Shown here piece by piece: positions 1 through 64,000 of a DNA stretch of 64,000 nucleotides. Origin of the DNA: an uncultured Desulfatiglans sp. (GTDB lineage Bacteria > Desulfobacterota > DSM-4660 > Desulfatiglandales > Desulfatiglandaceae); NCBI GenBank assembly GCA_900498135.1, contig LR026961.1, positions 4,313,552 to 4,377,551 on the forward strand, read 5' to 3'. Below the pieces are notes generated by a model. That model did no database searches and had not been told where the DNA came from. It saw only the letters and a program-made list of their open reading frames with translations. How positions within the stretch are numbered: the stretch's first letter is position 1; each line of letters opens with the position of its first letter. Both the position numbers and the translations under genes were made by a program.

Positions 1-1
1 G

Positions 2-400
2 CTGCCATCCGGGCTCGTTCACGCTGTGGTTTTCCCTCTAACGGCCCTGCCGGAAAAGGAGGGGGAGAAGGAGAATGATTTCTGCGTCTTTAGGGAAGGA
101 AACGGGGATGTCCTTGGCCTGTTTTTTCGCCACCTGGATGAAAAGACCGAGATACCCCTTCATCCCTCCTGGGCGAACTGGCTCTGGGAGACGTTTATGG
201 AACAGGAAGGATGGCTCCTTGAACTCAAAACCCTTGCGGGCACCTATTGCGGCTACTCATTTACATTTAATCCCGGCCAGCTTCACGACATCATATCAGA
301 GGCTATCAGGAAAAAGGTGCCCGAAATCATCCAATGCATGAAATGGAGAGGAGGTGAGGAAAATGGAAAATCTGATTTCGCTCAAGGATTTCTTGAATGA
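2..400 (+). CDS. Hypothetical protein, 5' end outside the window
   Basis: The frame is open from the first bases of the window, so the gene most likely begins upstream; the GTG at 26 is only the first internal start. The visible 132 residues are acidic and rich in aromatic residues, with no family motif I recognise. The stop lies 38 bp inside the following helicase gene, which suggests translational coupling in one operon. It is probably an accessory gene of the same element. Function unknown. Confidence 0.5.
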   Translation: MPSGLVHAVVFPLTALPEKEGEKENDFCVFREGNGDVLGLFFRHLDEKTEIPLHPSWANWLWETFMEQEGWLLELKTLAGTYCGYSFTFNPGQLHDIISEAIRKKVPEIIQCMKWRGGEENGKSDFAQGFLE

Positions 401-2675
401 ATATGGCGAAAACATGGCCGAGAAGGTCACAAAGGAGCTAAGTGTTATCCATGATCCCACAACAGAAAAGGAGATAGAAATATCATCACTTCTCAATGGC
501 ATGAAAAAGAGACCTTTCCCCTCGCAAGGAGAGATCATCAAGGCATGCTACAAGTCCCTGATTTCGGGCAACAGGGCGGCTTATATGGTGGCGGAATGCG
601 GCACTGGGAAAACCCTCATGGCCATCGCGACCGCCTACACCCTGCATGTTTATAAAGGCATCCATCGGGTGCTGGTCATCTGCCCGCCACATCTCGTTCC
701 CAAATGGATTCACGAGATAAAGGACAGCCTCTCAAACGTAAAGGCCTATAACTTCAATGGCAAGGACATCATAAAACGGCTTGAGCTGCTGCGGAAACAG
801 CCGGTTCCCTATGGACTTGAGTTCTATGTCATCGGTAGAGAAAGGGCGAAGACAGGGTTCCTTTGGAGGCCTGCGGTCGTGACCTGGCAGAGGAAATATT
901 TCTGCCCGAAGTGTGGAAAGGAGTTGCTGGACAAGGACGGATACCCCTTGCCTGTCTTTGAAAGGAACACCCAGGAGCGGTTCAAAAAAAGGCATTCGTG
1001 TAAAAACAGGGTCTGGAAATGGACCCACGATCCTGATACCGGGGAACCTCAACGAATCGAGGTGATCTGCGGAGAACAGCTCTGGCAACCTGATAACACC
1101 AGAAAAACCTATCGCAAGGTAATCCCCGCCAAGTTTATCAAGAAAAAAATGAAGGGGTGCTACGACCTGCTGATCTGTGATGAGGTCCATCAGTTCAAGA
1201 ACGAATCAGGCCAGGGTTATGCATTCGGGGCCCTTGCATCCGCGTGTCAGTGCACGTTGTGCCTTACCGGAACCCTTGCAGGAGGGTACTCCTCGGATGT
1301 CTATCATCTCCTGTTCCGTACCCATTCCAAGCTCATGCTGGAGGATAACAACAAGTGGGGGAATCCAAAGGGGTTCATAGAGAGGTACGGCGTGCTGGAG
1401 CGGATCACCACCATCAAGGAGGAGGACGGCCTGACAACCAAAGCAAAGAGGCGAACGGTCGTGAAGGAAAAGCCGGGGATCAGTCCATTGTTGCTGGGAA
1501 AGATGCTGTTATCGAATTCGGTCTTCCTGAGGCTTTCAGATGTGATGGACGCTCTTCAGCCTTATGAAGAGGATGTGATCGAGCTTGGTATGGATCCCCA
1601 GATGGCGCAGTTCTACGCGGAATTTGAAGACACCTTGAAAGAGGCCCTAAGAGAGGCCCTGGCGAGGGGTGACAATTCGTTACTGGGCGGCTACCTGCAT
1701 GCCCTGCTCTCCTATCCGGAAAGAATATATAAGGGAGTGCGGGTCATCCATCCCCATACGAAGGAGACGGTTGCCTATGGTCCTCCCCTTCAGGGTGTCA
1801 TGCCCAAGGAGCATGAGCTCATAGGCATCATAAAAGGCGAGTTGGAAAACAGGCGCAAGGTTCTGGTCTACATTCAGAATTCCGATACCACGGATATCAG
1901 CCCAAGGCTCGTCCATATGATGAAAGAGGACAACATCAAAGTGAAGGTTCTCAGAAGCGGGGATACCGAGGGAAGGGCCAAGATCATTCAAGGGTGGCTC
2001 GACAAAGGTATGGAAGTGCTCATTACGAACCCCAGAAAGGTCGAAGTGGGAATGGACTTGCTGGATTTCCCATCTATCATTTTTTACCAGGTCCCCATGA
2101 GCACCTATACGCTCAGGCAGGCTTCAAGGAGATCCTGGCGGATTCCCCAGAGAAGACCCGTAAAGGTATTCTTCCTGACCTACTCCGGCACGATGCAGAC
2201 CCGGCTCATGCAGCTGATGGCGGAGAAGCTGATGACCAGCCTTGCCATCGAGGGTGAACTTACCGATAAGGGACTGGCTGCTTTATCGGAAACATCCGAT
2301 TCCATGACAAGAGAGCTGGCAAAGATGCTCGTAGAGAAGTCTGACTCTGGGAAAAACCGATCATTGAAGGATATCTGGGCGGATTACCGGAAAAAGGAGG
2401 TGCAGGTCGAAGTGAGGATGGCCAAGAACTTTGCAGGGCCAGAGCCTGTTCCCGAAACGATCTCAAAGGAAGAGAAAGACGATCCTACATCCGAGATCAA
2501 AAGGGCCAGTTCGGAAGTGGAGAAGATCGGAGACAGGATTGTAAAAGTCCAATTCATCGAATACACAGGGAAGCGGAAAAAGAAGGTGACCCATATTGAG
2601 GTCAAAGAGAATGAGCTTGAAGAAATGATCGGAAAAAGCGACAAGCCTGTCCATGCACAGTTCACACTTTTTTAA
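363..2675 (+). CDS. Superfamily 2 (SNF2-like) helicase with inserted zinc ribbon
   Basis: This 770-residue protein has helicase motif I (CGTGKT, residues 79-84), motif II (DEVH, 273-276), motif III (LTGT, 301-304) and a C-terminal motif VI-like QASRRSWRIPQ. Between motifs I and II there is an insert with cysteines at about 181, 184, 213 and 236, which resembles a zinc ribbon. I chose the ATG at 363 because AGGAGGTGA lies 5 bases upstream; the GTG at 354 sits inside that ribosome binding site. ATP-dependent nucleic-acid remodelling is inferred from the motifs; the substrate is unknown. Such helicases are common in integrative elements, which fits the neighbourhood. It overlaps the end of the preceding gene. 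Confidence 0.8.
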   Translation: MENLISLKDFLNEYGENMAEKVTKELSVIHDPTTEKEIEISSLLNGMKKRPFPSQGEIIKACYKSLISGNRAAYMVAECGTGKTLMAIATAYTLHVYKGIHRVLVICPPHLVPKWIHEIKDSLSNVKAYNFNGKDIIKRLELLRKQPVPYGLEFYVIGRERAKTGFLWRPAVVTWQRKYFCPKCGKELLDKDGYPLPVFERNTQERFKKRHSCKNRVWKWTHDPDTGEPQRIEVICGEQLWQPDNTRKTYRKVIPAKFIKKKMKGCYDLLICDEVHQFKNESGQGYAFGALASACQCTLCLTGTLAGGYSSDVYHLLFRTHSKLMLEDNNKWGNPKGFIERYGVLERITTIKEEDGLTTKAKRRTVVKEKPGISPLLLGKMLLSNSVFLRLSDVMDALQPYEEDVIELGMDPQMAQFYAEFEDTLKEALREALARGDNSLLGGYLHALLSYPERIYKGVRVIHPHTKETVAYGPPLQGVMPKEHELIGIIKGELENRRKVLVYIQNSDTTDISPRLVHMMKEDNIKVKVLRSGDTEGRAKIIQGWLDKGMEVLITNPRKVEVGMDLLDFPSIIFYQVPMSTYTLRQASRRSWRIPQRRPVKVFFLTYSGTMQTRLMQLMAEKLMTSLAIEGELTDKGLAALSETSDSMTRELAKMLVEKSDSGKNRSLKDIWADYRKKEVQVEVRMAKNFAGPEPVPETISKEEKDDPTSEIKRASSEVEKIGDRIVKVQFIEYTGKRKKKVTHIEVKENELEEMIGKSDKPVHAQFTLF

Positions 2676-2701
2676 AGAGATGCCATATCAGGATGCGTGT
2701 G

Positions 2702-2723
2702 GAGGGGCTCTTCAGAGCCCCTC
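2702..2723 (+). terminator. Hairpin after the helicase gene
   Basis: A perfect 9-bp stem (GAGGGGCTC / GAGCCCCTC) with a TTCA loop lies 26 bp after the helicase stop. No clear T-run follows, so termination is probable but not certain. The region to 2924, between convergent genes, shows no further coding sequence. Confidence 0.55.
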
Positions 2724-2924
2724 TCGCCATGGTTTCAGGGGACGCCTGATAAAAGGGTAAATAATCGAAAGCTTTTTAAAGTTCCCGGCAATAACTTATT
2801 GTCATGGATAATAAAAACACCCTGAAGGATCAGACTTTCGGTTTTTTCGAAACCGATGGCCTCCACCGGCGACGAAAACTCTCCTGGACGGATATCTGGC
2901 GAAGCAAGGCTGAGGGAAAGAATT

Positions 2925-4157
2925 CTATCGACGACTTTTCTTTTCCTTTTTGAGATCGGCAATAGTCTTCTTATTGAGGCGCAGAAGGTATTTCTCAATG
3001 GACTTTTGGGTCTCATAAACATACTTCATCTCTTTTAAGCCTTCCCTGGCTTTCTCAAGGTATGCCAGACAATCTTCATGGTATTTCTCTTTGAGCTTTT
3101 GCATAGCCAGGGAGAGGGCTTTGATGAAAGATTTGTAGAAATCAGTGATCTTGGATTCGTAGTTTTCCAGAAAGGCCAAGGCCTGGATCATCTGCTTTTG
3201 ATAGGCCAATTCCTCATGGAGTATTTTATATTGTTTCCTGTCTTTTGTCTCACTGAGCCGTTTGCTCAATTCAGAGATATCCTTTTGATGAAGCGCCTGG
3301 TATGCCTCGACATGCGTCTTTATAATCTTGAGGCCCTTTTTCAAGATGTCCTCCTTCTGAACGATCTGTCTTAGGATGTGGATCAGTTCTGAGATCTCTT
3401 CCTGGTCTATATTGTTCCCTTTTTCCTTGATTAATTGAATCATTCTCTCAATATAAGTCTCGATATCTTCAAGTGTCCTGATTTCTGCCTTGGTTATTTT
3501 CATTGTCCTTTTCTTAAGTGATTTGGCCTCTTTCTCTTCATCCTTTTCCTCCCTCTCTACCTCTACGTTTTCTACCGCCCCTGTATTTCCAGACGTCACG
3601 CTGTCGAAGCCCGTTGTCCGAAGCCTTCTTGCGGTCTCAAGCGGGGACTTTCGTGAATATCTGAAAAAGGCCGCAATGATCTTGATGATGGAAACGATAA
3701 AGAACAACAAAAGGATTCCGTTGACCGGAGGAAAGTTCTCCTGGATGTCGTGCAAAATATTTGGGATGACAGCCCAGAGAGAGATATAAAAGAGGGCAAA
3801 GCCAAGCGACAAGGCATTAGCGAGACTCATGCCGTAGCCCCTCATAGAACCTATAATAATGAAGAATATGACAATGAAAATAAGGACCGCGCCGAACAAC
3901 CCGAAAGCGCCAAAGCTCAGGTGAAGCCACCCGCGATAGACAGAGAAATAGGTTGAAACTGCAAGCACCAGAGCAACGGCTGTAATCAGTGCCCGCGTAT
4001 ATCGGTTTTCCTCAAATCTCTTTCTCAGGGCGATACCGGCAATAGCCCAAAAAAGGAATAAAAAAAGCGTAAAGATGATCCAATCTGAATACTGGGAAAT
4101 AAAAGGCCCCAGCTGGATGCGGTCAAAAGGGTCGAGGAGATCAATCGTTGGTGCCAT
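2925..4157 (-). CDS. Multi-pass membrane protein with coiled-coil C-terminal half
   Basis: The protein has 410 residues. The first ~165 contain four or five hydrophobic segments (about 26-44, 59-77, 85-105, 112-135 and 145-165). From about residue 190 it is highly charged, Glu/Lys-rich and heptad-like, so probably a long cytoplasmic coiled coil, ending in KKEKKSRR. I recognise no catalytic motif or family. It is transcribed toward the helicase gene (convergent) and stands apart from the gene pair at 4314-5889. A structural or scaffolding membrane role is a guess. Confidence 0.65.
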   Translation of the reverse strand: MAPTIDLLDPFDRIQLGPFISQYSDWIIFTLFLFLFWAIAGIALRKRFEENRYTRALITAVALVLAVSTYFSVYRGWLHLSFGAFGLFGAVLIFIVIFFIIIGSMRGYGMSLANALSLGFALFYISLWAVIPNILHDIQENFPPVNGILLLFFIVSIIKIIAAFFRYSRKSPLETARRLRTTGFDSVTSGNTGAVENVEVEREEKDEEKEAKSLKKRTMKITKAEIRTLEDIETYIERMIQLIKEKGNNIDQEEISELIHILRQIVQKEDILKKGLKIIKTHVEAYQALHQKDISELSKRLSETKDRKQYKILHEELAYQKQMIQALAFLENYESKITDFYKSFIKALSLAMQKLKEKYHEDCLAYLEKAREGLKEMKYVYETQKSIEKYLLRLNKKTIADLKKEKKSRR

Positions 4158-4313
4158 TCGGGCATTTCGTGGGACTTGGCATTTAAATACTTTTCTATGA
4201 ACTGGGCATATCGCTTCAAAATAGGAGATAAGGAGGCATCACCTGGAAAAGAGAGGACCAAGGGGGGATGTGGCCCCGAATGTTCCCAGATGCTTAGGAA
4301 TTCTTATTAAAGA

Positions 4314-5198
4314 TCAAAACGAAACTCTTGCGAGCACCGGTCTCCCAAGCTCATCATGACCTTTAAGCGTGGCAAGACGTTCAAGTTTTGCGCCAAGAAG
4401 ATAGTCCTCAAGATTCTTGTCACACTCGGAAAGAGATAAGGTAACCTCACGCGAATCCCCACAAACCCTTATAGGCCCCAAGGCCATTGATATGTCATGT
4501 TCTGATCCGGAGGGCACATGCCAGACAAAAAACGAGATTGCTTTGGCAAACCTGTTTTTCTTGCGAACGATAATTCTCGCTGATGTGAGCACAACAGATA
4601 CACCGTTGACCTCCCATACCTTCAATCGGACATCTCCCTTATGTTTAGTAACCACTGAAGCAAAAACCTTGGCACCCTTCGAAAGCCTCCGCATTTCTCG
4701 AATCTTCTCTCCGGGGTAGTACACAAGAACGAAATAGACGTACCTTCCGGAATCATCACGGAACCATGAGCTTTTCACAATATTTCGCTCGATGCCCAGC
4801 ACCACACCGTGGGAAAACCCGGACAGCCGATCTTCAATATTCCTTTTAGGATCCCGAACACTCCCGGAGATACGATCGACATATTGATGATTGTACTCGA
4901 TACCGATGGCACCAAGAACCTGCCTGACCACATCATCCACAGCCGACTTTCTAGCGTGGCCCAACGAAGGCATTGGGGCAGACACACCGGCAAAGTGATC
5001 ATCAGGGACAGAGGTTACAAAGGGGGGAACACTCAATTCATCACGATTCATGTGATGGGCCATAACGACAGGAGATTTGAGGTGTTGATCAATTTCTTTG
5101 TCGGGAGCTTGGTCAGGGCTTCCTGAACCGAAAAGCATATTGCTGATCAAGGTTCCAAATATGCCGCACACAATCTTTAAGAGAAAATCAAGCTCCAC
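4314..5198 (-). CDS. Hypothetical protein with N-terminal hydrophobic segment
   Basis: The 294-residue protein starts with a short hydrophobic stretch (about residues 5-24) that could be an anchor or uncleaved signal, followed by a proline-rich linker. The middle carries RDDSGRYVYFVLVYYPG, which recalls the conserved strand of LPP20-like lipoproteins. Its start overlaps the 3' end of the upstream lipoprotein gene by 11 bp, so the two are probably co-translated and act together at the cell envelope. No enzyme motif is visible. Function unknown. Confidence 0.6.
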   Translation of the reverse strand: MELDFLLKIVCGIFGTLISNMLFGSGSPDQAPDKEIDQHLKSPVVMAHHMNRDELSVPPFVTSVPDDHFAGVSAPMPSLGHARKSAVDDVVRQVLGAIGIEYNHQYVDRISGSVRDPKRNIEDRLSGFSHGVVLGIERNIVKSSWFRDDSGRYVYFVLVYYPGEKIREMRRLSKGAKVFASVVTKHKGDVRLKVWEVNGVSVVLTSARIIVRKKNRFAKAISFFVWHVPSGSEHDISMALGPIRVCGDSREVTLSLSECDKNLEDYLLGAKLERLATLKGHDELGRPVLARVSF

Positions 5199-5889
5199 GA
5201 CGTGCCTCGTTATGAACTCCCCTTTTTAGCTCTTCAAGAAGCCTTTCAGCCTTCTCCTTCGCTTCAAGCTCTCCGGTTCTTGAAAATCTATCCCGCAGTT
5301 TCCTGATGGCGTCGGCCTTGGCCTTCAGGAAATCGGCTTTCCCGATCTCAAGCCTCACCCAGACATTGAAGGTCGGCTTCGCGATCGAGGCTGAAAACAA
5401 TTCTTCATAAAAAATTTCAGTTTGCCGAATTCCTTGCAGATGCAGGCTCTCAACAAAGGTGGCGATTCCATCCTCAACATACCTATCGACTCCGCTGGCA
5501 CCGGTATTCGGGCCATGCACATACTCCGAAAACTCCACCCGGATAAACTGGGAAACAGCCTGAACAGCCGCTTTTAGAGCCTCAGCATTGGCACATCGGA
5601 CAGTCACAGAATAATCAGACCCATTCATAAACCCCCCTGAAAAACAAACATGACCTTCTTCCTCATAGGAGGTTTTCTTTGTCCATTCAGGACGACCGTC
5701 CTTCTTGGAGTTGTTCACCACAATAGGTTTTTGCAGCTCATAGGCTTCCTCGACCGAATCCCGTGCCACCTTAATCCTCTTTGGAGCAGAAGAGCACCCA
5801 ATCATAAAAGCAGTTGAAATCACAAGGAAACATAGAACCAACAATGCCGAAGTTAAGTTTAAACCTAAGATAACCCTTTGATTTTCCAT
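5188..5889 (-). CDS. Predicted lipoprotein, LPP20-like
   Basis: I chose the ATG at 5889 because AAGGAGGTG lies 6 bases upstream; the longer frame starts inside that ribosome binding site. The 233-residue product has a signal peptide ending in FMIGCSS, a plausible lipobox, so it is probably a lipid-anchored envelope protein. The central part (PEWTKKTSYEEEGHVCFSGG and following) resembles LPP20-type lipoproteins, and the C-terminus is a charged helix. It overlaps the following gene. The role is unknown; the family resemblance is remembered, not searched. Confidence 0.6.
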   Translation of the reverse strand: MENQRVILGLNLTSALLVLCFLVISTAFMIGCSSAPKRIKVARDSVEEAYELQKPIVVNNSKKDGRPEWTKKTSYEEEGHVCFSGGFMNGSDYSVTVRCANAEALKAAVQAVSQFIRVEFSEYVHGPNTGASGVDRYVEDGIATFVESLHLQGIRQTEIFYEELFSASIAKPTFNVWVRLEIGKADFLKAKADAIRKLRDRFSRTGELEAKEKAERLLEELKRGVHNEARRGA

Positions 5890-6384
5890 ACAAAACACCT
5901 CCTTTCCGAATCCAAGTTAAGAAAGGATGTGTCCAATGTCAAGAAAATAATAGGATAAATATGTAATTATTTCAATATGTTGAGTTTAAACTTAACCAGT
6001 CTATCCTTTGAACTGCTTTTTCCAGGACAATGAAGACGTAAGAGCCCACCCTCGCAACCTTCTTGATGCGGAAATTCTCATAAGATTAGCTTATCGTAAT
6101 CATTTCTTTTGAATTGGCTGCTTTTCGCAACAAAGCGAATTCCACTCAAAGGACATGAGATGTTATCTATTGAAAAAAACCGACAAGCTATCCCTGGGGT
6201 ACAATAAGTACCATAAGGGACACTGGTGCAAATTCCTCGAGATTTGTTGTTCCGAAGAATATAAATCAGCCATCCAGCCTAAACACCCAGACGACAAAAT
6301 CCATAACCACTTATGAGGGGAAACGCTTCTGAGAAGAGATACGCCCCCCATTCCACCCGACCATATCTTGAGTTTAAACTTGAC
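5856..6384. promoter_or_regulatory. Three AGTTTAAAC sites around a 580-bp gene-free stretch
   Basis: The palindrome AGTTTAAACT occurs at 5983-5992 and 6371-6380, each inside a longer direct repeat TTGAGTTTAAACTT; a third site, AGTTTAAAC, is at 5856-5864 within the start of the lipoprotein gene. The stretch separates a leftward and a rightward operon, as expected for an operator region. An ATAAG-5-CTTAT inverted repeat is present near 6080. I see no convincing gene between 5890 and 6471. Confidence 0.35.
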
Positions 6385-6471
6385 TAACATATTGCAATAA
6401 CTACGAAAAAACGCTTAACAACGGACTCGGGAATAAATAAATTCTAACTTGAGGAAAAGGAGGAAACAGGT

Positions 6472-6708
6472 ATGTCCGGAGACAGCAAAGAGAAAAAGGC
6501 CTCAAAGAAAGAGATCAAAGGCAAGATTGAAGAGCTCCTAGAGGCCTACACGCAGCTCAGAAACCTCAACGCAGACCAAACCAAAAACAAAAACACGGAA
6601 CTCTCAGAGATACTATCAATCCAACTCCTGAAACTAAGCCATAGAATCGTTGAAGAAACCCGAAAATACCTTGGGATAATGAACAGAAAGGATACCGGCA
6701 ATGGTTGA
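6472..6708 (+). CDS. Small charged helical protein
   Basis: The 78-residue protein is rich in lysine and glutamate and predicted to be mostly helical or coiled coil. AAAAGGAGG precedes the ATG at good spacing. It is the first gene of a compact rightward operon: its last 8 bases overlap the start of the small membrane protein gene, which implies translational coupling. No family recognised. Confidence 0.6.
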   Translation: MSGDSKEKKASKKEIKGKIEELLEAYTQLRNLNADQTKNKNTELSEILSIQLLKLSHRIVEETRKYLGIMNRKDTGNG

Positions 6709-6847
6709 TCTGCCAGGAATACCTTGGATAGCGGCTGCGGTCGTGCTGTGGTTCTTCTTAACCCTCCTGTTCAGGCATCCTGGAGCGGCGGGAATAGCAA
6801 CAGCCTTCATAATGGCCGCAATCACCGAACTGATAAGGGGGTGGTGA
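6701..6847 (+). CDS. 48-residue membrane protein
   Basis: This short gene lies between two better visible genes. Translation from ATG 6701 gives a peptide beginning MVDLPGIPWIAAAVVLWFF with two hydrophobic segments (about 9-24 and 29-43) separated by RHPG, and ends in RGW. It overlaps the upstream gene by 8 bp and ends one base before the GTG of the downstream gene, exactly the packing expected of a real gene. Two-helix small proteins can be holin-like, anchors or toxins; nothing further can be said. Confidence 0.6.
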   Translation: MVDLPGIPWIAAAVVLWFFLTLLFRHPGAAGIATAFIMAAITELIRGW

Positions 6848-6848
6848 A

Positions 6849-7646
6849 GTGTTTGATCCGGCGACAGCGCTGTTCATAGGCATACCCTATGCCATATACA
6901 AGCTGCATAAGCACAGGAACAAAAAAGTGGCCATGTACGAAAGAGGGGCGAGGCCGGACAAGGTAACGGGAGTCCGGGGACAGCTAATACCAGAATTTCC
7001 CAAACAACCAGCTCCTCAAAGAGCTCGGCAGAAACCCAGTAGGCCTGCAAACCAAAAGCCCAAACCCAAATTTAATCCTGTGGCGAGGTCGGTCCATGAT
7101 TTCCAGAACTTAATAGACCAACAAATCCCCCATTTAGATACTATTGCACTAATTACTGAAATAAACAAACTTGCTGAAAGACTCAAACGAGACACCTTAC
7201 TCAAACAGGAAATAGAACAGGCTCTCACCCGGAACCAGAATCAGCAAAAAAACAGCACCAACCAAAAAGCAGGCCTTTTCTATCAAAACGCAGATGTTCA
7301 ACCAAGAATATTGAAGGACGGAACCGTCCAGCCCATGGATATGTGGCATGGGACCAGCAGAAAGGCGGCTCAAAGCATCTTTCACGAGCGCATCTTCAAA
7401 AAAGGGCCGTCAGACGCTTTCTACATGACCCCAAATTTTGAGGAAGCCAAAGGGTTCGCGAAAGACAGAGACCCTAACAAGAACGGCATAATCATCCGGC
7501 TTTACGTCGATCCGTCGGTAAAGTTGGAAAGGAGTTTTGGCTATTGGAAAAATGAGCCGAAAGGAGTCAAGTTCGGACAGTTCTTTAGTGAGCCAGGGAT
7601 AGTCCCGGTAGAGATGTATGACATGAACAAAAAAAGAATCGTTTAG
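6849..7646 (+). CDS. Putative ADP-ribosyltransferase-fold protein
   Basis: The 265-residue product starts at GTG 6849, one base after the previous stop. A short hydrophobic segment (about 6-18) is followed by a Pro/Lys-rich linker (50-80), a helical region (85-135) and a C-terminal domain from about 160. That domain carries MWHGTS (His167), then AFYMTPNFEEAKGFA (Tyr192) and a late VPVEMYDM (Glu255). The H-Y-E pattern and spacing resemble small ADP-ribosyltransferase domains of the HYD1 or DUF3990 type, where a toxin-like protein modifies a target using NAD. The fold is inferred from motifs only. It sits between small membrane and zinc-ribbon genes in one operon. Confidence 0.5.
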   Translation: MFDPATALFIGIPYAIYKLHKHRNKKVAMYERGARPDKVTGVRGQLIPEFPKQPAPQRARQKPSRPANQKPKPKFNPVARSVHDFQNLIDQQIPHLDTIALITEINKLAERLKRDTLLKQEIEQALTRNQNQQKNSTNQKAGLFYQNADVQPRILKDGTVQPMDMWHGTSRKAAQSIFHERIFKKGPSDAFYMTPNFEEAKGFAKDRDPNKNGIIIRLYVDPSVKLERSFGYWKNEPKGVKFGQFFSEPGIVPVEMYDMNKKRIV

Positions 7647-7670
7647 GACAAGAAGGAAAGGAGGAATGAT

Positions 7671-8243
7671 ATGTGTGACCCAAGAAAGATAGTGAAATGG
7701 ATAGTAAAGAATTACAGGAAAATCAAGAAATTGGATAAAATGTTCCCTGCGCAATTCATGGAACACATCCCATACGGCACCGCACAGCCGGGGCGTTGCC
7801 TGATCTGCGGTAAACAGATGAGCCACTCAGAGATGCACCCCTCAGGCAGAGCCACTCCACGGGCCACATGCGAATCTTGCTACGCCCAATGGGCAGCCGA
7901 CCTCTCCGTAACGGAAACATGCAGGGTTTGCGGAGAATACCTCGAAGATTCGCGGATGAACCAGTTCAGAAGGAATCCGAGGGAGATCTCGAACCGGCTT
8001 CACGACGGCAGATGCATGGACTATTTTGCCATACTGAGCTGCAAGGTCCTCGACGAAGATATGAGTTGGCTGGTCGACGACCACATTGAGCCCTTATTTG
8101 GTTGCATAGACGCAGAATTCGAGGAATACCGAGTTCCCGAACTTCCGGCGCCCAGGCCTCAGCTGACGGTTGACAGGTATCTCGGCATGGGGATGAGGGG
8201 TGATCGCCTGGCGATTCCGGTCGATACAAAAACAATCCACTAA
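7671..8243 (+). CDS. Zinc-ribbon protein of unknown function
   Basis: The 190-residue protein contains paired cysteine knuckles: CLICGK (about 44-47), CESC (66-69), CRVCGE (79-82) and a later GRC, suggesting two zinc sites in the first 120 residues. The C-terminal part is acidic, then ends in a basic tail. AAAGGAGG lies upstream of ATG 7671 with normal spacing. It is 24 bp after the ADP-ribosyltransferase-like gene and so may be its partner or antagonist, but that rests on position only. Confidence 0.6.
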   Translation: MCDPRKIVKWIVKNYRKIKKLDKMFPAQFMEHIPYGTAQPGRCLICGKQMSHSEMHPSGRATPRATCESCYAQWAADLSVTETCRVCGEYLEDSRMNQFRRNPREISNRLHDGRCMDYFAILSCKVLDEDMSWLVDDHIEPLFGCIDAEFEEYRVPELPAPRPQLTVDRYLGMGMRGDRLAIPVDTKTIH

Positions 8244-8260
8244 GAAAAAGGGGAAACTGT

Positions 8261-8291
8261 GGGGGGCTTGAGGATTCTTTCTCGGCCCCCC
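8261..8291 (+). terminator. GC-rich hairpin after the zinc-ribbon gene
   Basis: GGGGGGC (8261-8267) pairs with GCCCCCC (8285-8291) around a 17-nt loop. It begins 17 bp after the stop codon. No T-run follows, so it may attenuate rather than end transcription before the gene at 8318. Confidence 0.45.
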
Positions 8292-8317
8292 AAGAATAAT
8301 CCTGGATTGAGGGTTCC

Positions 8318-8683
8318 ATGGTAAGAATCAAGATATCAGAATCACTGAATTATCCCAACGAGGAAGATAAGGCAGGCCTGAAACGATTCCTTGACCAGTT
8401 CGAACTATCAAACTTTGACTCGGTGGCAGCCATCTTCGTCGAGCCCATAACCCAAGAGGAAGCCGTCGAAGGCCTTCTGCTCAGAATCAAAGCGTTCCTC
8501 CGAAAGAAAAGAAAATGCTTCCGTGCCGATATAATCGGTGACTCCGTAATGATCCACGGAGACGACGCCTTCGAAGCCATAATTTTCGGCTCATTCCTCG
8601 ACGAACTCAGCCAAAACAGCAAAATCACAAAAATCATCATCCAAACAGAATTCGAGCCGGCAGAATCAAGGGAGGTACCATAG
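8318..8683 (+). CDS. Hypothetical 121-residue protein
   Basis: The protein is soluble, with alternating helices and strands; the segments FDSVAAIFVEP, CFRADIIGDSVMIHG and ITKIIIQTEFE suggest a small alpha/beta domain. I recognise no family. It follows a hairpin and is 2 bp before the membrane protein gene at 8686, so the two are probably co-translated. Confidence 0.55.
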   Translation: MVRIKISESLNYPNEEDKAGLKRFLDQFELSNFDSVAAIFVEPITQEEAVEGLLLRIKAFLRKKRKCFRADIIGDSVMIHGDDAFEAIIFGSFLDELSQNSKITKIIIQTEFEPAESREVP

Positions 8684-8685
8684 CC

Positions 8686-9102
8686 ATGAATCGATGGATA
8701 TCGCAAGAAACCTTTCGCTTAATAACCCTTTTGGCAATAATTAACTTAATATACTATATATTTATGGAGAGAACCCGCGCACTTAAAACAGTCTGTAGAG
8801 CAATAACTAAACTCAGAGGTTGGAAAGATAAATTAGCCATTCTGGCCTACGAAGCCCTAATGATCTTCGACAATTATGTGTTTCTCACAGCAGCATACTC
8901 AGCGTTGTGTTTCATCTTCGGAGGCTGGGAAGATAAGCAGCTCGGCATCATAGTGATTCTGTCAGCCCTTCTAATTCTAGTAGTCATCCAAAAAATTGAG
9001 AGAAAATTCGGACAAAAGTTATTTCTGCTAAAACTCAGGGTAGAAGAAGCAGCACAAAAACCCAAAAAAAGAAGAGGAAGGTTTGGAGTTATTCCGGTTT
9101 AG
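8686..9102 (+). CDS. Hypothetical membrane protein
   Basis: This 138-residue protein has three hydrophobic segments (about 11-27, 60-80 and 85-103) and a basic C-terminal tail (KPKKRRGR). GGGAGG lies upstream of ATG 8686. It is the last gene before the terminator at 9133 and the tRNA pair, so it is probably the terminal gene of the accessory region. No family recognised. Confidence 0.55.
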   Translation: MNRWISQETFRLITLLAIINLIYYIFMERTRALKTVCRAITKLRGWKDKLAILAYEALMIFDNYVFLTAAYSALCFIFGGWEDKQLGIIVILSALLILVVIQKIERKFGQKLFLLKLRVEEAAQKPKKRRGRFGVIPV

Positions 9103-9132
9103 CTCCCTATATGCTCCCTTTTTCCATAAAAA

Positions 9133-9162
9133 AAGGGGTTACGAAAATTACCGTAACCCCTT
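9133..9162 (+). terminator. Rho-independent terminator
   Basis: AAGGGGTTACG (9133-9143) pairs perfectly over 11 bp with CGTAACCCCTT (9152-9162), followed by GATTTTATT. It closes the accessory operon 30 bp after its last stop; read from the other side it would also end tRNA transcription. Confidence 0.8.
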
Positions 9163-9173
9163 GATTTTATTGG

Positions 9174-9251
9174 TGGCGGGGACGACGAGACTCGAACTCG
9201 CGACCTCCGGCGTGACAGGCCGGCGTTCTAACCAAGCTGAACTACGCCCCC
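9174..9251 (-). tRNA. tRNA-Asp (GTC)
   Basis: The reverse complement folds as a tRNA: acceptor GGGGGCG, D-arm GTTCAGCTTGGTTAGAAC, anticodon loop CTGTCAC (anticodon GTC), T-arm GAGTTCGAGTCTC and an encoded CCA. It is one base from the tRNA-Val gene upstream, so the two are co-transcribed. Its 3' end faces the accessory region, a usual integration site for mobile elements. Confidence 0.95.
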
Positions 9252-9252
9252 G

Positions 9253-9327
9253 TGGTAGGCGGAACAGGATTTGAACCTGCGACCCTCGGCTTGTAAGGCC
9301 GATGCTCTCCCGCTGAGCTATCCGCCC
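9253..9327 (-). tRNA. tRNA-Val (TAC)
   Basis: The reverse complement begins GGGCGGATAGCTCAGCGGG, has the anticodon loop CTTACAA (anticodon TAC) and the T-arm CAGGTTCAAATCCTG, and ends with an encoded CCA. All arms pair. It is the first gene of the two-tRNA unit. Confidence 0.95.
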
Positions 9328-9344
9328 AAGCTGAAGATCATATC

Positions 9345-9374
9345 TTTATAGCGGAAGGCGGCTGGTTCTGTCAA
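9345..9374 (-). promoter_or_regulatory. Sigma-70 promoter of the tRNA pair
   Basis: On the minus strand TTGACA (9374-9369) and TATAAA (9350-9345) are separated by 18 bp. The predicted start is about 10 bases before tRNA-Val. The remaining bases up to the lon stop at 9425 show nothing else. Confidence 0.75.
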
Positions 9375-9424
9375 GAGAAATAGTGCCCCGGCAAAACGAT
9401 TTTCGAGCGTGGGGAGACCGATCC

Positions 9425-11881
9425 TCAATGGGCGATCAACTCCGATCCCGGATCGTTCTTGCGCTCCTCACAGGGCGCCAGGTAAAAGGGTTCACACTCA
9501 TCCTGGGTCGCGAAGAGGGATTCCCCTTCGGGCACCACGAGCGCCTCACGCAGGACATCGTCCATGTGGTTGACCAGGACGAGCTCCACCTTGCGGAGGA
9601 TCTTCTTGGGGATCTCCTCGATATCCTTCTTGTTCTCGAAGGGGATCAGGACCTTGGAAAGACCCGCACGGTGGGCGGCGAGGATCTTCTCCTTGAGGCC
9701 GCCGATCGGCAGGATCCGTCCGCGCAGGGTGATCTCGCCGGTCATCGCCAGGGTGCTCCTGACGGGCCGGCGGGTCAATACCGAGACGATCGAGGTCGCC
9801 AGGGTAATCCCGGCCGAGGGCCCGTCCTTGGGCGTGGCCCCTTCGGGCACGTGGATGTGGATGTCGATCTTTTCGTAGAAGTTGTCCGGGAGGCGCAGCT
9901 GCCGCGTCCGGGAGCGCACGTAGCTGAGGGCCGCCTGCGCCGATTCCTGCATGACGTCCCCGAGCTTCCCCGTCAAGACCAGGCTTCCCTTGCCCGGCAT
10001 GATGGTCGTCTCGGTCTGGAGAAGTTCGCCGCCGAAGTCCGTCCAGGCAAGCCCGGTGGTAACGCCGATGGCGTCCTTTTCCTCGGCCCGCCCGTAGTGG
10101 AATTTCTGCACCCCCAGGTACTTGTGAAGGGACTGGGCCGTTAGGGTGACCGATGTCCCCTTCCCCCGGCGCACGACCTCCTTGGCGACCTTGCGGCAGA
10201 TCGAAGAGATCTCGCGTTCGAGGTTCCGCACCCCGGCCTCCCGGGTGTAGTGCCGGATGATGTCCAGGACGGCCTTGTCGGAAAAGCGGATGTTCTTCGG
10301 GTCCAGACCGTTCTGCTCGACCTGCTTCTTGATCAGGAAGTACTTGGCGATGCTCAGCTTCTCGAGCTCCGTGTAGCCGGCCAGGCGGATGATCTCCATC
10401 CGGTCCTGAAGCGGCGGCGGGATGTTGTGCAGGTTGTTGGCGGTCGTGATGAAGAAGATGTCGGACAAATCGTAATCCAGGTCCAAATAATGATCGTTGA
10501 AGGCGTTGTTCTGCTCCGGGTCGAGCACCTCGAGCAGGGCGGCGGAGGGGTCCCCCCGGAAGTCCATGCTCATCTTGTCCACCTCGTCCAGGCAGAACAC
10601 CGGATTGTTGGATTTGGCCTTTTTGAGAAGCTGAAGGATCTTGCCCGGCAGCGCCCCGATGTAGGTCCGCCGATGTCCCCGGATCTCGGCCTCGTCCCGC
10701 ACGCCCCCCAGGGAGAGCCGGACGAAGTTCCGGCCGGTCGCCCTCGCGACGGATTTCGCCAGCGAGGTCTTCCCGACCCCCGGAGGTCCAACCAGACACA
10801 GGATCGGGCCCTTGATCTTCTTCGTCAGGCGCTGGACCGCCAGATATTCCAGGATCCGCTGCTTCGGCTTCTCGAGGCCGTAGTGGTCTTCCTCGAGGAT
10901 CCTTTCGGCCTCTTCGATGTCGAGCTTCTCTTTCGTCTTCTCCAGCCAGGGGAGAGACAGCATCCAGTCGATGTAGTTGCGGACGACCGTCGCCTCGGCG
11001 GACATGGGCGACATCATCTTGAGCTTCTTGAACTCCTGCCGGATCCGCGTGTGGGCCTCTTTCGGGAGGCGCTTCGCCTTGATCTTCTTTTCGAGTTCGT
11101 CCAACTCGGCCTTGAAGTCGTCCTTGGTGCCCATCTCCTTCTGAATGGCCCGCATCTGCTCATTCAGGTAGTAGTCCTTCTGGGTCTTCTCCATCTGCTT
11201 CTTGACCCGGCTGCGCAGCCGCTGCTCGAGCCGCAGGATGTTGATCTCTCCATTGAGCTTTTCGAAAAGCTCCTGGAGCCGCGCGTTCAGGTCCGGGATC
11301 TCGAGCAGGCGCTGTTTGTCGGAGACCTTCAGCGAGAGATGCCCCGCAATCGTGTCCCCCATCCGCACTGGATCCTCGATGCCGGTGACCGTGGAGACGA
11401 CCTCCTGGCTGATCTTGGTGTTGAGCTTCGCATACTCCTCGAAGCCGACGCTGATGCTGCGCATCAGGGCGATGGTCTCCTCGTCGGTTTCACGCTGGTC
11501 CGACAGCCGCGAGACCTCGACCATGAAGAAATCCTGCTTGTCCAGAAAGTGGTCGATCCGGCCCCTGGCCTTCCCTTCGATCAGGGCCTTGACCGTCCCG
11601 TCCGGCAGCTTCAGGAGCTGCAGCACGGAGCTGAGGGTCCCGATGGTGTAAATGTCCTTCGGGGCGGGTTCATCCACCTTGGCGTCCTTTTGCGACGCCA
11701 GGAAGATCTCCTTCTGGTGGCTCATGGCGAACTCGAGCGCACTGATGGATTTTTCCCGGCCCACGAAAAGCGGCACCACCACATTCGGAAAGACCACCAC
11801 ATCACGGAGCGGCAGGAGAGGGTAGTAAGACCTCTCGGTCATCCCCTCACCGGCGGCATCTTTATTCGTCACTTTAAACAT
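9425..11881 (-). CDS. lon: ATP-dependent protease Lon
   Basis: The 818-residue protein has the usual Lon plan: an N-terminal substrate-binding domain ([13 protein letters not shown] from about 20), a coiled-coil linker, an AAA+ module with Walker A GPPGVGKT (365-372) and Walker B FCLDEVDK (about 430), and an S16 protease domain with catalytic Ser689 (PKDGPSAG) and Lys732 (GGLKEK). The 43-residue Ser-Lys spacing equals that of E. coli Lon. It degrades misfolded and regulatory proteins in the cytoplasm. It starts 5 bp after clpX in a tig-clpP-clpX-lon operon. An alternative start is Met14. Confidence 0.97.
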
Positions 11882-11886
11882 AAGCC

Positions 11887-13137
<1,251 letters not shown>

Positions 13138-13143
13138 ATCACC

Positions 13144-13758
13144 TTACCTTCCGTCAGTATGTTCCGATAGACCCGCCATTTCCCTGCGGGTGATGACCTT
13201 GTCGATGATACCATAGGCTTTGGCCTCTTCGGCGGTCATGAAAAAATCCCGTTCCGTGTCCTGGTTGATGCGCTCCATGCCCTGCCCTGTATGGGCGGCC
13301 AGGATCTGATTGAGGGTCTCCCGCACCTTGAGGATCTCTCTGGCGTGGATGCTGATGTCTGTCGCCTGACCCTGCGCCCCGCCAAGAGGCTGGTGGATCA
13401 TGATCCGCGCGTGCGGGAGCGCATAGCGCTTTCCCTTGGCACCGGCCGCCAGAAGCAGGGCAGCCATGCTGCTTGTCTGCCCCATGCAGATCGTCATCAC
13501 TTCGGGCTTGATGTATTGCATGGTGTCGTATATCGCCAGACCGGCGGTGACAGAACCCCCGGGCGAGTTGATATACAGGTGAATATCCTTGGCCGGGTCC
13601 TCCGATTCGAGGAAGAGCATCTGGGCGATGACCGTGTTGGCCGTGGCGTCTATGACCTGTTCGCCCATGAAGATGATCCTGTCCTTGAGGAGCCTCGAGT
13701 AGATATCGTAAGCCCGCTCGCCGCGGTTCGACTGTTCGACAACAATAGGTATCAGCAT
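13144..13758 (-). CDS. clpP: ATP-dependent Clp protease proteolytic subunit
   Basis: The 204-residue serine peptidase has the catalytic triad Ser97 (GQTSSM), His122 (MIHQPLGG) and Asp171 (TERDFFM) and the conserved LYINSPGG strand. It forms the barrel that ClpX feeds. It lies 18 bp after tig and 6 bp before clpX. No long propeptide is present. Confidence 0.97.
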
Positions 13759-13776
13759 TGTGAAAACACGTTCTCC

Positions 13777-15096
13777 TTATTTTGCTGCATTTCCGGTTAG
13801 AACACTTCGTTCTACTTCTAAAATCCTAGCATGCTCAACCAGGTACTTCAACGTTTTTTCCTCCAGCAGCTGCTGCCTGAGGCCGTCCAGAAGCTCCCTG
13901 GCTTCGTAGTATCTCCGCAGGATCGCCGCGTCCTGACCGGTCGACGCCGCGAGCGAGGCGAAGTGCTCCTCCAAGTCCTCTTCTTCCACCTTCAGGCCTT
14001 TTTCCCTGGCGATGTCGCCGAGGATGAGCATATTCTTCACACGCTTCTCGGAAACGGGCCTGAGATCGACCCTCATGCGATCATCGGTCAGACCGGCCTG
14101 TTCAGGGTCGGCTCCGGAGCGCTTGAGGCTCTGTTTGAGGTTTTCGATCCGCATCTCCAGTTCGGATTCCACCAGCACGGGGGGCAGCTCGACCTCGACC
14201 TTTTCGGCGATCTTCTCGATCAGCCGCTGCTTCACCTCCTGGTCGATCCGCCGCACCTCGGCCGTCCGGATTTCCTCCCTGATTTTCGCCTTCAAGTCGT
14301 CGACGGTCTTGAAATCAGCCCCCAGGCCCTCCACAAAGGCGTCATCGACGGCCGGAAGATCGAGGAACTTCAGTTCCTTCACACGCACCTTGAAAAGGAC
14401 ATCCTTGCCGGCCAGATCCACCCGCGGGTGGTGGTCGCCGAAATGGACCGTGACCCCTTTCTCCTCGCCTTTCCGCGCCCCGATCAAGGCCTCTTCGACA
14501 GCGGCGTCGAACTCGTGCGTCCCGACCTTGATCACGGCATCGGTGGCCGCGAAACCTTCGACCGGCTCCTCACCGTCGTAGACCTCGTAGTCCACCACGA
14601 CGTAGTCACCCGTCTGGATCGCCCTGTCCTCTTCGATCGTCTCCAGCTTCCCGTTCCCCTGCCTGATCCGCTCGAGCTGATTCTCGACGTCCTGGTCGGT
14701 CACCTGAAGGACCTCTTTCTGGACCTCGATCCCCTCGTATTCCGGCAGCTGAATGACGGGCCGGACCTCCATCACGGCACTGTACTGGAAACCCTCGCCG
14801 GGCTTCAGGTCTTCCTTCTCGAGGATCGGCGCACCGATCGGGAAGGTCTGCGCTTCGTTGAGCGCTTCGGATATCGTGTGGTTGATGAGGTCTCTCGCCA
14901 CATCCTCCCGGACCTGACGGCCGAAATAGCTTTCGAGCACGGTGCGCGGTATCTTGCCGGGACGAAATCCCGGGAGCTTGGTTGTCTTGCCGAGGCGCTT
15001 GTAGGCCTCGTTCAATTCCTTGTCCACCTCCGCCGCATCGATCTCCACCACCAGTCTCTTCTTGACCGCACTGATGTCTTCCACCTGGGTTCTCAT
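13777..15096 (-). CDS. tig: Trigger factor
   Basis: This 439-residue ribosome-associated chaperone has the N-terminal ribosome-binding domain with the signature region GFRPGKIPRTVLESYFG (about 43-60), a central FKBP-type prolyl isomerase domain (GDYVVVDYEV onward, about 160-240) and the helical C-terminal arms. It is the first gene of the tig-clpP-clpX-lon operon, the common order in proteobacteria. The nearest strong promoter is about 620 bp upstream. Confidence 0.96.
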   Translation of the reverse strand: MRTQVEDISAVKKRLVVEIDAAEVDKELNEAYKRLGKTTKLPGFRPGKIPRTVLESYFGRQVREDVARDLINHTISEALNEAQTFPIGAPILEKEDLKPGEGFQYSAVMEVRPVIQLPEYEGIEVQKEVLQVTDQDVENQLERIRQGNGKLETIEEDRAIQTGDYVVVDYEVYDGEEPVEGFAATDAVIKVGTHEFDAAVEEALIGARKGEEKGVTVHFGDHHPRVDLAGKDVLFKVRVKELKFLDLPAVDDAFVEGLGADFKTVDDLKAKIREEIRTAEVRRIDQEVKQRLIEKIAEKVEVELPPVLVESELEMRIENLKQSLKRSGADPEQAGLTDDRMRVDLRPVSEKRVKNMLILGDIAREKGLKVEEEDLEEHFASLAASTGQDAAILRRYYEARELLDGLRQQLLEEKTLKYLVEHARILEVERSVLTGNAAK

Positions 15097-15712
15097 ACGT
15101 TCTTTCCTCGCTCTGTGAGATCGTTCCCGATCCGAAGCGGATCTTCAGCTCTCCTGCGCAGACCCCGCGGAGCTCGTTTCCGAACGCCTGCGGGCGCGGG
15201 CCGGAAACGGACCATTGGGCCGATTTCCGTAAAATCTTTGAAAATCACTGCTGAATCGGAAACACGCTGGTGTCCAAAGACCTTCGCAGAAGTGGACACC
15301 CTTCAGGATTGTATTCTGGACGGATACATGACAGCGGAGGCTGGCCGCATCTGAGGCAGGTTGCTCTCGGACGCGGGGAGATCGTGTATCCGACCGAAGC
15401 ATTTCGTATCAAAATAACGACCCTCCCGGCGATTTCAAGCACACAGCCCACAAAAGAAGGTTCCCGAGGAGGTTTTTCGCCGCTTGATCAGGCTTGCGGC
15501 CCATTCCTCGGAGGCCTTCCGATTCGTCTTTCCGCTCTGCATCGTTTGCCCTAGAGAGGACGAAACGCCCCCTCATCCAACGGAACACCTCGTGTGAGAC
15601 CGATCAGCCTTTTTCCACAAAAAAACGAAACGGCCGGATGGGTCGCATCTGGCGTCCACCGCTTCAGCGGACCTTTCCCAAAACGGAGAAAAATCCAAAC
15701 CATAAACTTGGA
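15097..15712 (-). other. Long structured leader upstream of tig
   Basis: The stretch between the promoter at 15713-15742 and tig has no convincing gene. It contains two clear hairpins: GGTGTCCA/TGGACACC (arms 15269-15276 and 15293-15300, with an inner CTTC/GAAG) and CGTTTCCG/CGGAAACG (15175-15182 and 15202-15209). It could be a long 5' leader, a separate small RNA or simply non-coding; I cannot tell which. Confidence 0.35.
15351..15434 (+). pseudogene. Possible remnant of a TsaC/Sua5-type gene
   Basis: One forward frame reads LRQVALGRGEIVYPTEAF followed by RIKITTLPAIS. The first part matches the memory-conserved start of threonylcarbamoyl-AMP synthases (GGIVxYPTETFYGL) and the second resembles the FRIKGR...PLP segment that should follow after about 20 residues, as if an internal piece had been deleted. 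No full gene surrounds it. The match is short, so chance is possible. Confidence 0.3.
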
Positions 15713-15742
15713 ATTTTAACTTATCGAATGAAAATTTGTCAA
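15713..15742 (-). promoter_or_regulatory. Sigma-70 type promoter facing tig
   Basis: On the minus strand TTGACA (15742-15737) and TAAAAT (15718-15713) are 18 bp apart, a near-consensus pair in an AT-rich pocket. It would produce a leader of about 610 nt before tig. Nothing else is seen up to the SNF2 gene stop at 15910. Confidence 0.6.
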
Positions 15743-15909
15743 CGTATCTTCAACCAAAAAAGGGCTTACCCGGGGTTCAGGGATGACCGCAAGGCGTCCC
15801 GCAGGCGGACATCGGTGACGCCGCTTGGCAGGCGGTCAGGGGAAGGGCTCCGAGGCATGGAATTCTGCCGCATCTCGGACAGGGCGGCATGGCGGGAGGT
15901 GGGCGGAGG

Positions 15910-18900
15910 TCAGATTCCTCCTCCGAAATTCAGGAAGGGGATGTCCATGAAATCGAGCAACTCCTCGCGGCTGAACTGCCGCAGGACGCCGGGGTCCGTC
16001 TCCGGGACCACCTCCTCCATCAAACCCTTCTTTTTTGCTATGACGGCCGCAATCTTCTCCTCCAGGGTCCCCTCGGTGATCAGTTTGAACACCTGGACGC
16101 CCCGTTTCTGCCCAATCCGGTGGACGCGGTCCGTGGCCTGGTCCTCCCGGGCGGCGTTCCACCACCGGTCGTAGTGGATCACCATGGACGCGGCGATCAG
16201 ATCGATGCCGGTTCCACCGGCCCTGAGGCTGCCGACATAGACCCGGCAATCCGGGTCCTCGTTGAACCGTTCGATCACCTTCCCCCGTTGCCGGGTGGCG
16301 CCCGTGAGCGTCACGTGCCCGATCCCTTCTGAACGGAGGAACTCCGCCATGATTTCGATCATCCCCAGATACTGGCTGTAGACGACGATCTTCTGCCCGC
16401 TGTCGATCCCCTCGGCCAGCAGTTCCTTGAAGGCCTCCCATTTGCCCGATTCCTGCTGCGTATAGGCCAGAGGCTCCTTCACCGCCAGCGCAGGGTGGTC
16501 GCAGATCCGCTTGAGCAGATCGAGCAGCGCGAAGATGTGAAGATACGGCACCGGGCGGCCGGCATCGGCCAGAGCCAAACGGATCTCCGGGCTCCGGGAT
16601 GCGATGACCTCCCGGTAGAGCCTCAACTGGTCCGCGCTCAGCACACAGCTCCGGAAATCCTCGATCTTCGGCGGCAGATCCTGCAGAACGGCGCTCTTCC
16701 GCCGTCTCAGGACAAAAGGCCGGAGCACCTGCACGAGTTCCTGCCGCGCCTGTTCCGAGGCGTCCTGCATGATCGGCCGGGCATAATGCCGCTCGAAAAA
16801 CCGGTCGCCGCCAAGGTACCCGGGCACGGTCAGATCCATCAGGGCCTTGAGGTCCGAGAGGCGGTTTTCGATCGGCGTCCCGGTCAACCCGATCCGAACC
16901 GGGGCGCGGATATCCCGGGCCGCCTGGTAGACCTGCGTCTCGGGGTTTTTCAGATACTGGATCTCATCGAAGACCGCCAGGGAAAACGACGCCGCCTTCA
17001 GCTGCTCGGCGTCCTGCCGGAGGATCCCGTAGCTCGTCAACACAACCTGCGGCCCGGCTCCGGCATCGTCCAGGCGCCGATCGCCCCCGTGGTAGACGGC
17101 CGTTGCAAGCCCGGGAGCGAACCGGCGGAGCTTCTTTTCCCAGTGGCTCAAGACCGTCGTGGGCGCAACGACCAGGCAGGGCGAGGGAAGGCGGTCGGTC
17201 TCCGCGAGCGCCTCGATCAGCGCCATGATCTGATGGGTCTTGCCGAGGCCCATCTCATCGCAGAGGAGTCCGCCCAGCCCATTTTCGACCAGGAACCACA
17301 GCCAGCGAAGGCCTTCGCCCTGATAAGGCCGCAGCTCGCACCGCATCCCCGCGAGCGCGGGCAGCGGCCGCGCCGCCTTTAGGTCGAGAAAGGCCTCGAC
17401 CACGGAAGACTGCGCGTGCTTTCCCCCGATGCGCGGACGGCCTGCAACCGTCGATCTCAAACGCAGGAGATCCATCCTCGAAAGCCGGAGCCCCCGCCTT
17501 CCCTCGGCGCGGCAACCCTCCGGCAGCCGCTCCAGAAAGGCGTCCAGCGCGGCCAGCTTTTCCGAGCGGAGATCCACCCAGCCCCTCGCGACACCGACAT
17601 ACCGCTGTCCGTTTCGGCGCGCTTCCAGCAGTTCCTCGATCGTCAGGCTGCCCTCCCCGAAGCCGTACGAAGCCGAAAGCCAGCACCAGTCGCGGTCCAT
17701 CTCCCCGGCCTCGATCGACAGCCAGTCCGCCTCGCGGTGAAGCCTCAACCCCACAACCTCCGATGCTCGCCCCGGCGCCCAGTCGCCGCCGTCCCCCAGC
17801 GCCTCTTCGAGGAAGCTCGAGATCTGCGATTTCTTGAGGACCATCCTGACGGGCGTCCCGAACTTCCGCGCCTTTTCTCCGGGAGGCTCCAACTCCGCCA
17901 GGAGTTCCAGCTCGGGTATGTAGACCAGTTCGCCGTAGCGGTAGCGCTCGAGGTCCTCGCGGTCGAAGAAAGCCCTTTCACCGCCCGCCTGCAGGACTTC
18001 GATCATCGGCCTGATCTCGAGGTCCATCTCGGTCGTAGCGCTGACCTTGAAGATGGACTTGAGCGGGACCGGGTGGATCGCCAACCGGTGGCGGTTGGCA
18101 AGGATCCCCCCGAGGCTGCCGAGGAGCCCCTTGACCCGCTCCCTCGGCACGAACACGCGAGCAAACTCCCGTTCGGCCTCCCCCCTGCACAGGATGGTGA
18201 ACTCACCGGTGCGCTTCGAAATCGCCGGTTCGAAACGCATCGCGCGGCCGGCGTACTCCCGGAAGAAGTGATAGGCGAAACGGAACCAGAACCCCTCCTC
18301 CAGAAGCTGCCCCCGGGTCTTCGAGCCTCTTCTGGCCAGCAGACGTTCGGTCTCCGTCATCGTCAAAAGACGCAGCCGGTCGATGATCTCGCCGCGGGAG
18401 AGGGGCCCCGCGGCGGGGCGGCCGCGGCCGCATCGATCCATGAACCGCAGCCCTTCGCCGCCTTCGGGAAAATATGTCACCAGGGGGGCGTCGCGCCTCC
18501 CGGTTACCCGGATCACCGCAGGCTCGCCCTCTTGAACCTGAAACCGCGCCGATTCAGGGGTATCCGACGAACCCTCGCCCAGGAAAACGCCGAGTTTGAA
18601 CCAGGGGCTCTCATGAAACGCCCTGTCGGGGGCTTGGCCACCGAAAGCGTCTTTCAAGGCCTTCCCCGCCTTCGCGAGGTCTTTCGTATGCGGGCACGAG
18701 ACGGCTTCCTGGGTTCCGCAGGTGCAAAAACGCTGCTGGACACCGCGGGGACCGCCGTCGTAAAGAAACGCAGCCCCGGGTTTGGGGTCGGAAGGCGCCG
18801 GAAGGAGGGCCAGCCCGTTCCTGTGAAACTCCATTCGCTCGAACAGCGCCTTCATTCGATCGTCCTGCCGCCCTGCCGCCGCGGTGTGCGCAGCCGTAGA

Positions 18901-18924
18901 CTCCGTTTTCGCCGTGTCGGCCAT
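15910..18924 (-). CDS. SWIM zinc finger / SNF2-type DEAD-box helicase
   Basis: The 1004-residue protein has a SWIM-type zinc finger near the N-terminus (FCTCG...CPHT), a middle linker domain, then the SNF2 ATPase: motif I DEMGLGKT, motif II DEIQ (in FDEIQYLKNPETQ), LTGTPIENRLSDL and, in the second lobe, VHRIGQKRGVQVFKL. Such HepA/RapA-like proteins remodel nucleoprotein complexes; the exact role is unknown. I prefer ATG 18924, because the longer frame from 18984 runs through a copy of the interspersed repeat in a frame that is not the repeat's usual open frame. The gene is transcribed away from the IS110 element. Confidence 0.85.
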   Translation of the reverse strand: MADTAKTESTAAHTAAAGRQDDRMKALFERMEFHRNGLALLPAPSDPKPGAAFLYDGGPRGVQQRFCTCGTQEAVSCPHTKDLAKAGKALKDAFGGQAPDRAFHESPWFKLGVFLGEGSSDTPESARFQVQEGEPAVIRVTGRRDAPLVTYFPEGGEGLRFMDRCGRGRPAAGPLSRGEIIDRLRLLTMTETERLLARRGSKTRGQLLEEGFWFRFAYHFFREYAGRAMRFEPAISKRTGEFTILCRGEAEREFARVFVPRERVKGLLGSLGGILANRHRLAIHPVPLKSIFKVSATTEMDLEIRPMIEVLQAGGERAFFDREDLERYRYGELVYIPELELLAELEPPGEKARKFGTPVRMVLKKSQISSFLEEALGDGGDWAPGRASEVVGLRLHREADWLSIEAGEMDRDWCWLSASYGFGEGSLTIEELLEARRNGQRYVGVARGWVDLRSEKLAALDAFLERLPEGCRAEGRRGLRLSRMDLLRLRSTVAGRPRIGGKHAQSSVVEAFLDLKAARPLPALAGMRCELRPYQGEGLRWLWFLVENGLGGLLCDEMGLGKTHQIMALIEALAETDRLPSPCLVVAPTTVLSHWEKKLRRFAPGLATAVYHGGDRRLDDAGAGPQVVLTSYGILRQDAEQLKAASFSLAVFDEIQYLKNPETQVYQAARDIRAPVRIGLTGTPIENRLSDLKALMDLTVPGYLGGDRFFERHYARPIMQDASEQARQELVQVLRPFVLRRRKSAVLQDLPPKIEDFRSCVLSADQLRLYREVIASRSPEIRLALADAGRPVPYLHIFALLDLLKRICDHPALAVKEPLAYTQQESGKWEAFKELLAEGIDSGQKIVVYSQYLGMIEIMAEFLRSEGIGHVTLTGATRQRGKVIERFNEDPDCRVYVGSLRAGGTGIDLIAASMVIHYDRWWNAAREDQATDRVHRIGQKRGVQVFKLITEGTLEEKIAAVIAKKKGLMEEVVPETDPGVLRQFSREELLDFMDIPFLNFGGGI

Positions 18925-18942
18925 TCGTGTTTTCCCAAATGG

Positions 18943-19003
18943 TTCCCATCCGGAAATGATTTCCCGGTACAACCCGGTTTCCAATCCGGAGATGAGGATT
19001 TTT
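18943..19003 (+). repeat. Truncated copy of the 176-bp palindromic repeat (copy E)
   Basis: The first 61 bp of the repeat family are present, with both GGAAATG modules, up to GAGGATTTTT; similarity then stops abruptly at about 19003, where the IS110 leader begins. It lies 18 bp upstream of the SNF2 start codon. Confidence 0.8.
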
Positions 19004-19185
19004 CTTTACACGCTGCGCGTGCTCAGTCCCGCCCCTGCTGGTCGGGTCCCGGTTTCTTCACACCCTTCGGGTGCTCGGTTCCACCGCTTCGCGGCGGAGC
19101 CCTGTTTAGCTAGATCATATGAAACGGGCTGGTCCGGGGTGTAAAATACACCCCAGCCAAGAAATCCAAAACGGAGGACCAGCCC
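19004..19185 (+). ncRNA. Candidate bridge RNA / structured leader of the IS110 element
   Basis: About 180 bases before the transposase contain successive short hairpins: CACGC-TGC-GCGTG (19009-19021), CACCC-TTC-GGGTG (19061-19073) and CCGC-TTC-GCGG (19084-19094), the last nested in GCTC/GAGC. They are followed by GGGGTGT/ACACCCC (19136-19154) and an outer GGGCTGGTCC/GGACCAGCCC (19126-19185). IS110-group elements are known to encode a bridge RNA in this position. The assignment rests on position and structure, not on a covariance match. Confidence 0.4.
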
Positions 19186-20289
19186 ATGAAAAAAGTAGCG
19201 TATGTCGGTGTAGATTACCACATGAATTCTCTTTCGATCGCCGTAGTGGTCGAGGGTGAGAAGCGGATTCACCAGATGATCCGCTTGGCGAACGATGACA
19301 AGGTAATCGCGAAGTATTTCAAGAAACTGTCTGCCGAGTTTGAAATTCGGGCCTGCTATGAAGCCTCCTGTAGCGGCTATGCGTTTCAGCGAAAAATGAA
19401 AAACTGGGGTTATGCGTGTGAAGTGATCGCACCAGCGTTGATTCCTCGTAAGGCAGGGAACCGGCGAAAGAACGACTTCCGGGACGCGCGAGACCTGGCT
19501 CAGAATTACGCAGCGGGGCTTCTGAGCGTTGTTCATCCACCAACTGAAAAAGAAGAAGCGGTACGGAGTTTGATCCGCTGCCGGATATCGCTCAAGGACT
19601 CCGCCAAAAATGCCAAGTATCAAATCAACTCTCTTCTTCTGAGCCAAGGCATACGTTGGGGACGCAGTAAATGGACTTTTGCTCACCGCAAGTGGCTTGC
19701 TGAGTTGCAATTGCCCGATGCAATCATGCAAAAGGTTTTGATGGAGCATATAGAGCATTTGTATTACTTGGAAACGCGAATCGCCCATTTGGATCACGAT
19801 ATTGAGGAGATGGCCAGATCTGAAATCTATGCTCCAAGCGTAAAAAAACTGCGGGCCTTCAAAGGGATCGGAACATTGGCGGCGATGGTGTTGATTGCAG
19901 AGATTACGGATTTTCGTAGATTTGGATCCGCAGGTGCGTTGATGGCTTTTCTGGGACTGACTCCATCGGAGAATTCGTCCGGTGACAAACAAATATCCGG
20001 TGCCATTACGAAAACTGGTAACCGTCGATGCCGTACTCAATTGGTGGAGGCGGTCCAACACTACGTACGTTCTCCGCATATAAGCCTAAAGATGAAAGCT
20101 GATCTAGAGCATGTCGATGCTTCTACTGCCAACACAGCGATAAAATGTTTAAAACGTTTGAATAAACGATTTTGGGCGTTAACAGCGAGAGGTAAAACAC
20201 GCCACGTAGCTATTACGGCCATAGCGAGAGAGTTTGCGGGATTTATTTGGGCAGTCATGCAGTCCGAACCGGTAGCCAAAGCCGCATAA
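19186..20289 (+). CDS. IS110-family transposase (DEDD recombinase)
   Basis: The 367-residue protein has the N-terminal DEDD RuvC-like domain (VGVDYH with Asp10, YEAS with Glu60, and NDFRDARDLA with two aspartates near 100) and the C-terminal transposase_20 domain (FKGIGTLAAM; GLTPSENSSGDKQ with candidate catalytic serines). It catalyses RNA-guided DNA recombination in characterised family members. Length is normal and the frame is intact, so it may be active. GGAGG precedes the ATG but is partly inside the inverted repeat that touches the start codon. Confidence 0.93.
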   Translation: MKKVAYVGVDYHMNSLSIAVVVEGEKRIHQMIRLANDDKVIAKYFKKLSAEFEIRACYEASCSGYAFQRKMKNWGYACEVIAPALIPRKAGNRRKNDFRDARDLAQNYAAGLLSVVHPPTEKEEAVRSLIRCRISLKDSAKNAKYQINSLLLSQGIRWGRSKWTFAHRKWLAELQLPDAIMQKVLMEHIEHLYYLETRIAHLDHDIEEMARSEIYAPSVKKLRAFKGIGTLAAMVLIAEITDFRRFGSAGALMAFLGLTPSENSSGDKQISGAITKTGNRRCRTQLVEAVQHYVRSPHISLKMKADLEHVDASTANTAIKCLKRLNKRFWALTARGKTRHVAITAIAREFAGFIWAVMQSEPVAKAA

Positions 20290-20568
20290 AATTGATGCGG
20301 GATGAAAGTTGTTTGAGAACGAGAACAGCCAAATCCCACTGTTTCTGCAAGGGGCTGCCTGAGGTACGCCAGGAGATACTCGAGGAAACTATGTGACAAG
20401 GTCTGCTTGACTCACGTTCAATAGATCGAGTACCTCCGGACGGATACCGAATAGTGTTGGTACCCAACCCACGAATAGCAGATTGATTCACCGTCGAAGA
20501 AACCTCAGGGCCTCTTGCAGAAACAGAACTCCGATGGAGGAGTCATGACAAGATAAAGATAAAAAGGA

Positions 20569-20644
20569 ACGCCGCTTTACGGGGCCTTGGCTCCGACGAG
20601 CTCCACGCAGGGCCCATTCTCGCCAAGGCCCCGTAAAGCGGCGT
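20569..20644. repeat. 23-bp perfect inverted repeat
   Basis: The arm at 20569-20591 (begins ACGCCGCTTTACGGGG) pairs perfectly with 20622-20644 around a 30-bp loop. No T-run follows, so it is unlike a simple terminator. It lies between the IS110 transposase and repeat copy A. It may be an element end, a recombination site or a hairpin RNA. Confidence 0.75.
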
Positions 20645-20700
20645 CGATTAAACAGGAGCTTTTCAGAACTTTTCACTTGACAAGAGCCCGTTTCATAACA

Positions 20701-20876
20701 GTTTCTATCCGGAAATGATTTCGCGGTAGAACTCAGTTTCCAATCCGGAAATGAGGATTTTTGGCCAATATCAAGGAAATCAAGCGTTTGTGCGGAGGCG
20801 ACCTGCAGGTCGCCGCACAGGCAAACGTGCAGATTGACGCCGAGATTGGCCAAAAAGACCATTTCCGGATGGAAAC
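20701..20876 (+). repeat. 176-bp palindromic repeat, intact copy A
   Basis: Inverted ends GTTTCTATCCGGAAATG and CATTTCCGGATGGAAAC bound the unit. Inside are a second CCAATCCGGAAATGAGG module, TTGGCCAA-type boxes on both sides and a central perfect palindrome GGCGACCTGCAGGTCGCC flanked by TGTGCGG/CCGCACA. It is nearly identical to copy D at 42976-43151. The following 20877-21116 stretch shows no gene. Confidence 0.92.
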
Positions 20877-21116
20877 TGCTAAGGGACCATAAACGCCCTT
20901 GTAGTGATCCTGGAGCCCTGTCGTAATCAGTCGCGAAGGCTATCGCCATGCCCTTGTAAAGGTTGTGCGGATGGCCAGCCAAAAATCACTGGTCCAAAGC
21001 GGGCCGTTCGCGCATACTGCTATTGGGCATCCTTCCCGACTGGGTGCGCCGGGGAGCCGCCCGCAGCGATCCCCGGTCCGCAGCCCCCATAAATCGCACC
21101 CGATTCGATGCGCCGA

Positions 21117-21222
21117 GCCTGAAAAACCCGCGCGCACAGCCGCGCCGAGTCTGAAGGATCTGATCGAGATCGAGTTCAGAGGAAAAACCCTCGCGCACAA
21201 CCGCGCGGAAAGCAGAGGATCC
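21117..21222 (+). repeat. Diverged tandem duplication of about 60 bp
   Basis: A unit containing GAAAAACCCGCGCGCACAGC and ending GGATC at about 21161 is followed by a similar unit containing GGAAAAACCCTCGCGCACAA and ending GGATC at about 21222. It lies directly before the nitrilase start, and no coding role is evident. Confidence 0.4.
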
Positions 21223-21229
21223 GCACCGC

Positions 21230-22057
21230 ATGAAGATCGCCGCAGCCCAGATCGATATCCGTTGGCACGACCGCCCCGCCAATTACTCGGCCGCCCGCCG
21301 CATGGCCGATGCCGCCGCACGGGCCGGGGCGGACCTCTTTGTCCTGCCCGAGATGTTCTCCACCGGCTTTTCGATGGACACGAACGCGACGGAGGAGGCC
21401 CCGGACGGCCCCACCCGCGCCTTTCTGCGCACCCTCGCCCGGGAGACCGGCATGCACGTCGCGGGCGGCTTCGTCATCAAGGACGGTCCCGGGCGGCCTC
21501 GAAACGCCTCCCTGGTCACGGCCCCCGACGGAGCCGACCTCGCCCTCTATCACAAGATCCATCAGATCGGAATCCTGGACGAAGACCGCCATTACGGGCC
21601 GGGCGCCCGGCCGGCGCCCTTCGCCCTGCCCGGGTTCGGGGCCGCCTGCCTCATCTGCTACGACCTGCGCTTCCCGGAGCTCTTCCGGACCCTGGCCGGC
21701 GCCTGCACCCTCTTTCTCGTTATCGCCTCATGGCCTGCGGCACGCCAAAGCCACTGGGACGTCCTGCTGCCCGCCCGCGCCGTCGAAAACCAGGCCTATG
21801 TCGTCGGGGTCAACCGGGTGGGCAAGGGCGGCGGATACGCCTTCAGCGGCGGATCGGCCGTCATCTCGCCGAACGGGGAGACCCTCGCCCGGGCGGGGGC
21901 TGAAGAAACCCTTCTGCTGGCGGAGATCGATGCCGGGGAGGTCCTGAACCTGCGGCGCAGCCATCCGTTTCTGAAGGACCGGAAGCCGCTCCACATCCAG
22001 GCCGGCTGGGAAGAGACCACAGAGGAATTCCGGAAGACCGTACAGCCGTTCCGGTAA
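21230..22057 (+). CDS. Carbon-nitrogen hydrolase (omega-amidase/nitrilase family)
   Basis: The 275-residue protein has the nitrilase catalytic triad: Glu41 (LPEMFSTGF), Lys109 (YHKIH) and Cys143 (CYDLRFPE). The EMFSTGFS signature is typical of the YafV/omega-amidase branch, which hydrolyses the amides of alpha-keto acids such as 2-oxoglutaramate. Substrate specificity is inferred from that motif. It is a single gene, convergent with the flavodiiron gene whose stop is 22 bp away. Confidence 0.85.
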   Translation: MKIAAAQIDIRWHDRPANYSAARRMADAAARAGADLFVLPEMFSTGFSMDTNATEEAPDGPTRAFLRTLARETGMHVAGGFVIKDGPGRPRNASLVTAPDGADLALYHKIHQIGILDEDRHYGPGARPAPFALPGFGAACLICYDLRFPELFRTLAGACTLFLVIASWPAARQSHWDVLLPARAVENQAYVVGVNRVGKGGGYAFSGGSAVISPNGETLARAGAEETLLLAEIDAGEVLNLRRSHPFLKDRKPLHIQAGWEETTEEFRKTVQPFR

Positions 22058-22078
22058 TGCCCGCGTGAGGACGGCCGG

Positions 22079-23278
22079 TCAGGCCCCGGCGAGTGCGTCG
22101 ACCTCGCCCGCGAGGCGGCGGCCGAGGTCCTTGCAGACAGCGAGGTCGGCCTCCGCCGGAACGTTCTTGACCCGCAGCACGTCGCACACCTTCATCCGCA
22201 TCCGCTCCAGGGCCTCGGAGAGCTGCTTAGGGGCCTCGCCGCTCCAGCCGTAGGACCCGAAGGCCGCACCGACCCGGCCCCGGGGCCGCAGGCCCTCCAT
22301 GTAGCGCACCATGTCCGCCATGAGCGGCAGTATCCCGTTGTTGTGGGTCGAAGAGCCCAGGATCACCGCAGCGGCATCGAGCACCTCGGCCATCACGTCG
22401 CTGTGGTGGCAGGCCTTCATGTGGAACACTCTCACCGTGACCCCCTTCTGGATGAGCCCCTCGGCGATCGCCTCGGCCATGCGCGCCGTGCTCTTCCACA
22501 TCGTGTCATAGACGATGACCGCCTTTCGGGTCACCTCCTGCCGGGCCCACCTGCGGTACAGCCCGACGGCCTCCTCCACGTGGCCTCTCAAGATCACACC
22601 GTGAGAAGGCGCGATCATCCGGATGGGCCACCCGAGCTCCTCGACCCGCCCGAGGGCCTTCAGGACATGCTCCGAAAACGGCAGGATGATGTTGGCGTAG
22701 TAGGACCCCATCAAACCCGCCATCTCGTTGAAATCCATTTCGTCGTCGAACCGCTCGCTGGTGGCCCAGTTCTGCCCGAAGGCGTCGCTTGAAATCAGGA
22801 GGCCGTCCTCGCGGACGTAGCAGCCCATGTTGTCGGGCCAGTGCAGCATCTTGAGTTCGAGGAAATCGATCGTCTTTCCCCCAAGGGGCAGGCTCTGGCC
22901 GGTCTGGACCACCTCGAACGGCCAGTCGGAGCGGTGGTAGTGGGAAAGCATGAAGGCCTTTCCCATGGCGCTGCAGAAGATCTTCTCGGGCCGGATGCGC
23001 TCGACGGCCTCCATCAGACAGCCGGAGTGGTCCGGCTCCACATGGTTGACGACCAGATAATCGATCGCCTCCAGCGGGACGACCGCCTCGACCGCCTCGA
23101 AAAAGGCCCGGCTGCAAGCGGCCGACACCGTGTCGACGAGGACGGTCTTTTCGCCCTTGATGACATAGGCGTTGTAGGTCGTCCCGCGCGGCGCAACGGC
23201 GTATCCGTGAAAGTCCCTCAGATTCCAGTCGACCACGCCCACCCAATAGACGTTCGGCAAAAACTCCACAGCAGCCAT
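22079..23278 (-). CDS. Flavodiiron protein (FprA family)
   Basis: From ATG 23278 (AGGGGGA upstream) the protein is 399 residues; a longer frame adds an unlikely N-terminal extension. It has a metallo-beta-lactamase-like diiron domain with His79, Glu81, Asp83 and His84 (HVEPDH) and a C-terminal flavodoxin domain (IVYDTMWKSTARMAEAI; SSTHNNGILP). Such enzymes reduce O2 or NO to protect anaerobes. Electrons would come from rubredoxin or a similar donor, which is not encoded nearby. Confidence 0.93.
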   Translation of the reverse strand: MAAVEFLPNVYWVGVVDWNLRDFHGYAVAPRGTTYNAYVIKGEKTVLVDTVSAACSRAFFEAVEAVVPLEAIDYLVVNHVEPDHSGCLMEAVERIRPEKIFCSAMGKAFMLSHYHRSDWPFEVVQTGQSLPLGGKTIDFLELKMLHWPDNMGCYVREDGLLISSDAFGQNWATSERFDDEMDFNEMAGLMGSYYANIILPFSEHVLKALGRVEELGWPIRMIAPSHGVILRGHVEEAVGLYRRWARQEVTRKAVIVYDTMWKSTARMAEAIAEGLIQKGVTVRVFHMKACHHSDVMAEVLDAAAVILGSSTHNNGILPLMADMVRYMEGLRPRGRVGAAFGSYGWSGEAPKQLSEALERMRMKVCDVLRVKNVPAEADLAVCKDLGRRLAGEVDALAGA

Positions 23279-23301
23279 ACTTCCCCCTTTCTGTGCCTTC
23301 C

Positions 23302-23333
23302 CCCGCCTGTAAACCTCCCGGATTGCAGGCGGG
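23302..23333. other. Hairpin between redox genes
   Basis: CCCGCCTG (23302-23309) pairs with CAGGCGGG (23326-23333) with a 16-nt loop. It sits in the 155-bp gap between the polyferredoxin stop and the flavodiiron start. It lacks a T-run, so it may be a weak terminator or leader structure. Confidence 0.4.
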
Positions 23334-23433
23334 ACCGCTTGTCGGGCACGGACCCCGGACCGATCCGAAGACGCACCCCTCTCCAATCAGCTGTCGAAAC
23401 CATCCCGGAAGGCGCCTGCCGGATGGATATCGC

Positions 23434-25107
23434 CTAGTCTTCGAAGTCGAAGCCGGGCGGCAGCCCGGGCCCCGCAGACCCGGCGGGTTCCGATGCGCCC
23501 ACGCCCTCCCCGGGCGGCGCAAGCACCGTTTCTTCGAGCCCCTGCTTCGCCTCGAAGACGAGGCCGCGCTCACGGGCCCACTGGCGGTAGCTACCGCTCG
23601 TCAGCCGCACTTCCCCCAACACCTCGACGACGACGGCCGACTCGCCGTCGACGGGGCACTTGCTCTCACAGTAGCCGCAGCCGTTGCAGCGATCCTCCTG
23701 AACGAAGGGGACCGTCACGGAATGCCCCGGAATGAAGCGGGAGACGATGGCATTGTAGGGGCAGATCTCGTCGCAGATCAGGCAGCTCTTTTCCTGCTCC
23801 CACGCGATGCACCGGGAGGGGATGATCCGCGCCGTCCCGATCTTGGCGTACATCTTTTCCCCCAGCGGCAGAGGCCGGATCGCCCCCGTCGGGCAGACCT
23901 GTCCGCACAGGGCGCAGAACTGCTCGCAGGCCGCAAGGCGCGCCGTGACCTTCGGCGTCCAGATCCCGTCTAGCCCAGCCTCGAACCAGACCGCCTGCAG
24001 GGTGTTGGTCGGGCAGCCCTCGATGCACGCGCCGCAGCGCACGCACCGCGCCTGGAAGGCCCGCTCCGGCAGCGCACCCGGCGGACGCACGAGCCGCGAG
24101 GAGCGCAGATCCGCTGCCTTCGTGACGTCGAAGAGCTGCCCCAGGCCGTTCATCGAGAGGGCGCCGGCGGCAAACCCCGTCAGGCCCGCTCCGATCCAGT
24201 GCCGCCGTTCCATGTCCGGCTCGGGCGCTTCGGCGCGTTCCCTCGCGGACGACGGACCGAACGAGATCGCGCCGGCGGGACAGATGTCCCGGCACTTCAA
24301 GCAGACGATGCACTCCTGGTGATCCGTACTGAAAAAATCCTCCCGGATGGCGCCCATCGGGCATTCCTGCGCGCATTTTCCGCAGTGGACGCACGCATCC
24401 GAGACCCGGCGCCTCAGAAGAGGCCGCCGCGAACACAGGGCCAGCATCGCCCCCGCCGGGCACAGGTACCGGCACCAGAAGCGCGGCGCGAACCAGCCCA
24501 GGAGCAGCACCGCCATGACCAGACAGGCGACGAAGAGCCCCGTCGCAAAAACCGGTTCGCGCAGCTCGAGATAGCGGATCCCCTCCCACCCGAACCACTC
24601 CCCCGCCGGCCGCAGCACCCCGAGCCCGGCCGACGCACCGTCGAGCAGCAGGGGGTAGAGGGCCAGGCCGTAGAAACGCGTCACGAGCGAGAGCGGCGAA
24701 AACCAATAGACCACCGAGAATCCGGCCGCCGCCGCGCCCATGACGCCGACCCAGAGGAGATATTTCGATCGGCGCAGCCGTCTGGGGACGGGCCCGGCAC
24801 CGGCATCGGCGGCGCGGCGGCGCCTCCCGCGGGCCAGACGGTCCCAGAGATCGATGGTGACACCCATCGGACAGAGGTAGCCGCAGAAAAAACGGCCGAG
24901 GAAAAAGGCCGCCGCCAGGATCACGAGCGCCCAGGCGAGCCGCGGAACAAAAGCCCGGCCGGCCAGCATCGTGCCGACCGAGAGGAGCGGGTCGAGGCGA
25001 AGAAAAAGATCCACCTCGATCCAGTCCGGCGGGGGAAAAGCATTGAGGAACAGCAGCCACAGGAAACCCGCCAGGGCCAATGACTGCACCAGGCGCTGCA
25101 GTCTCAT
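23434..25107 (-). CDS. Membrane-bound polyferredoxin (NapH/NapG-like fusion)
   Basis: The 557-residue protein begins with several membrane helices and the NapH-type motifs FFCGYLCPMG and RYLCPAG, followed by two 4Fe-4S motifs (CVHCGKCAQECP, CIVCLKCRDICP). An internal RRHWIGAGLTGFAAGAL looks like a twin-arginine signal, after which a NapG-like half carries CVRCGACIEGCP, CLICDEICP and CNGCGYCESKCP. It looks like NapH and NapG joined in one chain, moving electrons between quinol and a periplasmic partner. It overlaps the DUF362 gene by 4 bp (ATGA), so they are co-translated. Confidence 0.85.
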   Translation of the reverse strand: MRLQRLVQSLALAGFLWLLFLNAFPPPDWIEVDLFLRLDPLLSVGTMLAGRAFVPRLAWALVILAAAFFLGRFFCGYLCPMGVTIDLWDRLARGRRRRAADAGAGPVPRRLRRSKYLLWVGVMGAAAAGFSVVYWFSPLSLVTRFYGLALYPLLLDGASAGLGVLRPAGEWFGWEGIRYLELREPVFATGLFVACLVMAVLLLGWFAPRFWCRYLCPAGAMLALCSRRPLLRRRVSDACVHCGKCAQECPMGAIREDFFSTDHQECIVCLKCRDICPAGAISFGPSSARERAEAPEPDMERRHWIGAGLTGFAAGALSMNGLGQLFDVTKAADLRSSRLVRPPGALPERAFQARCVRCGACIEGCPTNTLQAVWFEAGLDGIWTPKVTARLAACEQFCALCGQVCPTGAIRPLPLGEKMYAKIGTARIIPSRCIAWEQEKSCLICDEICPYNAIVSRFIPGHSVTVPFVQEDRCNGCGYCESKCPVDGESAVVVEVLGEVRLTSGSYRQWARERGLVFEAKQGLEETVLAPPGEGVGASEPAGSAGPGLPPGFDFED

Positions 25108-26045
25108 CCGACGCTGACCTGTTTGACCACCTGGGATGGGATGTCCATGTTGCCGAGGCCCCTGTCATGGGCCATACGGATGTGTTTGACCTGGCGGGGC
25201 TCGATCCGGCGGCCGTACCAGGTCCCGAGCTGAACCGCCATGGCGTCGGCGGCGACCATGTCCGTCGAGGCGATCACCTGGTTCAACCGAATGATCTTCC
25301 CAGGCCCGTAGGGCCCCCCGTCGCTCAGGATGCGGGTCGCGTCCACGACGACCAGCTTCGGTTTGATGACCGTGCACAGGTCCACGATGGCCGTGTTCAA
25401 ATCCATCGAATAGTGAAAGGATTCCCGTTCGTAGATCAGCCCCATCATCCCCTTCATGGAAACGGTCACCCCGGTCGCCCCGTGGGACTTGGCCACCGGC
25501 ACCGCGATGAGCGCATCCGCCTCCAGGACCTCCTGCATCACCTTGGTGCTCCGCAGATTCAGTCCTTCAGGCACGGCGACTTCCTTGAAAAAACGCTCCT
25601 CCTTGAGACCTTCCACACGGGTATTCGGCATCATGCGGCAGGCCTCCAAAAACCCTCCCTTTTCGAGACAGAGCTCCGTCGGCCGCAGGGTGTTGTCCAG
25701 GACCTTGACGGACGAAGCGCCCGCCTCGAGGCACAGGCCGACCAGTTCCTTGACCACCTCCGGATGCGTGTTACTCGCCTCCTCGGGACTGCTCGCAAAG
25801 CTCATGTTGGGCTTGATCACCACCTTGTCGCCCGTTTTGACGAAGCGCCCGATGCCCCCAAGCGCCTTGACCGCCGCCCGCGTCGCCTTGGGCGCGGGCC
25901 CTTCGGCCACCGCCACGTCCGGATAGGGCGACGCGTGGAGCCGCCTCAACGGCCACCCGCCGATCATCATCCCGAGGGAGCCGGCTGCAGCCCAGCCCAA
26001 GGTCCCCTTCACAAACGTCCTGCGCGTGATCTCGCTTTCGAACAT
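25104..26045 (-). CDS. DUF362 domain protein with Tat signal
   Basis: From ATG 26045 (GGGAGG 7 bases upstream) the 313-residue protein begins with ITRRTFVKGTLGWAAAG, a twin-arginine signal, so export is likely. The rest matches the DUF362 pattern (VVIKPNMSF, KVLDNTLRP, VPVAKSHGATGVTVSMKGMMG). DUF362 proteins usually accompany iron-sulfur proteins; their activity is unknown. The last bases overlap the polyferredoxin start, which supports a joint redox role. The 175 bp upstream hold nothing recognisable. Confidence 0.85.
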   Translation of the reverse strand: MFESEITRRTFVKGTLGWAAAGSLGMMIGGWPLRRLHASPYPDVAVAEGPAPKATRAAVKALGGIGRFVKTGDKVVIKPNMSFASSPEEASNTHPEVVKELVGLCLEAGASSVKVLDNTLRPTELCLEKGGFLEACRMMPNTRVEGLKEERFFKEVAVPEGLNLRSTKVMQEVLEADALIAVPVAKSHGATGVTVSMKGMMGLIYERESFHYSMDLNTAIVDLCTVIKPKLVVVDATRILSDGGPYGPGKIIRLNQVIASTDMVAADAMAVQLGTWYGRRIEPRQVKHIRMAHDRGLGNMDIPSQVVKQVSVG

Positions 26046-26220
26046 CCCTGAACCTCCCGCCTCCATCCGCCGGCCCGACCCGGCGCGCCCTCTCCGGCGC
26101 CCGGCGGCTCCCCAACACAGCAGCCGCAGTCCATACCCGCCCGTCCGCTACGGACCGGAACCATTGCCATTCCCTATCAAGACCTTCCTCGCTCGACATA
26201 CCCCGCGAGCACCTCTGTTT

Positions 26221-26988
26221 TCACGACGACGCCTCAGCCGAGCGGGATGCGTCCATCTCGAAATGCTCGCCGAGGTAGATCTCACGCGCCTTTTTGCTGG
26301 CGGCGATCTTCTCCGGCGGTCCAGACTCGAGGATCACCCCGTCGTTCACGATATAGGCGTGGTCGCAGACCTTGAGGGTCTCCCGCACATTGTGGTCCGT
26401 GATGATCACGCCAATCCCCTTTTCCTTCAACTGCTCGATGATGTTCTGAATGTCGTTGATCGCCAGCGGATCGATGCCCGCAAAGGGCTCATCCAGGAGA
26501 ATAAAGGCCGGAGAAAGCACCAGGGCCCTCGTCATCTCGACCCGCCGCCGCTCGCCTCCTGACAGGGAGTAGGCCTTGTTCTTCGCCAGGCGCGCGACGT
26601 TGAGCTCCTTCAGGAGTTCGGCCAGACGCCGGCGCCTCTCTTCGGCCGTCAGATCGAGCGTCTCGAGCACCAGCAGGATGTTTTCTTCCACGGTCAGTTT
26701 CCGGAAAATGGAGGGCTCCTGGGGCAGGTAAGTGATGTGCTTCCTGGCACGCTGGTACATGGGAAGGTCTCCGATGTCCTCCCCGTTCAACAGGACCTTC
26801 CCTTTGTCCGGCCGCACCAGCCCGATGATCATGTAAAACGTGGTGGTCTTTCCCGCCCCGTTCGGCCCGAGCAGCCCCACCACCTCGCCCGACCGGATCC
26901 TGAGGCTGACCCCGTTCACCACCACGCGACCGCCGTACTGTTTGGTGAGGTCGACCGCCTCGAGCACCTGATTGCCCGTCATCGTCAA
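26221..26988 (-). CDS. lptB: LPS export ABC transporter ATP-binding protein LptB
   Basis: The 255-residue ABC ATPase has Walker A GPNGAGKTT, the Q-loop YLPQEPSIFRKL typical of LptB, signature LSGGERRR, Walker B FILLDEPFAGIDP and the switch His (ITDHN). It powers lipopolysaccharide transport with LptF/G/C/A, none of which is in the window. The start overlaps the mrcA stop by 4 bp. The C-terminal tail is slightly longer than in E. coli. Confidence 0.93.
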   Translation of the reverse strand: MTMTGNQVLEAVDLTKQYGGRVVVNGVSLRIRSGEVVGLLGPNGAGKTTTFYMIIGLVRPDKGKVLLNGEDIGDLPMYQRARKHITYLPQEPSIFRKLTVEENILLVLETLDLTAEERRRRLAELLKELNVARLAKNKAYSLSGGERRRVEMTRALVLSPAFILLDEPFAGIDPLAINDIQNIIEQLKEKGIGVIITDHNVRETLKVCDHAYIVNDGVILESGPPEKIAASKKAREIYLGEHFEMDASRSAEASS

Positions 26989-29345
26989 TTTCCCTCGAAG
27001 CCCAGATCGAATTCGCTGAAATGCCCCGCGCGCGCGGCCGCCGGCTCCGGGCTCACATCCTTCGGCTCGGTGCCCTCCACGAAGGCCTGGAGGACGGTTC
27101 GACCGGATGATGGGCCTGGAAGGAGCCCCGTCTTGGCATCGATCCGCGCAAAGACAATCCCCTCGGGCACCTCGAAATCCCTCACCGGTTTCCCCTCGAG
27201 CGCCGCCTGCATGAAGTACAGCCAGATCGGGCTGGCTGCACGGGATCCGGTCTCGTTCCGGGCCATGGACCGCTGATCGTCATAGCCGACCCAGACCCCG
27301 GTGACGAGGTCCGGGGTGAACCCCAGGAACCAGGCATCCCGCAGATCGTTCGTCGTCCCTGTCTTCCCGGCGGCGGGGCGCTGCAGCGCCTTGACCCGCG
27401 CGCCCGTCCCCTCCTCGACCACCGCCTTCATCAGATCGGTCATCACATACGCAGTCTCTTTCGAGATCACCTGTTCGGCCTCGGCGTGGTTTTCCTCCAG
27501 CACCCTTCCATCGCGATCCACAATGCGGGTCACAAAGACCGGCGGTGCAGCCTTGCCCTCGTTGGCGAAGACCGCATAGGCCCGCGTCAGTTCCAGCAGG
27601 GACACACCGGAGGAGCCGAGGGCCAGGGACAGATCCGGGGACAGATCCGACTCGATGCCGAGTTTCCGGGCGTATTCGATCGTGTAGGGAACACCGATCC
27701 TGCGCAGGAGCTTGATGGTGATCACGTTGCGCGACTGCGCCAGGGCCGTACGCATGAGGGTCGGCCCATAGAAGGTATCCTTGTAGTTTTTGGGCTTCCA
27801 AACGGAGCCCGCCTCCCCGCCCTCGGCGACGATCGGCGAATCCATCAGGATGTCAGCCGGCGTCATGCCCTTGTCGAGGGCGGCGGCGTAGACGATGGGC
27901 TTGAAGGCCGACCCGGGCTGCCGTTTTGCCTGCGTTGCCCGGTTGTACTGGCTCTCGTTCCAATCTTTTCCCCCCACCATGGCCAGAACGGCCCTCGTCG
28001 CCGGATCCATGGCCAGGATCGCCCCCTGCGCCTCGGGGGTCTGTTCGAGCGCCGCCACCTGCGAATACCCCTCCGGCGGGTCCTCGGCAAGGAGGCGGAC
28101 CAGGATGAGGTCACCCTGGCGCAGGGCCGTGGAGGGTTTTTTCAGGTTGGCGGCGTAATAGGCCGCCCGCGGGTTCGGCTTGCGCGCCCAGGCCATATGA
28201 CTCAGGGGGAGCAGCGCCTTCTCATGGCCCAGCCCGACCGACACAGCCCCCCCGCCGTCGTCGACCGCGAGCACCAGCCCCTCGACGATATCACCGGCCT
28301 TCGGCGGGGCTTCTGCGAAACGCCCGGCCTGCTCTTCCAGAAACCGAACCGCCTCGGCGCCCTCGACACGACGCAGTGGACCCCGGTAGCCCTCCCGTTT
28401 GTCCAAATCCCCCAGGCCGCGCAGAAGCGCCTCTTTGGCCAACGCCTGAAGCTTCAGGTCGACGGTGGTGTGGATCTCGAGCCCTCCCCGATAGAGCATG
28501 TCCCGGCCGTAACGCTCCAGGACGTCCCGGCGCACATGCTCCGTAAAGTAGGGCGCCTTCTGGAAGGTGTTGTCCTCGCGCTCCCGGATGTCGAGCTCTT
28601 CTGCAAGAGCCGCTTGGAACGCCTCCCGCGTGATGAATCCTTCCTCCACCATCCGTTCGAGCACATAGCGCTGCCTGGCCTTGGCCCGATCGAAGTGCCT
28701 GACCGGCGAATAGCGCGCCGGCGCCTGCGGCAGACCCGCGAGCAACGCCGATTCGGCGAGGGTCAACTCCTCGACCGTCTTGCCGAAATAGGTATCGGCC
28801 GCGGCCTGCACCCCGTAGGCGCCCTGCCCGAGGTAAATCTGGTTCAGATACAGGTAAAGAATCTCGTGCTTGGTGAACACCCGCTCGACCTGGAGGGACA
28901 GGGTGGCCTCCCGGACTTTGCGCCGGTAGGTCCTTTCCGGGTTTTTCAACAGCAGGGACTTCGTGACCTGCTGGGTGATGGTGCTCCCGCCCTGCTCGAT
29001 CCTGCCTGCCGTGAAATTGCGGAGCATCGCCCGGACGATGCTCTTGATGTCGACCCCTTCGTGCTCGAAGAACCGCGCGTCTTCAGCGGCCACAAAGGCC
29101 TCGACCAGGTGGTCCGGACAGGCGTCGAGATCGACGAGCACCCGCTTCTCCTCCCAGAACCGGCCGATGACCTCGCCGTCGGCGCTGTAGACCCGCGTCA
29201 CCACCGGCGGCCTGTAATCCTTCAGAACCCCGATATACGGGAGGTTGCTCGACCAGATGTACCAGAAGTAGACGCCCACACCGAGCAGCCCCAGCAGGAC
29301 CACCCCGAAAAGGATGGAAAATCCCAGAAAAAGACGCTTCAACAA
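26985..29345 (-). CDS. mrcA: Bifunctional penicillin-binding protein 1A
   Basis: The 786-residue class A PBP has an N-terminal membrane anchor (about 7-29), a glycosyltransferase domain with the catalytic Glu of EDARFFEHEG, an intervening OB-like domain and a transpeptidase domain with Ser in PGSAFKP, SRN and KTGTT. It polymerises and cross-links peptidoglycan in the periplasm. It is translationally coupled to lptB (ATGA overlap), linking cell wall and outer membrane building in one transcript. Confidence 0.95.
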   Translation of the reverse strand: MLKRLFLGFSILFGVVLLGLLGVGVYFWYIWSSNLPYIGVLKDYRPPVVTRVYSADGEVIGRFWEEKRVLVDLDACPDHLVEAFVAAEDARFFEHEGVDIKSIVRAMLRNFTAGRIEQGGSTITQQVTKSLLLKNPERTYRRKVREATLSLQVERVFTKHEILYLYLNQIYLGQGAYGVQAAADTYFGKTVEELTLAESALLAGLPQAPARYSPVRHFDRAKARQRYVLERMVEEGFITREAFQAALAEELDIREREDNTFQKAPYFTEHVRRDVLERYGRDMLYRGGLEIHTTVDLKLQALAKEALLRGLGDLDKREGYRGPLRRVEGAEAVRFLEEQAGRFAEAPPKAGDIVEGLVLAVDDGGGAVSVGLGHEKALLPLSHMAWARKPNPRAAYYAANLKKPSTALRQGDLILVRLLAEDPPEGYSQVAALEQTPEAQGAILAMDPATRAVLAMVGGKDWNESQYNRATQAKRQPGSAFKPIVYAAALDKGMTPADILMDSPIVAEGGEAGSVWKPKNYKDTFYGPTLMRTALAQSRNVITIKLLRRIGVPYTIEYARKLGIESDLSPDLSLALGSSGVSLLELTRAYAVFANEGKAAPPVFVTRIVDRDGRVLEENHAEAEQVISKETAYVMTDLMKAVVEEGTGARVKALQRPAAGKTGTTNDLRDAWFLGFTPDLVTGVWVGYDDQRSMARNETGSRAASPIWLYFMQAALEGKPVRDFEVPEGIVFARIDAKTGLLPGPSSGRTVLQAFVEGTEPKDVSPEPAAARAGHFSEFDLGFEGN

Positions 29346-29555
29346 GACGTGCCCCCATCGCGGCGGACGGCGGTTTCATCCGAACCTTCGTTTACGCCCC
29401 GCGCCGAAGGCCCTGCCGCCCGCCTCACAAAAAAAACGATAACCGATGCCGCAGCACAAGATTATCGCATCGAACCCCTTTTTGTAAAGCTCCGCACGAA
29501 GACCCGTTCTTGTCCGTGCGCCGGCACGGAAGACCCCCATTCCAGGGAGTTTCAC

Positions 29556-29735
29556 AGACGAACATCCACGAGACCTTCCCATTCTCCTGTGAGCCTTCCC
29601 CTCCGCAGCGTTCGAGCGATGGAAGATCCCCTTTTCCGGAAGCCGGATAGACGAATATCCACGAGGCCTCCCCTGCCCGCTGTGAGCCTTCCCTGCACAG
29701 CGTTCGAGCGGAGGCGAGATTCCAGGTCATTTTAC
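29556..29735 (+). repeat. Imperfect tandem repeat of about 93 bp
   Basis: Two units begin AGACGAACATCCACGAG (29556) and AGACGAATATCCACGAG (29649), each followed by a CTGTGAGCCTTCCC block and a CAGCGTTCGAGCG block. They occupy the 447-bp gap between comM and mrcA. No gene is evident in the gap. Confidence 0.55.
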
Positions 29736-29792
29736 AGGCACACGCCAGGATGAACGCCAAGATCGGACCAGAAAACGATTTCCGGCGGATGG

Positions 29793-31313
29793 CTACGCCC
29801 GGTCGAGGGTCCGGTAGCCGATCGCCTCGGCCACGTGGCTCGCTCCGATCGGCTCCGACCCCTCGAGGTCGGCGATGGTGCGGGCGAGTTTGATGATGCG
29901 GGTGTAGGCCCGGGCGGAAAGAGCCAGGCGCTGCATCGCGGTGTCGAGGAGTTTCGCGGGCTCCGCCCCGAGCGGACAGAAGCGCCGCAGGTGCCGGTTG
30001 GTCATCTGCGCGTTGGCATAGATCCCTTCGCCTTCGAACCGGGCGCGCTGGATCTCCCGCGCCTTATCGACCCGCCCACGGATGAGCGCCGAGGGGTCGC
30101 CGCTGGTGCCGGCCCCGATATCCCGGTAATCCACCGCCTGCACCTCGATGTGCATGTCGATCCGGTCCGAAAGCGGGCCGGAGATCCGGCTCCGGTAACG
30201 CTGGATCTGAACCGGGGTGCAGACGCATTCCTTTCGCGGGTTGCCGTAGTGCCCGCACGCGCACGGGTTCATGGCCGCAACGAGCATGAAGCGCGCCGGG
30301 TAGGTGACCTTGAAGCGCGCGCGGGCAAGCGTCACGGATCCGTCCTCCATGGGCTGCCGCATGACCTCGAGCGCGCCCCTGTGAAACTCCGGCAGTTCGT
30401 CCAGGAACAGCACCCCGTTGTGGGCGAGGCTGACCTCCCCCGGCATGGGGATGTAGCCTCCGCCGACCAGGCCCGCATCCGAGATGGTGTGGTGAGGCGA
30501 CCGGAAAGGGCGGGAGCGGAGGAGGCCGCCGCCCTCTGGCATCAACCCCATCACGCTGTAAACCTTGGAGGTCTCGAGCGACTCTTCGAGGCCGAGTTCA
30601 GGCAGGATCGTCGGCAGACGGCGCGCCAGCATGGTCTTTCCCGCCCCTGGCGGGCCGATCATGAGCACGTTATGCCCTCCGGCCGCCGCGATCTCGAGGG
30701 CCCTCTTGGCGTCTTCCTGGCCGAGGACCTCGTTGTAATCCGGCTCGACGGACCCCGCGGAAGTCCTTGGCGTGGCCTGCGGGCTGGCAGGCGTTATCGT
30801 TTCCTCTCGATTCAGGACGGCGGCGACCTGCGAGAGGCTTTCGACCGGAAACACGTCGATCCCGCGGACGACGGCGGCCTCCGCCGCGTTGGAACCCGGA
30901 AGAAAGATGCCCTCGAAGCCGAAGGACCTGGCGGCCGCCGCGATCGGCAGGATGCCTTTGACCGGACGCACGCTTCCGTCCAGGGCGAGCTCCCCCAGGA
31001 AGAGATGCCCCTCATCGATGCAGGCCGGGATCGACCCCGTGGCGGCGAGGATCCCCAGGGCGATCGGCAGATCGAAAGCCGACCCCTCCTTGCGGATGTC
31101 GGCCGGCGCCAGATTGACGGTGATCCTGTCGGACGGGAAGGTGAAGCCCGAGTTCTTGATCGCAGCCTTGACGCGCTCCTTGCTTTCACGTACGGCCCCT
31201 TCGGCGAGGCCCACCGTGGCGAAGGCGGGAAGCCCTTGTGCGATGTCCACTTCTACCTGAACGATGTATGCATCGATGCCGAGGACGGCGCTGCTGAGGA
31301 TCCTGGAGAGCAT
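29793..31313 (-). CDS. comM: YifB/ComM-family Mg-chelatase-like AAA ATPase
   Basis: I prefer ATG 31313 (MLSRILSSAVLGIDAY), the usual family N-terminus, over the longer frame from 31349. The 506-residue protein has an N-terminal Lon-protease-like fold (residues 1-170), an AAA+ domain with Walker A GPPGAGKT and Walker B VLFLDELPEF, and a C-terminal Mg_chelatase_C domain (CACGHYGNP; SARAYTRIIKLARTIADL). ComM is known in other bacteria as a branch-migration helicase used in natural transformation. Divergent from rpoZ, with two repeat copies between. Confidence 0.9.
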   Translation of the reverse strand: MLSRILSSAVLGIDAYIVQVEVDIAQGLPAFATVGLAEGAVRESKERVKAAIKNSGFTFPSDRITVNLAPADIRKEGSAFDLPIALGILAATGSIPACIDEGHLFLGELALDGSVRPVKGILPIAAAARSFGFEGIFLPGSNAAEAAVVRGIDVFPVESLSQVAAVLNREETITPASPQATPRTSAGSVEPDYNEVLGQEDAKRALEIAAAGGHNVLMIGPPGAGKTMLARRLPTILPELGLEESLETSKVYSVMGLMPEGGGLLRSRPFRSPHHTISDAGLVGGGYIPMPGEVSLAHNGVLFLDELPEFHRGALEVMRQPMEDGSVTLARARFKVTYPARFMLVAAMNPCACGHYGNPRKECVCTPVQIQRYRSRISGPLSDRIDMHIEVQAVDYRDIGAGTSGDPSALIRGRVDKAREIQRARFEGEGIYANAQMTNRHLRRFCPLGAEPAKLLDTAMQRLALSARAYTRIIKLARTIADLEGSEPIGASHVAEAIGYRTLDRA

Positions 31314-31405
31314 GGGGAATGAACCGCCGGCGGTGTTGGAGGTTTGCATTTTTATGGTTTACAGCTAGCACATTAAGGTGTATAAAGCAAAGTTTATTTT
31401 AGATT

Positions 31406-31581
31406 GTGTCCATCAGGAAATGATTTCGCGGTAGGACTCAGTTTCCAACCCGGGAATGAGGATTTTTGGCCAAGATCAAGGAAATCAAGCGTTTGTGCGG
31501 AGGCGACCTGCAGGTCGCCGCACAAGCAAACGTACAGATTGACGCCGAGATGGGCCAAAAAGACCATTTCCGGATGGAAAC
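31406..31581 (+). repeat. 176-bp palindromic repeat, copy B
   Basis: A slightly diverged copy (left end GTGTCCATCAGGAAATG, right end intact) in the same orientation as copy A. The central palindrome GGCGACCTGCAGGTCGCC is perfect. It lies 65 bp before copy C between comM and rpoZ. Confidence 0.9.
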
Positions 31582-31645
31582 AAACTAGATTGTCCAACAT
31601 GTTCCATCGCTGCGGGGCGGCATCAACCGCCTCTTGGGCGAATGT

Positions 31646-31817
31646 GTTTCCGGGAATGATTTCCCCTTATAATCCAGTTTCCAACCCGGAAAAGAGGATT
31701 TTTGGCCAAGATCAAGCAAATCAAGCGTTTGTGCGGAGGCGATTTGCAGGTCGCCGCACAGGCAAACGCGCAGATTGACGCCGAGATTGGCCAAAATGAC
31801 CATTTCCAGATGGAAAC
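31646..31817 (+). repeat. Palindromic repeat, copy C
   Basis: A 172-bp copy in tandem orientation with copy B and more diverged: left end GTTTCCGGGAATG, central palindrome with one mismatch (GATTTGCAGGTC), right end CATTTCCAGATGGAAAC. It ends 23 bp before the rpoZ start codon, so rpoZ 5' sequence lies within it. Confidence 0.88.
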
Positions 31818-31840
31818 GACCTGAAATCTGGAGAGCAAGC

Positions 31841-32188
31841 ATGGCCAGAATCACCGTAGAAGACTGTTTGAAGCAGATCGACAACCGCTTCGGTCTGATT
31901 CACCTTGCAGCCAAAAGGGTGCGCCAGCTCAGAAAAGGGGCCGAACCGCTGGTCACCTGCAAAAACAAGGACATCGTCACGGCGCTGAGGGAGATCGCCG
32001 CAAGAAAGGTCATTGCGAGGGAGCCGGCTGACGAATCCGCCCGCCTGGAGTCGAGAGACTCGCTGCTCCTGGAGGGCATCGCCGAGTCGTTCACCGCCGT
32101 CGCTTCTCCGATCGAACAGACCGAACCCGAAGCGGACGAGTTGCAGGCCGAGGAAGAAGCACCGGAAGCACCCGAGAAAATCGAATAG
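31841..32188 (+). CDS. rpoZ: RNA polymerase omega subunit
   Basis: From ATG 31841 (GGAGAG upstream) the 115-residue protein has the omega core [19 protein letters not shown] and [17 protein letters not shown], followed by an acidic Glu-rich tail. A longer frame from 31775 only translates repeat sequence. It helps assemble RNA polymerase and supports ppGpp response. dnaJ follows 9 bp later, suggesting co-transcription. Confidence 0.93.
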
Positions 32189-33316
<1,128 letters not shown>

Positions 33317-33456
33317 CAGCGGGAGACGTTTCCGGATGCCCGCCGGAGACGATCCGTTCGACAGGTGCCACAGGGGCACCGCACTGGCTTCACATCGTCA
33401 CCTGATGGTGTTCATCGTTCAACATCTAATGCCTTGTGAAAGCGGAGCAGAGACTC

Positions 33457-33825
33457 ATGATGATGACGGAAGAGAAGAAGGAAGAATTCAGAAAACTCCT
33501 CAACGAGCGGATGGAAGCGCTGCTCGAAGAAGCCAACAAGACGGTGAGCGGCATGACCGATCAGCGGGAGAACTACCCGGACCCGACCGACAGGGCCTCC
33601 ATGGAATCCGAGCGAAATTTCACCCTGCGGATCCGTGATCGGGAACGGAAGTTGATCGGCAAGATCAAGGAAGCCCTCGAGCGCCTCGACAGCGGCACGT
33701 TCGGCATCTGTGAATCCTGCGGCGAAGACATCTCGGAAGAGCGCTTGAAGGCGCGTCCGGTCACCACCCTGTGCATCGAGTGCAAAAAGAAGCAGGAAAA
33801 CGAGGAAAGGCTTCGCGGGGTCTGA
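33457..33825 (+). CDS. dksA: DksA/TraR-family transcription factor
   Basis: From ATG 33457 the 122-residue protein has a coiled-coil N-terminal half with the DksA-like tip region NYPDPTDRASMESER and a C4 zinc finger (CESCGEDI...CIEC). DksA binds the RNA polymerase secondary channel and acts with ppGpp. It follows dnaJ by 140 bp, close to rpoZ whose product shapes the same ppGpp site. An in-frame GTG at 33436 is a weaker alternative. Confidence 0.9.
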   Translation: MMMTEEKKEEFRKLLNERMEALLEEANKTVSGMTDQRENYPDPTDRASMESERNFTLRIRDRERKLIGKIKEALERLDSGTFGICESCGEDISEERLKARPVTTLCIECKKKQENEERLRGV

Positions 33826-33954
33826 TACCGGCTGCAAACCACCTTTCCGATCAACCGGCCGGATTCGGGCCCCGAACCCGGCCGCCCTACCGGGAAGCCC
33901 AACCTGCCTGATCGACGGCAGCACGCACAGCCGCATGGTGCCCTATTGCACGAT

Positions 33955-36672
33955 ATGGAAAAAGAGCCTGAGAACACGCCCGAGGCCGAGCGGCCGGGCG
34001 AGGATTACGAAGAGGTCATCACGACCCACATCAACGCGGATTTCGACGCGCTCGCGTCCATGATCGCCGCCAGCAAGCTTTATCCCAAAGCAGCGCTCGT
34101 CTTTCCCGGCTCCCAGGAAAAAAACCTCCGGAACTTTTTCGTCCACTCCACCTCCTACCTCTTCAACTTCGCGAAGCTGAGGCAGATCCGCCTGAGCCGG
34201 ATCAAGCGCCTGATCCTGGTCGACACCCGCCAGCGCGACCGGATCGGGAAGTTCGCCGGAATCCTCGGAAAGAAGGGCCTCGAGGTCCACATCTACGATC
34301 ATCACCCGGACTCGGAGGATGACGTCCGCGGCGACCTGGAGGTCGTCCGCAAGATCGGCTCGAACACCGCCCTTTTGACCGGCCTCATCCGGGAGCGGGG
34401 CATCGAGGTCTCTCCGATCGAGGCCACGATCATGTGCCTCGGCATCCACGAGGACACCGGCTCCTTTACCTTCTCCTCCACCACCGCCGAGGATTACCGC
34501 GCCGCGGGGTGGCTCGCCGAAATGGGCGCCGACCACAACGTCGTCGCGGATCTCCTCACGCGGGAGCTGACCACGGAACAGGTCTGGATCCTGAACGATC
34601 TCACCCGCTCGGCAACCACCCATGCCGTCAACGGGATCGACGTCGTCATCACCGAGGTGATCCGGGACGATTACGTCGGGGACTTCGCCGTCCTGGTCCA
34701 CAAGTTCATGGACATGGAGAACCTGAACGTCATTTTAGCGCTCGCCCAGATGGAAGACCGGACCTATCTCGTTGCGCGCAGCCGCATCCCCGACGTGAAC
34801 GTGGGAGAGATCGCGGTCGCGCTGGGCGGCGGCGGGCATCCGCAGGCCGCCTCGGCCACCGTCAAGGACAAGACCCTGGTCCAGGTCAAGAGCGATCTCA
34901 TGACCATTTTGAAGACCGCCGTCAACCCCAAAAAGACCGCCGCCGACATGATGTCCTCGCCGGTCCTGCACATCGCACCCGGGGAAACCGTCCAGAAGGC
35001 CTCGGACATCATGACCCGGTACAACATCAACGTCCTGCTGGTCATCGATGAAACGGGGTGCCTGCTCGGGTACGTGACACGTCAGGTCGTTGAAAAGGCT
35101 GTTTTCTTCGGCCTCAACCACATCAAGGTCGCCGATTACATGAACATCGAGTTCGCCACCGTGCGCCCGGAGGCCACCCTCAAGGAGGTCCAGGAGCTGA
35201 TCATCCGGACGCGCCTGAGGATCCTGCCGGTGGTGGAGGACGACGAGGTCGTCGGCGTCATCACCCGCACGGATCTCCTCGCCATCCTGATGGGCGACCA
35301 GACCGAGCCCGAATTGTTCTATGACGCCAAGAGCACTCCGCAGCTGCCGCGTACGAAGAACATGATCAGCCTGCTGAACGAGCGTCTGCCGGACCCCATC
35401 CTGGAGCTCCTGCGCCGCTTCGGACGGGTGGCTGACGACCTCGAGTACAACGCCTATCTGGTGGGCGGGATGGTGCGCGACATCCTTCTCAAACGCGACA
35501 ATCTGGACATGGATATCGTCGTCGAAGGGGACGGCATCGAGTTCGCCCATGAATATGCCAGGATTTACGGTGGAAGGGTCCGCAGCCACCGGAAGTTCCG
35601 AACCGCCGTGCTCATCCTGCCGGACACCACCAAGGTCGATATCGCGACGGCCCGCATGGAATACTACGAGGCCCCCGGTGCGCCGCCCATCGTAGAGACC
35701 AGCTCGCTCAAAATGGACCTTTACCGCAGGGACTTCACGATCAACACCCTCGCCGTCAAACTCAACGAGCGGCATTTCGGGGTTCTGATCGACTATTTCG
35801 GCGCACAGAAAGACTTCAAGGAACGCGTGCTGCGGGTCCTGCACAACCTCAGCTTCGTCGAGGACCCGACGCGGATCCTGCGCGCCATCCGCTTCGAACA
35901 GCGCTTCGGTTTCAAGATCGGGAAGCTCACCCTCTCTCTGATCAAGAACGCTGTCAAGATCAACTGCTTCAAGGACGTGAGCGGACAAAGGCTGTTCCAC
36001 GAACTGAAGCTCCTCCTGATGGAGCAGAACCCGATCGGGGCCATCGAGCAGATGGACGTCTTCAATCTGCTCCCGGTCATCTCACCCCAGATCACCTATA
36101 CGGACGCCTTCAGGAACCTGCTCGAAGAGATCGAGAACGTGGCGGCCTGGTACCGTCTGCTCTATCTCGACGAACCCTTCGACGCCTGGAAACTCTACTG
36201 GCACGGGCTCACTTCGGTCCTCGACCCGCAAAACCTGCGGGAGCTCGCCAAACGCTTCGGGATGAACGACCTCGAGGGCCGAGCCCTGGTGGAGCAGCGG
36301 GAGCAGTCCGAAGAGCTGTTGAATGTCCTCTTCCGATTCCAGGGGGACAACTACCAGCTCTACTGCCTGCTGACGCCCTACCATACGGAGACGCTCCTCT
36401 ACCTGATGGCGCGAGCCAACAACGAGCGTGTGCGCAAGCTGATCTCGAACTATTTCACGCGGCTCAAGGGGACCCGGGTGCACCTGCGAGGCCGGGATCT
36501 GCTGGAGATGGGGTTCGAATCGGGTCCGCTTTTCCGGGACATCTTCGAGGCCCTCATGGAGGCCCATCTGAACGGCCGCGTCAAGACCCGCGAGGACGAA
36601 GTGGACTTCGTACGCCGGCGCTACCCTGCTTTTCCCGGCGCGGAACGGGCCGGGGAGGCCGAGGCTCCCTGA
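33955..36672 (+). CDS. DHH / CBS / tRNA nucleotidyltransferase fusion (CCA-adding type)
   Basis: The ~905-residue protein joins four modules. First is a DHH phosphoesterase (THINADFDALAS; DHHPD), then its DHHA1 half (GGGGHPQAAS), two CBS domains (about 315-440), and a class II poly(A) polymerase / CCA-adding head (YLVGGMVRDILL; LDMDIVVEGDG) with an RNA-binding tail. It probably adds or repairs tRNA CCA ends; the DHH part may degrade oligonucleotides. This architecture is known in deltaproteobacteria and Aquificales. I chose ATG 33955 over the TTG at 33946. Confidence 0.9.
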   Translation: MEKEPENTPEAERPGEDYEEVITTHINADFDALASMIAASKLYPKAALVFPGSQEKNLRNFFVHSTSYLFNFAKLRQIRLSRIKRLILVDTRQRDRIGKFAGILGKKGLEVHIYDHHPDSEDDVRGDLEVVRKIGSNTALLTGLIRERGIEVSPIEATIMCLGIHEDTGSFTFSSTTAEDYRAAGWLAEMGADHNVVADLLTRELTTEQVWILNDLTRSATTHAVNGIDVVITEVIRDDYVGDFAVLVHKFMDMENLNVILALAQMEDRTYLVARSRIPDVNVGEIAVALGGGGHPQAASATVKDKTLVQVKSDLMTILKTAVNPKKTAADMMSSPVLHIAPGETVQKASDIMTRYNINVLLVIDETGCLLGYVTRQVVEKAVFFGLNHIKVADYMNIEFATVRPEATLKEVQELIIRTRLRILPVVEDDEVVGVITRTDLLAILMGDQTEPELFYDAKSTPQLPRTKNMISLLNERLPDPILELLRRFGRVADDLEYNAYLVGGMVRDILLKRDNLDMDIVVEGDGIEFAHEYARIYGGRVRSHRKFRTAVLILPDTTKVDIATARMEYYEAPGAPPIVETSSLKMDLYRRDFTINTLAVKLNERHFGVLIDYFGAQKDFKERVLRVLHNLSFVEDPTRILRAIRFEQRFGFKIGKLTLSLIKNAVKINCFKDVSGQRLFHELKLLLMEQNPIGAIEQMDVFNLLPVISPQITYTDAFRNLLEEIENVAAWYRLLYLDEPFDAWKLYWHGLTSVLDPQNLRELAKRFGMNDLEGRALVEQREQSEELLNVLFRFQGDNYQLYCLLTPYHTETLLYLMARANNERVRKLISNYFTRLKGTRVHLRGRDLLEMGFESGPLFRDIFEALMEAHLNGRVKTREDEVDFVRRRYPAFPGAERAGEAEAP

Positions 36673-36775
36673 GGCCGCCGATGCACCCGAACACCCCTTT
36701 TCGGCGCCCATGATCAATCCCCCCGGGGGCGGCCCGCCGTCGCCGGCAAGAATACACACAAGGAGTGGAAGACAG

Positions 36776-37762
36776 ATGGAGAAGAAACGTATCGTGAGCG
36801 GGATGCGCCCCACCGGCAAACTGCACCTCGGCCACCTGCACGGCGCACTGCTCAACTGGAAGCAGCTGCAGGAGACATACACCTGCTTTTATTTCGTGGC
36901 GGACTGGCACGCGCTGACGAGCGAATATGCCGACACCCACATCATCCTCGAGAGCCGCCGCGACATGATCATGGACTGGATCTCGATCGGCCTCGATCCG
37001 CAGGTGTCCACGTTTTTCGTACAATCGGAAATCAAGGAACATGCCGAACTCCATCTGATCTTTTCCATGATCACGCCGCTTCCCTGGCTGGAGAGAAACC
37101 CCACGTACAAGGAGCAACTCCGGGAACTCAGCCAAAAGGATCTTTTCACCTACGGATTTCTCGGCTATCCTGTCCTGCAGGCGGCGGACATCCTGATGTA
37201 CAAGGCGGACGGGGTGCCGGTCGGCGAGGACCAGGCCCCGCACGTTGAGCTGACCCGCGAGATCGCCCGCCGCTTCAACCACATCTTCGGAGCGGAGGTC
37301 TTCCCCGCGCCCGATACCCTGCTCGCCCCCACGAGCAGGCTCCTCGGGATCGACCGGCGGAAGATGAGCAAGAGCTACGGCAACGCGATCTACCTGACGG
37401 ACTCCGACAAGGAGATCGATCAGAAGGTAGCGCAGATGATCACGGACCCCCAGCGGATGAAGCGCACAGACCCCGGGGATCCCGATGTCTGCAACGTCTT
37501 CGCGTTCCACGAGATCTACACAAACCCCGAGACGGTCCAGGAAATCGACCGCGAGTGCCGCAAGGCCGGCATCGGCTGCGTGGAGTGCAAGAAGCGGATG
37601 GCCGAAGGGCTGAAGAAGGGCCTCGAGCCTATCCGGGCGAAGCGGCGGGAACTCGAAAGCGACCCCGGCCGGGTGGATGCCATCATGGAGGAAGGCAACC
37701 AGCGGGCGCGGTCGATCGCCCGCGACACGATGGAGCAGGTGCGGAGCGTGGTCAAAATCTGA
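36776..37762 (+). CDS. trpS: Tryptophanyl-tRNA synthetase
   Basis: From ATG 36776, with AAGGAG upstream, the 328-residue class I synthetase has the HIGH-like motif HLGHL and the KMSKS motif (RKMSKSYGN). It charges tRNA-Trp. A longer frame from 36710 adds a non-conserved stretch. The scpA start is 23 bp downstream, so trpS-scpA-scpB are probably co-transcribed, a common arrangement. Confidence 0.95.
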   Translation: MEKKRIVSGMRPTGKLHLGHLHGALLNWKQLQETYTCFYFVADWHALTSEYADTHIILESRRDMIMDWISIGLDPQVSTFFVQSEIKEHAELHLIFSMITPLPWLERNPTYKEQLRELSQKDLFTYGFLGYPVLQAADILMYKADGVPVGEDQAPHVELTREIARRFNHIFGAEVFPAPDTLLAPTSRLLGIDRRKMSKSYGNAIYLTDSDKEIDQKVAQMITDPQRMKRTDPGDPDVCNVFAFHEIYTNPETVQEIDRECRKAGIGCVECKKRMAEGLKKGLEPIRAKRRELESDPGRVDAIMEEGNQRARSIARDTMEQVRSVVKI

Positions 37763-37785
37763 AACACCCGTCCAGGCTCGGCAGC

Positions 37786-38523
37786 ATGGACTACGAGATC
37801 AAATTGGAGGTGTTCGAAGGTCCGCTGGACCTCTTGCTCCATCTCATCCACAAGAACGAGGTGGACATCTTCGACATCCCCATCGCCGCGATCACCGACC
37901 AGTACCTGGCGTACATCGACCGGATGGAGGAGCTGAACGTCGGCCTCGCCGGGGATTTTCTGGTGATGGCCGCCACGCTCCTCCACATCAAGTCGCGGAT
38001 GCTCCTGCCGGAGCTGCGCGGCGAGGAGGACGAAGAAGATCCGCGGGTGGAGCTGACTCGTCCGCTCCTCGAATACCTCTCCTTCAAGGAGGCCGCACGC
38101 TCCCTCTTCGACCGGGAGATCCTGGAGCGGGACGTGTTCGTGCGGCGGGATTTTCAGGAGCTTCAGGAGCTCTCGGGAGGGGTCGAACCGGAACTCGAGG
38201 TCAGCCTCTTTCAGCTCATCCAGGCCTTCAAGCGTGTGGCCGACCAGCGCATCCCGGAGCGGCAGCTGCAGATGCAGATGGATGTGTGGAGTGTGAAGGA
38301 CAAGATCGCCCACATCCTCGACCAGCTCCGCGGCCAGGGTCCGCTCTTTTTCGCGGAACTCCTCGGGGGCGGCATCAGCCGCCTCGAGTGCGTGGTGACC
38401 TTTCTGGCCCTCTTGCAGATGGTGCGCTTGGGCCTCGTACGGACCTTTCAGCCGGCGGCTGAAAGCGACATCCAGATCCTGCCGTGCCCCGAAAACACCC
38501 CGAGGGACATCGCGGATGACTGA
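37786..38523 (+). CDS. scpA: Segregation and condensation protein A
   Basis: The 245-residue kleisin begins MDYEIKLEVFEGPLDLLLHL, the conserved ScpA start, with the LAGDFLVMAATLLHIKSRMLLP motif and a C-terminal winged helix. With ScpB and SMC it forms the chromosome-condensing complex. The stop overlaps the scpB start by 8 bp. The ribosome binding site is weak, consistent with coupling to trpS. Confidence 0.94.
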   Translation: MDYEIKLEVFEGPLDLLLHLIHKNEVDIFDIPIAAITDQYLAYIDRMEELNVGLAGDFLVMAATLLHIKSRMLLPELRGEEDEEDPRVELTRPLLEYLSFKEAARSLFDREILERDVFVRRDFQELQELSGGVEPELEVSLFQLIQAFKRVADQRIPERQLQMQMDVWSVKDKIAHILDQLRGQGPLFFAELLGGGISRLECVVTFLALLQMVRLGLVRTFQPAAESDIQILPCPENTPRDIADD

Positions 38524-39160
38524 CGAGATCGAAAGGACGATCGAGGCCTTTTTGTTCAGCGCCGCCCGCCCCCTGTCGGCGCGCGACATCCAGGCCTGGC
38601 TGCCCGAAGAGCCCCTGGACCGGATACAGGCGGCCCTTGAACGGCTGGTGCGGGAGTTCGAGTCCCTGGGGCGGAGCTTTCACCTCCGGGAGGTGGCGGG
38701 CGGCTTCCAATTCCGCACGCGCACCGCTTACGCCCAGGCTCTCCTGAAGATGCTGAGCACGTCCCCGGCGAGGCTCTCTCGGGCCGCGCTCGAGACCCTG
38801 GCGATCATCGCCTACAAGCAGCCCATCATCCGGCACGAGATCGAGCGGCTTCGCGGGGTAGATACGGGCAGCATCCTGAGGACGCTTCTCGAAAAGGACC
38901 TCGTCCGGATCGTGGGCCGCAAGAACCTCCCCGGGAGGCCGCTCATCTACGGAACGACCCGGCGGTTCCTCGAGGTCTTCGACCTCAGGGACCTCGCCGC
39001 CCTCCCCCAATTGAAAGACTTGCAGGAATTGACAACCCATGATGAAGAAGAGACCTCAGAAGCGCCGGCGCCCGTCCATGAAGCCCCGGAGGAAACCGGC
39101 TCCGCCCGGGCGATCCTCCCCGAACCGCCCGGTGAGGACGGCCGCAAGGGAGATCCCTGA
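38516..39160 (+). CDS. scpB: Segregation and condensation protein B
   Basis: The 214-residue protein has tandem winged-helix domains typical of ScpB (LETLAIIAYKQPIIRHEIERLRGVD; GRPLIYGTTRRFLEVF). It dimerises on ScpA within SMC-ScpAB. The 3' end overlaps the apparent rluB start by 122 bp, and the C-terminal 45 residues are acidic and unconserved. Confidence 0.92.
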   Translation: MTDEIERTIEAFLFSAARPLSARDIQAWLPEEPLDRIQAALERLVREFESLGRSFHLREVAGGFQFRTRTAYAQALLKMLSTSPARLSRAALETLAIIAYKQPIIRHEIERLRGVDTGSILRTLLEKDLVRIVGRKNLPGRPLIYGTTRRFLEVFDLRDLAALPQLKDLQELTTHDEEETSEAPAPVHEAPEETGSARAILPEPPGEDGRKGDP

Positions 39161-39911
39161 TTTCGGGCCGCCCCGTGAAAGCGGCGAGGAGCAGCGTCTG
39201 AACCGCATCCTCTCCCTGTCGGGCGTCACCTCCCGGCGGAAGGCCGACGAGATGATCGCCGAGGGGCGCGTCACGGTCAACGGCAAAATCGTAGCGGAGG
39301 CCGGGGCCAAGGCCCGCTGGGGGGTTGATCGCATCGCGGTCGACGGCCGGCCGGTCCCCGCGCCCGCCCCCCGCGTCTATCTCATGCTGAACAAGCCCTT
39401 TGCGGTCATGTGCTCCCTGCACGACCCCGAGGGCCGGCCGACCGTCGCGGAGTACCTTAAGGACCTGCCTGTCCGCGTCTACCCGGTCGGGCGCCTCGAC
39501 TTCGACACCCTCGGCCTTCTCCTCTTTACGAACGACGGCGAATGGGCCTTCCGCCTGAGCCATCCCCGCTACCGCGTGCCACGCACCTACAAGGCGACGC
39601 TGGCAGGGGAAATTGCGGAAGGCGACCTCGCCGCCCTCCGGCGAGGCGTCCCCCTGGAGGACGGCCCGAGCGGCCCTGCCACCGTCACCGTGGTCTCGCG
39701 CGGCCCTGAGCAGAGCGTCATCCGCATCACCATCACCCGAGGAAGGAACCGTCAGGTGCGCCGCATGATCGAAACCCTGGGCTACCGGATCATCCACCTC
39801 ATCCGCATCGGCTTCGGGCCCCTCGCGCTTGGCGATCTCAAGATCGGCCGCTACCGATTCCTCACCCCCTCCGAGGTGGAGGAACTGCGCAGCCTCGTGG
39901 GGCTTCCCTGA
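39039..39911 (+). CDS. rluB: Pseudouridine synthase, RluB/RsuA family
   Basis: The protein has an N-terminal S4 RNA-binding domain (RLNRILSLSGVTSRRKADEMI) and a catalytic domain with GRLDFDTLGLLLFTNDGE, whose first Asp is catalytic. It modifies 23S rRNA. The 290-residue form starts at ATG 39039 with a basic, low-complexity N-terminus overlapping scpB by 122 bp; GTG 39132 would shorten the overlap and keep the S4 domain. Which start is used is undecided. Confidence 0.88.
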   Translation: MMKKRPQKRRRPSMKPRRKPAPPGRSSPNRPVRTAAREIPDFGPPRESGEEQRLNRILSLSGVTSRRKADEMIAEGRVTVNGKIVAEAGAKARWGVDRIAVDGRPVPAPAPRVYLMLNKPFAVMCSLHDPEGRPTVAEYLKDLPVRVYPVGRLDFDTLGLLLFTNDGEWAFRLSHPRYRVPRTYKATLAGEIAEGDLAALRRGVPLEDGPSGPATVTVVSRGPEQSVIRITITRGRNRQVRRMIETLGYRIIHLIRIGFGPLALGDLKIGRYRFLTPSEVEELRSLVGLP

Positions 39912-39957
39912 GTGTTCCGCCCGTGCCCATCCAAAATCAGGAAGCGCCATTTTTTTG

Positions 39958-39986
39958 TTTACAAAGGGCGTTTCCTCTCCTATGAT
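39958..39986 (+). promoter_or_regulatory. Sigma-70 promoter of tRNA-Val(CAC)
   Basis: TTTACA (39958-39963) and TATGAT (39981-39986) are 17 bp apart, and the tRNA begins 12 bp after the -10 box. This is a near-ideal stable-RNA promoter. Confidence 0.8.
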
Positions 39987-39997
39987 GCGAATTTATC

Positions 39998-40072
39998 GGG
40001 CGGTTAACTCAGCGGGAGAGTGCCATCCTCACACGGTGGAAGTCGCAGGTTCAAATCCTGTACCGCCCACCA
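39998..40072 (+). tRNA. tRNA-Val (CAC)
   Basis: The sequence starts GGGCGGTTAACTCAGCGGG, has the anticodon loop CTCACAC (anticodon CAC) and the T-arm CAGGTTCAAATCCTG, and ends with an encoded CCA. All four arms pair. A variable accessory segment begins at its 3' end. Confidence 0.95.
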
Positions 40073-40160
40073 TCTCAATAAAACCGAACGTTGCAACATA
40101 TCGTGACGGTAACGTGTTAACTCCGAAGTAGCCTTAAAAAGGTGACTAAAGGGTGACTAG

Positions 40161-40196
40161 AAAGGCCGAGGAATGATCCCTCGGCCTTTTTCTTTT
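40161..40196 (+). terminator. Rho-independent terminator
   Basis: AAAGGCCGAGG (40161-40171) pairs with CCTCGGCCTTT (40179-40189) and is followed by a T-rich run. It would end tRNA-Val transcription about 100 bp downstream. Confidence 0.88.
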
Positions 40197-40288
40197 GGCT
40201 GCTTCAGATGAACGGTCTATCCGACACCCCTTTAAAAGTCAAGTTCCTCAAACCAGAAGCCAGGCCGACAGCCTCCCCTTATTTACGT

Positions 40289-40618
40289 TCACCAAGTTGA
40301 CGGCCGGCCGGCTGTGATGCCCGGAAAGATGCCGACATCGTTTGAGCTTTTCCGGCGCTTGATCAGTTCGAATTCGTGTGCGTCGCGGGCGAGGTCCATC
40401 AAATCTTCAGAAAACTCTTGACAATCTTCAACCGTTACATTTACGCCTTTACAGTTTGCAAGATTCATGAAGTGCGATCCGCCCGGCGGCAAGGCAGCGC
40501 GGTCGAAGCTGCGCCCAGCCTGTACGCCCCCCGGTAATGCGGCTGCGGGAGATTTCTCCCGTATTGGGGGATATTGAAGCATTGCCGCTTCATCGGTAAA
40601 TGACCATCTGCGCTTCAC
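40289..40618 (-). CDS. Hypothetical protein, doubtful
   Basis: The 109-residue frame starts at a GTG that overlaps the stop of the frame at 40615-40830 (GTGA). An internal ATG at 40468 would give a 59-residue peptide with the plausible amphipathic segment VEDCQEFSEDLMDLARDAHEF. No family recognised. It could be a remnant. Confidence 0.25.
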   Translation of the reverse strand: MKRRWSFTDEAAMLQYPPIREKSPAAALPGGVQAGRSFDRAALPPGGSHFMNLANCKGVNVTVEDCQEFSEDLMDLARDAHEFELIKRRKSSNDVGIFPGITAGRPSTW

Positions 40619-40830
40619 TGATTGCTCGTCACTGCGCCCAGGGCTTTCGCAGTTATTGCGTCCTTATAGTTTGGCCTGTGGAAAGCGGAGTTTTCATTTC
40701 GATTTCTACTACATGGGATTCGTAAGGTAATGATTCGGTTTCTGTAGTGAATACTTTGATCTACAGGGATTGCCGATTGATAGATGGCGCCTACTATACA
40801 CATCACCAAGGTCAATGCATTCAGTTTCAC
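40615..40830 (-). CDS. Hypothetical small protein with signal-like N-terminus, doubtful
   Basis: The 71-residue frame begins MKLNALTLVMCIVGAIYQS, which resembles a secretion signal, but has only a GTG start and no clear ribosome binding site. Its stop overlaps the next frame by 4 bp. It may be the broken start of an exported protein gene. Confidence 0.25.
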   Translation of the reverse strand: MKLNALTLVMCIVGAIYQSAIPVDQSIHYRNRIITLRIPCSRNRNENSAFHRPNYKDAITAKALGAVTSNQ

Positions 40831-40850
40831 AATAAAAAATTAATAATCAC

Positions 40851-42635
40851 ATGATATTTGTAGAAAACAATATCAAATTTGGAGATGTGAAAACGATGGA
40901 TTTAGAAAATTTTACCTTATATCCGGATCAGTGGTTTGACGTACCAGGTTGTGCTGATGTTAAAATATTTCCAGTTATACGCAAACCGTGTGTTATATGT
41001 TCTAATGCTTATATTTTAAAGACTGGCTTATATATTATTATAATTGATCCCGGCGCTCTTTTGGATCAAATCATATATATAAGGAATATTATTTCCAAAT
41101 TTTTGGTTTGGCAACACTTTCCTGTTTTTATTTTTCTAACTCATTGCCACATAGACCATTTTTTGGCGGCGCCGAATCTCGTTTACGGCGAACCCGCAGG
41201 TGAAATCATCTGCCATCGTGAAACAGCAAGGGCCATTGAGAACCGCGATGAGGACATCACGCTCGCAAACATGAATGCTACCGTTCTGCCCAAGTGCCAT
41301 GTCAAGGCCTGTTTCTTCGATGAGCCCGGCATAAGACAGCCAAATGCGTGTCACCCTTTGTACAGCCGGGACAGCTTTGTCGATCTTGGAACTGGGGGCC
41401 AGGTGCCCTGCCAGACCTTCCTAATTAGTGAAAGCGACAACATGCACATCTACCACACGCCGGGACATAGTCCGGACAGCGTCAGTTACCGGCTCGGCTC
41501 GCTCCTGTTTACGGGTGACCTCCATTTGGCTGCAACCCCGGGAATAGCAGGAAAATCGGGATGGGATAACGAAAAGTTGGCTGTTTCATTAGGAGCTATG
41601 TTGGAGGAGGGCCGTAAGACAGGCATATCTTTCGTCCTACCAGGGCACGGCAATATTATCGATTTTGAGCGGGCTGAGAAACTTTTTGCATCCGCGCGCA
41701 AAGATGCTTTGAGACTCAGTAACATCCCGCATTTCGATCGCCAACGATCCTTGTATATGTCTGAATATGCGATCATTCTTCTCGAAGAAGCGAGCAATAT
41801 ATTCTCCATCATTGGGGCTCGCCTAATGAAAATTTCATACTATCTCGAATTACTTGGGGAAGAGAAAAAATCTTTTGAAGTTTTGTGTGCGATCAATCTG
41901 AATGAAATAGAAGACATATTAATTGATTTCCAGAAATTTCTTGCAGAACTCAGGGGTAAACGCGGAGCACCTCTGATTTCAAAGGCAGTCCATTTTTCGA
42001 GAAAAGTTAGCAAAATATTTGATCCAGAAGACATTTCAGGCTTTTTTGATCCTTGTTTCATACGCAGAATCAAGAGTTTGCTTACTGACTTTATTAACGT
42101 AGTTTATGGAATTCAATTCAAGGATCAGGATAACACTTTTAACTTATACAATTCAGTAAAAGAAACTATATCTGAAATTATTAGCCAAAGCGTGCGAAAA
42201 ACAGATATGTATCACAAAATTCAAACTGATTCAGACTTTGTAAATCTTATTATAGATATGATTGCTTATACACCTCTATTATCAAAAATTGATATAAATT
42301 TAAATTCATCCGATGAGAAGTTGTACGTTACTGCTGACAAAAATATTTTCCAGGACATGCTCGTCGCTCTCCTTGAGCAGATTGCAGTTTCGGGATTGAC
42401 TCGGGTTCAGATGAACATTTATCGCAAGGATAAAGAAATCATTTTGTCGGTAGAAATTCTGGATGACGGCGAATCCTTCGTGCTCAGAGAGTCAAAATTG
42501 CTGTATTTGCAGCACTCGATGAAGCGCGCTGGTGGTATGTTCCATTCACACGCCGCCGATAAAAAGAATATCTACCACTATGTTTTTCCTTCACGCGTAC
42601 TGTGCTTTCCTTCAGAAAGCCCGCGGCGAGAATGA
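40851..42635 (+). CDS. Metallo-beta-lactamase fold protein fused to a degenerate histidine-kinase-like domain
   Basis: The first ~300 of 594 residues form an MBL hydrolase: THCHIDH (97-103), HTPGHSPDS, LFTGDLH and LPGHGN. A helical part follows, and the last ~130 residues resemble a HATPase_c fold (DKNIFQDMLVALLEQIAVSG as an N-box-like helix; LSVEILDDGESF as a D-x-G-like strand) but lack clear G1/G2 ATP-lid boxes and a phosphorylatable H-box. The combination suggests a sensor-like protein, but enzyme activity and signalling are both unproven. An alternative start is ATG 40896. AT-rich, behind tRNA-Val, so probably acquired. The 340 bp that follow hold no gene I can see. Confidence 0.65.
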   Translation: MIFVENNIKFGDVKTMDLENFTLYPDQWFDVPGCADVKIFPVIRKPCVICSNAYILKTGLYIIIIDPGALLDQIIYIRNIISKFLVWQHFPVFIFLTHCHIDHFLAAPNLVYGEPAGEIICHRETARAIENRDEDITLANMNATVLPKCHVKACFFDEPGIRQPNACHPLYSRDSFVDLGTGGQVPCQTFLISESDNMHIYHTPGHSPDSVSYRLGSLLFTGDLHLAATPGIAGKSGWDNEKLAVSLGAMLEEGRKTGISFVLPGHGNIIDFERAEKLFASARKDALRLSNIPHFDRQRSLYMSEYAIILLEEASNIFSIIGARLMKISYYLELLGEEKKSFEVLCAINLNEIEDILIDFQKFLAELRGKRGAPLISKAVHFSRKVSKIFDPEDISGFFDPCFIRRIKSLLTDFINVVYGIQFKDQDNTFNLYNSVKETISEIISQSVRKTDMYHKIQTDSDFVNLIIDMIAYTPLLSKIDINLNSSDEKLYVTADKNIFQDMLVALLEQIAVSGLTRVQMNIYRKDKEIILSVEILDDGESFVLRESKLLYLQHSMKRAGGMFHSHAADKKNIYHYVFPSRVLCFPSESPRRE

Positions 42636-42975
42636 AAGAACATCTAGGGGTAGTTGTCGGAAGCGCCGACTGGGATTATGTTCCGACATGGGCTTTAAGG
42701 CCAGCACAGAAGCAGCCTTTTAGAGGCTATCTTTTTGAGCATGAAATTTCGGTAGCAATGTGACTAAATTTCGCGAATGAACGGTGCCGACAAGCTGCCC
42801 CCCCACAGTCTTGAACCTTATCCAATATCATTTTAATACTTGGAAAACCAACAGGTTGCAGGCCTGGCAGCCTCATTTTTCATTGGACCATACGACAAAA
42901 GCGCCCCATAAATCAAACTTCGACCTCAAAAGATCACCTTACATGTTGACATATGGCACACAACGTACTTAAATA

Positions 42976-43151
42976 GTTTCCATCCGGAAATGGTCTTTTT
43001 GGCCAATCTCGGCGTCAATCTGCACGTTTGCTTGTGCGGCGACCTGCAGGTCGCCTCCGCACAAACGCTTGATTTCCTTGATATTGGCCAAAAATCCTCA
43101 TTTCCGGATTGGAAACTGAGTTCTACCGCGAAATCATTTCCGGATGGATAC
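42976..43151 (-). repeat. 176-bp palindromic repeat, intact copy D (inverted)
   Basis: Nearly identical to copy A but on the opposite strand, including the perfect central palindrome. It ends with GGATGGATAC 7 bp before the brnT ATG. The repeat's open frame continues in phase into brnT, so a longer apparent brnT frame begins inside the repeat at 42990. Confidence 0.92.
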
Positions 43152-43158
43152 GAAATAA

Positions 43159-43436
43159 TGTCTATGAAATATTATAAATGGAATCATGAAAAAAATGAAA
43201 AGCTTAAGGCCGAACGTGGCGTTAGTTTTGAACAGATAATCCTGCACATTGAACGTGGGGACCTTCTTGATGTAATTGAGCACCCGAATCAATCTAAATA
43301 TCCTAATCAGCAAATCCTGGTTGTCAAAATCAAAGACTATGTTTATCTGATTCCATTTGTTGGAGATGAAGAAGGTAAATTTTTAAAAACAATAATTCCT
43401 AGTCGAAAAGCGACTCGTGAGTATTTGGGAGGATGA
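43159..43436 (+). CDS. brnT: BrnT-family toxin (DUF497)
   Basis: From ATG 43159 (or 43165) the 92-residue protein begins MSMKYYKWNHEKNEKLKAERG and contains DVIEHPNQSKYPNQ and KTIIPSRKATREYL, the signature of one branch of the BrnT RNase toxins. BrnT inhibits translation until bound by BrnA. The antitoxin gene follows one base after the stop, the normal order. The upstream repeat probably provides its leader. Confidence 0.85.
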
Positions 43437-43437
43437 A

Positions 43438-43746
43438 ATGGCTAAAATAAAGCTTGATGAAGAAGAAAAGGATATTCTTGATAGTTATGAACGGGGAGAA
43501 TGGAAATCCGTAAAAAACGTTGATGAAGAAATCGAAAAACATAGAAGATACGCACGTCAGACTTTAAAAAAAGACAAAAGAATAAATATTCGGATCTCAT
43601 CTATGGTACTTGAAGAGCTTCAAACAAGAGCTGCTGAAAATGGCATGCCTTATCAAACATTAATATCCAGCATCCTGCATCGATTTGTAACAGGCAGGCT
43701 TATTGAAAAACAAAAGTCGAAAAATTCATTTGAGAATGACGTGTAA
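43438..43746 (+). CDS. brnA: BrnA-like ribbon-helix-helix antitoxin
   Basis: From ATG 43438 (GGGAGG upstream) the 102-residue protein has a helical N-terminus that should bind the toxin (DILDSYERGEWKSV) and a CopG-type ribbon-helix-helix motif (RINIRISSMVLEELQTRAAE). It should bind DNA and repress the pair. Starting one base after brnT, it is translationally linked to it. Confidence 0.85.
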   Translation: MAKIKLDEEEKDILDSYERGEWKSVKNVDEEIEKHRRYARQTLKKDKRINIRISSMVLEELQTRAAENGMPYQTLISSILHRFVTGRLIEKQKSKNSFENDV

Positions 43747-43852
43747 ACGCTGGCGTATTTTCACGCATCTCAATTCTGCGTTATGGAATTTTCATGATTT
43801 AGTATAAGTGTGCCAGCATAAAAGGAGATAAGAATATTGGTTGGATACCGTT

Positions 43853-43999
43853 TCATTTGCAGATTTCATATGGGGTTATTCGATTAATTTGTTTATGGCG
43901 CTTCACTGAAATAATCTTCTTGCCATTACTGTAGATGGAGTGGTTGGCTCCTTCTCTGAGAAGGAGGTGTCCTACTAAATCACGACGCTTGACTGACAC
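43853..43999 (-). pseudogene. Degenerate HicA toxin
   Basis: Reading from GTG 43999 gives 48 residues starting VSVKRRDLVGHLLLREG, then NHSIYSNG and SVKRHKQINRITPYEICK before a stop. This matches HicA (KRRDLxxHL, REGxNHSIY with the catalytic His, PRHxEI, KIC) but lacks about 7 residues after HL and the C-terminal LGIP. It overlaps the hicB stop by 20 bp, as real hicBA pairs do. Probably inactive; a minimal toxin cannot be excluded. Confidence 0.55.
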
Positions 44000-44216
44000 T
44001 TTGAATCTCTACCGGGAGTTGTTCAATGAGTGCATTTCCGAGAGGGATCTCCTTACCAAGCTGCTGGTATGGGAGAACCATTTCATGCAATGCATACCGG
44101 AGCATTTCACGGCAATTTTCAAGGTCATTACCTTCGGTAACAACCTCAGGCCACTCCACCAGTTGACCCATGTATCCTGAACTTATTTTAGCATATTCTC
44201 TTCTAATTCTTGGCAA
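43980..44216 (-). CDS. hicB: HicB-family antitoxin
   Basis: The 78-residue protein begins at TTG 44216 and contains SSGYMGQLVEWPEVVTEG and ENCREMLRYALHEMVLPYQQLGKEIP, the HicB partial RNase H-like fold. No DNA-binding tail is present, as in short HicB forms. It precedes and overlaps the degenerate hicA. HicB neutralises HicA, so here it may be an orphan. Confidence 0.7.
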   Translation of the reverse strand: MPRIRREYAKISSGYMGQLVEWPEVVTEGNDLENCREMLRYALHEMVLPYQQLGKEIPLGNALIEQLPVEIQSVSQAS

Positions 44217-44430
44217 ACAGTTGAATTAAGCACTATCTCTTTGTCATGGGCTTATCAATTTGGAAATGAAACCACCCAAAATATCATTTTATCATTATAT
44301 GTCAGTTGGTTAATCAATAAGCGAGCTTATCCCATCTGAAAACTCGGTCGGAATTTACCGGGATGCATAAAACTTCGTTCTTACCGAGGCAGCGTCATCT
44401 TACAGAAGAGCCAGAGTTGACAAATCCCTA

Positions 44431-44457
44431 GCTCTTTACCAGGTTTTGGTAAAGAGC
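44431..44457. other. Perfect hairpin
   Basis: GCTCTTTACCA and TGGTAAAGAGC pair over 11 bp around a GGTTT loop. No gene ends directly beside it and no T-run follows. It lies between hicB and the VapC remnant in a gene-poor stretch. Confidence 0.5.
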
Positions 44458-44572
44458 GATTTATGTCCGTACAATACCTATCGATAACCCCTCCGCGAAC
44501 CCCGCCAGCACCTGCCGCAGCTTCGTCTCGTCGAACAGCGGCTCCTATGACGGGGGCAATGTTTTCAGTGCA

Positions 44573-44677
44573 AAAGTGCCTTTCCATAGGGGCGAAATCA
44601 CGATCATCGTGGAGCAAAGTCAGCCCCTCGATAATGCAAAAAATTGCTATCATCACTTCAATTGTTTTCCGATGCCA
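44573..44677 (-). pseudogene. C-terminal remnant of a VapC-like PIN-domain toxin
   Basis: The minus strand reads KTIEVMIAIFCIIEGLTLLH then DDRDFAPMERHF, the conserved C-terminal half of VapC toxins (GLTLLHDDRDF with acidic active-site residues). An in-frame stop lies just upstream and the rest of the PIN domain is missing. No VapB is seen. The 230 bp to the next gene hold nothing clear. Confidence 0.55.
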
Positions 44678-44909
44678 TTAAAATCCTTCACTGAACAAAC
44701 TCAAGAAGCGATCCCAACCGTCGTTTCCTGCAGCCAGGCTCGAATAATCAACCCTTTCCGCTGCGGGTCGTCCGAGGAAGATCTGGCCGTGCACGGTCGA
44801 GGTAGAAGTCCGTGCGCAAAGATGCTATCCTTCAAAGAATTCCCTTCGTGGAGAATCTGCGGCGGGATCGTATTCTTCCCCTCTTACGGCGTTTTCAGGG
44901 AGGCCGCCG

Positions 44910-47660
44910 GTGAGTATCTTCAATCTCGAAAAGATCTTCATGCCATCGAGTGTGGCGGTGATCGGGGCAAGCGGAAAGTCCGGCTCCATCGGTGAAGTGC
45001 TGCTGCGAAACCTGCTCGCGACGCCCTTCGAAGGCCCGGTTTTTCCCGTCAACCCGAAATACGACCACCTGATGGGGCTCGAATGCCGCCCCGCTCTCCG
45101 GGATGTCCGGCAGCCGGTGGATCTTGCGGTCATCGCCGTGCCTGCCGACCAGGTTCCGGAGGTCCTCGACGAATGCGCCGAAGCAGGCGTGGGAGGGGCC
45201 ATCATCATCTCGGCAGCGGGGAAGGAGGCCGGCAAAGACGGGCGATCCCTCGAAAACGCCATCCGGGAGCATGCGGATGCCGCCGGGGTCCGGATCATCG
45301 GCCCGAACTGCATGGGGGTGGTGAGCACACCGGCAAAGCTCAACGCCACCTTTGCCGAACGGGAGCACCTGAGCGGCGGGCTAGCCTTCATCTCCCAGAG
45401 CGGCGCCATGAGTGCCGCCATCCTGGATCTTTCCGCCCGAGAGAGGATCGGCTTCCGCTATTTTGTCAGCCTCGGCTCCGTCCTGGATGTCGATGTCGGG
45501 GATCTGATCGACTACCTGGGAAACGACCCGGGTGTCAGTGCCATTGTCCTATACGCCGAGACGCTCAGTTCCCTGCGCAAGTTCATGAGCGCAGCGCGCG
45601 CGGTTTCGCGCGTCAAGCCGATCGTCGTGCTGAAATCCGGCCGTTCGGCGAACGACTTGAACGGCGCGGGCGGTCCGGGGAGCCGCCTGCTTGCCGAAGA
45701 GAGCGCCGTCTACGACGCAGCCTTCAAGCGCGCCGGCATGCTCCGCGTCAAGACGATGGACGAACTGTTCGACTGCGCCGAGCTTTTCGCCAAACAGCAC
45801 AACCCGCGGGGGAACCGGCTCTGCATCCTGATGAACGGGGACGGCCCCGGCGTCATGGCGGTGGACGCCCTCGCCTCCTACGGCCTCAAACCGGCCGCCC
45901 TCGAACCGGACACACTGGAGGCGCTCGACAGGCTGCTCCCGCCGATATGGAGCAGGCGCAACCCGATCGACCTCCTGGGGGACGCCACCCCCGAGCGGTG
46001 GAAAGAGGCAACGAGGATCTGCCTCTCGGCCAGGGAGCTGGATGCCCTGATGCCGGTCTACGTCCCCCACGTGCACAACCCCGCCGCCGATGTGGCTGAA
46101 GCCCTCGTCACCGCCTTCGAGGAAAAGGGGGTGGGCATTCCGCTTTTTTCCGTCTGGATGGGCGGCGAAGGCGCCGACCCCGGCCGGGAGGCCATGAACC
46201 GCTCGGCCTTCCCCACCTACGATTCCCCGGAGCGGGCCGTCGCGGCCTTCACCTATGCCCTTTCCTACGCGCGCAACCTGGAGATGTTGCAGGAGATCCC
46301 TCCGAAGTTCAACCGGGCGCTCGACTTCGATCCTGCCGCCGTCAGGGCCGTAGTCCAGGAGGTCCTGAAAAAAGGAGGCGGGGCGCTCGATGCAGCCCAG
46401 TCGAAAACGGTCCTCGAGGCCTACGGGATCCCGGTCAATCCCGCCGAAATCGCCCGCGGCGCCGACGAAGCGGCCCTGATCGCATCGAGGCTCGGCTTCC
46501 CCTCGGCGATGAAGGTCGCCTCGCCTGACATCCCGCAAAAGTCCGATGCCGGCGGAGTCGAGTTGAACCTGAGGACCCCCGGCGAAGTGCGCGAAGCCTA
46601 TGAACAAATCGTCTCGTCAGCCCGCGCCGCCCACCCCGATGCCCGCATCGACGGCGTGACCGTTCAGCCGATGCTCTGCGGCCGGATGCACGAACTGCTC
46701 ATCGGCTCGAAGACGGTCCCCGGTTTCGGCCCGGTGATCCTTTTCGGCGCGGGCGGTCTTCTCGCCGAGCTCTACGAGGATTATTCTCTCGCGCTGCCGC
46801 CCCTGAGCCGCCTTCTGGCAAGACGCCTGATGGAGGAGACAAGGATCTACCGCGTTTTGCAGGGCCGCGGCCGCACCCCTCCCGTGGACCTCGAATTCCT
46901 GGAGGAGCTGTTGATCAGGCTCGCGCAGCTCGTCACGGATTTCCCGGAGATATCCGAACTGGTCGTCAATCCGTTCATGATCGGGGTCCGCGGCGGCCTG
47001 GCGGTGGACGTCCACCTTTTCGTCACGCCCGCGGTCCGGCCCTCTCCTGAGCACCTGGTCATCAGCCCCTATCCGAATCAGTACGAAGGCTTGATCTCCG
47101 TCAAAGGCGAAAAGCGGATCTTCGTCCGCCCCATCAAGCCGGAGGATGCACCGCTTTTGACCGGGCTCTTCTCGGCGCTTTCCCCCCTCAGCATCTATTT
47201 CCGGTTCTTCAGCCCGTTGAAGTCCCTTTCGACCAAGATGCTGGCCCGGTTGAGCCAGATCGATTACGACCGGGAAATGGCCTTGGTGGCCTTCGATCCG
47301 GATGAGGAAGAGGAAAAGGTCCTGGCCGTGGTCCGCTACATGGCCGTTCCGCGGAAGGAGGAGGCGAATTTCGCCGTGGCGGTCGGAAGCCCCTGGCAGG
47401 GTCTGGGGATCGGCGCCGCCCTGATGGAGCGGCTGTTCGCCATTGCGCGGGAAAGAGGCATCAAGAAGATCACCGGCGAGGTGCTCGCGGAAAATCGCCA
47501 GATGCTGGGGCTTGCGCGTCGGTTCGGCTTCGAGACCAGCAGGACGGCCGAAAACGGGCAGTACCTCATCACCCTGGATTTGAGCCGTGAGGCCGGCGCG
47601 GATGCGGCCGAAGGGATGCAGAGCCTGCAGGGCGAAGACACGGCCCCCGGCAAGACTTGA
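44910..47660 (+). CDS. Acyl-CoA synthetase (ADP-forming), alpha-beta fusion with GNAT acetyltransferase
   Basis: The 916-residue protein has a CoA-binding Rossmann domain (SSVAVIGASGKSGSIG), a succinyl-CoA-ligase-like domain (FISQSGAMSAAIL; GPNCMGVV with a conserved Asn-Cys), an ATP-grasp domain (about 490-720; VTVQPMLCGRMHELLIG) and a C-terminal GNAT domain (GSPWQGLGIGAALMERLF). The synthetase modules resemble NDP-forming acetate-CoA ligases; the fusion resembles Pat protein acetyltransferases. GTG 44910 has GGGAGG upstream. Confidence 0.88.
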   Translation: MSIFNLEKIFMPSSVAVIGASGKSGSIGEVLLRNLLATPFEGPVFPVNPKYDHLMGLECRPALRDVRQPVDLAVIAVPADQVPEVLDECAEAGVGGAIIISAAGKEAGKDGRSLENAIREHADAAGVRIIGPNCMGVVSTPAKLNATFAEREHLSGGLAFISQSGAMSAAILDLSARERIGFRYFVSLGSVLDVDVGDLIDYLGNDPGVSAIVLYAETLSSLRKFMSAARAVSRVKPIVVLKSGRSANDLNGAGGPGSRLLAEESAVYDAAFKRAGMLRVKTMDELFDCAELFAKQHNPRGNRLCILMNGDGPGVMAVDALASYGLKPAALEPDTLEALDRLLPPIWSRRNPIDLLGDATPERWKEATRICLSARELDALMPVYVPHVHNPAADVAEALVTAFEEKGVGIPLFSVWMGGEGADPGREAMNRSAFPTYDSPERAVAAFTYALSYARNLEMLQEIPPKFNRALDFDPAAVRAVVQEVLKKGGGALDAAQSKTVLEAYGIPVNPAEIARGADEAALIASRLGFPSAMKVASPDIPQKSDAGGVELNLRTPGEVREAYEQIVSSARAAHPDARIDGVTVQPMLCGRMHELLIGSKTVPGFGPVILFGAGGLLAELYEDYSLALPPLSRLLARRLMEETRIYRVLQGRGRTPPVDLEFLEELLIRLAQLVTDFPEISELVVNPFMIGVRGGLAVDVHLFVTPAVRPSPEHLVISPYPNQYEGLISVKGEKRIFVRPIKPEDAPLLTGLFSALSPLSIYFRFFSPLKSLSTKMLARLSQIDYDREMALVAFDPDEEEEKVLAVVRYMAVPRKEEANFAVAVGSPWQGLGIGAALMERLFAIARERGIKKITGEVLAENRQMLGLARRFGFETSRTAENGQYLITLDLSREAGADAAEGMQSLQGEDTAPGKT

Positions 47661-47849
47661 GACCTGGCTCCTCCCCTGCGCCTCGATTCTCCCGCCCCGG
47701 GAGGAAAACCCCGCCGGCCTGCAAACCCGGCGTGGTCATGACTGTCCATAAAGACGAGGGGGGAACGCCCCTTGTCCAAAAACCCGGTGGGCCATCGGCG
47801 GACCGGCCGGAACGTTTTTGGAAACCTTTAGCCGAAAAGGAGGTCCAAG

Positions 47850-48569
47850 ATGAAATGGTCATTGTCGCAGACCGCCGCAAGGCTTCTCGTAAGCATCGTT
47901 CTTGCATTTTGTGCAGGGGCGTGCGGCCAGGATTCCCAGGAACCGAAACCCTCTGAAAAAGCGCAGGAAGCGCCACCAGCGGCTGTGATGGACGAAAGGC
48001 CTGACGCCTCCCCGGCCGAGGAGACAGGCGAGGCCGGAGAAACGGCCTCGTCAACCGAGCCGGCGCCCGAGGAAGGTCCTGCGCGGACAGCGGAGGACGA
48101 AGCGCCGTCTGCGGAGCCTGCCGCCCCCGAGGGAGCGGAGGAGCAAGCCGCCGAAGAGGCGACCGTGAGCGGCAAACCTGCAGACAGTGGAGCCCCGGGA
48201 GAAAAAGCGGCGCCCCCCGCCGCAGACTTCCCGGAAGATCTGAAGATGATCACGATCTACCATGCATCCTACCCGGAGCACAAGAAAGGGCCTGTGCCCT
48301 TTTCGCACGGGGTTCACGTCAACGAGTACCAGATCGGATGCGGTGAATGCCATCACGATGAAAACGGAGAACCGTTGGCGAATCTCGCCGTTGGCGACCC
48401 GGTTCAGAAATGCGCCGAATGCCACCCCGTCCCCGCCGCCCCGGAAGACGAGGATGAATACCAGCGCGCTATGCACAAGAACTGCCGCACCTGCCACGCC
48501 GCACACAACAAGGAGACCGGTACGAAAGACGCCCCCGTGCTGTGCAACCAGTGCCATAAGGGAAAATAG
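47850..48569 (+). CDS. Four-haem cytochrome c3-like lipoprotein
   Basis: The 239-residue protein has a signal peptide with a possible lipobox (AGAC, Cys25), a long Ala/Glu/Pro linker (about 30-125), then a cytochrome c3-like domain with four CxxCH sites: 164-168, 188-192, 212-216 and 232-236, plus FSHGVHV upstream for distal ligands. It should carry electrons at the periplasmic face, as cytochrome c3 does in sulfate reducers. AAAAGGAGG precedes the ATG. It follows the synthetase by 189 bp with nothing recognisable between. Confidence 0.9.
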   Translation: MKWSLSQTAARLLVSIVLAFCAGACGQDSQEPKPSEKAQEAPPAAVMDERPDASPAEETGEAGETASSTEPAPEEGPARTAEDEAPSAEPAAPEGAEEQAAEEATVSGKPADSGAPGEKAAPPAADFPEDLKMITIYHASYPEHKKGPVPFSHGVHVNEYQIGCGECHHDENGEPLANLAVGDPVQKCAECHPVPAAPEDEDEYQRAMHKNCRTCHAAHNKETGTKDAPVLCNQCHKGK

Positions 48570-48680
48570 CCGTGCAACCTGCCTGCGACGCTGGTCCCAG
48601 TCAATAACACATAACCCGAGAAAAGGGCTATCATCCTAAAAACAGGCTAAAGAAAACCCCATGTTCTGTTACCCATATGG

Positions 48681-48787
48681 TCATAGTGGGCACACATCAC
48701 AAAGTTTAAAATTTCAACGGCTCGCATTACCATCAGAGCCGTGAAATTGCCTGAAGAAGCTCCCAGATGCTTTCGTGCCCACTATGA
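48681..48787. repeat. 107-bp nested inverted repeat, MITE-like
   Basis: Outer arms TCATAGTGGGCAC (48681-48693) and its exact complement (48775-48787) enclose an inner near-perfect pair AATTTCAACGGCTC / GAGCCGTGAAATT (48710-48723 and 48736-48748). Terminal inverted repeats around a small non-coding unit suggest a MITE or a structured RNA. It sits at the border between GC-rich and AT-rich sequence. Confidence 0.65.
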
Positions 48788-48873
48788 TTTTAGAAAAAAT
48801 ATAGGCTTAGGAAGTAAAATTCAATTTATGGATACTTATGATATAGTTTTTTTCTAATTCAGTATCAAACAGA

Positions 48874-49371
48874 TCATAAAGACAATTTCCTTAGCGCCTC
48901 CCAGAATTCCCGATCCTTATCCTGCCAATTTGGTCCAAACTTATCACCACAGAAATTGGACATCTTTTCATACCAATGCCACCAATAGTCCTTACCTTTT
49001 TCCTTTGCCTCTAACAGATCCGACAGATGTTCGATGATATTTTTCATTTCCTCTTTTGGTAAAAAAGAAGCAGCGCCCTCCTGCCGAGCTTTTACAATAT
49101 TGTCAGTGCTTAACGCATGCGCTGTAAGCATCAGAGAAATAATATTTTTCTTTCGAGCAATTTCCAACAACTCATATCCGTTAACACCCATTATATCTAG
49201 AATTGCAATATCAAAATGTTGATTTTCAAGAAGTAATTTTGCTTCTTCAAATGTGGAAGCTCTACTCAAACTTGCCATATCCAATTCTTCCTGAAGTGCG
49301 TCAAGCACATCAGATTCATCATCAACCAAGAGAATCCTTTTCCCTTGAAGCAAATTTTTTCCCATCATCAT
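48874..49371 (-). CDS. Single-domain response regulator
   Basis: The 165-residue protein has a receiver domain: acidic pair DDES, phospho-acceptor Asp in ILDIMG, switch Thr in LTAHA and Lys in LPKEE. The extra ~45-residue tail is rich in Trp and Lys (DYWWHWYEKM) with no DNA-binding motif. A partner kinase is not in the window, except possibly the degenerate kinase-like fusion at 40851. It probably acts by protein contact. Confidence 0.85.
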   Translation of the reverse strand: MMMGKNLLQGKRILLVDDESDVLDALQEELDMASLSRASTFEEAKLLLENQHFDIAILDIMGVNGYELLEIARKKNIISLMLTAHALSTDNIVKARQEGAASFLPKEEMKNIIEHLSDLLEAKEKGKDYWWHWYEKMSNFCGDKFGPNWQDKDREFWEALRKLSL

Positions 49372-49471
49372 TTATTCCTCTATCGCAGATCCTAGCAAAT
49401 AAATCATTATGCACCAGAAATTCTGCCGAAAACAGATTAAATATAACTCAGCCACCCATAGAGGTGCTTGT

Positions 49472-50389
49472 TCATGACTTTTTAGGCCAGTAGAAAATCC
49501 ACCGCAAGTAATATAAGACACCTTTTGCCTGATTTCTCACATCAATATCAATCGCCGCATAAGCACTCAGATAAATCTGTGGGGTAATAACATAATAAAA
49601 TGTGGGACCTGTCCAAATTTTCCTACCCCACGATTGCCCGGGAAAATCGGTTAACTCCCGACCGCTGTCGGTTTCGTCTCTCTCCTTAAAATTTCCACCG
49701 ATATCCCAGCCAACTCGCATGCTTTGGCCGACGCTGACAGCCGGACCTATAAGCCAATCGACACGGTTTCCGGGTTTAATGTTTATATCCTGATTTTCAA
49801 AACGATAAGTATACTCTACAGCGCCCTCAATGGCCCATTTTCCAGTTCCACCAAGAGGGCAACCATCAAAGAAAAATTTGGAGAAACGTAGATCGAACCG
49901 TGCATCATACTGATTGCTGCCAAGATTTACACTTCTATCGCAATCATATTCCCCAATAGGGAATTTGATGCCGAAACCTGGAGCAAAATTTATTCCGAAA
50001 GGCCTCCATTTTTTTTCAGCGTTTTCATTTCGTATCCAGGCATTCACCCAAACATCACCCATGCCGGAAGATGAATTATCACAACCAGGGAAATTATCTA
50101 TCTTCAACCGCGAAACAGGGATCTGGCAATCGAATATCCAGTACTTGGTAGAATAAATCGGCCGTAGGAGCAGTATGTCCTGTGTCAGATCGATGTGTTT
50201 CCCGTCACCCATATATATCTCGTGACCTTCAGTATCCATGAACTCATTTGAGTGAAATCTCATCATCCAGACCTCCATCCAATATCCTTGGGGCATAGTA
50301 GCCTCAAAATGACCTGCCATTGTCGGTCCGGAAAAAATCAAAGGAAAGAAAATAGAAAATATGATTAATTTTAAATTTTTCACATACAT
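49472..50389 (-). CDS. MetA-pathway phenol degradation-like outer-membrane protein
   Basis: The 305-residue protein has a signal peptide (to about residue 25, GPTMAG) and alternating aromatic strands as in a beta-barrel. The patterns GMGDVWVNAW, NFAPGFGIKFPIGEY and the terminal YLRWIFYW strand recall the Phenol_MetA_deg (SphA) family, thought to move aromatic substrates across the outer membrane. The fit is from memory. It would match an adjacent catabolic cluster. Confidence 0.65.
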   Translation of the reverse strand: MYVKNLKLIIFSIFFPLIFSGPTMAGHFEATMPQGYWMEVWMMRFHSNEFMDTEGHEIYMGDGKHIDLTQDILLLRPIYSTKYWIFDCQIPVSRLKIDNFPGCDNSSSGMGDVWVNAWIRNENAEKKWRPFGINFAPGFGIKFPIGEYDCDRSVNLGSNQYDARFDLRFSKFFFDGCPLGGTGKWAIEGAVEYTYRFENQDINIKPGNRVDWLIGPAVSVGQSMRVGWDIGGNFKERDETDSGRELTDFPGQSWGRKIWTGPTFYYVITPQIYLSAYAAIDIDVRNQAKGVLYYLRWIFYWPKKS

Positions 50390-50648
50390 AAATTTTTCCT
50401 TTAAAACTACTTGTAATCAAATATATTTTATAATATTTGCAAAGTTTAATCACAACTATAATGCAAATCTTTTAGTGTAGAATAACAATTTATTTTTGTA
50501 TTCACGCCAAAATATTGTTTTTTTCTACACTTCAATATAATATATTAAATACATCAAGTAAGATTTATACACTTATGTAGATACAAAATCATATAATTGC
50601 GTTATATAAAAAAAATATAATTATCAAATATCTACAATTGCGCAAACA
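50390..50648. other. Very AT-rich intergenic stretch
   Basis: The 259 bp between two leftward genes are extremely AT-rich, with many short A/T runs and TATAAT-like words. It probably contains the promoter for the MetA-like gene; no single pair of boxes stands out. Confidence 0.3.
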
Positions 50649-51797
50649 TCAGAATCGTCCAAGCAGGCGCCGCCCAATAACGATCTTCTCAACCTCTTTC
50701 GTACCTTCATAAATTTCAAGAACCTTGGCTGCCCGGTAGAACCGTTCTACATCAGTGTCATCCATATATCCGTATCCACCATGAAGTTGTAGGGCCTCGT
50801 CCACTACCTCGACAGCAGTCCGGCCAGCATTCATTTTCGCCATTGCAACAATCTTGGCATCCACAATCCCGCTATCCAATTGCCCTGCCGCTCGGTATGC
50901 TAGGGTGCGCGCTAACTCAATTTTGGTTGCCATCTCCGCAATTTTGAATTGGGTAACTTGAAAACCGGCGAGCTTCTGTCCAAATTGTTCACGCGTTTTC
51001 ACATGCCTGATTGCCATTTCAAGAGCTCCTTGCGCCAGCCCTACTCCGTGACCTGAAACATAACATCTTGAACGATCAAAAAAATTCATTAGCTGGCTAA
51101 AACCATTACCCCGTGTACCAATCAAATTGCTCTGGGGCACGCGCACATCTGCAAAAAATACATTTGCAGTGTCTGAAGCCCGTATTCCCATCTTTCCTGT
51201 GATTTTGTCGGCTTCATAGCCCGGATTGTCGGTCTCCACTAAGATGATGCTGTGACGTTTGGACTTTGTGGGTACCTCAGCATCAGTCTGGCAAAAAACA
51301 AGCATAAAATCGGCAACAGTTCCGTTCCCAATCATAACCTTGTTGCCGTTGACGATCCATTGGTCATCCACCAGAATGGCGCTCGTGGTCCCCGCGCCAG
51401 CATCGCTGCCAGCATTTGGCTCGGTTATAGCGAAACCCATAACGGCATCCCCGGTTACCAACCTGGTCAGGTATCCGCGCTTTTGCTCTTCTGTTCCATA
51501 AAGGATGAACTCCTCAGCCCCAAAGGTAACAGAACTGAACTGCTGTCCAATGCCAGGATCAATGCGCCAAAACTCTTCAGCAATCAGCGTTTGCTCCAAA
51601 AAACCAAGACCTGCCCCGCCATAAGCTTCCGGGATAAATACACCCACAAAACCCAGTTCTGCACCTTTTTTTATAAGTGCACGGGGAACCTCTTCTTTCT
51701 GCTCACACTCCCGAGCTATATCTCGAAACTCCCCTTCTGCAAATTCACGTGCGGCTTTCTGAATATCCTTCTGCTCCATAGTCAGTTGAAACTGCAT
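50649..51797 (-). CDS. Acyl-CoA dehydrogenase
   Basis: The 382-residue flavoprotein has the FAD-binding signature GFAITEPNAGSDAG and the C-terminal catalytic region ALQLHGGYGYMDDTDVERFYRAAKVLEIYEGT, with the Glu of YEGT as candidate base. It oxidises an acyl-CoA to the enoyl-CoA with electrons passed to an electron transfer flavoprotein. Its gene lies between an acyl-CoA ligase and the MetA-like protein, so substrate uptake, activation and oxidation may be linked. Confidence 0.93.
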   Translation of the reverse strand: MQFQLTMEQKDIQKAAREFAEGEFRDIARECEQKEEVPRALIKKGAELGFVGVFIPEAYGGAGLGFLEQTLIAEEFWRIDPGIGQQFSSVTFGAEEFILYGTEEQKRGYLTRLVTGDAVMGFAITEPNAGSDAGAGTTSAILVDDQWIVNGNKVMIGNGTVADFMLVFCQTDAEVPTKSKRHSIILVETDNPGYEADKITGKMGIRASDTANVFFADVRVPQSNLIGTRGNGFSQLMNFFDRSRCYVSGHGVGLAQGALEMAIRHVKTREQFGQKLAGFQVTQFKIAEMATKIELARTLAYRAAGQLDSGIVDAKIVAMAKMNAGRTAVEVVDEALQLHGGYGYMDDTDVERFYRAAKVLEIYEGTKEVEKIVIGRRLLGRF

Positions 51798-51857
51798 TAT
51801 GATATCCTTTCTCTTACTAACTTTTAGCGATTTTCACCCGGTATGATAATTCCTATT

Positions 51858-51967
51858 AATATCATGGAAATCATATAAATGCGCGCAGGCGAGCTCTAAT
51901 CCATCACACAAGCAAAGGAGTAGGTTTACGCCGATACTGGCGAAAAACATCATTTCTGGATTTAGAC
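51858..51967 (+). repeat. Palindromic repeat, decayed right-half copy J
   Basis: The 110 bp match the repeat from AATATCAAGGAAATCA to the right end (CATTTCTGGATTTAGAC) with many substitutions; the palindrome is lost. It lies 60 bp upstream of the acyl-CoA dehydrogenase start. The rest of the gap to 52221 shows nothing. Confidence 0.65.
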
Positions 51968-52221
51968 GAGCAAGATATGATCTTCAGATTTTTATCAGCA
52001 TTCCTAAAGAAAATTGCAAATATATAATTTGATTAACTTTTCGTTGCCATGACACTATGAATATTTTTCACACGTAAACATCTATGGCATTGCCACCATT
52101 CATTATAAAATACTCTCAGTTATGTTTCTCAAAACCATCGATTTTATATTCCGATACAGCTGAAAGTATTTTCAACTGCTCATTATTAAAAATCTTTTAT
52201 CAATACGTCAACCTGCAAGTC

Positions 52222-53814
52222 TTATACAGCGCCCCAGGCAACTTTAGATTCTGATTCGAAGCGTTTCCGGTAACGATCACGCAGCTCACGCCTTAGCAAT
52301 TCATAACCACCACCAAGCATCGGCATCTCTGAAATATCGATAAAATCGACAGATTTTGGCTTTTTATAACTGGCCAAACGCACCTTGCAAAATTCTATAA
52401 TCTCCTTTTCAGTAGCAACCGCATCATCTTTCAGCACTACAACTGCCTTGACAGATTCGCCCCACTTTTTATCCGGAACGCCAATGACACACACAAGATT
52501 AACCGACGGATGACCCGAAAGAACATCTTCCACTTCTCGAGGATACACTTTCAGTCCGCCAGTCACGATCATGTCCTTTTTACGATCTACAACGTAATAA
52601 AAACCGTCCTCATCCACCTGCACTAAATCACCGGAAAACCACCAGCCATTGCGAAAATCATCAGCATCCGGGCGGTTCCAATAGCCTTTGGACACGGCAT
52701 CACCACGGATAGCCAATTCCCCTGTACCTCCAGCCTGGACTGTATTGCCGTCATCGTCGACAACCATCGTTTCGTATCCGAGGCATGCTCGTCCGATAGA
52801 CGTGAGCCGACGGGCCGTAGGCCCTTCTAGGGTCACTTCGTTGGGCCGCAGAACCGTCCCAAGAAGTCCTGTTTCGGTAGTGCCGTAAAGTTGGATAAAT
52901 TTTTTCCCCAGTAATGCCGCGGCCTCTTTTAACAATCCTGCTGATATCGGAGCAGCCGAAGTGAACCAGTGCTCTAAATGTGAAAAATCCGTATTCTTAG
53001 CCAGGGGATGACGAATAACTTTAGAAAGCAACGTTGGGCTGAATTGAGTAAATGTTATTTTTTCTTGGTCAATAATTCGTAATATCTTCTCTGCGTCTGG
53101 ATCGCTCAAAACCAATGAACAGCCGCGCATTGCAGAAACAATGCTAAGTCCGGTACCTCCTGAGGTATGCATGGGCAAAAGCAATGCCCAGCGGGTATCT
53201 GGATGAATGCCCATTTCAGCGGCCCACACGATAGCGCTGAAAGTCCAGTTACGATGCCTTAACGGCGCGCCCTTAGGGCGTCCGGTGGTTCCACTGGTGT
53301 AGATCAATGTAGCGATATCGTCCTCATCGACGTCTATATCCGGATTATCGGGATTTCCTTCAGCAACAAGGGTTTCGAAATCATATTCACATGGTTTTTC
53401 GCCGCCGATTCCGATGAAAATTTCCAAATTTTTGAGACGAGAACGTATGTCTCTGATTTTCTGCAGATAAATATCTCCGTCGACAATAAAGCCCCGAGCT
53501 CCGCTGTCCTCAATCTGATATGCAATTTCTTCAGGCATAAAGGAACGATCGATTGGCGCAATAGCCATACCGACCTTGGCAAGCGCAAATAGTGAAAGAT
53601 AGTGACCAATTCCGGTTCCAGTCTGAACCGCCACTCGGTCGCCAGGGCGAAGACCAAGCTTCAAAAAACTTTGCGCCAACCGATTGACTGCAATATCCAG
53701 TTCGCCATAGGTGTACCCAAAGCCCCTTGGGAACACCTTTCCGTATTCGTCTTTCACAGCCAGTTTATCGGGGTAATTTCGTGCACAGCGTTTGAGTGCA
53801 TCGCCTATAATCAT
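52222..53814 (-). CDS. AMP-dependent acyl-CoA synthetase/ligase
   Basis: The 530-residue adenylate-forming enzyme has the P-loop motif LIYTSGTTGRPKGAP, the YGTTETG motif, GELAIRGDAVSKGYWNRP, WFSGDLVQVDEDGFYYVVDRKKDMIVTGG and a C-terminal Lys in a diverged form (KKPKSVDFID). It activates a carboxylic acid to its CoA ester. The substrate cannot be told from sequence; the neighbours suggest an unusual or aromatic acid. Confidence 0.92.
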   Translation of the reverse strand: MIIGDALKRCARNYPDKLAVKDEYGKVFPRGFGYTYGELDIAVNRLAQSFLKLGLRPGDRVAVQTGTGIGHYLSLFALAKVGMAIAPIDRSFMPEEIAYQIEDSGARGFIVDGDIYLQKIRDIRSRLKNLEIFIGIGGEKPCEYDFETLVAEGNPDNPDIDVDEDDIATLIYTSGTTGRPKGAPLRHRNWTFSAIVWAAEMGIHPDTRWALLLPMHTSGGTGLSIVSAMRGCSLVLSDPDAEKILRIIDQEKITFTQFSPTLLSKVIRHPLAKNTDFSHLEHWFTSAAPISAGLLKEAAALLGKKFIQLYGTTETGLLGTVLRPNEVTLEGPTARRLTSIGRACLGYETMVVDDDGNTVQAGGTGELAIRGDAVSKGYWNRPDADDFRNGWWFSGDLVQVDEDGFYYVVDRKKDMIVTGGLKVYPREVEDVLSGHPSVNLVCVIGVPDKKWGESVKAVVVLKDDAVATEKEIIEFCKVRLASYKKPKSVDFIDISEMPMLGGGYELLRRELRDRYRKRFESESKVAWGAV

Positions 53815-53856
53815 TTCTGCTCCTCCCTATTCCAATATTCCTCCGGTACCGCGAGC

Positions 53857-54254
53857 TTAAAGATCCAATCGTAAACTGCAGCGCAAACAGCGATCCGCTT
53901 CTTTCACCGCATCTTTTTCATTGAGACCAAGTTCCACTTGTTCGAAATCCTTCAGACATCGACTCGGGTATAGGATCCCTGTCGCCAAGCATCTTTTGTT
54001 GAAATTTTCATTCTGATCCAGTACTGCTGGAATTTGCCTCGTTTTACTGTTGCGTCCTTGGAGCAAAAAGTTGTTGCCAACAAAACGATCTGCGGCTTAC
54101 GTAGCTCGCTGTCCCATAACTATGTGGCATCTATAACACTCGGGGGACGGCTGACCGCATCTCCAGCAGCAAAAAACCCCCAGCCGCGAGGTCAAAAAGC
54201 GATCCGTCTCAATGCGCAAAAGCTTAACTTCCGGGGTGGAAAGCCCGAAGCCTG
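53857..54254 (-). pseudogene. Remnant of a GltD-like FAD/NAD(P) oxidoreductase
   Basis: The minus strand reads IETDRFLTSRLGVFCCWRCG and then RATYVADRFVGNN, followed by FEQVELGLNEKDAVKEADRC-LRC. These match the conserved C-terminal end of glutamate synthase small-subunit-like oxidoreductases (TSxxGVFAGGD, AAxxIDRYL, EAxRCLRC). The GGD motif is destroyed, frames are broken and the N-terminal two thirds are gone. The loss is presumably recent, since the residues are still readable. Confidence 0.5.
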
Positions 54255-54274
54255 ATGGTATTTCCTGTACCTGC

Positions 54275-54448
54275 CTAGATCCATGTGGAAATGATTTCCC
54301 AGTAGAACCCGGTTTCCAATCCGGAAATGGGGATTTTTAACCAATATCATCGTAATCAAACGTTAACTTCTGGGGCGACATGTAGGTTGCCCCACAAACA
54401 TCCAAATCGAGGCCGCATTGTTATAAAATACCATTTTCGTATGGAAAT
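54275..54448 (+). repeat. Palindromic repeat, decayed copy F
   Basis: The left half is well kept (GGAAATGATTTCCCAGTAGA, then GGTTTCCAATCCGGAAATGG); the palindrome (GGGGCGACATGTAGGTTGCCCC) and right end are diverged. It lies behind the hyuB stop (54558), beyond 110 AT-rich bases with no gene. Confidence 0.75.
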
Positions 54449-54557
54449 CCGTCTAACATACATGCTCATAAAGTGAATTGTTTACAAATTAAATACATTA
54501 AAAATAAGATGACAACACGATAATTCGTAAAGCCGTAATTTATAAATTGAGCAGGGA

Positions 54558-56333
54558 TCATCTATTTGTTTTCATCTTAAGGCGTATATCTTCAGTCTCT
54601 TTTTGTTTAACGGAAAAGTTTTCCGAATCGATCACTACTCCGTAATCTCTTTCAGCACTTTCTAATGAAACTAAACCGTCCCGCACGTCTTTCCACACCT
54701 CCTCCACCTCACGGGTCAATGGATCACCTACACCGCAGCCCCCTTGGACGAAATCCACCACCCGGGCACCACTGGTTAGGACAAATGCCTTGCTGTCGCG
54801 CACCTCCTGGTTGCTGACGTGACGTCCTTCAGCCAAGAAAAGCTCTTTGCGGTTTGGCGGGGGGGTTTGGCCACCTTCAATAGCCGGAGCAGCATAATAG
54901 TCATAAGGATCAGCGGCATAATGGACGAAAATGGGTTGAGTGCCACCATTGGCAACCCATTCATTGTGAACTCCTAAACCACCTCTCCACCGTCCGGGGC
55001 CGGCCGAATCCGTTGCCCATTCCCAGCGTTCCCATAGAATGGGATAAAGACTCTCGCATACTTCCATCTCTGGATAATAAAGCGTTCCACTGCAGATAAC
55101 CGGCCCGTTCGTTGACCAACCATCGACACCCCACATAGCGCCGGCACCTGAGGCGCATGAAAGAAAGTCAGGAGAACCGTAGCCCTCTCCACGACGCGGG
55201 TCGACACCGCTGAATACCCAGTAGGGGATAGACCCCCAGCCTCCGGGAGTTTCATGAGGTAACACCTGTGCCAGAGCTGCCCAAACCGCTTCTATGATCT
55301 GTTTAGCAACAAAGTTTGTACAATTGCCGTGAGTAGCAGGAAAGGTTGCATGAGTTATTGTACCGGGGGTGGTACGAATATGTATTGGTCGATAGCATCC
55401 ACCGCAACGCACATCAAAACGTTTTCCAAGAGACTGAAGAATGGCTTGGTATACGGAACTATATGTGTTGGCGATAGGACTATTTATATATTCGCGGCTC
55501 ATAGGCCCACTATTTGTAAAATCGACCGTGAGTTCATCCCCTTCTACTGTCATATCACATACTATAACAGGAGCTTCTGGAACATCACCGTGAATTTCAC
55601 TGTGATAAGTACCATCCGGAATTTTCTCTATTTCGGCGCGCATTAAGAATTCACCGTAAGCTAGCAAATCTTCAAGAAATACCTTAAAAATATCGCGGCC
55701 ATAGTTATCCATGACTGCCCGGACGCGTTTTTCAGCCACACGGGCAGCACCGATGAGAGACAACAGGTCACTGTGTTGAACATCAGGGATACGTACATTC
55801 GTCATAATTAGATTTACAACACTACGCCGTTCGCGACCCGCCTTATATATCCTAAGCGGCGGAATACGCAATCCCTCTGCATAGATATCGATGGCGTGGG
55901 GATTATATCCACCGGGCGCACCACCTCCTGTGTCCTGTTGATGAGCTTTATTTGCGACCCATAAAATTTGTTCGTTTTGATAAAAGATTGGATAAACAAT
56001 ACACCAGTCTGCCAACTGATTACCGCCATCCAAGGTGTAAGGATCATTCACCAGGAAAACATCTCCCTCACCAACATCATCCCCGAAATATTTTCTCACA
56101 GCATTCACAGCAAAAGGTGTAGCCCCCGTCAACACAGGGATATATTCTGCTAAGGCTATAACCTCTGCGTCCAAACTCAGCAGAGAGGTACAGAAATCGT
56201 GTGCCGAGAAATAGATAGGCGCACGCGCTGTCCGTTCCATATTGAGTCCCATTTCGCGCGCAATGGTGAAAACGGCCGAGGTCAGAACCGAGAAGTCCGC
56301 CGGGTTTACCCGGATTTCATATTGCTTTGTCAT
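54558..56333 (-). CDS. hyuB: Hydantoinase B / oxoprolinase-family subunit
   Basis: The 591-residue protein matches the HyuB family: EYIPVLTGATPFAV, VFLVNDPYTLDGGNQLADW, HQQDTGGGAPGGYNP and the C-terminal GGCGVGDPLTREVEEV. With HyuA it forms ATP-dependent hydantoinases, 5-oxoprolinases or carboxylases (acetone, acetophenone). It starts 16 bp after hyuA. Its substrate is not predictable from sequence alone. It has lower GC than the core genes. Confidence 0.9.
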   Translation of the reverse strand: MTKQYEIRVNPADFSVLTSAVFTIAREMGLNMERTARAPIYFSAHDFCTSLLSLDAEVIALAEYIPVLTGATPFAVNAVRKYFGDDVGEGDVFLVNDPYTLDGGNQLADWCIVYPIFYQNEQILWVANKAHQQDTGGGAPGGYNPHAIDIYAEGLRIPPLRIYKAGRERRSVVNLIMTNVRIPDVQHSDLLSLIGAARVAEKRVRAVMDNYGRDIFKVFLEDLLAYGEFLMRAEIEKIPDGTYHSEIHGDVPEAPVIVCDMTVEGDELTVDFTNSGPMSREYINSPIANTYSSVYQAILQSLGKRFDVRCGGCYRPIHIRTTPGTITHATFPATHGNCTNFVAKQIIEAVWAALAQVLPHETPGGWGSIPYWVFSGVDPRRGEGYGSPDFLSCASGAGAMWGVDGWSTNGPVICSGTLYYPEMEVCESLYPILWERWEWATDSAGPGRWRGGLGVHNEWVANGGTQPIFVHYAADPYDYYAAPAIEGGQTPPPNRKELFLAEGRHVSNQEVRDSKAFVLTSGARVVDFVQGGCGVGDPLTREVEEVWKDVRDGLVSLESAERDYGVVIDSENFSVKQKETEDIRLKMKTNR

Positions 56334-56349
56334 AGGATAGATCTCCTGT

Positions 56350-58437
56350 CTATTTAGTCAATTCGATTAGAAAGCTAGAATATGGAGTTACCTCCAAGAA
56401 GGCATCTGGTGGAACAAGAATGGTGGTAGTGATCATCTCCACGATAGCGGGACCTTTTATTACATTTCCAACTTCCATACTCTCACCATCATAGACAACA
56501 GTAGAGCTAAATCCGCCACTATCCTCAAAGTATGCTTGTCTCTGGCCTTTTATAAAAGCCGATGCATCACGACTCACAAATGCAGACTCTTCCAATGGAG
56601 GGGTATGTACGGTGCCACAAGCTGCCAGACGCAGGTTGAGAATTTCAGTCTCCGTAGTATCGCGATAGGAATATAGATTTTCGTGCAGTTCGTGAAATTC
56701 ATCGACTAATTGTTTCAATGCAGATGCATCTAAATCCCCGTCTATTACTCCAACATTTTTATTTCGAATGGGGACTTCCAATTCATGATACTGACCCTTG
56801 TAACGCATATCTAGGGATTTTATGTAATAGCGGTCCGGTATAGAAATTCCCTCTCGTTCCAAGTACTCGTCCCCCGTCGAGCGCATCTCTTCGAATCCAT
56901 AGTTGAGCTGACCTAAGTCAACGCTACCCATACGGCAAGTGATTGAGCGCACAAAATCATGACGAACATCCGCTATAACACCGCCCAGTGCACAGAAAAC
57001 GGATGATGTTTTGGGCACAAGCAGGCGTCGAATTCCGAGAACCCGAGCGAGACTCGCAGCATGCAGCGCACCGGCACCGCCAGCTACCACCAAAGTATAA
57101 CGGCGCGGATCTTCGCCTCGCTGGACTGAGACGATCGAAATTCCATCGACCATTTGATGATCAATGATCCGACGCATAGCCCAAGCGGCATCTACCACAT
57201 CAAGGCCTAGCGGGCGTGCAATTTCCTCTTCTATAACTTTGTGAGCGAGCTCGGGATAAAGAGCCATCTCCCCTCCAAGGTAGTATTTGGGGTCGAGATA
57301 ACCCAAAACAAGATCGGCATCGGTGCTGGTCGGCTTTTGTCCACCTTTCCCATAGCACGCCGGCCCCGGATCGGATCCAGCGCTCTGCGGCCCCATATGC
57401 AGAACCCCCATTTTGTCCAACCACGCAATACTCCCCCCACCCGTGCCAATAGTATGAACGTCTACCAGAGGTAATTTCATGTGATAGATGCCGCCGACAG
57501 CGCTCTCAAGAGTGGTCATAGGTTTCCCTTCTTTAATGAGGCAAACGTCAAAACTGGTACCACCCATATCCACCGTGATAACATTTTTAAGATCCAGGGC
57601 TTGACCTACGTAAGCGGCTGCCGCAGGAGCGCATGCAGGGCCAGAAAGCACTGTTCGGACTGCCTGCTCGATGGCCACTTCGGGGAAAATAACTCCCGCA
57701 TTGCTTTGCGTTATAAGCAACTGACCGTCAAAACCCCCTTCTTTCAAAGAGCGCATAAGATTAGTCAGATAGGCTGAAAGTTTAGGACCGACATAAGCAT
57801 TGATCACCGAGGTACTCATACGCCAATATTCACGAATCTCTGGTTGGATTTCGAATGAAGCACAAACATAGCAGTCGGGCATTTCCGCACGACATATGTC
57901 GAGTGCCCTCCTCTCGTGAGCAGGATTCTTGAAAGACCACAAAAAACAGATCGCAACTGCCTCAACCTGCTCCTTTTTGAAAAAATCACACGCCTGATAT
58001 ACATCTTTTTCACTAAGCGGCGTAACTTCATCACCAGCAAAATTTATGCGCTCCTGAACAGGCATACGCAAGTAACGAGGGCAAAGACTGTCGGGCTGCG
58101 GTATTGTGAAGTTATACGGATTCTCGCGGATACCGAACCGAATTCCAAGAGTATCTCTAAAACCAAGAGTGCATAAAAGACCGACTTTAGCCCCGCTCCA
58201 TGTAAGTACGGTATTGGTGCTTACGGTAGTACCGTGAGTGATGTGAGTTGTTTCTCTGAATAGCGTTTTAACATCTTTATCGAGCATGCTTGCTACCTTG
58301 GATAATCCTTCCATAATAGCAATCGAAGGATCTCTTGGCGTCGATGGTGTTTTGGTAACATGAATTCGACCTTTTTCATCAAGGCAGACTAGATCGGTAA
58401 ACGTTCCGCCGACATCAACTCCGATAACATACCGCAT
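56350..58437 (-). CDS. hyuA: Hydantoinase A / oxoprolinase-family ATPase subunit
   Basis: From ATG 58437 (GAGGAGGGTGG upstream) the 695-residue protein starts MRYVIGVDVGGTFTDLV, the HyuA N-terminus, with HGTTVSTNTVL, the central GGTSFDVCLI phosphate-binding region and the C-terminal beta domain. It is the ATP-using subunit paired with HyuB. The longer frame from 58539 adds a non-conserved leader. HyuAB plus the acyl-CoA ligase suggest a pathway for a cyclic amide or ketone, by inference. Confidence 0.9.
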   Translation of the reverse strand: MRYVIGVDVGGTFTDLVCLDEKGRIHVTKTPSTPRDPSIAIMEGLSKVASMLDKDVKTLFRETTHITHGTTVSTNTVLTWSGAKVGLLCTLGFRDTLGIRFGIRENPYNFTIPQPDSLCPRYLRMPVQERINFAGDEVTPLSEKDVYQACDFFKKEQVEAVAICFLWSFKNPAHERRALDICRAEMPDCYVCASFEIQPEIREYWRMSTSVINAYVGPKLSAYLTNLMRSLKEGGFDGQLLITQSNAGVIFPEVAIEQAVRTVLSGPACAPAAAAYVGQALDLKNVITVDMGGTSFDVCLIKEGKPMTTLESAVGGIYHMKLPLVDVHTIGTGGGSIAWLDKMGVLHMGPQSAGSDPGPACYGKGGQKPTSTDADLVLGYLDPKYYLGGEMALYPELAHKVIEEEIARPLGLDVVDAAWAMRRIIDHQMVDGISIVSVQRGEDPRRYTLVVAGGAGALHAASLARVLGIRRLLVPKTSSVFCALGGVIADVRHDFVRSITCRMGSVDLGQLNYGFEEMRSTGDEYLEREGISIPDRYYIKSLDMRYKGQYHELEVPIRNKNVGVIDGDLDASALKQLVDEFHELHENLYSYRDTTETEILNLRLAACGTVHTPPLEESAFVSRDASAFIKGQRQAYFEDSGGFSSTVVYDGESMEVGNVIKGPAIVEMITTTILVPPDAFLEVTPYSSFLIELTK

Positions 58438-58586
58438 CGCTTGCCACCCTCCTCTTTTAAAAAGGTTTCCTGATTCTTCATTTTTATTACCAGATGGAAT
58501 AACTTTACAAAATGCATATAGAGATTTAAACTTCATCATTTTTAAAACGATTTGCCGTTACAAAGATATCAGCAGTTTTTAAATTA

Positions 58587-58722
58587 AATTTTATCTGGAA
58601 ATGAGAATTTTTTAAATAGTAGCCAAATTTAACTTATGCGCGAACCTAATCTGGTGGTCGCCGCATATGCAAACCTGCAGATTGACTTCTCGACTGGCAA
58701 AAATTCATTTCCGGATTAAAAC
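58587..58722 (+). repeat. Palindromic repeat, strongly decayed copy G
   Basis: TTTTATCTGGAAATGAG (left end), a TGGTGGTCGCCGCATATGC AAAC stretch and GGCAAAAATTCATTTCCGGATT (right end) remain in order. It lies upstream of hyuA. The 500 bp that follow contain only broken open frames that I cannot assign. Confidence 0.65.
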
Positions 58723-59248
58723 AAGATTTATTCTTCGATCTGTAAGGCTCTAATTCAGATTTAAAACTGCAAATACTGTCGTTTATATTTATGCAAAATC
58801 TGATGAATATTTAGATTCTAGAACTTACATTGTGACTATACTTGATAGGAACGTATATCCAAGAGAATTGGCGAAAACATTTAAGGCAAGTTTCGAAACG
58901 GAAAAGCCAACGTTGTCCAACTTCATCGCGACATACAGGAGAAATTGTGTCATGTGCAAAGCGGATTCAACATTCCTCATGGAGCCAGGTTGAAAACTAT
59001 CTTTTCCACGGCTGAGATAATCACGAAGCCGATGTTGAAATTTTGTCTCTATTTTTTTGGTTATATAAAATCGGCCAGTATTTTTCCACCAAACATTTGT
59101 TTGATGAATAGCCTTCTTCATATAACCTGTCAAGAAAAATTTTTGCGCATATCAAATTGTCAGGAAAGTACTGTAGTTTCAGATCGTTACAAATGAGGAC
59201 GATTGCATTTCCTTCAGCCAATAAATATATCCTTGTAGTTTATGTTAG

Positions 59249-59475
59249 ATTTGCATCTGTAAATGGTCTTCTCTGCCAATCTGGGCATCAATGTTGAGAT
59301 TTGCTTGTGCGGTGTACAATAGGTCTCTTTCTCGCAAACGGTTGGTTTTCTTAATATTGGCAAACCGAGGCCTGCGGTAAAGCGGTGGGAATAAGCACGC
59401 GAAGCGTCTGAAGAAAAGACTCTCATTTCCGGATTGAAAACCGGGCCATGCTGGATGAAACATTTCCGGATGGAT
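59249..59475 (-). repeat. Palindromic repeat, copy H with internal insertion (inverted)
   Basis: Modules of the repeat are recognisable on the minus strand, but about 50 bp are inserted between the TTGGC box and CATTTCCGGATTG; the insert contains GCGGTGGGAATAAGCACGCG, shared with copy I. It ends CATTTCCGGATGGATAT. Confidence 0.65.
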
Positions 59476-59734
59476 ATAGGATAGCTTTATAATCTCTTTA
59501 CATCCTAGACCAATCAGGGCATTATCGGTCGACGTGATTTTGAGAAACATTCGTCTTTCGCGGAAGTGTTTTCTATTGTCATTTAGCTTCTAAATTCAAA
59601 AAGATACGGATTAGCAGTTATCCGCTTCCTTTCTCTACATACCCGGGTTCTTTTGCGAACTGCGCAACCCATTCTGTTTTCCAGAAAAGTTGTATAAGAT
59701 TGAATTTCATCGATTTCGTACACGAAAAAATCGC

Positions 59735-59763
59735 TTGACAGCATCTTTCTAACCCGCTATTTA
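59735..59763 (+). promoter_or_regulatory. Sigma-70 promoter of the tetR gene
   Basis: TTGACA (59735-59740) and TATTTA (59758-59763) are 17 bp apart, giving a start near 59770, 30 bp before the tetR ATG. Confidence 0.75.
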
Positions 59764-59788
59764 TTTATCAAATGTTCGTTTCATAAAT
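59763..59788. promoter_or_regulatory. TetR operator-like palindrome
   Basis: ATTTATCAAA and TTTCATAAAT form arms matching at 9 of 10 positions around a 6-bp centre. The site covers the expected transcription start and ends 12 bp before tetR, so the repressor probably controls its own gene. Confidence 0.6.
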
Positions 59789-59800
59789 AATCAGAGAGAC

Positions 59801-60382
59801 ATGGCACGGCCTAAAAACACCCAGAAAATTTTCGAAATCGACCGCGTGATCGCCCATCTGTTTGCTCGGAAGGGCTATCAACGTACTTCTATGCGGGACA
59901 TCGCGCACGAACTGGGCATGAATCAAGCTTCTCTCTATTATTATTATAAGAGTAAAGAAGAGATGCTTTTCCGTCTCATGAATGGGGCGATGGAGGATTC
60001 TTTACTTGTTATTGAAGATATTTGCGCTTCTGATCTTTCACCCGAAGATAAGTTGAGCCAAGTTCTCAGTTTTTATAGTCGCTATTTTGCAGGCGAGCAA
60101 GAACGTGAAATTCTTTTATTAAATGAAATGAATTCTCTTAACGATCAACATCGTAATATTCTTAACGAAAAACAACGTCACTATGTCCAGTTGTTTTATT
60201 CTATCTTGCAAGAGCTCACCGACCAAAATAAAATGAAACCGATTGATCATACTGTTGCAACATTCGCTTTCTTCGGTATGGTTCATTATACTGTGCGTTG
60301 GTATAATCGTGATGGACCTATCAACTTAGAAGAGCTAGCTAATATGTTTGTTGAAATATTCACTAGGGGCATTTTCCGCTAG
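59801..60382 (+). CDS. TetR/AcrR-family transcriptional regulator
   Basis: The 193-residue protein has the N-terminal TetR helix-turn-helix (ARKGYQRTSMRDIAHELGMN, then QASLYYYYKSKEEML) and a ligand-binding C-terminal domain similar to KstR2/FadR-type acyl-CoA-responsive repressors. It is the only regulator near the leftward catabolic genes and is divergent from them, so it may sense a CoA ester from their pathway. That link is inferred. A palindrome before the gene suggests autoregulation. Confidence 0.9.
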   Translation: MARPKNTQKIFEIDRVIAHLFARKGYQRTSMRDIAHELGMNQASLYYYYKSKEEMLFRLMNGAMEDSLLVIEDICASDLSPEDKLSQVLSFYSRYFAGEQEREILLLNEMNSLNDQHRNILNEKQRHYVQLFYSILQELTDQNKMKPIDHTVATFAFFGMVHYTVRWYNRDGPINLEELANMFVEIFTRGIFR

Positions 60383-60563
60383 CCTTATATGCTATTATCA
60401 GTTTTCACAATTAGTCACAAATCATCATAAAAACAACAAATTCAGATAGACCATCATTTTTTTATTCAATTTTTCGTTTTTAGCTTGTTGATGAGGATCT
60501 TAGTCTTTATATTGCCCAAGTCCATTAAATGTATATGAATCGCTACACTGAGCTTGCGAGCTA

Positions 60564-60767
60564 GTTCCCGTTCGGAAATGACTTTTTTGCCTGTTTGGGT
60601 GTCAATCTGCTAGTCGCACCCGTTTAACTGGCCGATTTTATTGAAATTAGGAACCAGAACTTTCCGCAATGCGGTGGGACTGAGCATGCGGCGCATATAC
60701 AAGAAAAATTTTTCATTTCTGGATTGGAAACCTGGTCGTGCTGCAAAAATCATTACCGGACGGATAC
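60564..60767 (-). repeat. Palindromic repeat, copy I with internal insertion (inverted)
   Basis: Boxes of the repeat are in order (GTTCCCGTTCGGAAATGAC; TTCATTTCTGGATTGGAAAC; CATTACCGGACGGATACGAG) with an insert containing GCGGTGGGACTGAGCATGCG like that of copy H. It ends 9 bp before the VOC gene ATG, in phase with it. Confidence 0.7.
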
Positions 60768-60776
60768 GAGGCGTTT

Positions 60777-61202
60777 ATGAAAATTGAGAAGATCGACCAC
60801 ATCTGTTTTGCCGTAAAGGATCTGGATGATTTAAAGAGGGTTTACCAGGATGATTTCGGGTTGACCCCGGCCTGCGAGTACGTTGCGGAGTCCGAAAAGA
60901 TCAAGGTTGCGCGGTATTACATCGGAGAGGTGGCGGTGGAGTTCATGGAATCGACTGCACCGGACGGCGAGGTGGCGAAATTCATCGACCGGCAGGGGGA
61001 GGGTTTCTTCCTGATCTCCTACAAGGTCGATGACCTGCCGAAGGCCATGGCGGAGTTGAAGGAGAAAAACGTGAGGCTCATCGACGACAAACCGCGGGAA
61101 CTGCTCGGCAACCGGTACGCCTTTGTCCACCACCCGAATCAGCTCCACGGGGTTCTGACAGAGCTGCTGGACGGCGAGTTCGATATGGAAGCCGGCAAGT
61201 GA
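60777..61202 (+). CDS. VOC-family protein, methylmalonyl-CoA epimerase-like
   Basis: The 141-residue protein has two beta-alpha-beta VOC modules: KIDHICFAVKDLDDL (His8) and GFFLISYKVDDLPKAMAELK, ending in HGVLTELLDG. It resembles methylmalonyl-CoA epimerase, but the usual second-module His (HHIA) is replaced by Leu-Ile-Ser, so metal binding and this reaction are doubtful. A longer frame from 60738 reads through repeat sequence. It precedes the molybdenum hydroxylase by 179 bp. Confidence 0.75.
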   Translation: MKIEKIDHICFAVKDLDDLKRVYQDDFGLTPACEYVAESEKIKVARYYIGEVAVEFMESTAPDGEVAKFIDRQGEGFFLISYKVDDLPKAMAELKEKNVRLIDDKPRELLGNRYAFVHHPNQLHGVLTELLDGEFDMEAGK

Positions 61203-61290
61203 CGGGAAGGCGTTTGCGCCCTGTTTCGATCCTGTCCGAGGTTCTTTGGAAAGGAAGGATGTTCTTGTCAGCACGTGAATGAGATGAATG

Positions 61291-61328
61291 CGGGCGCCCG
61301 CCGTTCGCGGAACGGGAGACGGCGCCCG
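61291..61328 (+). other. Nested hairpin between the VOC and hydroxylase genes
   Basis: CGGGCGCC/GGCGCCCG (arms 61291-61298 and 61321-61328) enclose CCGTTC/GAACGG with a 3-nt loop. It could be a terminator without T-run or a leader structure of the hydroxylase operon. Confidence 0.5.
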
Positions 61329-61381
61329 GGCCCGCGCTGACCCTCTGACATCATCAACCTATCAGCCATCAGGGGAACGTT

Positions 61382-63661
61382 ATGAAGAATGATCTGAATG
61401 TCGTCGGTAAAAGGGTCGTCAGAAGCGACTCCCTCGCCAAAGTCACCGGAGCGGCGCATTACACCGCAGACCTGAAGTTTCCCAACATGCTCGTCGCCAA
61501 GGTCCTCCGGAGCCCCCATCCCCATGCCCTGATCCGCGGCATCGACCTGACGCGGGCCCTGAAAGTCAAAGGGGTCAAGGCCGCCGTCAGCGGCTTCGAC
61601 ACCCATGGGATCAAGTGGGGGGTCTTCCGCTACACCCAGGACCACGCGATGCTGCCCAGGGACAAGGTGCGCTACATCGGCGAGGACATCGCGGCGGTCG
61701 CGGCGGTCGATGAAGAGGCCGCCCTCGAGGCCATCTCCCGCATCGAGGTCGACTTCGAGCCGCTCCCGGCCGTTTTCGACCCCGAAGAGGCCATGCAGGA
61801 AGGTGCGCCCCAGATCCACGAAGCGTACCAGAACAACATCAACATCCACGTCCACATCGACGTGGGCGAGGTGGACAAGGCCATAGAGAAGGCCTTCCTC
61901 GTCAGGGAGGACACCTTCCGGGCCGGGGGAGAGGCCTACGCCATGATGGAGCCGTATGCGGTCGTCGCATCCTATTCGAACGGCTTCCTGGACCTGTGGA
62001 TGCCCAATGCGGGCCCCCATGTGCGCGCCAAGGCCCTGTCGAACCTCCTGAAGATGCCGCTCAACCGCGTGCGGGTCCGCCCCATCAACTCGGGGGGCGC
62101 GTTCGGCGGCCGGTCCGAAGTCTCCCCGGGCGATCTCGTCGCTTCTCTTCTCTCCATCAAGTCGGGCAAACCCGTGAAACTGGTCCTCTCGCGCGAAGAA
62201 AACGCCACCAGCACCCGACAGGTGCACGAGATGAAGGCCACGATCAAGACCGCCATGAAAAAGGACGGTACGATCCTGGCGAAGGACTACCGGGTCGTAT
62301 ACGACGGCGGCGCCTACAGCTCCACCGGCCCGATCGCCACGTCGATCCCCTTCTACGTCTACGAGGAATGCTACCGCCTCCCGAATGTCCGCTACAACGG
62401 CTACCGGGTCCTCACCAACAAGGGCATCCGCGGCATGTACGGGTGCCACGGGAGGGCCTTCCTCGCCGGCAACGAGGCCCAGATGGACCTGATGGCGAAG
62501 GAACTCGGCCTGGACCCCGTGGAGATCCGCTTGAAAAACGGGCTCAAACCCGGTGAGATGACCGCCACCGAATCCCGGATCTCGAGCTGCGGCTTGAAGG
62601 AGACGATCGAGGCTTCAGCCAGGGCCACCGACTTCAAGCGGCGGTGGGGCAAGCCGAAGGATCTGAACGGGATCGGCATGGGCAGCGTGGCCATCATGTG
62701 CGGATTCCCGATGGGCTTCCGGTCCGGGTCTTCCTGCTATGTCAAGCTGAACGACGACGGGCAGGCGACGCTCGTGACGGGCCTGGTCGACAACGGGCAG
62801 GGAAACGAGTCGATGGTCATCCAGGTCGCCTCCGAGGTCCTTGGAGTCCCCATGCAGGACATCAACCTCGTGAACGCCGATACGGAGGTGACCAATCTCG
62901 ACCCCGGCGCCTACTCGCAGGCGGCGGCCTTCGTAGGTGCCAACGCCGTGCGCGTGGCCTGCGAAAACGCCCGCAAACGGCTTATCGCCATCGCCGCGGA
63001 GAAGCTCGGCATTCCCGAAGACGACGTCGACCTCAAAGACCGCCTGGCCTATTCCAAAAAGGACCCGTCCACGAAGATGCCCATCTCCTGGGTCGTGCGA
63101 GAGGCCTTCTTCCGCGGAGACCCGATCGCAGCCACGGGCACGTATTTCCCGAAGATCGATTTCGAGCGCGAATGGGTCTCGCGCCCCCGAGGCCAGATGG
63201 CGGGGACCTTCTCCTTCGGCACATCGGTCGCCGAGGTCAGCATCGATCGCGAAACCGGCCGGATCACGATCCCCCGCTTCACAGCCGCGCACGACTGCGG
63301 CCGCCCGATCAACCCCATGGCCGTGGAAGGGCAGATGGAGGGCTCGATCCAGCAGGCGGGGGTCGCCACCATCATGGAAGAAAACCTCTTCGACAAGGGG
63401 TTCCTGCTGAACCCGGACCTGCTCGAATACAAGGTTCCCCTCGCCTGCGACATGCCCGAGATCGAGACGATCATCGTCAGCTCCGTCGATCCCGAGGGGC
63501 CGTTCGGCGCCAAGGAGGGCGGCCTCACCGTCCGGATGAACGCCTACAGCGCCGTCGCCTCAGCCGTGGCGAACGCCACGGGAGAACTGTTCAGTGAACT
63601 TCCACTCACCCCTGACAGGGTCTTGAGCGCCCTGGAAGGCAAAAAGGGGGGAAAGAAATGA
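61382..63661 (+). CDS. Molybdenum hydroxylase large subunit (xanthine dehydrogenase family)
   Basis: The 759-residue protein has the family layout: an N-terminal ald_Xan_dh a/b-hammerhead (VVRSDSLAKVTGAAHYTADL), molybdopterin-binding motifs GGAFGGRSEVSP and GRAFLAGNEAQ, and the active-site loop PFGAKEGG with the likely catalytic Glu. Relatives include xanthine dehydrogenase and 4-hydroxybenzoyl-CoA reductase, so it hydroxylates or reduces an aromatic or heterocyclic substrate. The substrate is unknown. The FAD subunit gene overlaps its stop (ATGA). Confidence 0.92.
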   Translation: MKNDLNVVGKRVVRSDSLAKVTGAAHYTADLKFPNMLVAKVLRSPHPHALIRGIDLTRALKVKGVKAAVSGFDTHGIKWGVFRYTQDHAMLPRDKVRYIGEDIAAVAAVDEEAALEAISRIEVDFEPLPAVFDPEEAMQEGAPQIHEAYQNNINIHVHIDVGEVDKAIEKAFLVREDTFRAGGEAYAMMEPYAVVASYSNGFLDLWMPNAGPHVRAKALSNLLKMPLNRVRVRPINSGGAFGGRSEVSPGDLVASLLSIKSGKPVKLVLSREENATSTRQVHEMKATIKTAMKKDGTILAKDYRVVYDGGAYSSTGPIATSIPFYVYEECYRLPNVRYNGYRVLTNKGIRGMYGCHGRAFLAGNEAQMDLMAKELGLDPVEIRLKNGLKPGEMTATESRISSCGLKETIEASARATDFKRRWGKPKDLNGIGMGSVAIMCGFPMGFRSGSSCYVKLNDDGQATLVTGLVDNGQGNESMVIQVASEVLGVPMQDINLVNADTEVTNLDPGAYSQAAAFVGANAVRVACENARKRLIAIAAEKLGIPEDDVDLKDRLAYSKKDPSTKMPISWVVREAFFRGDPIAATGTYFPKIDFEREWVSRPRGQMAGTFSFGTSVAEVSIDRETGRITIPRFTAAHDCGRPINPMAVEGQMEGSIQQAGVATIMEENLFDKGFLLNPDLLEYKVPLACDMPEIETIIVSSVDPEGPFGAKEGGLTVRMNAYSAVASAVANATGELFSELPLTPDRVLSALEGKKGGKK

Positions 63662-64000
63662 TCATGCCCAAGTTTGAATACCGGAAGGCGGACAGCGTGA
63701 CCGCGGCGATCGCCCTCTTCGAGGGCTTTAAAGGCCAAGCCTCTTACCTCGCAGGCGGGACGGACCTGGTCCCGCGGGTGAAATCGAGGCTCGCCATGCC
63801 GGCGGCCGTCATCGATCTGAAGGGCATAGAGGCCCTGAAGACCATTTCCCGGCAGGGAGGGGCCCTCGTGATCGGGGCCAACACCACGCTTTTCGAACTC
63901 AAGAACGACGAGACCGTCAAGGAGTACTTCCCGGCGCTCCTGGCCTCGCTCGACGCGACCTCGTGCGAAACCCTCCAGATGCGGGGCACCATCGGCGGAA
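63658..64000 (+). CDS. Molybdenum hydroxylase FAD-binding subunit, 3' truncated by the window
   Basis: The first 114 residues begin MIMPKFEYRKADSVTAAIAL and contain the FAD-binding motifs SYLAGGTDLVP and TLQMRGTIGG, typical of the medium subunit of xanthine dehydrogenase-type enzymes. The start overlaps the large-subunit stop (ATGA); ATG 63664 is an alternative. The 2Fe-2S subunit gene is expected further right. Confidence 0.9.
   Translation, partial: MIMPKFEYRKADSVTAAIALFEGFKGQASYLAGGTDLVPRVKSRLAMPAAVIDLKGIEALKTISRQGGALVIGANTTLFELKNDETVKEYFPALLASLDATSCETLQMRGTIGG

Follow-up and report, generated by a model that had tools for sequence, protein, structure and literature searches.

The gene at 40851..42635 of the window, the 64,000-nucleotide stretch of DNA from an uncultured Desulfatiglans sp. 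analyzed here, specifies a two-part protein. A metallo-beta-lactamase (MBL) domain is followed by a C-terminal half (CT) that is predicted to fold like a histidine kinase but no longer has the catalytic motifs. Gene neighborhoods and in-frame fusions link this MBL-CT family to partner switching in archaea. The best reading of these findings, to which we assign a probability of roughly 0.55, is that the MBL domain is coupled to a partner switch through a dead kinase that docks a STAS protein. Partner switching is best known for the control of sigma factors, and archaea possess RsbU-, RsbV- and RsbW-like proteins. The component parts of MBL-CT are of known kinds; their combination corresponds to no characterized family in Pfam, NCBIfam, PADLOC or the open-licence literature searched, as the initial annotation of this DNA had supposed.

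Gene and Genomic Context

The open reading frame is present at its given place on the + strand and encodes 594 residues. Its real start is probably Met16 at 40896, because the first 16-20 residues are missing in both aligned relatives of the window protein and AlphaFold2 gives a pLDDT below 50 over residues 1-16. The gene is the single gene of a 2.5-kb segment, 40205-42685, that is missing in the congener G001 (G and L numbers denote our genomes and loci). GC content of the segment with the MBL-CT gene is low, at 0.46 and 0.39 versus about 0.6. A second, separate stretch missing in G001, 42791-44506, holds a BrnT/BrnA-like pair, and both stretches sit beside tRNA-Val. The MBL-CT gene is accessory, either a gain in the window genome or a loss in G001.

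Several other features of this region were recorded. Positions 39998-44670, directly after the tRNA-Val gene, form a low-GC variable stretch in which, compared with G001, two accessory inserts lie apart from each other. Pfam identifies the pair at 42990-43746 as a BrnT/BrnA-like toxin-antitoxin pair, absent at the same place in the congener. No convincing tRNA-linked attachment repeats were found in 39900-45000. The protein encoded at 44910-47660 has CoA-binding, succinyl-CoA ligase-like, ATP-grasp and acetyltransferase domains (Pfam), and G001 has a 94% identical copy of it. A viral origin of the MBL-CT gene was considered and rejected, as a scan of viral contigs with the window protein gave two pattern matches and none confirmed. 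A defence system was likewise rejected: PADLOC had no match for the window protein, one linked STAS protein and one linked RsbW protein.

Metallo-Beta-Lactamase Domain

The MBL domain covers about residues 27-295 (40929..41735, + strand), as delimited by Pfam Lactamase_B (residues 51-253), the AlphaFold2 model and Foldseek. The Pfam match of the window protein has an E-value of 3.2e-10 and 40.7 bits against a curated cut-off of 22.7, and Lactamase_B was matched in all 49 family members scanned (E<=0.1). Seven residues, which we take to be GloB-type metal ligands, are invariant in every row of the 49-row alignment. These are H98, H100, D102 and H103 of the HCHIDH motif (41142..41159), H206 in HTPGHSPD (41466..41468), D223 in TGDLH (41517..41519) and H266 in PGHG (41646..41648), all on the + strand. 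The complete MBL active site claimed by the initial annotation is thus borne out by the Pfam match and the seven invariant ligands.

Foldseek with the full-length model gave GloB (7l0b) and BLEG-1 (7ev5) as best matches. The fold and the seven-ligand site are common to these hydrolases and the window family, whereas the latter carries a C-terminal pseudo-kinase in place of the substrate domain. NCBIfam returned for the window protein only MBL matches below cut-off, together with a faint match to the KdpD kinase over residues 474-552 (E 0.084). MBL sensors of the ODP type occur fused to signaling proteins. The idea of an MBL fold acting as a sensor ahead of a signaling module is common to these proteins and the window family, yet Pfam ODP matches the family weakly, in 5 of 49 members with a best E-value of 0.017. 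We infer that the MBL part is a metallohydrolase or a metal sensor. The protein might sense or make a small signal, as the initial annotation had suggested.

C-Terminal Half

Pfam has no match above cut-off to the CT of the window protein, and the 19 Pfam families tallied at E<=0.1 over 49 members include no HATPase_c, HisKA or HATPase_c_2. AlphaFold2 with 49 rows reached a pLDDT of 87.4 and a pTM of 0.83 for the full-length protein. Since full-length Foldseek results were dominated by MBL matches, the CT was also predicted and searched alone (pLDDT 85.0, pTM 0.82). The model begins with long helices at 297-419, followed by the element order of a GHKL domain: strand 428-431, helix 432-445, an extra helical stretch at 450-479, strands 481-486 and 492-495, helix 497-513, strands 518-526 and 529-536, helix 547-560, and strands 563-569 and 572-580. 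We assign residues 297-419 (41739..42107, + strand) to a helical DHp-like region, based on the AlphaFold2 helices and a VIA-align superposition on HK853, and residues 425-584 (42123..42602, + strand) to a degenerate GHKL/CA domain without ATP lid, based on AlphaFold2 topology and a superposition on the CA domain of ThkA.

Comparison with known structures agrees with this assignment. At E<=0.001, Foldseek with the CT returned 240 matches in the PDB, the strongest with an E-value of 2.6e-6; the best 50 are histidine-kinase cores. Among the matches listed, TM-scores of the whole CT to histidine kinases are modest (TMq 0.32-0.39); the target-side Foldseek TM-score to the PhoQ catalytic domain is 0.66-0.70. 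VIA-align superimposed the CT on ThkA CA with Z 15.3 and an rmsd of 3.0 over 128 aligned residues (model 130-289), and on HK853 with Z 14.6 and an rmsd of 5.7 over 197 residues (model 1-288), the helical part being loose. Alignment of profiles by hhalign against 15 histidine-kinase sequences gave P 2e-6 and a score of 49.8, again with the helical part poorly aligned; among the controls, the highest of 50 column shuffles scored 17.1 and the reversed profile 25.5. The MBL, PP2C, STAS and RsbW profiles gave no match to the CT in hhalign (scores 14-20), with a probability of 1.4 for RsbW. A DHp-CA/GHKL histidine-kinase fold is well supported for the CT by these models. The histidine-kinase-like ATPase fold of the initial annotation stands on the agreement of AlphaFold2, Foldseek and VIA-align, and the question it had raised, whether the C-terminal half adopts a GHKL fold, was answered by structure prediction and fold search with a GHKL fold.

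The sensor kinase cores of HK853, ThkA, WalK and CpxA have this DHp-CA fold in common with the CT, which differs from them in having no H-box histidine, N-box asparagine pair, G-boxes or ATP lid, and in carrying the extra helices 450-479 inside the CA domain. Position 313, the likely H-box site, is E in 38, Q in 10 and H in one of the 49 sequences, and the H-box column of the histidine-kinase comparison set holds H in 14 of 15; the highest histidine column anywhere in the CT is position 330, with 20 of 49. In the degenerate N-box helix (residues 502-510; 42354..42380, + strand), placed by column counts with the register taken from hhalign, the two asparagine sites are replaced, 506 being mostly Y, D or A and 510 mostly D, R or Q in the 49 rows. 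Where the G-boxes and the lid would lie, the sequence is short and variable, and G1 and G2 are absent; in the model, strand 529-536 runs into helix 547-560 with no lid between them. The missing H-box and ATP lid had already been suspected from the sequence of the window, and both observations held in the alignment and the model.

Other positions of the CT are strongly conserved. R324 is invariant (49/49), E337, D413, R406 and G420 are each present in 48 of 49, and E509 is nearly invariant. D502 lies four residues before the first N-box asparagine site; 44 sequences have D there and three have E, which makes the site acidic in 47 of 49. At this minus-4 site, in a register given by sequence alignment only, all 30 RsbW-like proteins of the loci have E, versus an acidic residue in 1 of 15 histidine kinases. 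We take Glu49 of RsbW to be the residue at the minus-4 site before the N-box asparagine. As described for the crystal structure of RsbV-RsbW (PMC7340262), Glu49 of RsbW contacts Ser56 of RsbV, the serine that is phosphorylated.

The alignment and models thus give good support to the CT being a pseudo-histidine kinase, with catalytic motifs lost in the window protein and its relatives. Having neither a phospho-accepting histidine nor ATP-binding motifs, it is expected to be incapable of autophosphorylation and of serving a receiver. DivL and RetS are atypical histidine kinases, and their structures (4q20, 7n0e) are among the structural matches of the CT. Like the CT they are kinase shells with altered catalytic residues, but in the CT the entire set of ATP-site motifs is lost, and the CT occurs in fusion with MBL or with 5TMR membrane domains and in linkage with STAS.

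Distribution of the Family

Among the genomes of 99 relatives, the full-length protein is present in two besides its own, with 50% and 42% identity (G072 and G003), and the congener G001 has no MBL-CT gene. When 395 genomes of the phylum were searched with a profile, eight matches reached E<=1e-12; seven, own genome included, span the CT, and the match in G284 covers the MBL part only. The window copy therefore belongs to a sparse Desulfobacterota branch (7/395 genomes, own included). In the CT tree it falls in the Desulfobacterota clade (starred), nearest to G179 and G301, both from another family, and this bacterial clade retains the conserved CT positions.

A scan of genome contigs extended the search, and the best 80 of 119 confirmed loci were examined. 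Full-length loci among the matches listed come mainly from Methanoregula, Methanolinea, Methanoculleus, Methanothrix and other methanogens, with further ones in Desulfobacterota, a Lentisphaerae bin and a Thiosymbion bin. We aligned 54 distinct proteins of at least 520 residues and used 49 of them further, leaving out L025, L042, L046, L060 and L067 (cut frames or frames of other length). In the class of G463, a genome with a Methanoregula locus, the CT occurs in 118 of 232 genomes. MBL-CT is, as judged from these comparisons of sequence, a real family, neither chance nor an artefact of the reading frame, because the same architecture recurs in bacteria and archaea.

Archaeal Gene Neighborhoods

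In archaea the MBL-CT gene adjoins a gene for an RsbV-like STAS protein, often overlapping the STAS end by 10 to 61 bases. Also present in these loci are a divergent SpoIIE phosphatase with a 5TM-5TMR_LYT sensor and an RsbW-like HATPase_c_2 kinase. Counts were made on 34 of 40 distinct archaeal-titled loci, those with at least 3 kb upstream, with identical CT copies represented once, by the one with the longest flank. At least one of STAS, RsbW-like kinase and PP2C phosphatase lies within 3 kb or is fused in 28 of the 34. Within 3 kb, and with the fused L046 excluded, STAS was found in 24, RsbW in 19 and PP2C in 13 loci; the STAS gene is at most 300 bp away, overlapping or fused in 22 of 34. 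The six loci without partner-switch genes within 3 kb (L034, L036, L039, L042, L043 and L065) belong to three Methanoculleus, two Methanothrix and one unclassified genome, and in the Methanoculleus loci L034, L036 and L039 a STAS gene lies 3.1-4.7 kb off. Thirty further CT loci from the class of G463, partly from the same genomes as the 34, have an adjoining STAS gene in 29 cases, the one exception beginning at a contig edge.

Such proximity of STAS is not expected by chance, since seven archaeal genomes have two to six STAS matches each in 2.5-3.9 Mb. The serine motif SS(G/A/S)G is present in 76 of 81 distinct STAS reading frames, some of which do not adjoin MBL-CT. The STAS gene is upstream of MBL-CT in some clades and downstream in others. 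As side observations, L138 (9949-11253) and L024 (5779-7086) encode proteins of about 435 residues with an N-terminal STAS domain beside switch genes; in the one that was scanned, Pfam at E<=0.01 left the other ~320 residues unmatched.

Fusions tie the CT to STAS more directly. MBL, CT and STAS are in a single frame of 642-696 residues in five genomes, G607, G608, G613, G614 and G619, the start of the G619 frame being cut by a contig edge. These fusions come from 11 regions mostly chosen for long frames, and L046 is the same contig as that of G613. In four genomes (G661, G663, G667 and G670) the CT occurs without MBL as the C-terminal end of a membrane protein of 1147-1167 residues, encoded at L134 1375-4875, L136 1433-4873, L137 2685-6140 and L170 891-4346. 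For the two of these that were scanned (L134 and L136), the only Pfam match at E<=0.01 was 5TM-5TMR_LYT, and a symporter as the N-terminal part was rejected on this result. The STAS fusions and the receptor-end CT make the CT a portable module in transmitter position, tied to STAS.

Taken at the level of gene order and fusion, these loci establish a link between the MBL-CT family and partner switching in archaea. The proteins linked to archaeal MBL-CT, with STAS (PF01740), HATPase_c_2 (PF13581) and SpoIIE PP2C (PF07228) domains, are those of the RsbU-RsbV-RsbW and SpoIIE-SpoIIAA-SpoIIAB systems. The archaeal loci differ from these in that an MBL-pseudokinase is in fourth place and no sigma factor was seen, nor would one be expected in archaea, and in that bacterial MBL-CT copies are unlinked.

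Bacterial Copies

The window copy has no STAS, RsbW-like or PP2C gene within 3 kb, and among 15 bacterial copies, four of them with short flanks, one (not the window copy) has any partner-switch gene within that distance. The variable neighbors of bacterial MBL-CT genes, together with the position of the window gene alone in its 2.5-kb segment absent from G001, raise the possibility that the bacterial branch, the window gene included, has left the partner switch for another use, for example as a free-standing MBL sensor. We consider this somewhat unlikely, as the clade has kept the conserved CT positions and an adjacent STAS-RsbW pair is found elsewhere in 7 of 8 bacterial carriers examined (L144-L150). 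This pair says little by itself, because the count covers carriers alone; the exception, G099, has no STAS beside RsbW. In the own genome there are six STAS matches. One of these adjoins an RsbW-like gene (L144 9280-10197); two SpoIIE proteins are encoded elsewhere. The RsbV-like protein of this genome maps to G000:C1:877309-877620. On the preferred reading, with a dead kinase coupling MBL to a switch, bacterial copies may work in the same way as archaeal ones; the window protein would be a bacterial member without neighboring switch genes, and its candidate partners would be the RsbV-RsbW pair elsewhere in the genome.

Proposed Mechanism and Alternatives

We propose that the CT most likely provides a docking site for a STAS protein of the RsbV type, competing with a serine kinase of the RsbW type. 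Phosphorylation of the STAS serine would be governed by RsbW and a PP2C phosphatase of the RsbU type, and in one of its states the STAS protein would bind the CT, with D502 possibly playing a role, and so be coupled to the MBL domain, which may be enzymatically active. To our knowledge archaea, methanogens included, have no sigma factors. In methanogens MBL-CT would either stand in for the sigma factor as target or supply the switch with an input signal. As the CT has no match to the RsbW profile, the argument for RsbW-like docking is built from one helix and gene linkage.

A rival account would make the protein an ordinary MBL hydrolase in which the dead kinase core is a dimerization scaffold or a regulatory domain for a small ligand, and the STAS linkage a matter of operon history. 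Invariant metal ligands in all 49 sequences fit such a protein, as does the retention of both halves, and not of the neighbors, in bacterial copies. It is less easily reconciled with in-frame STAS fusion in five genomes, with a STAS gene that lies on different sides of MBL-CT in different clades, and with a CT that occurs also without MBL, and we regard it as unlikely. It appears quite improbable that the CT is still active as a protein kinase through an unorthodox site and, in the manner of RsbW or RsbT, phosphorylates the serine of STAS. Conservation of an acidic side chain at the site of the RsbW Glu (47 of 49), the invariant R324 and the nearly invariant E337, D413 and E509 could be read in this way, but the main residues counted at both N-box sites do not include asparagine, G1 and G2 are missing and the lid is deleted, and a motif-bearing RsbW-like kinase is usually near (within 3 kb in 19/34).

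The initial annotation had named the lone receiver at 48874-49371 as a possible partner. Pfam confirms a Response_reg domain, but the gene is on the other strand, 6.2 kb from the MBL-CT gene with several unrelated genes between, and no relatives of it were found within 6 kb of an MBL-CT gene in other loci with a weak single-sequence model. We rejected it as a partner because its family is rich in paralogues: at E<=1e-15 there are 19 matches in G001, which is without the MBL-CT gene, and 19 in G072, and none in the carriers G099 and G150. A degenerate two-component sensor signaling to such a receiver is very improbable: in its favor are the shared window and the Response_reg domain, and against it are this distribution and the lack of a conserved histidine at position 313. 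As a separate observation, the receiver has a conserved C-terminal tail, and its family is strongly expanded. An RsbV-type STAS protein is the stronger partner lead.

Biological Significance

More tentatively, and at somewhat less than even odds in our estimate, this unnamed family of dead histidine kinases could be the STAS-binding partner in archaeal switches, replacing the sigma factor and coupling a metallohydrolase or a membrane receptor, with the module carried into some Desulfobacterota. MBL-CT is also a natural example of a histidine-kinase core that has lost phosphotransfer and is nevertheless retained in both bacteria and archaea. For the question of what sigma-less archaeal switches act upon, an MBL-pseudokinase fused to or adjoining STAS offers a concrete and testable answer in methanogens. 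Relatives are common in some methanogens, where MBL-CT may be an unrecognized signaling partner.
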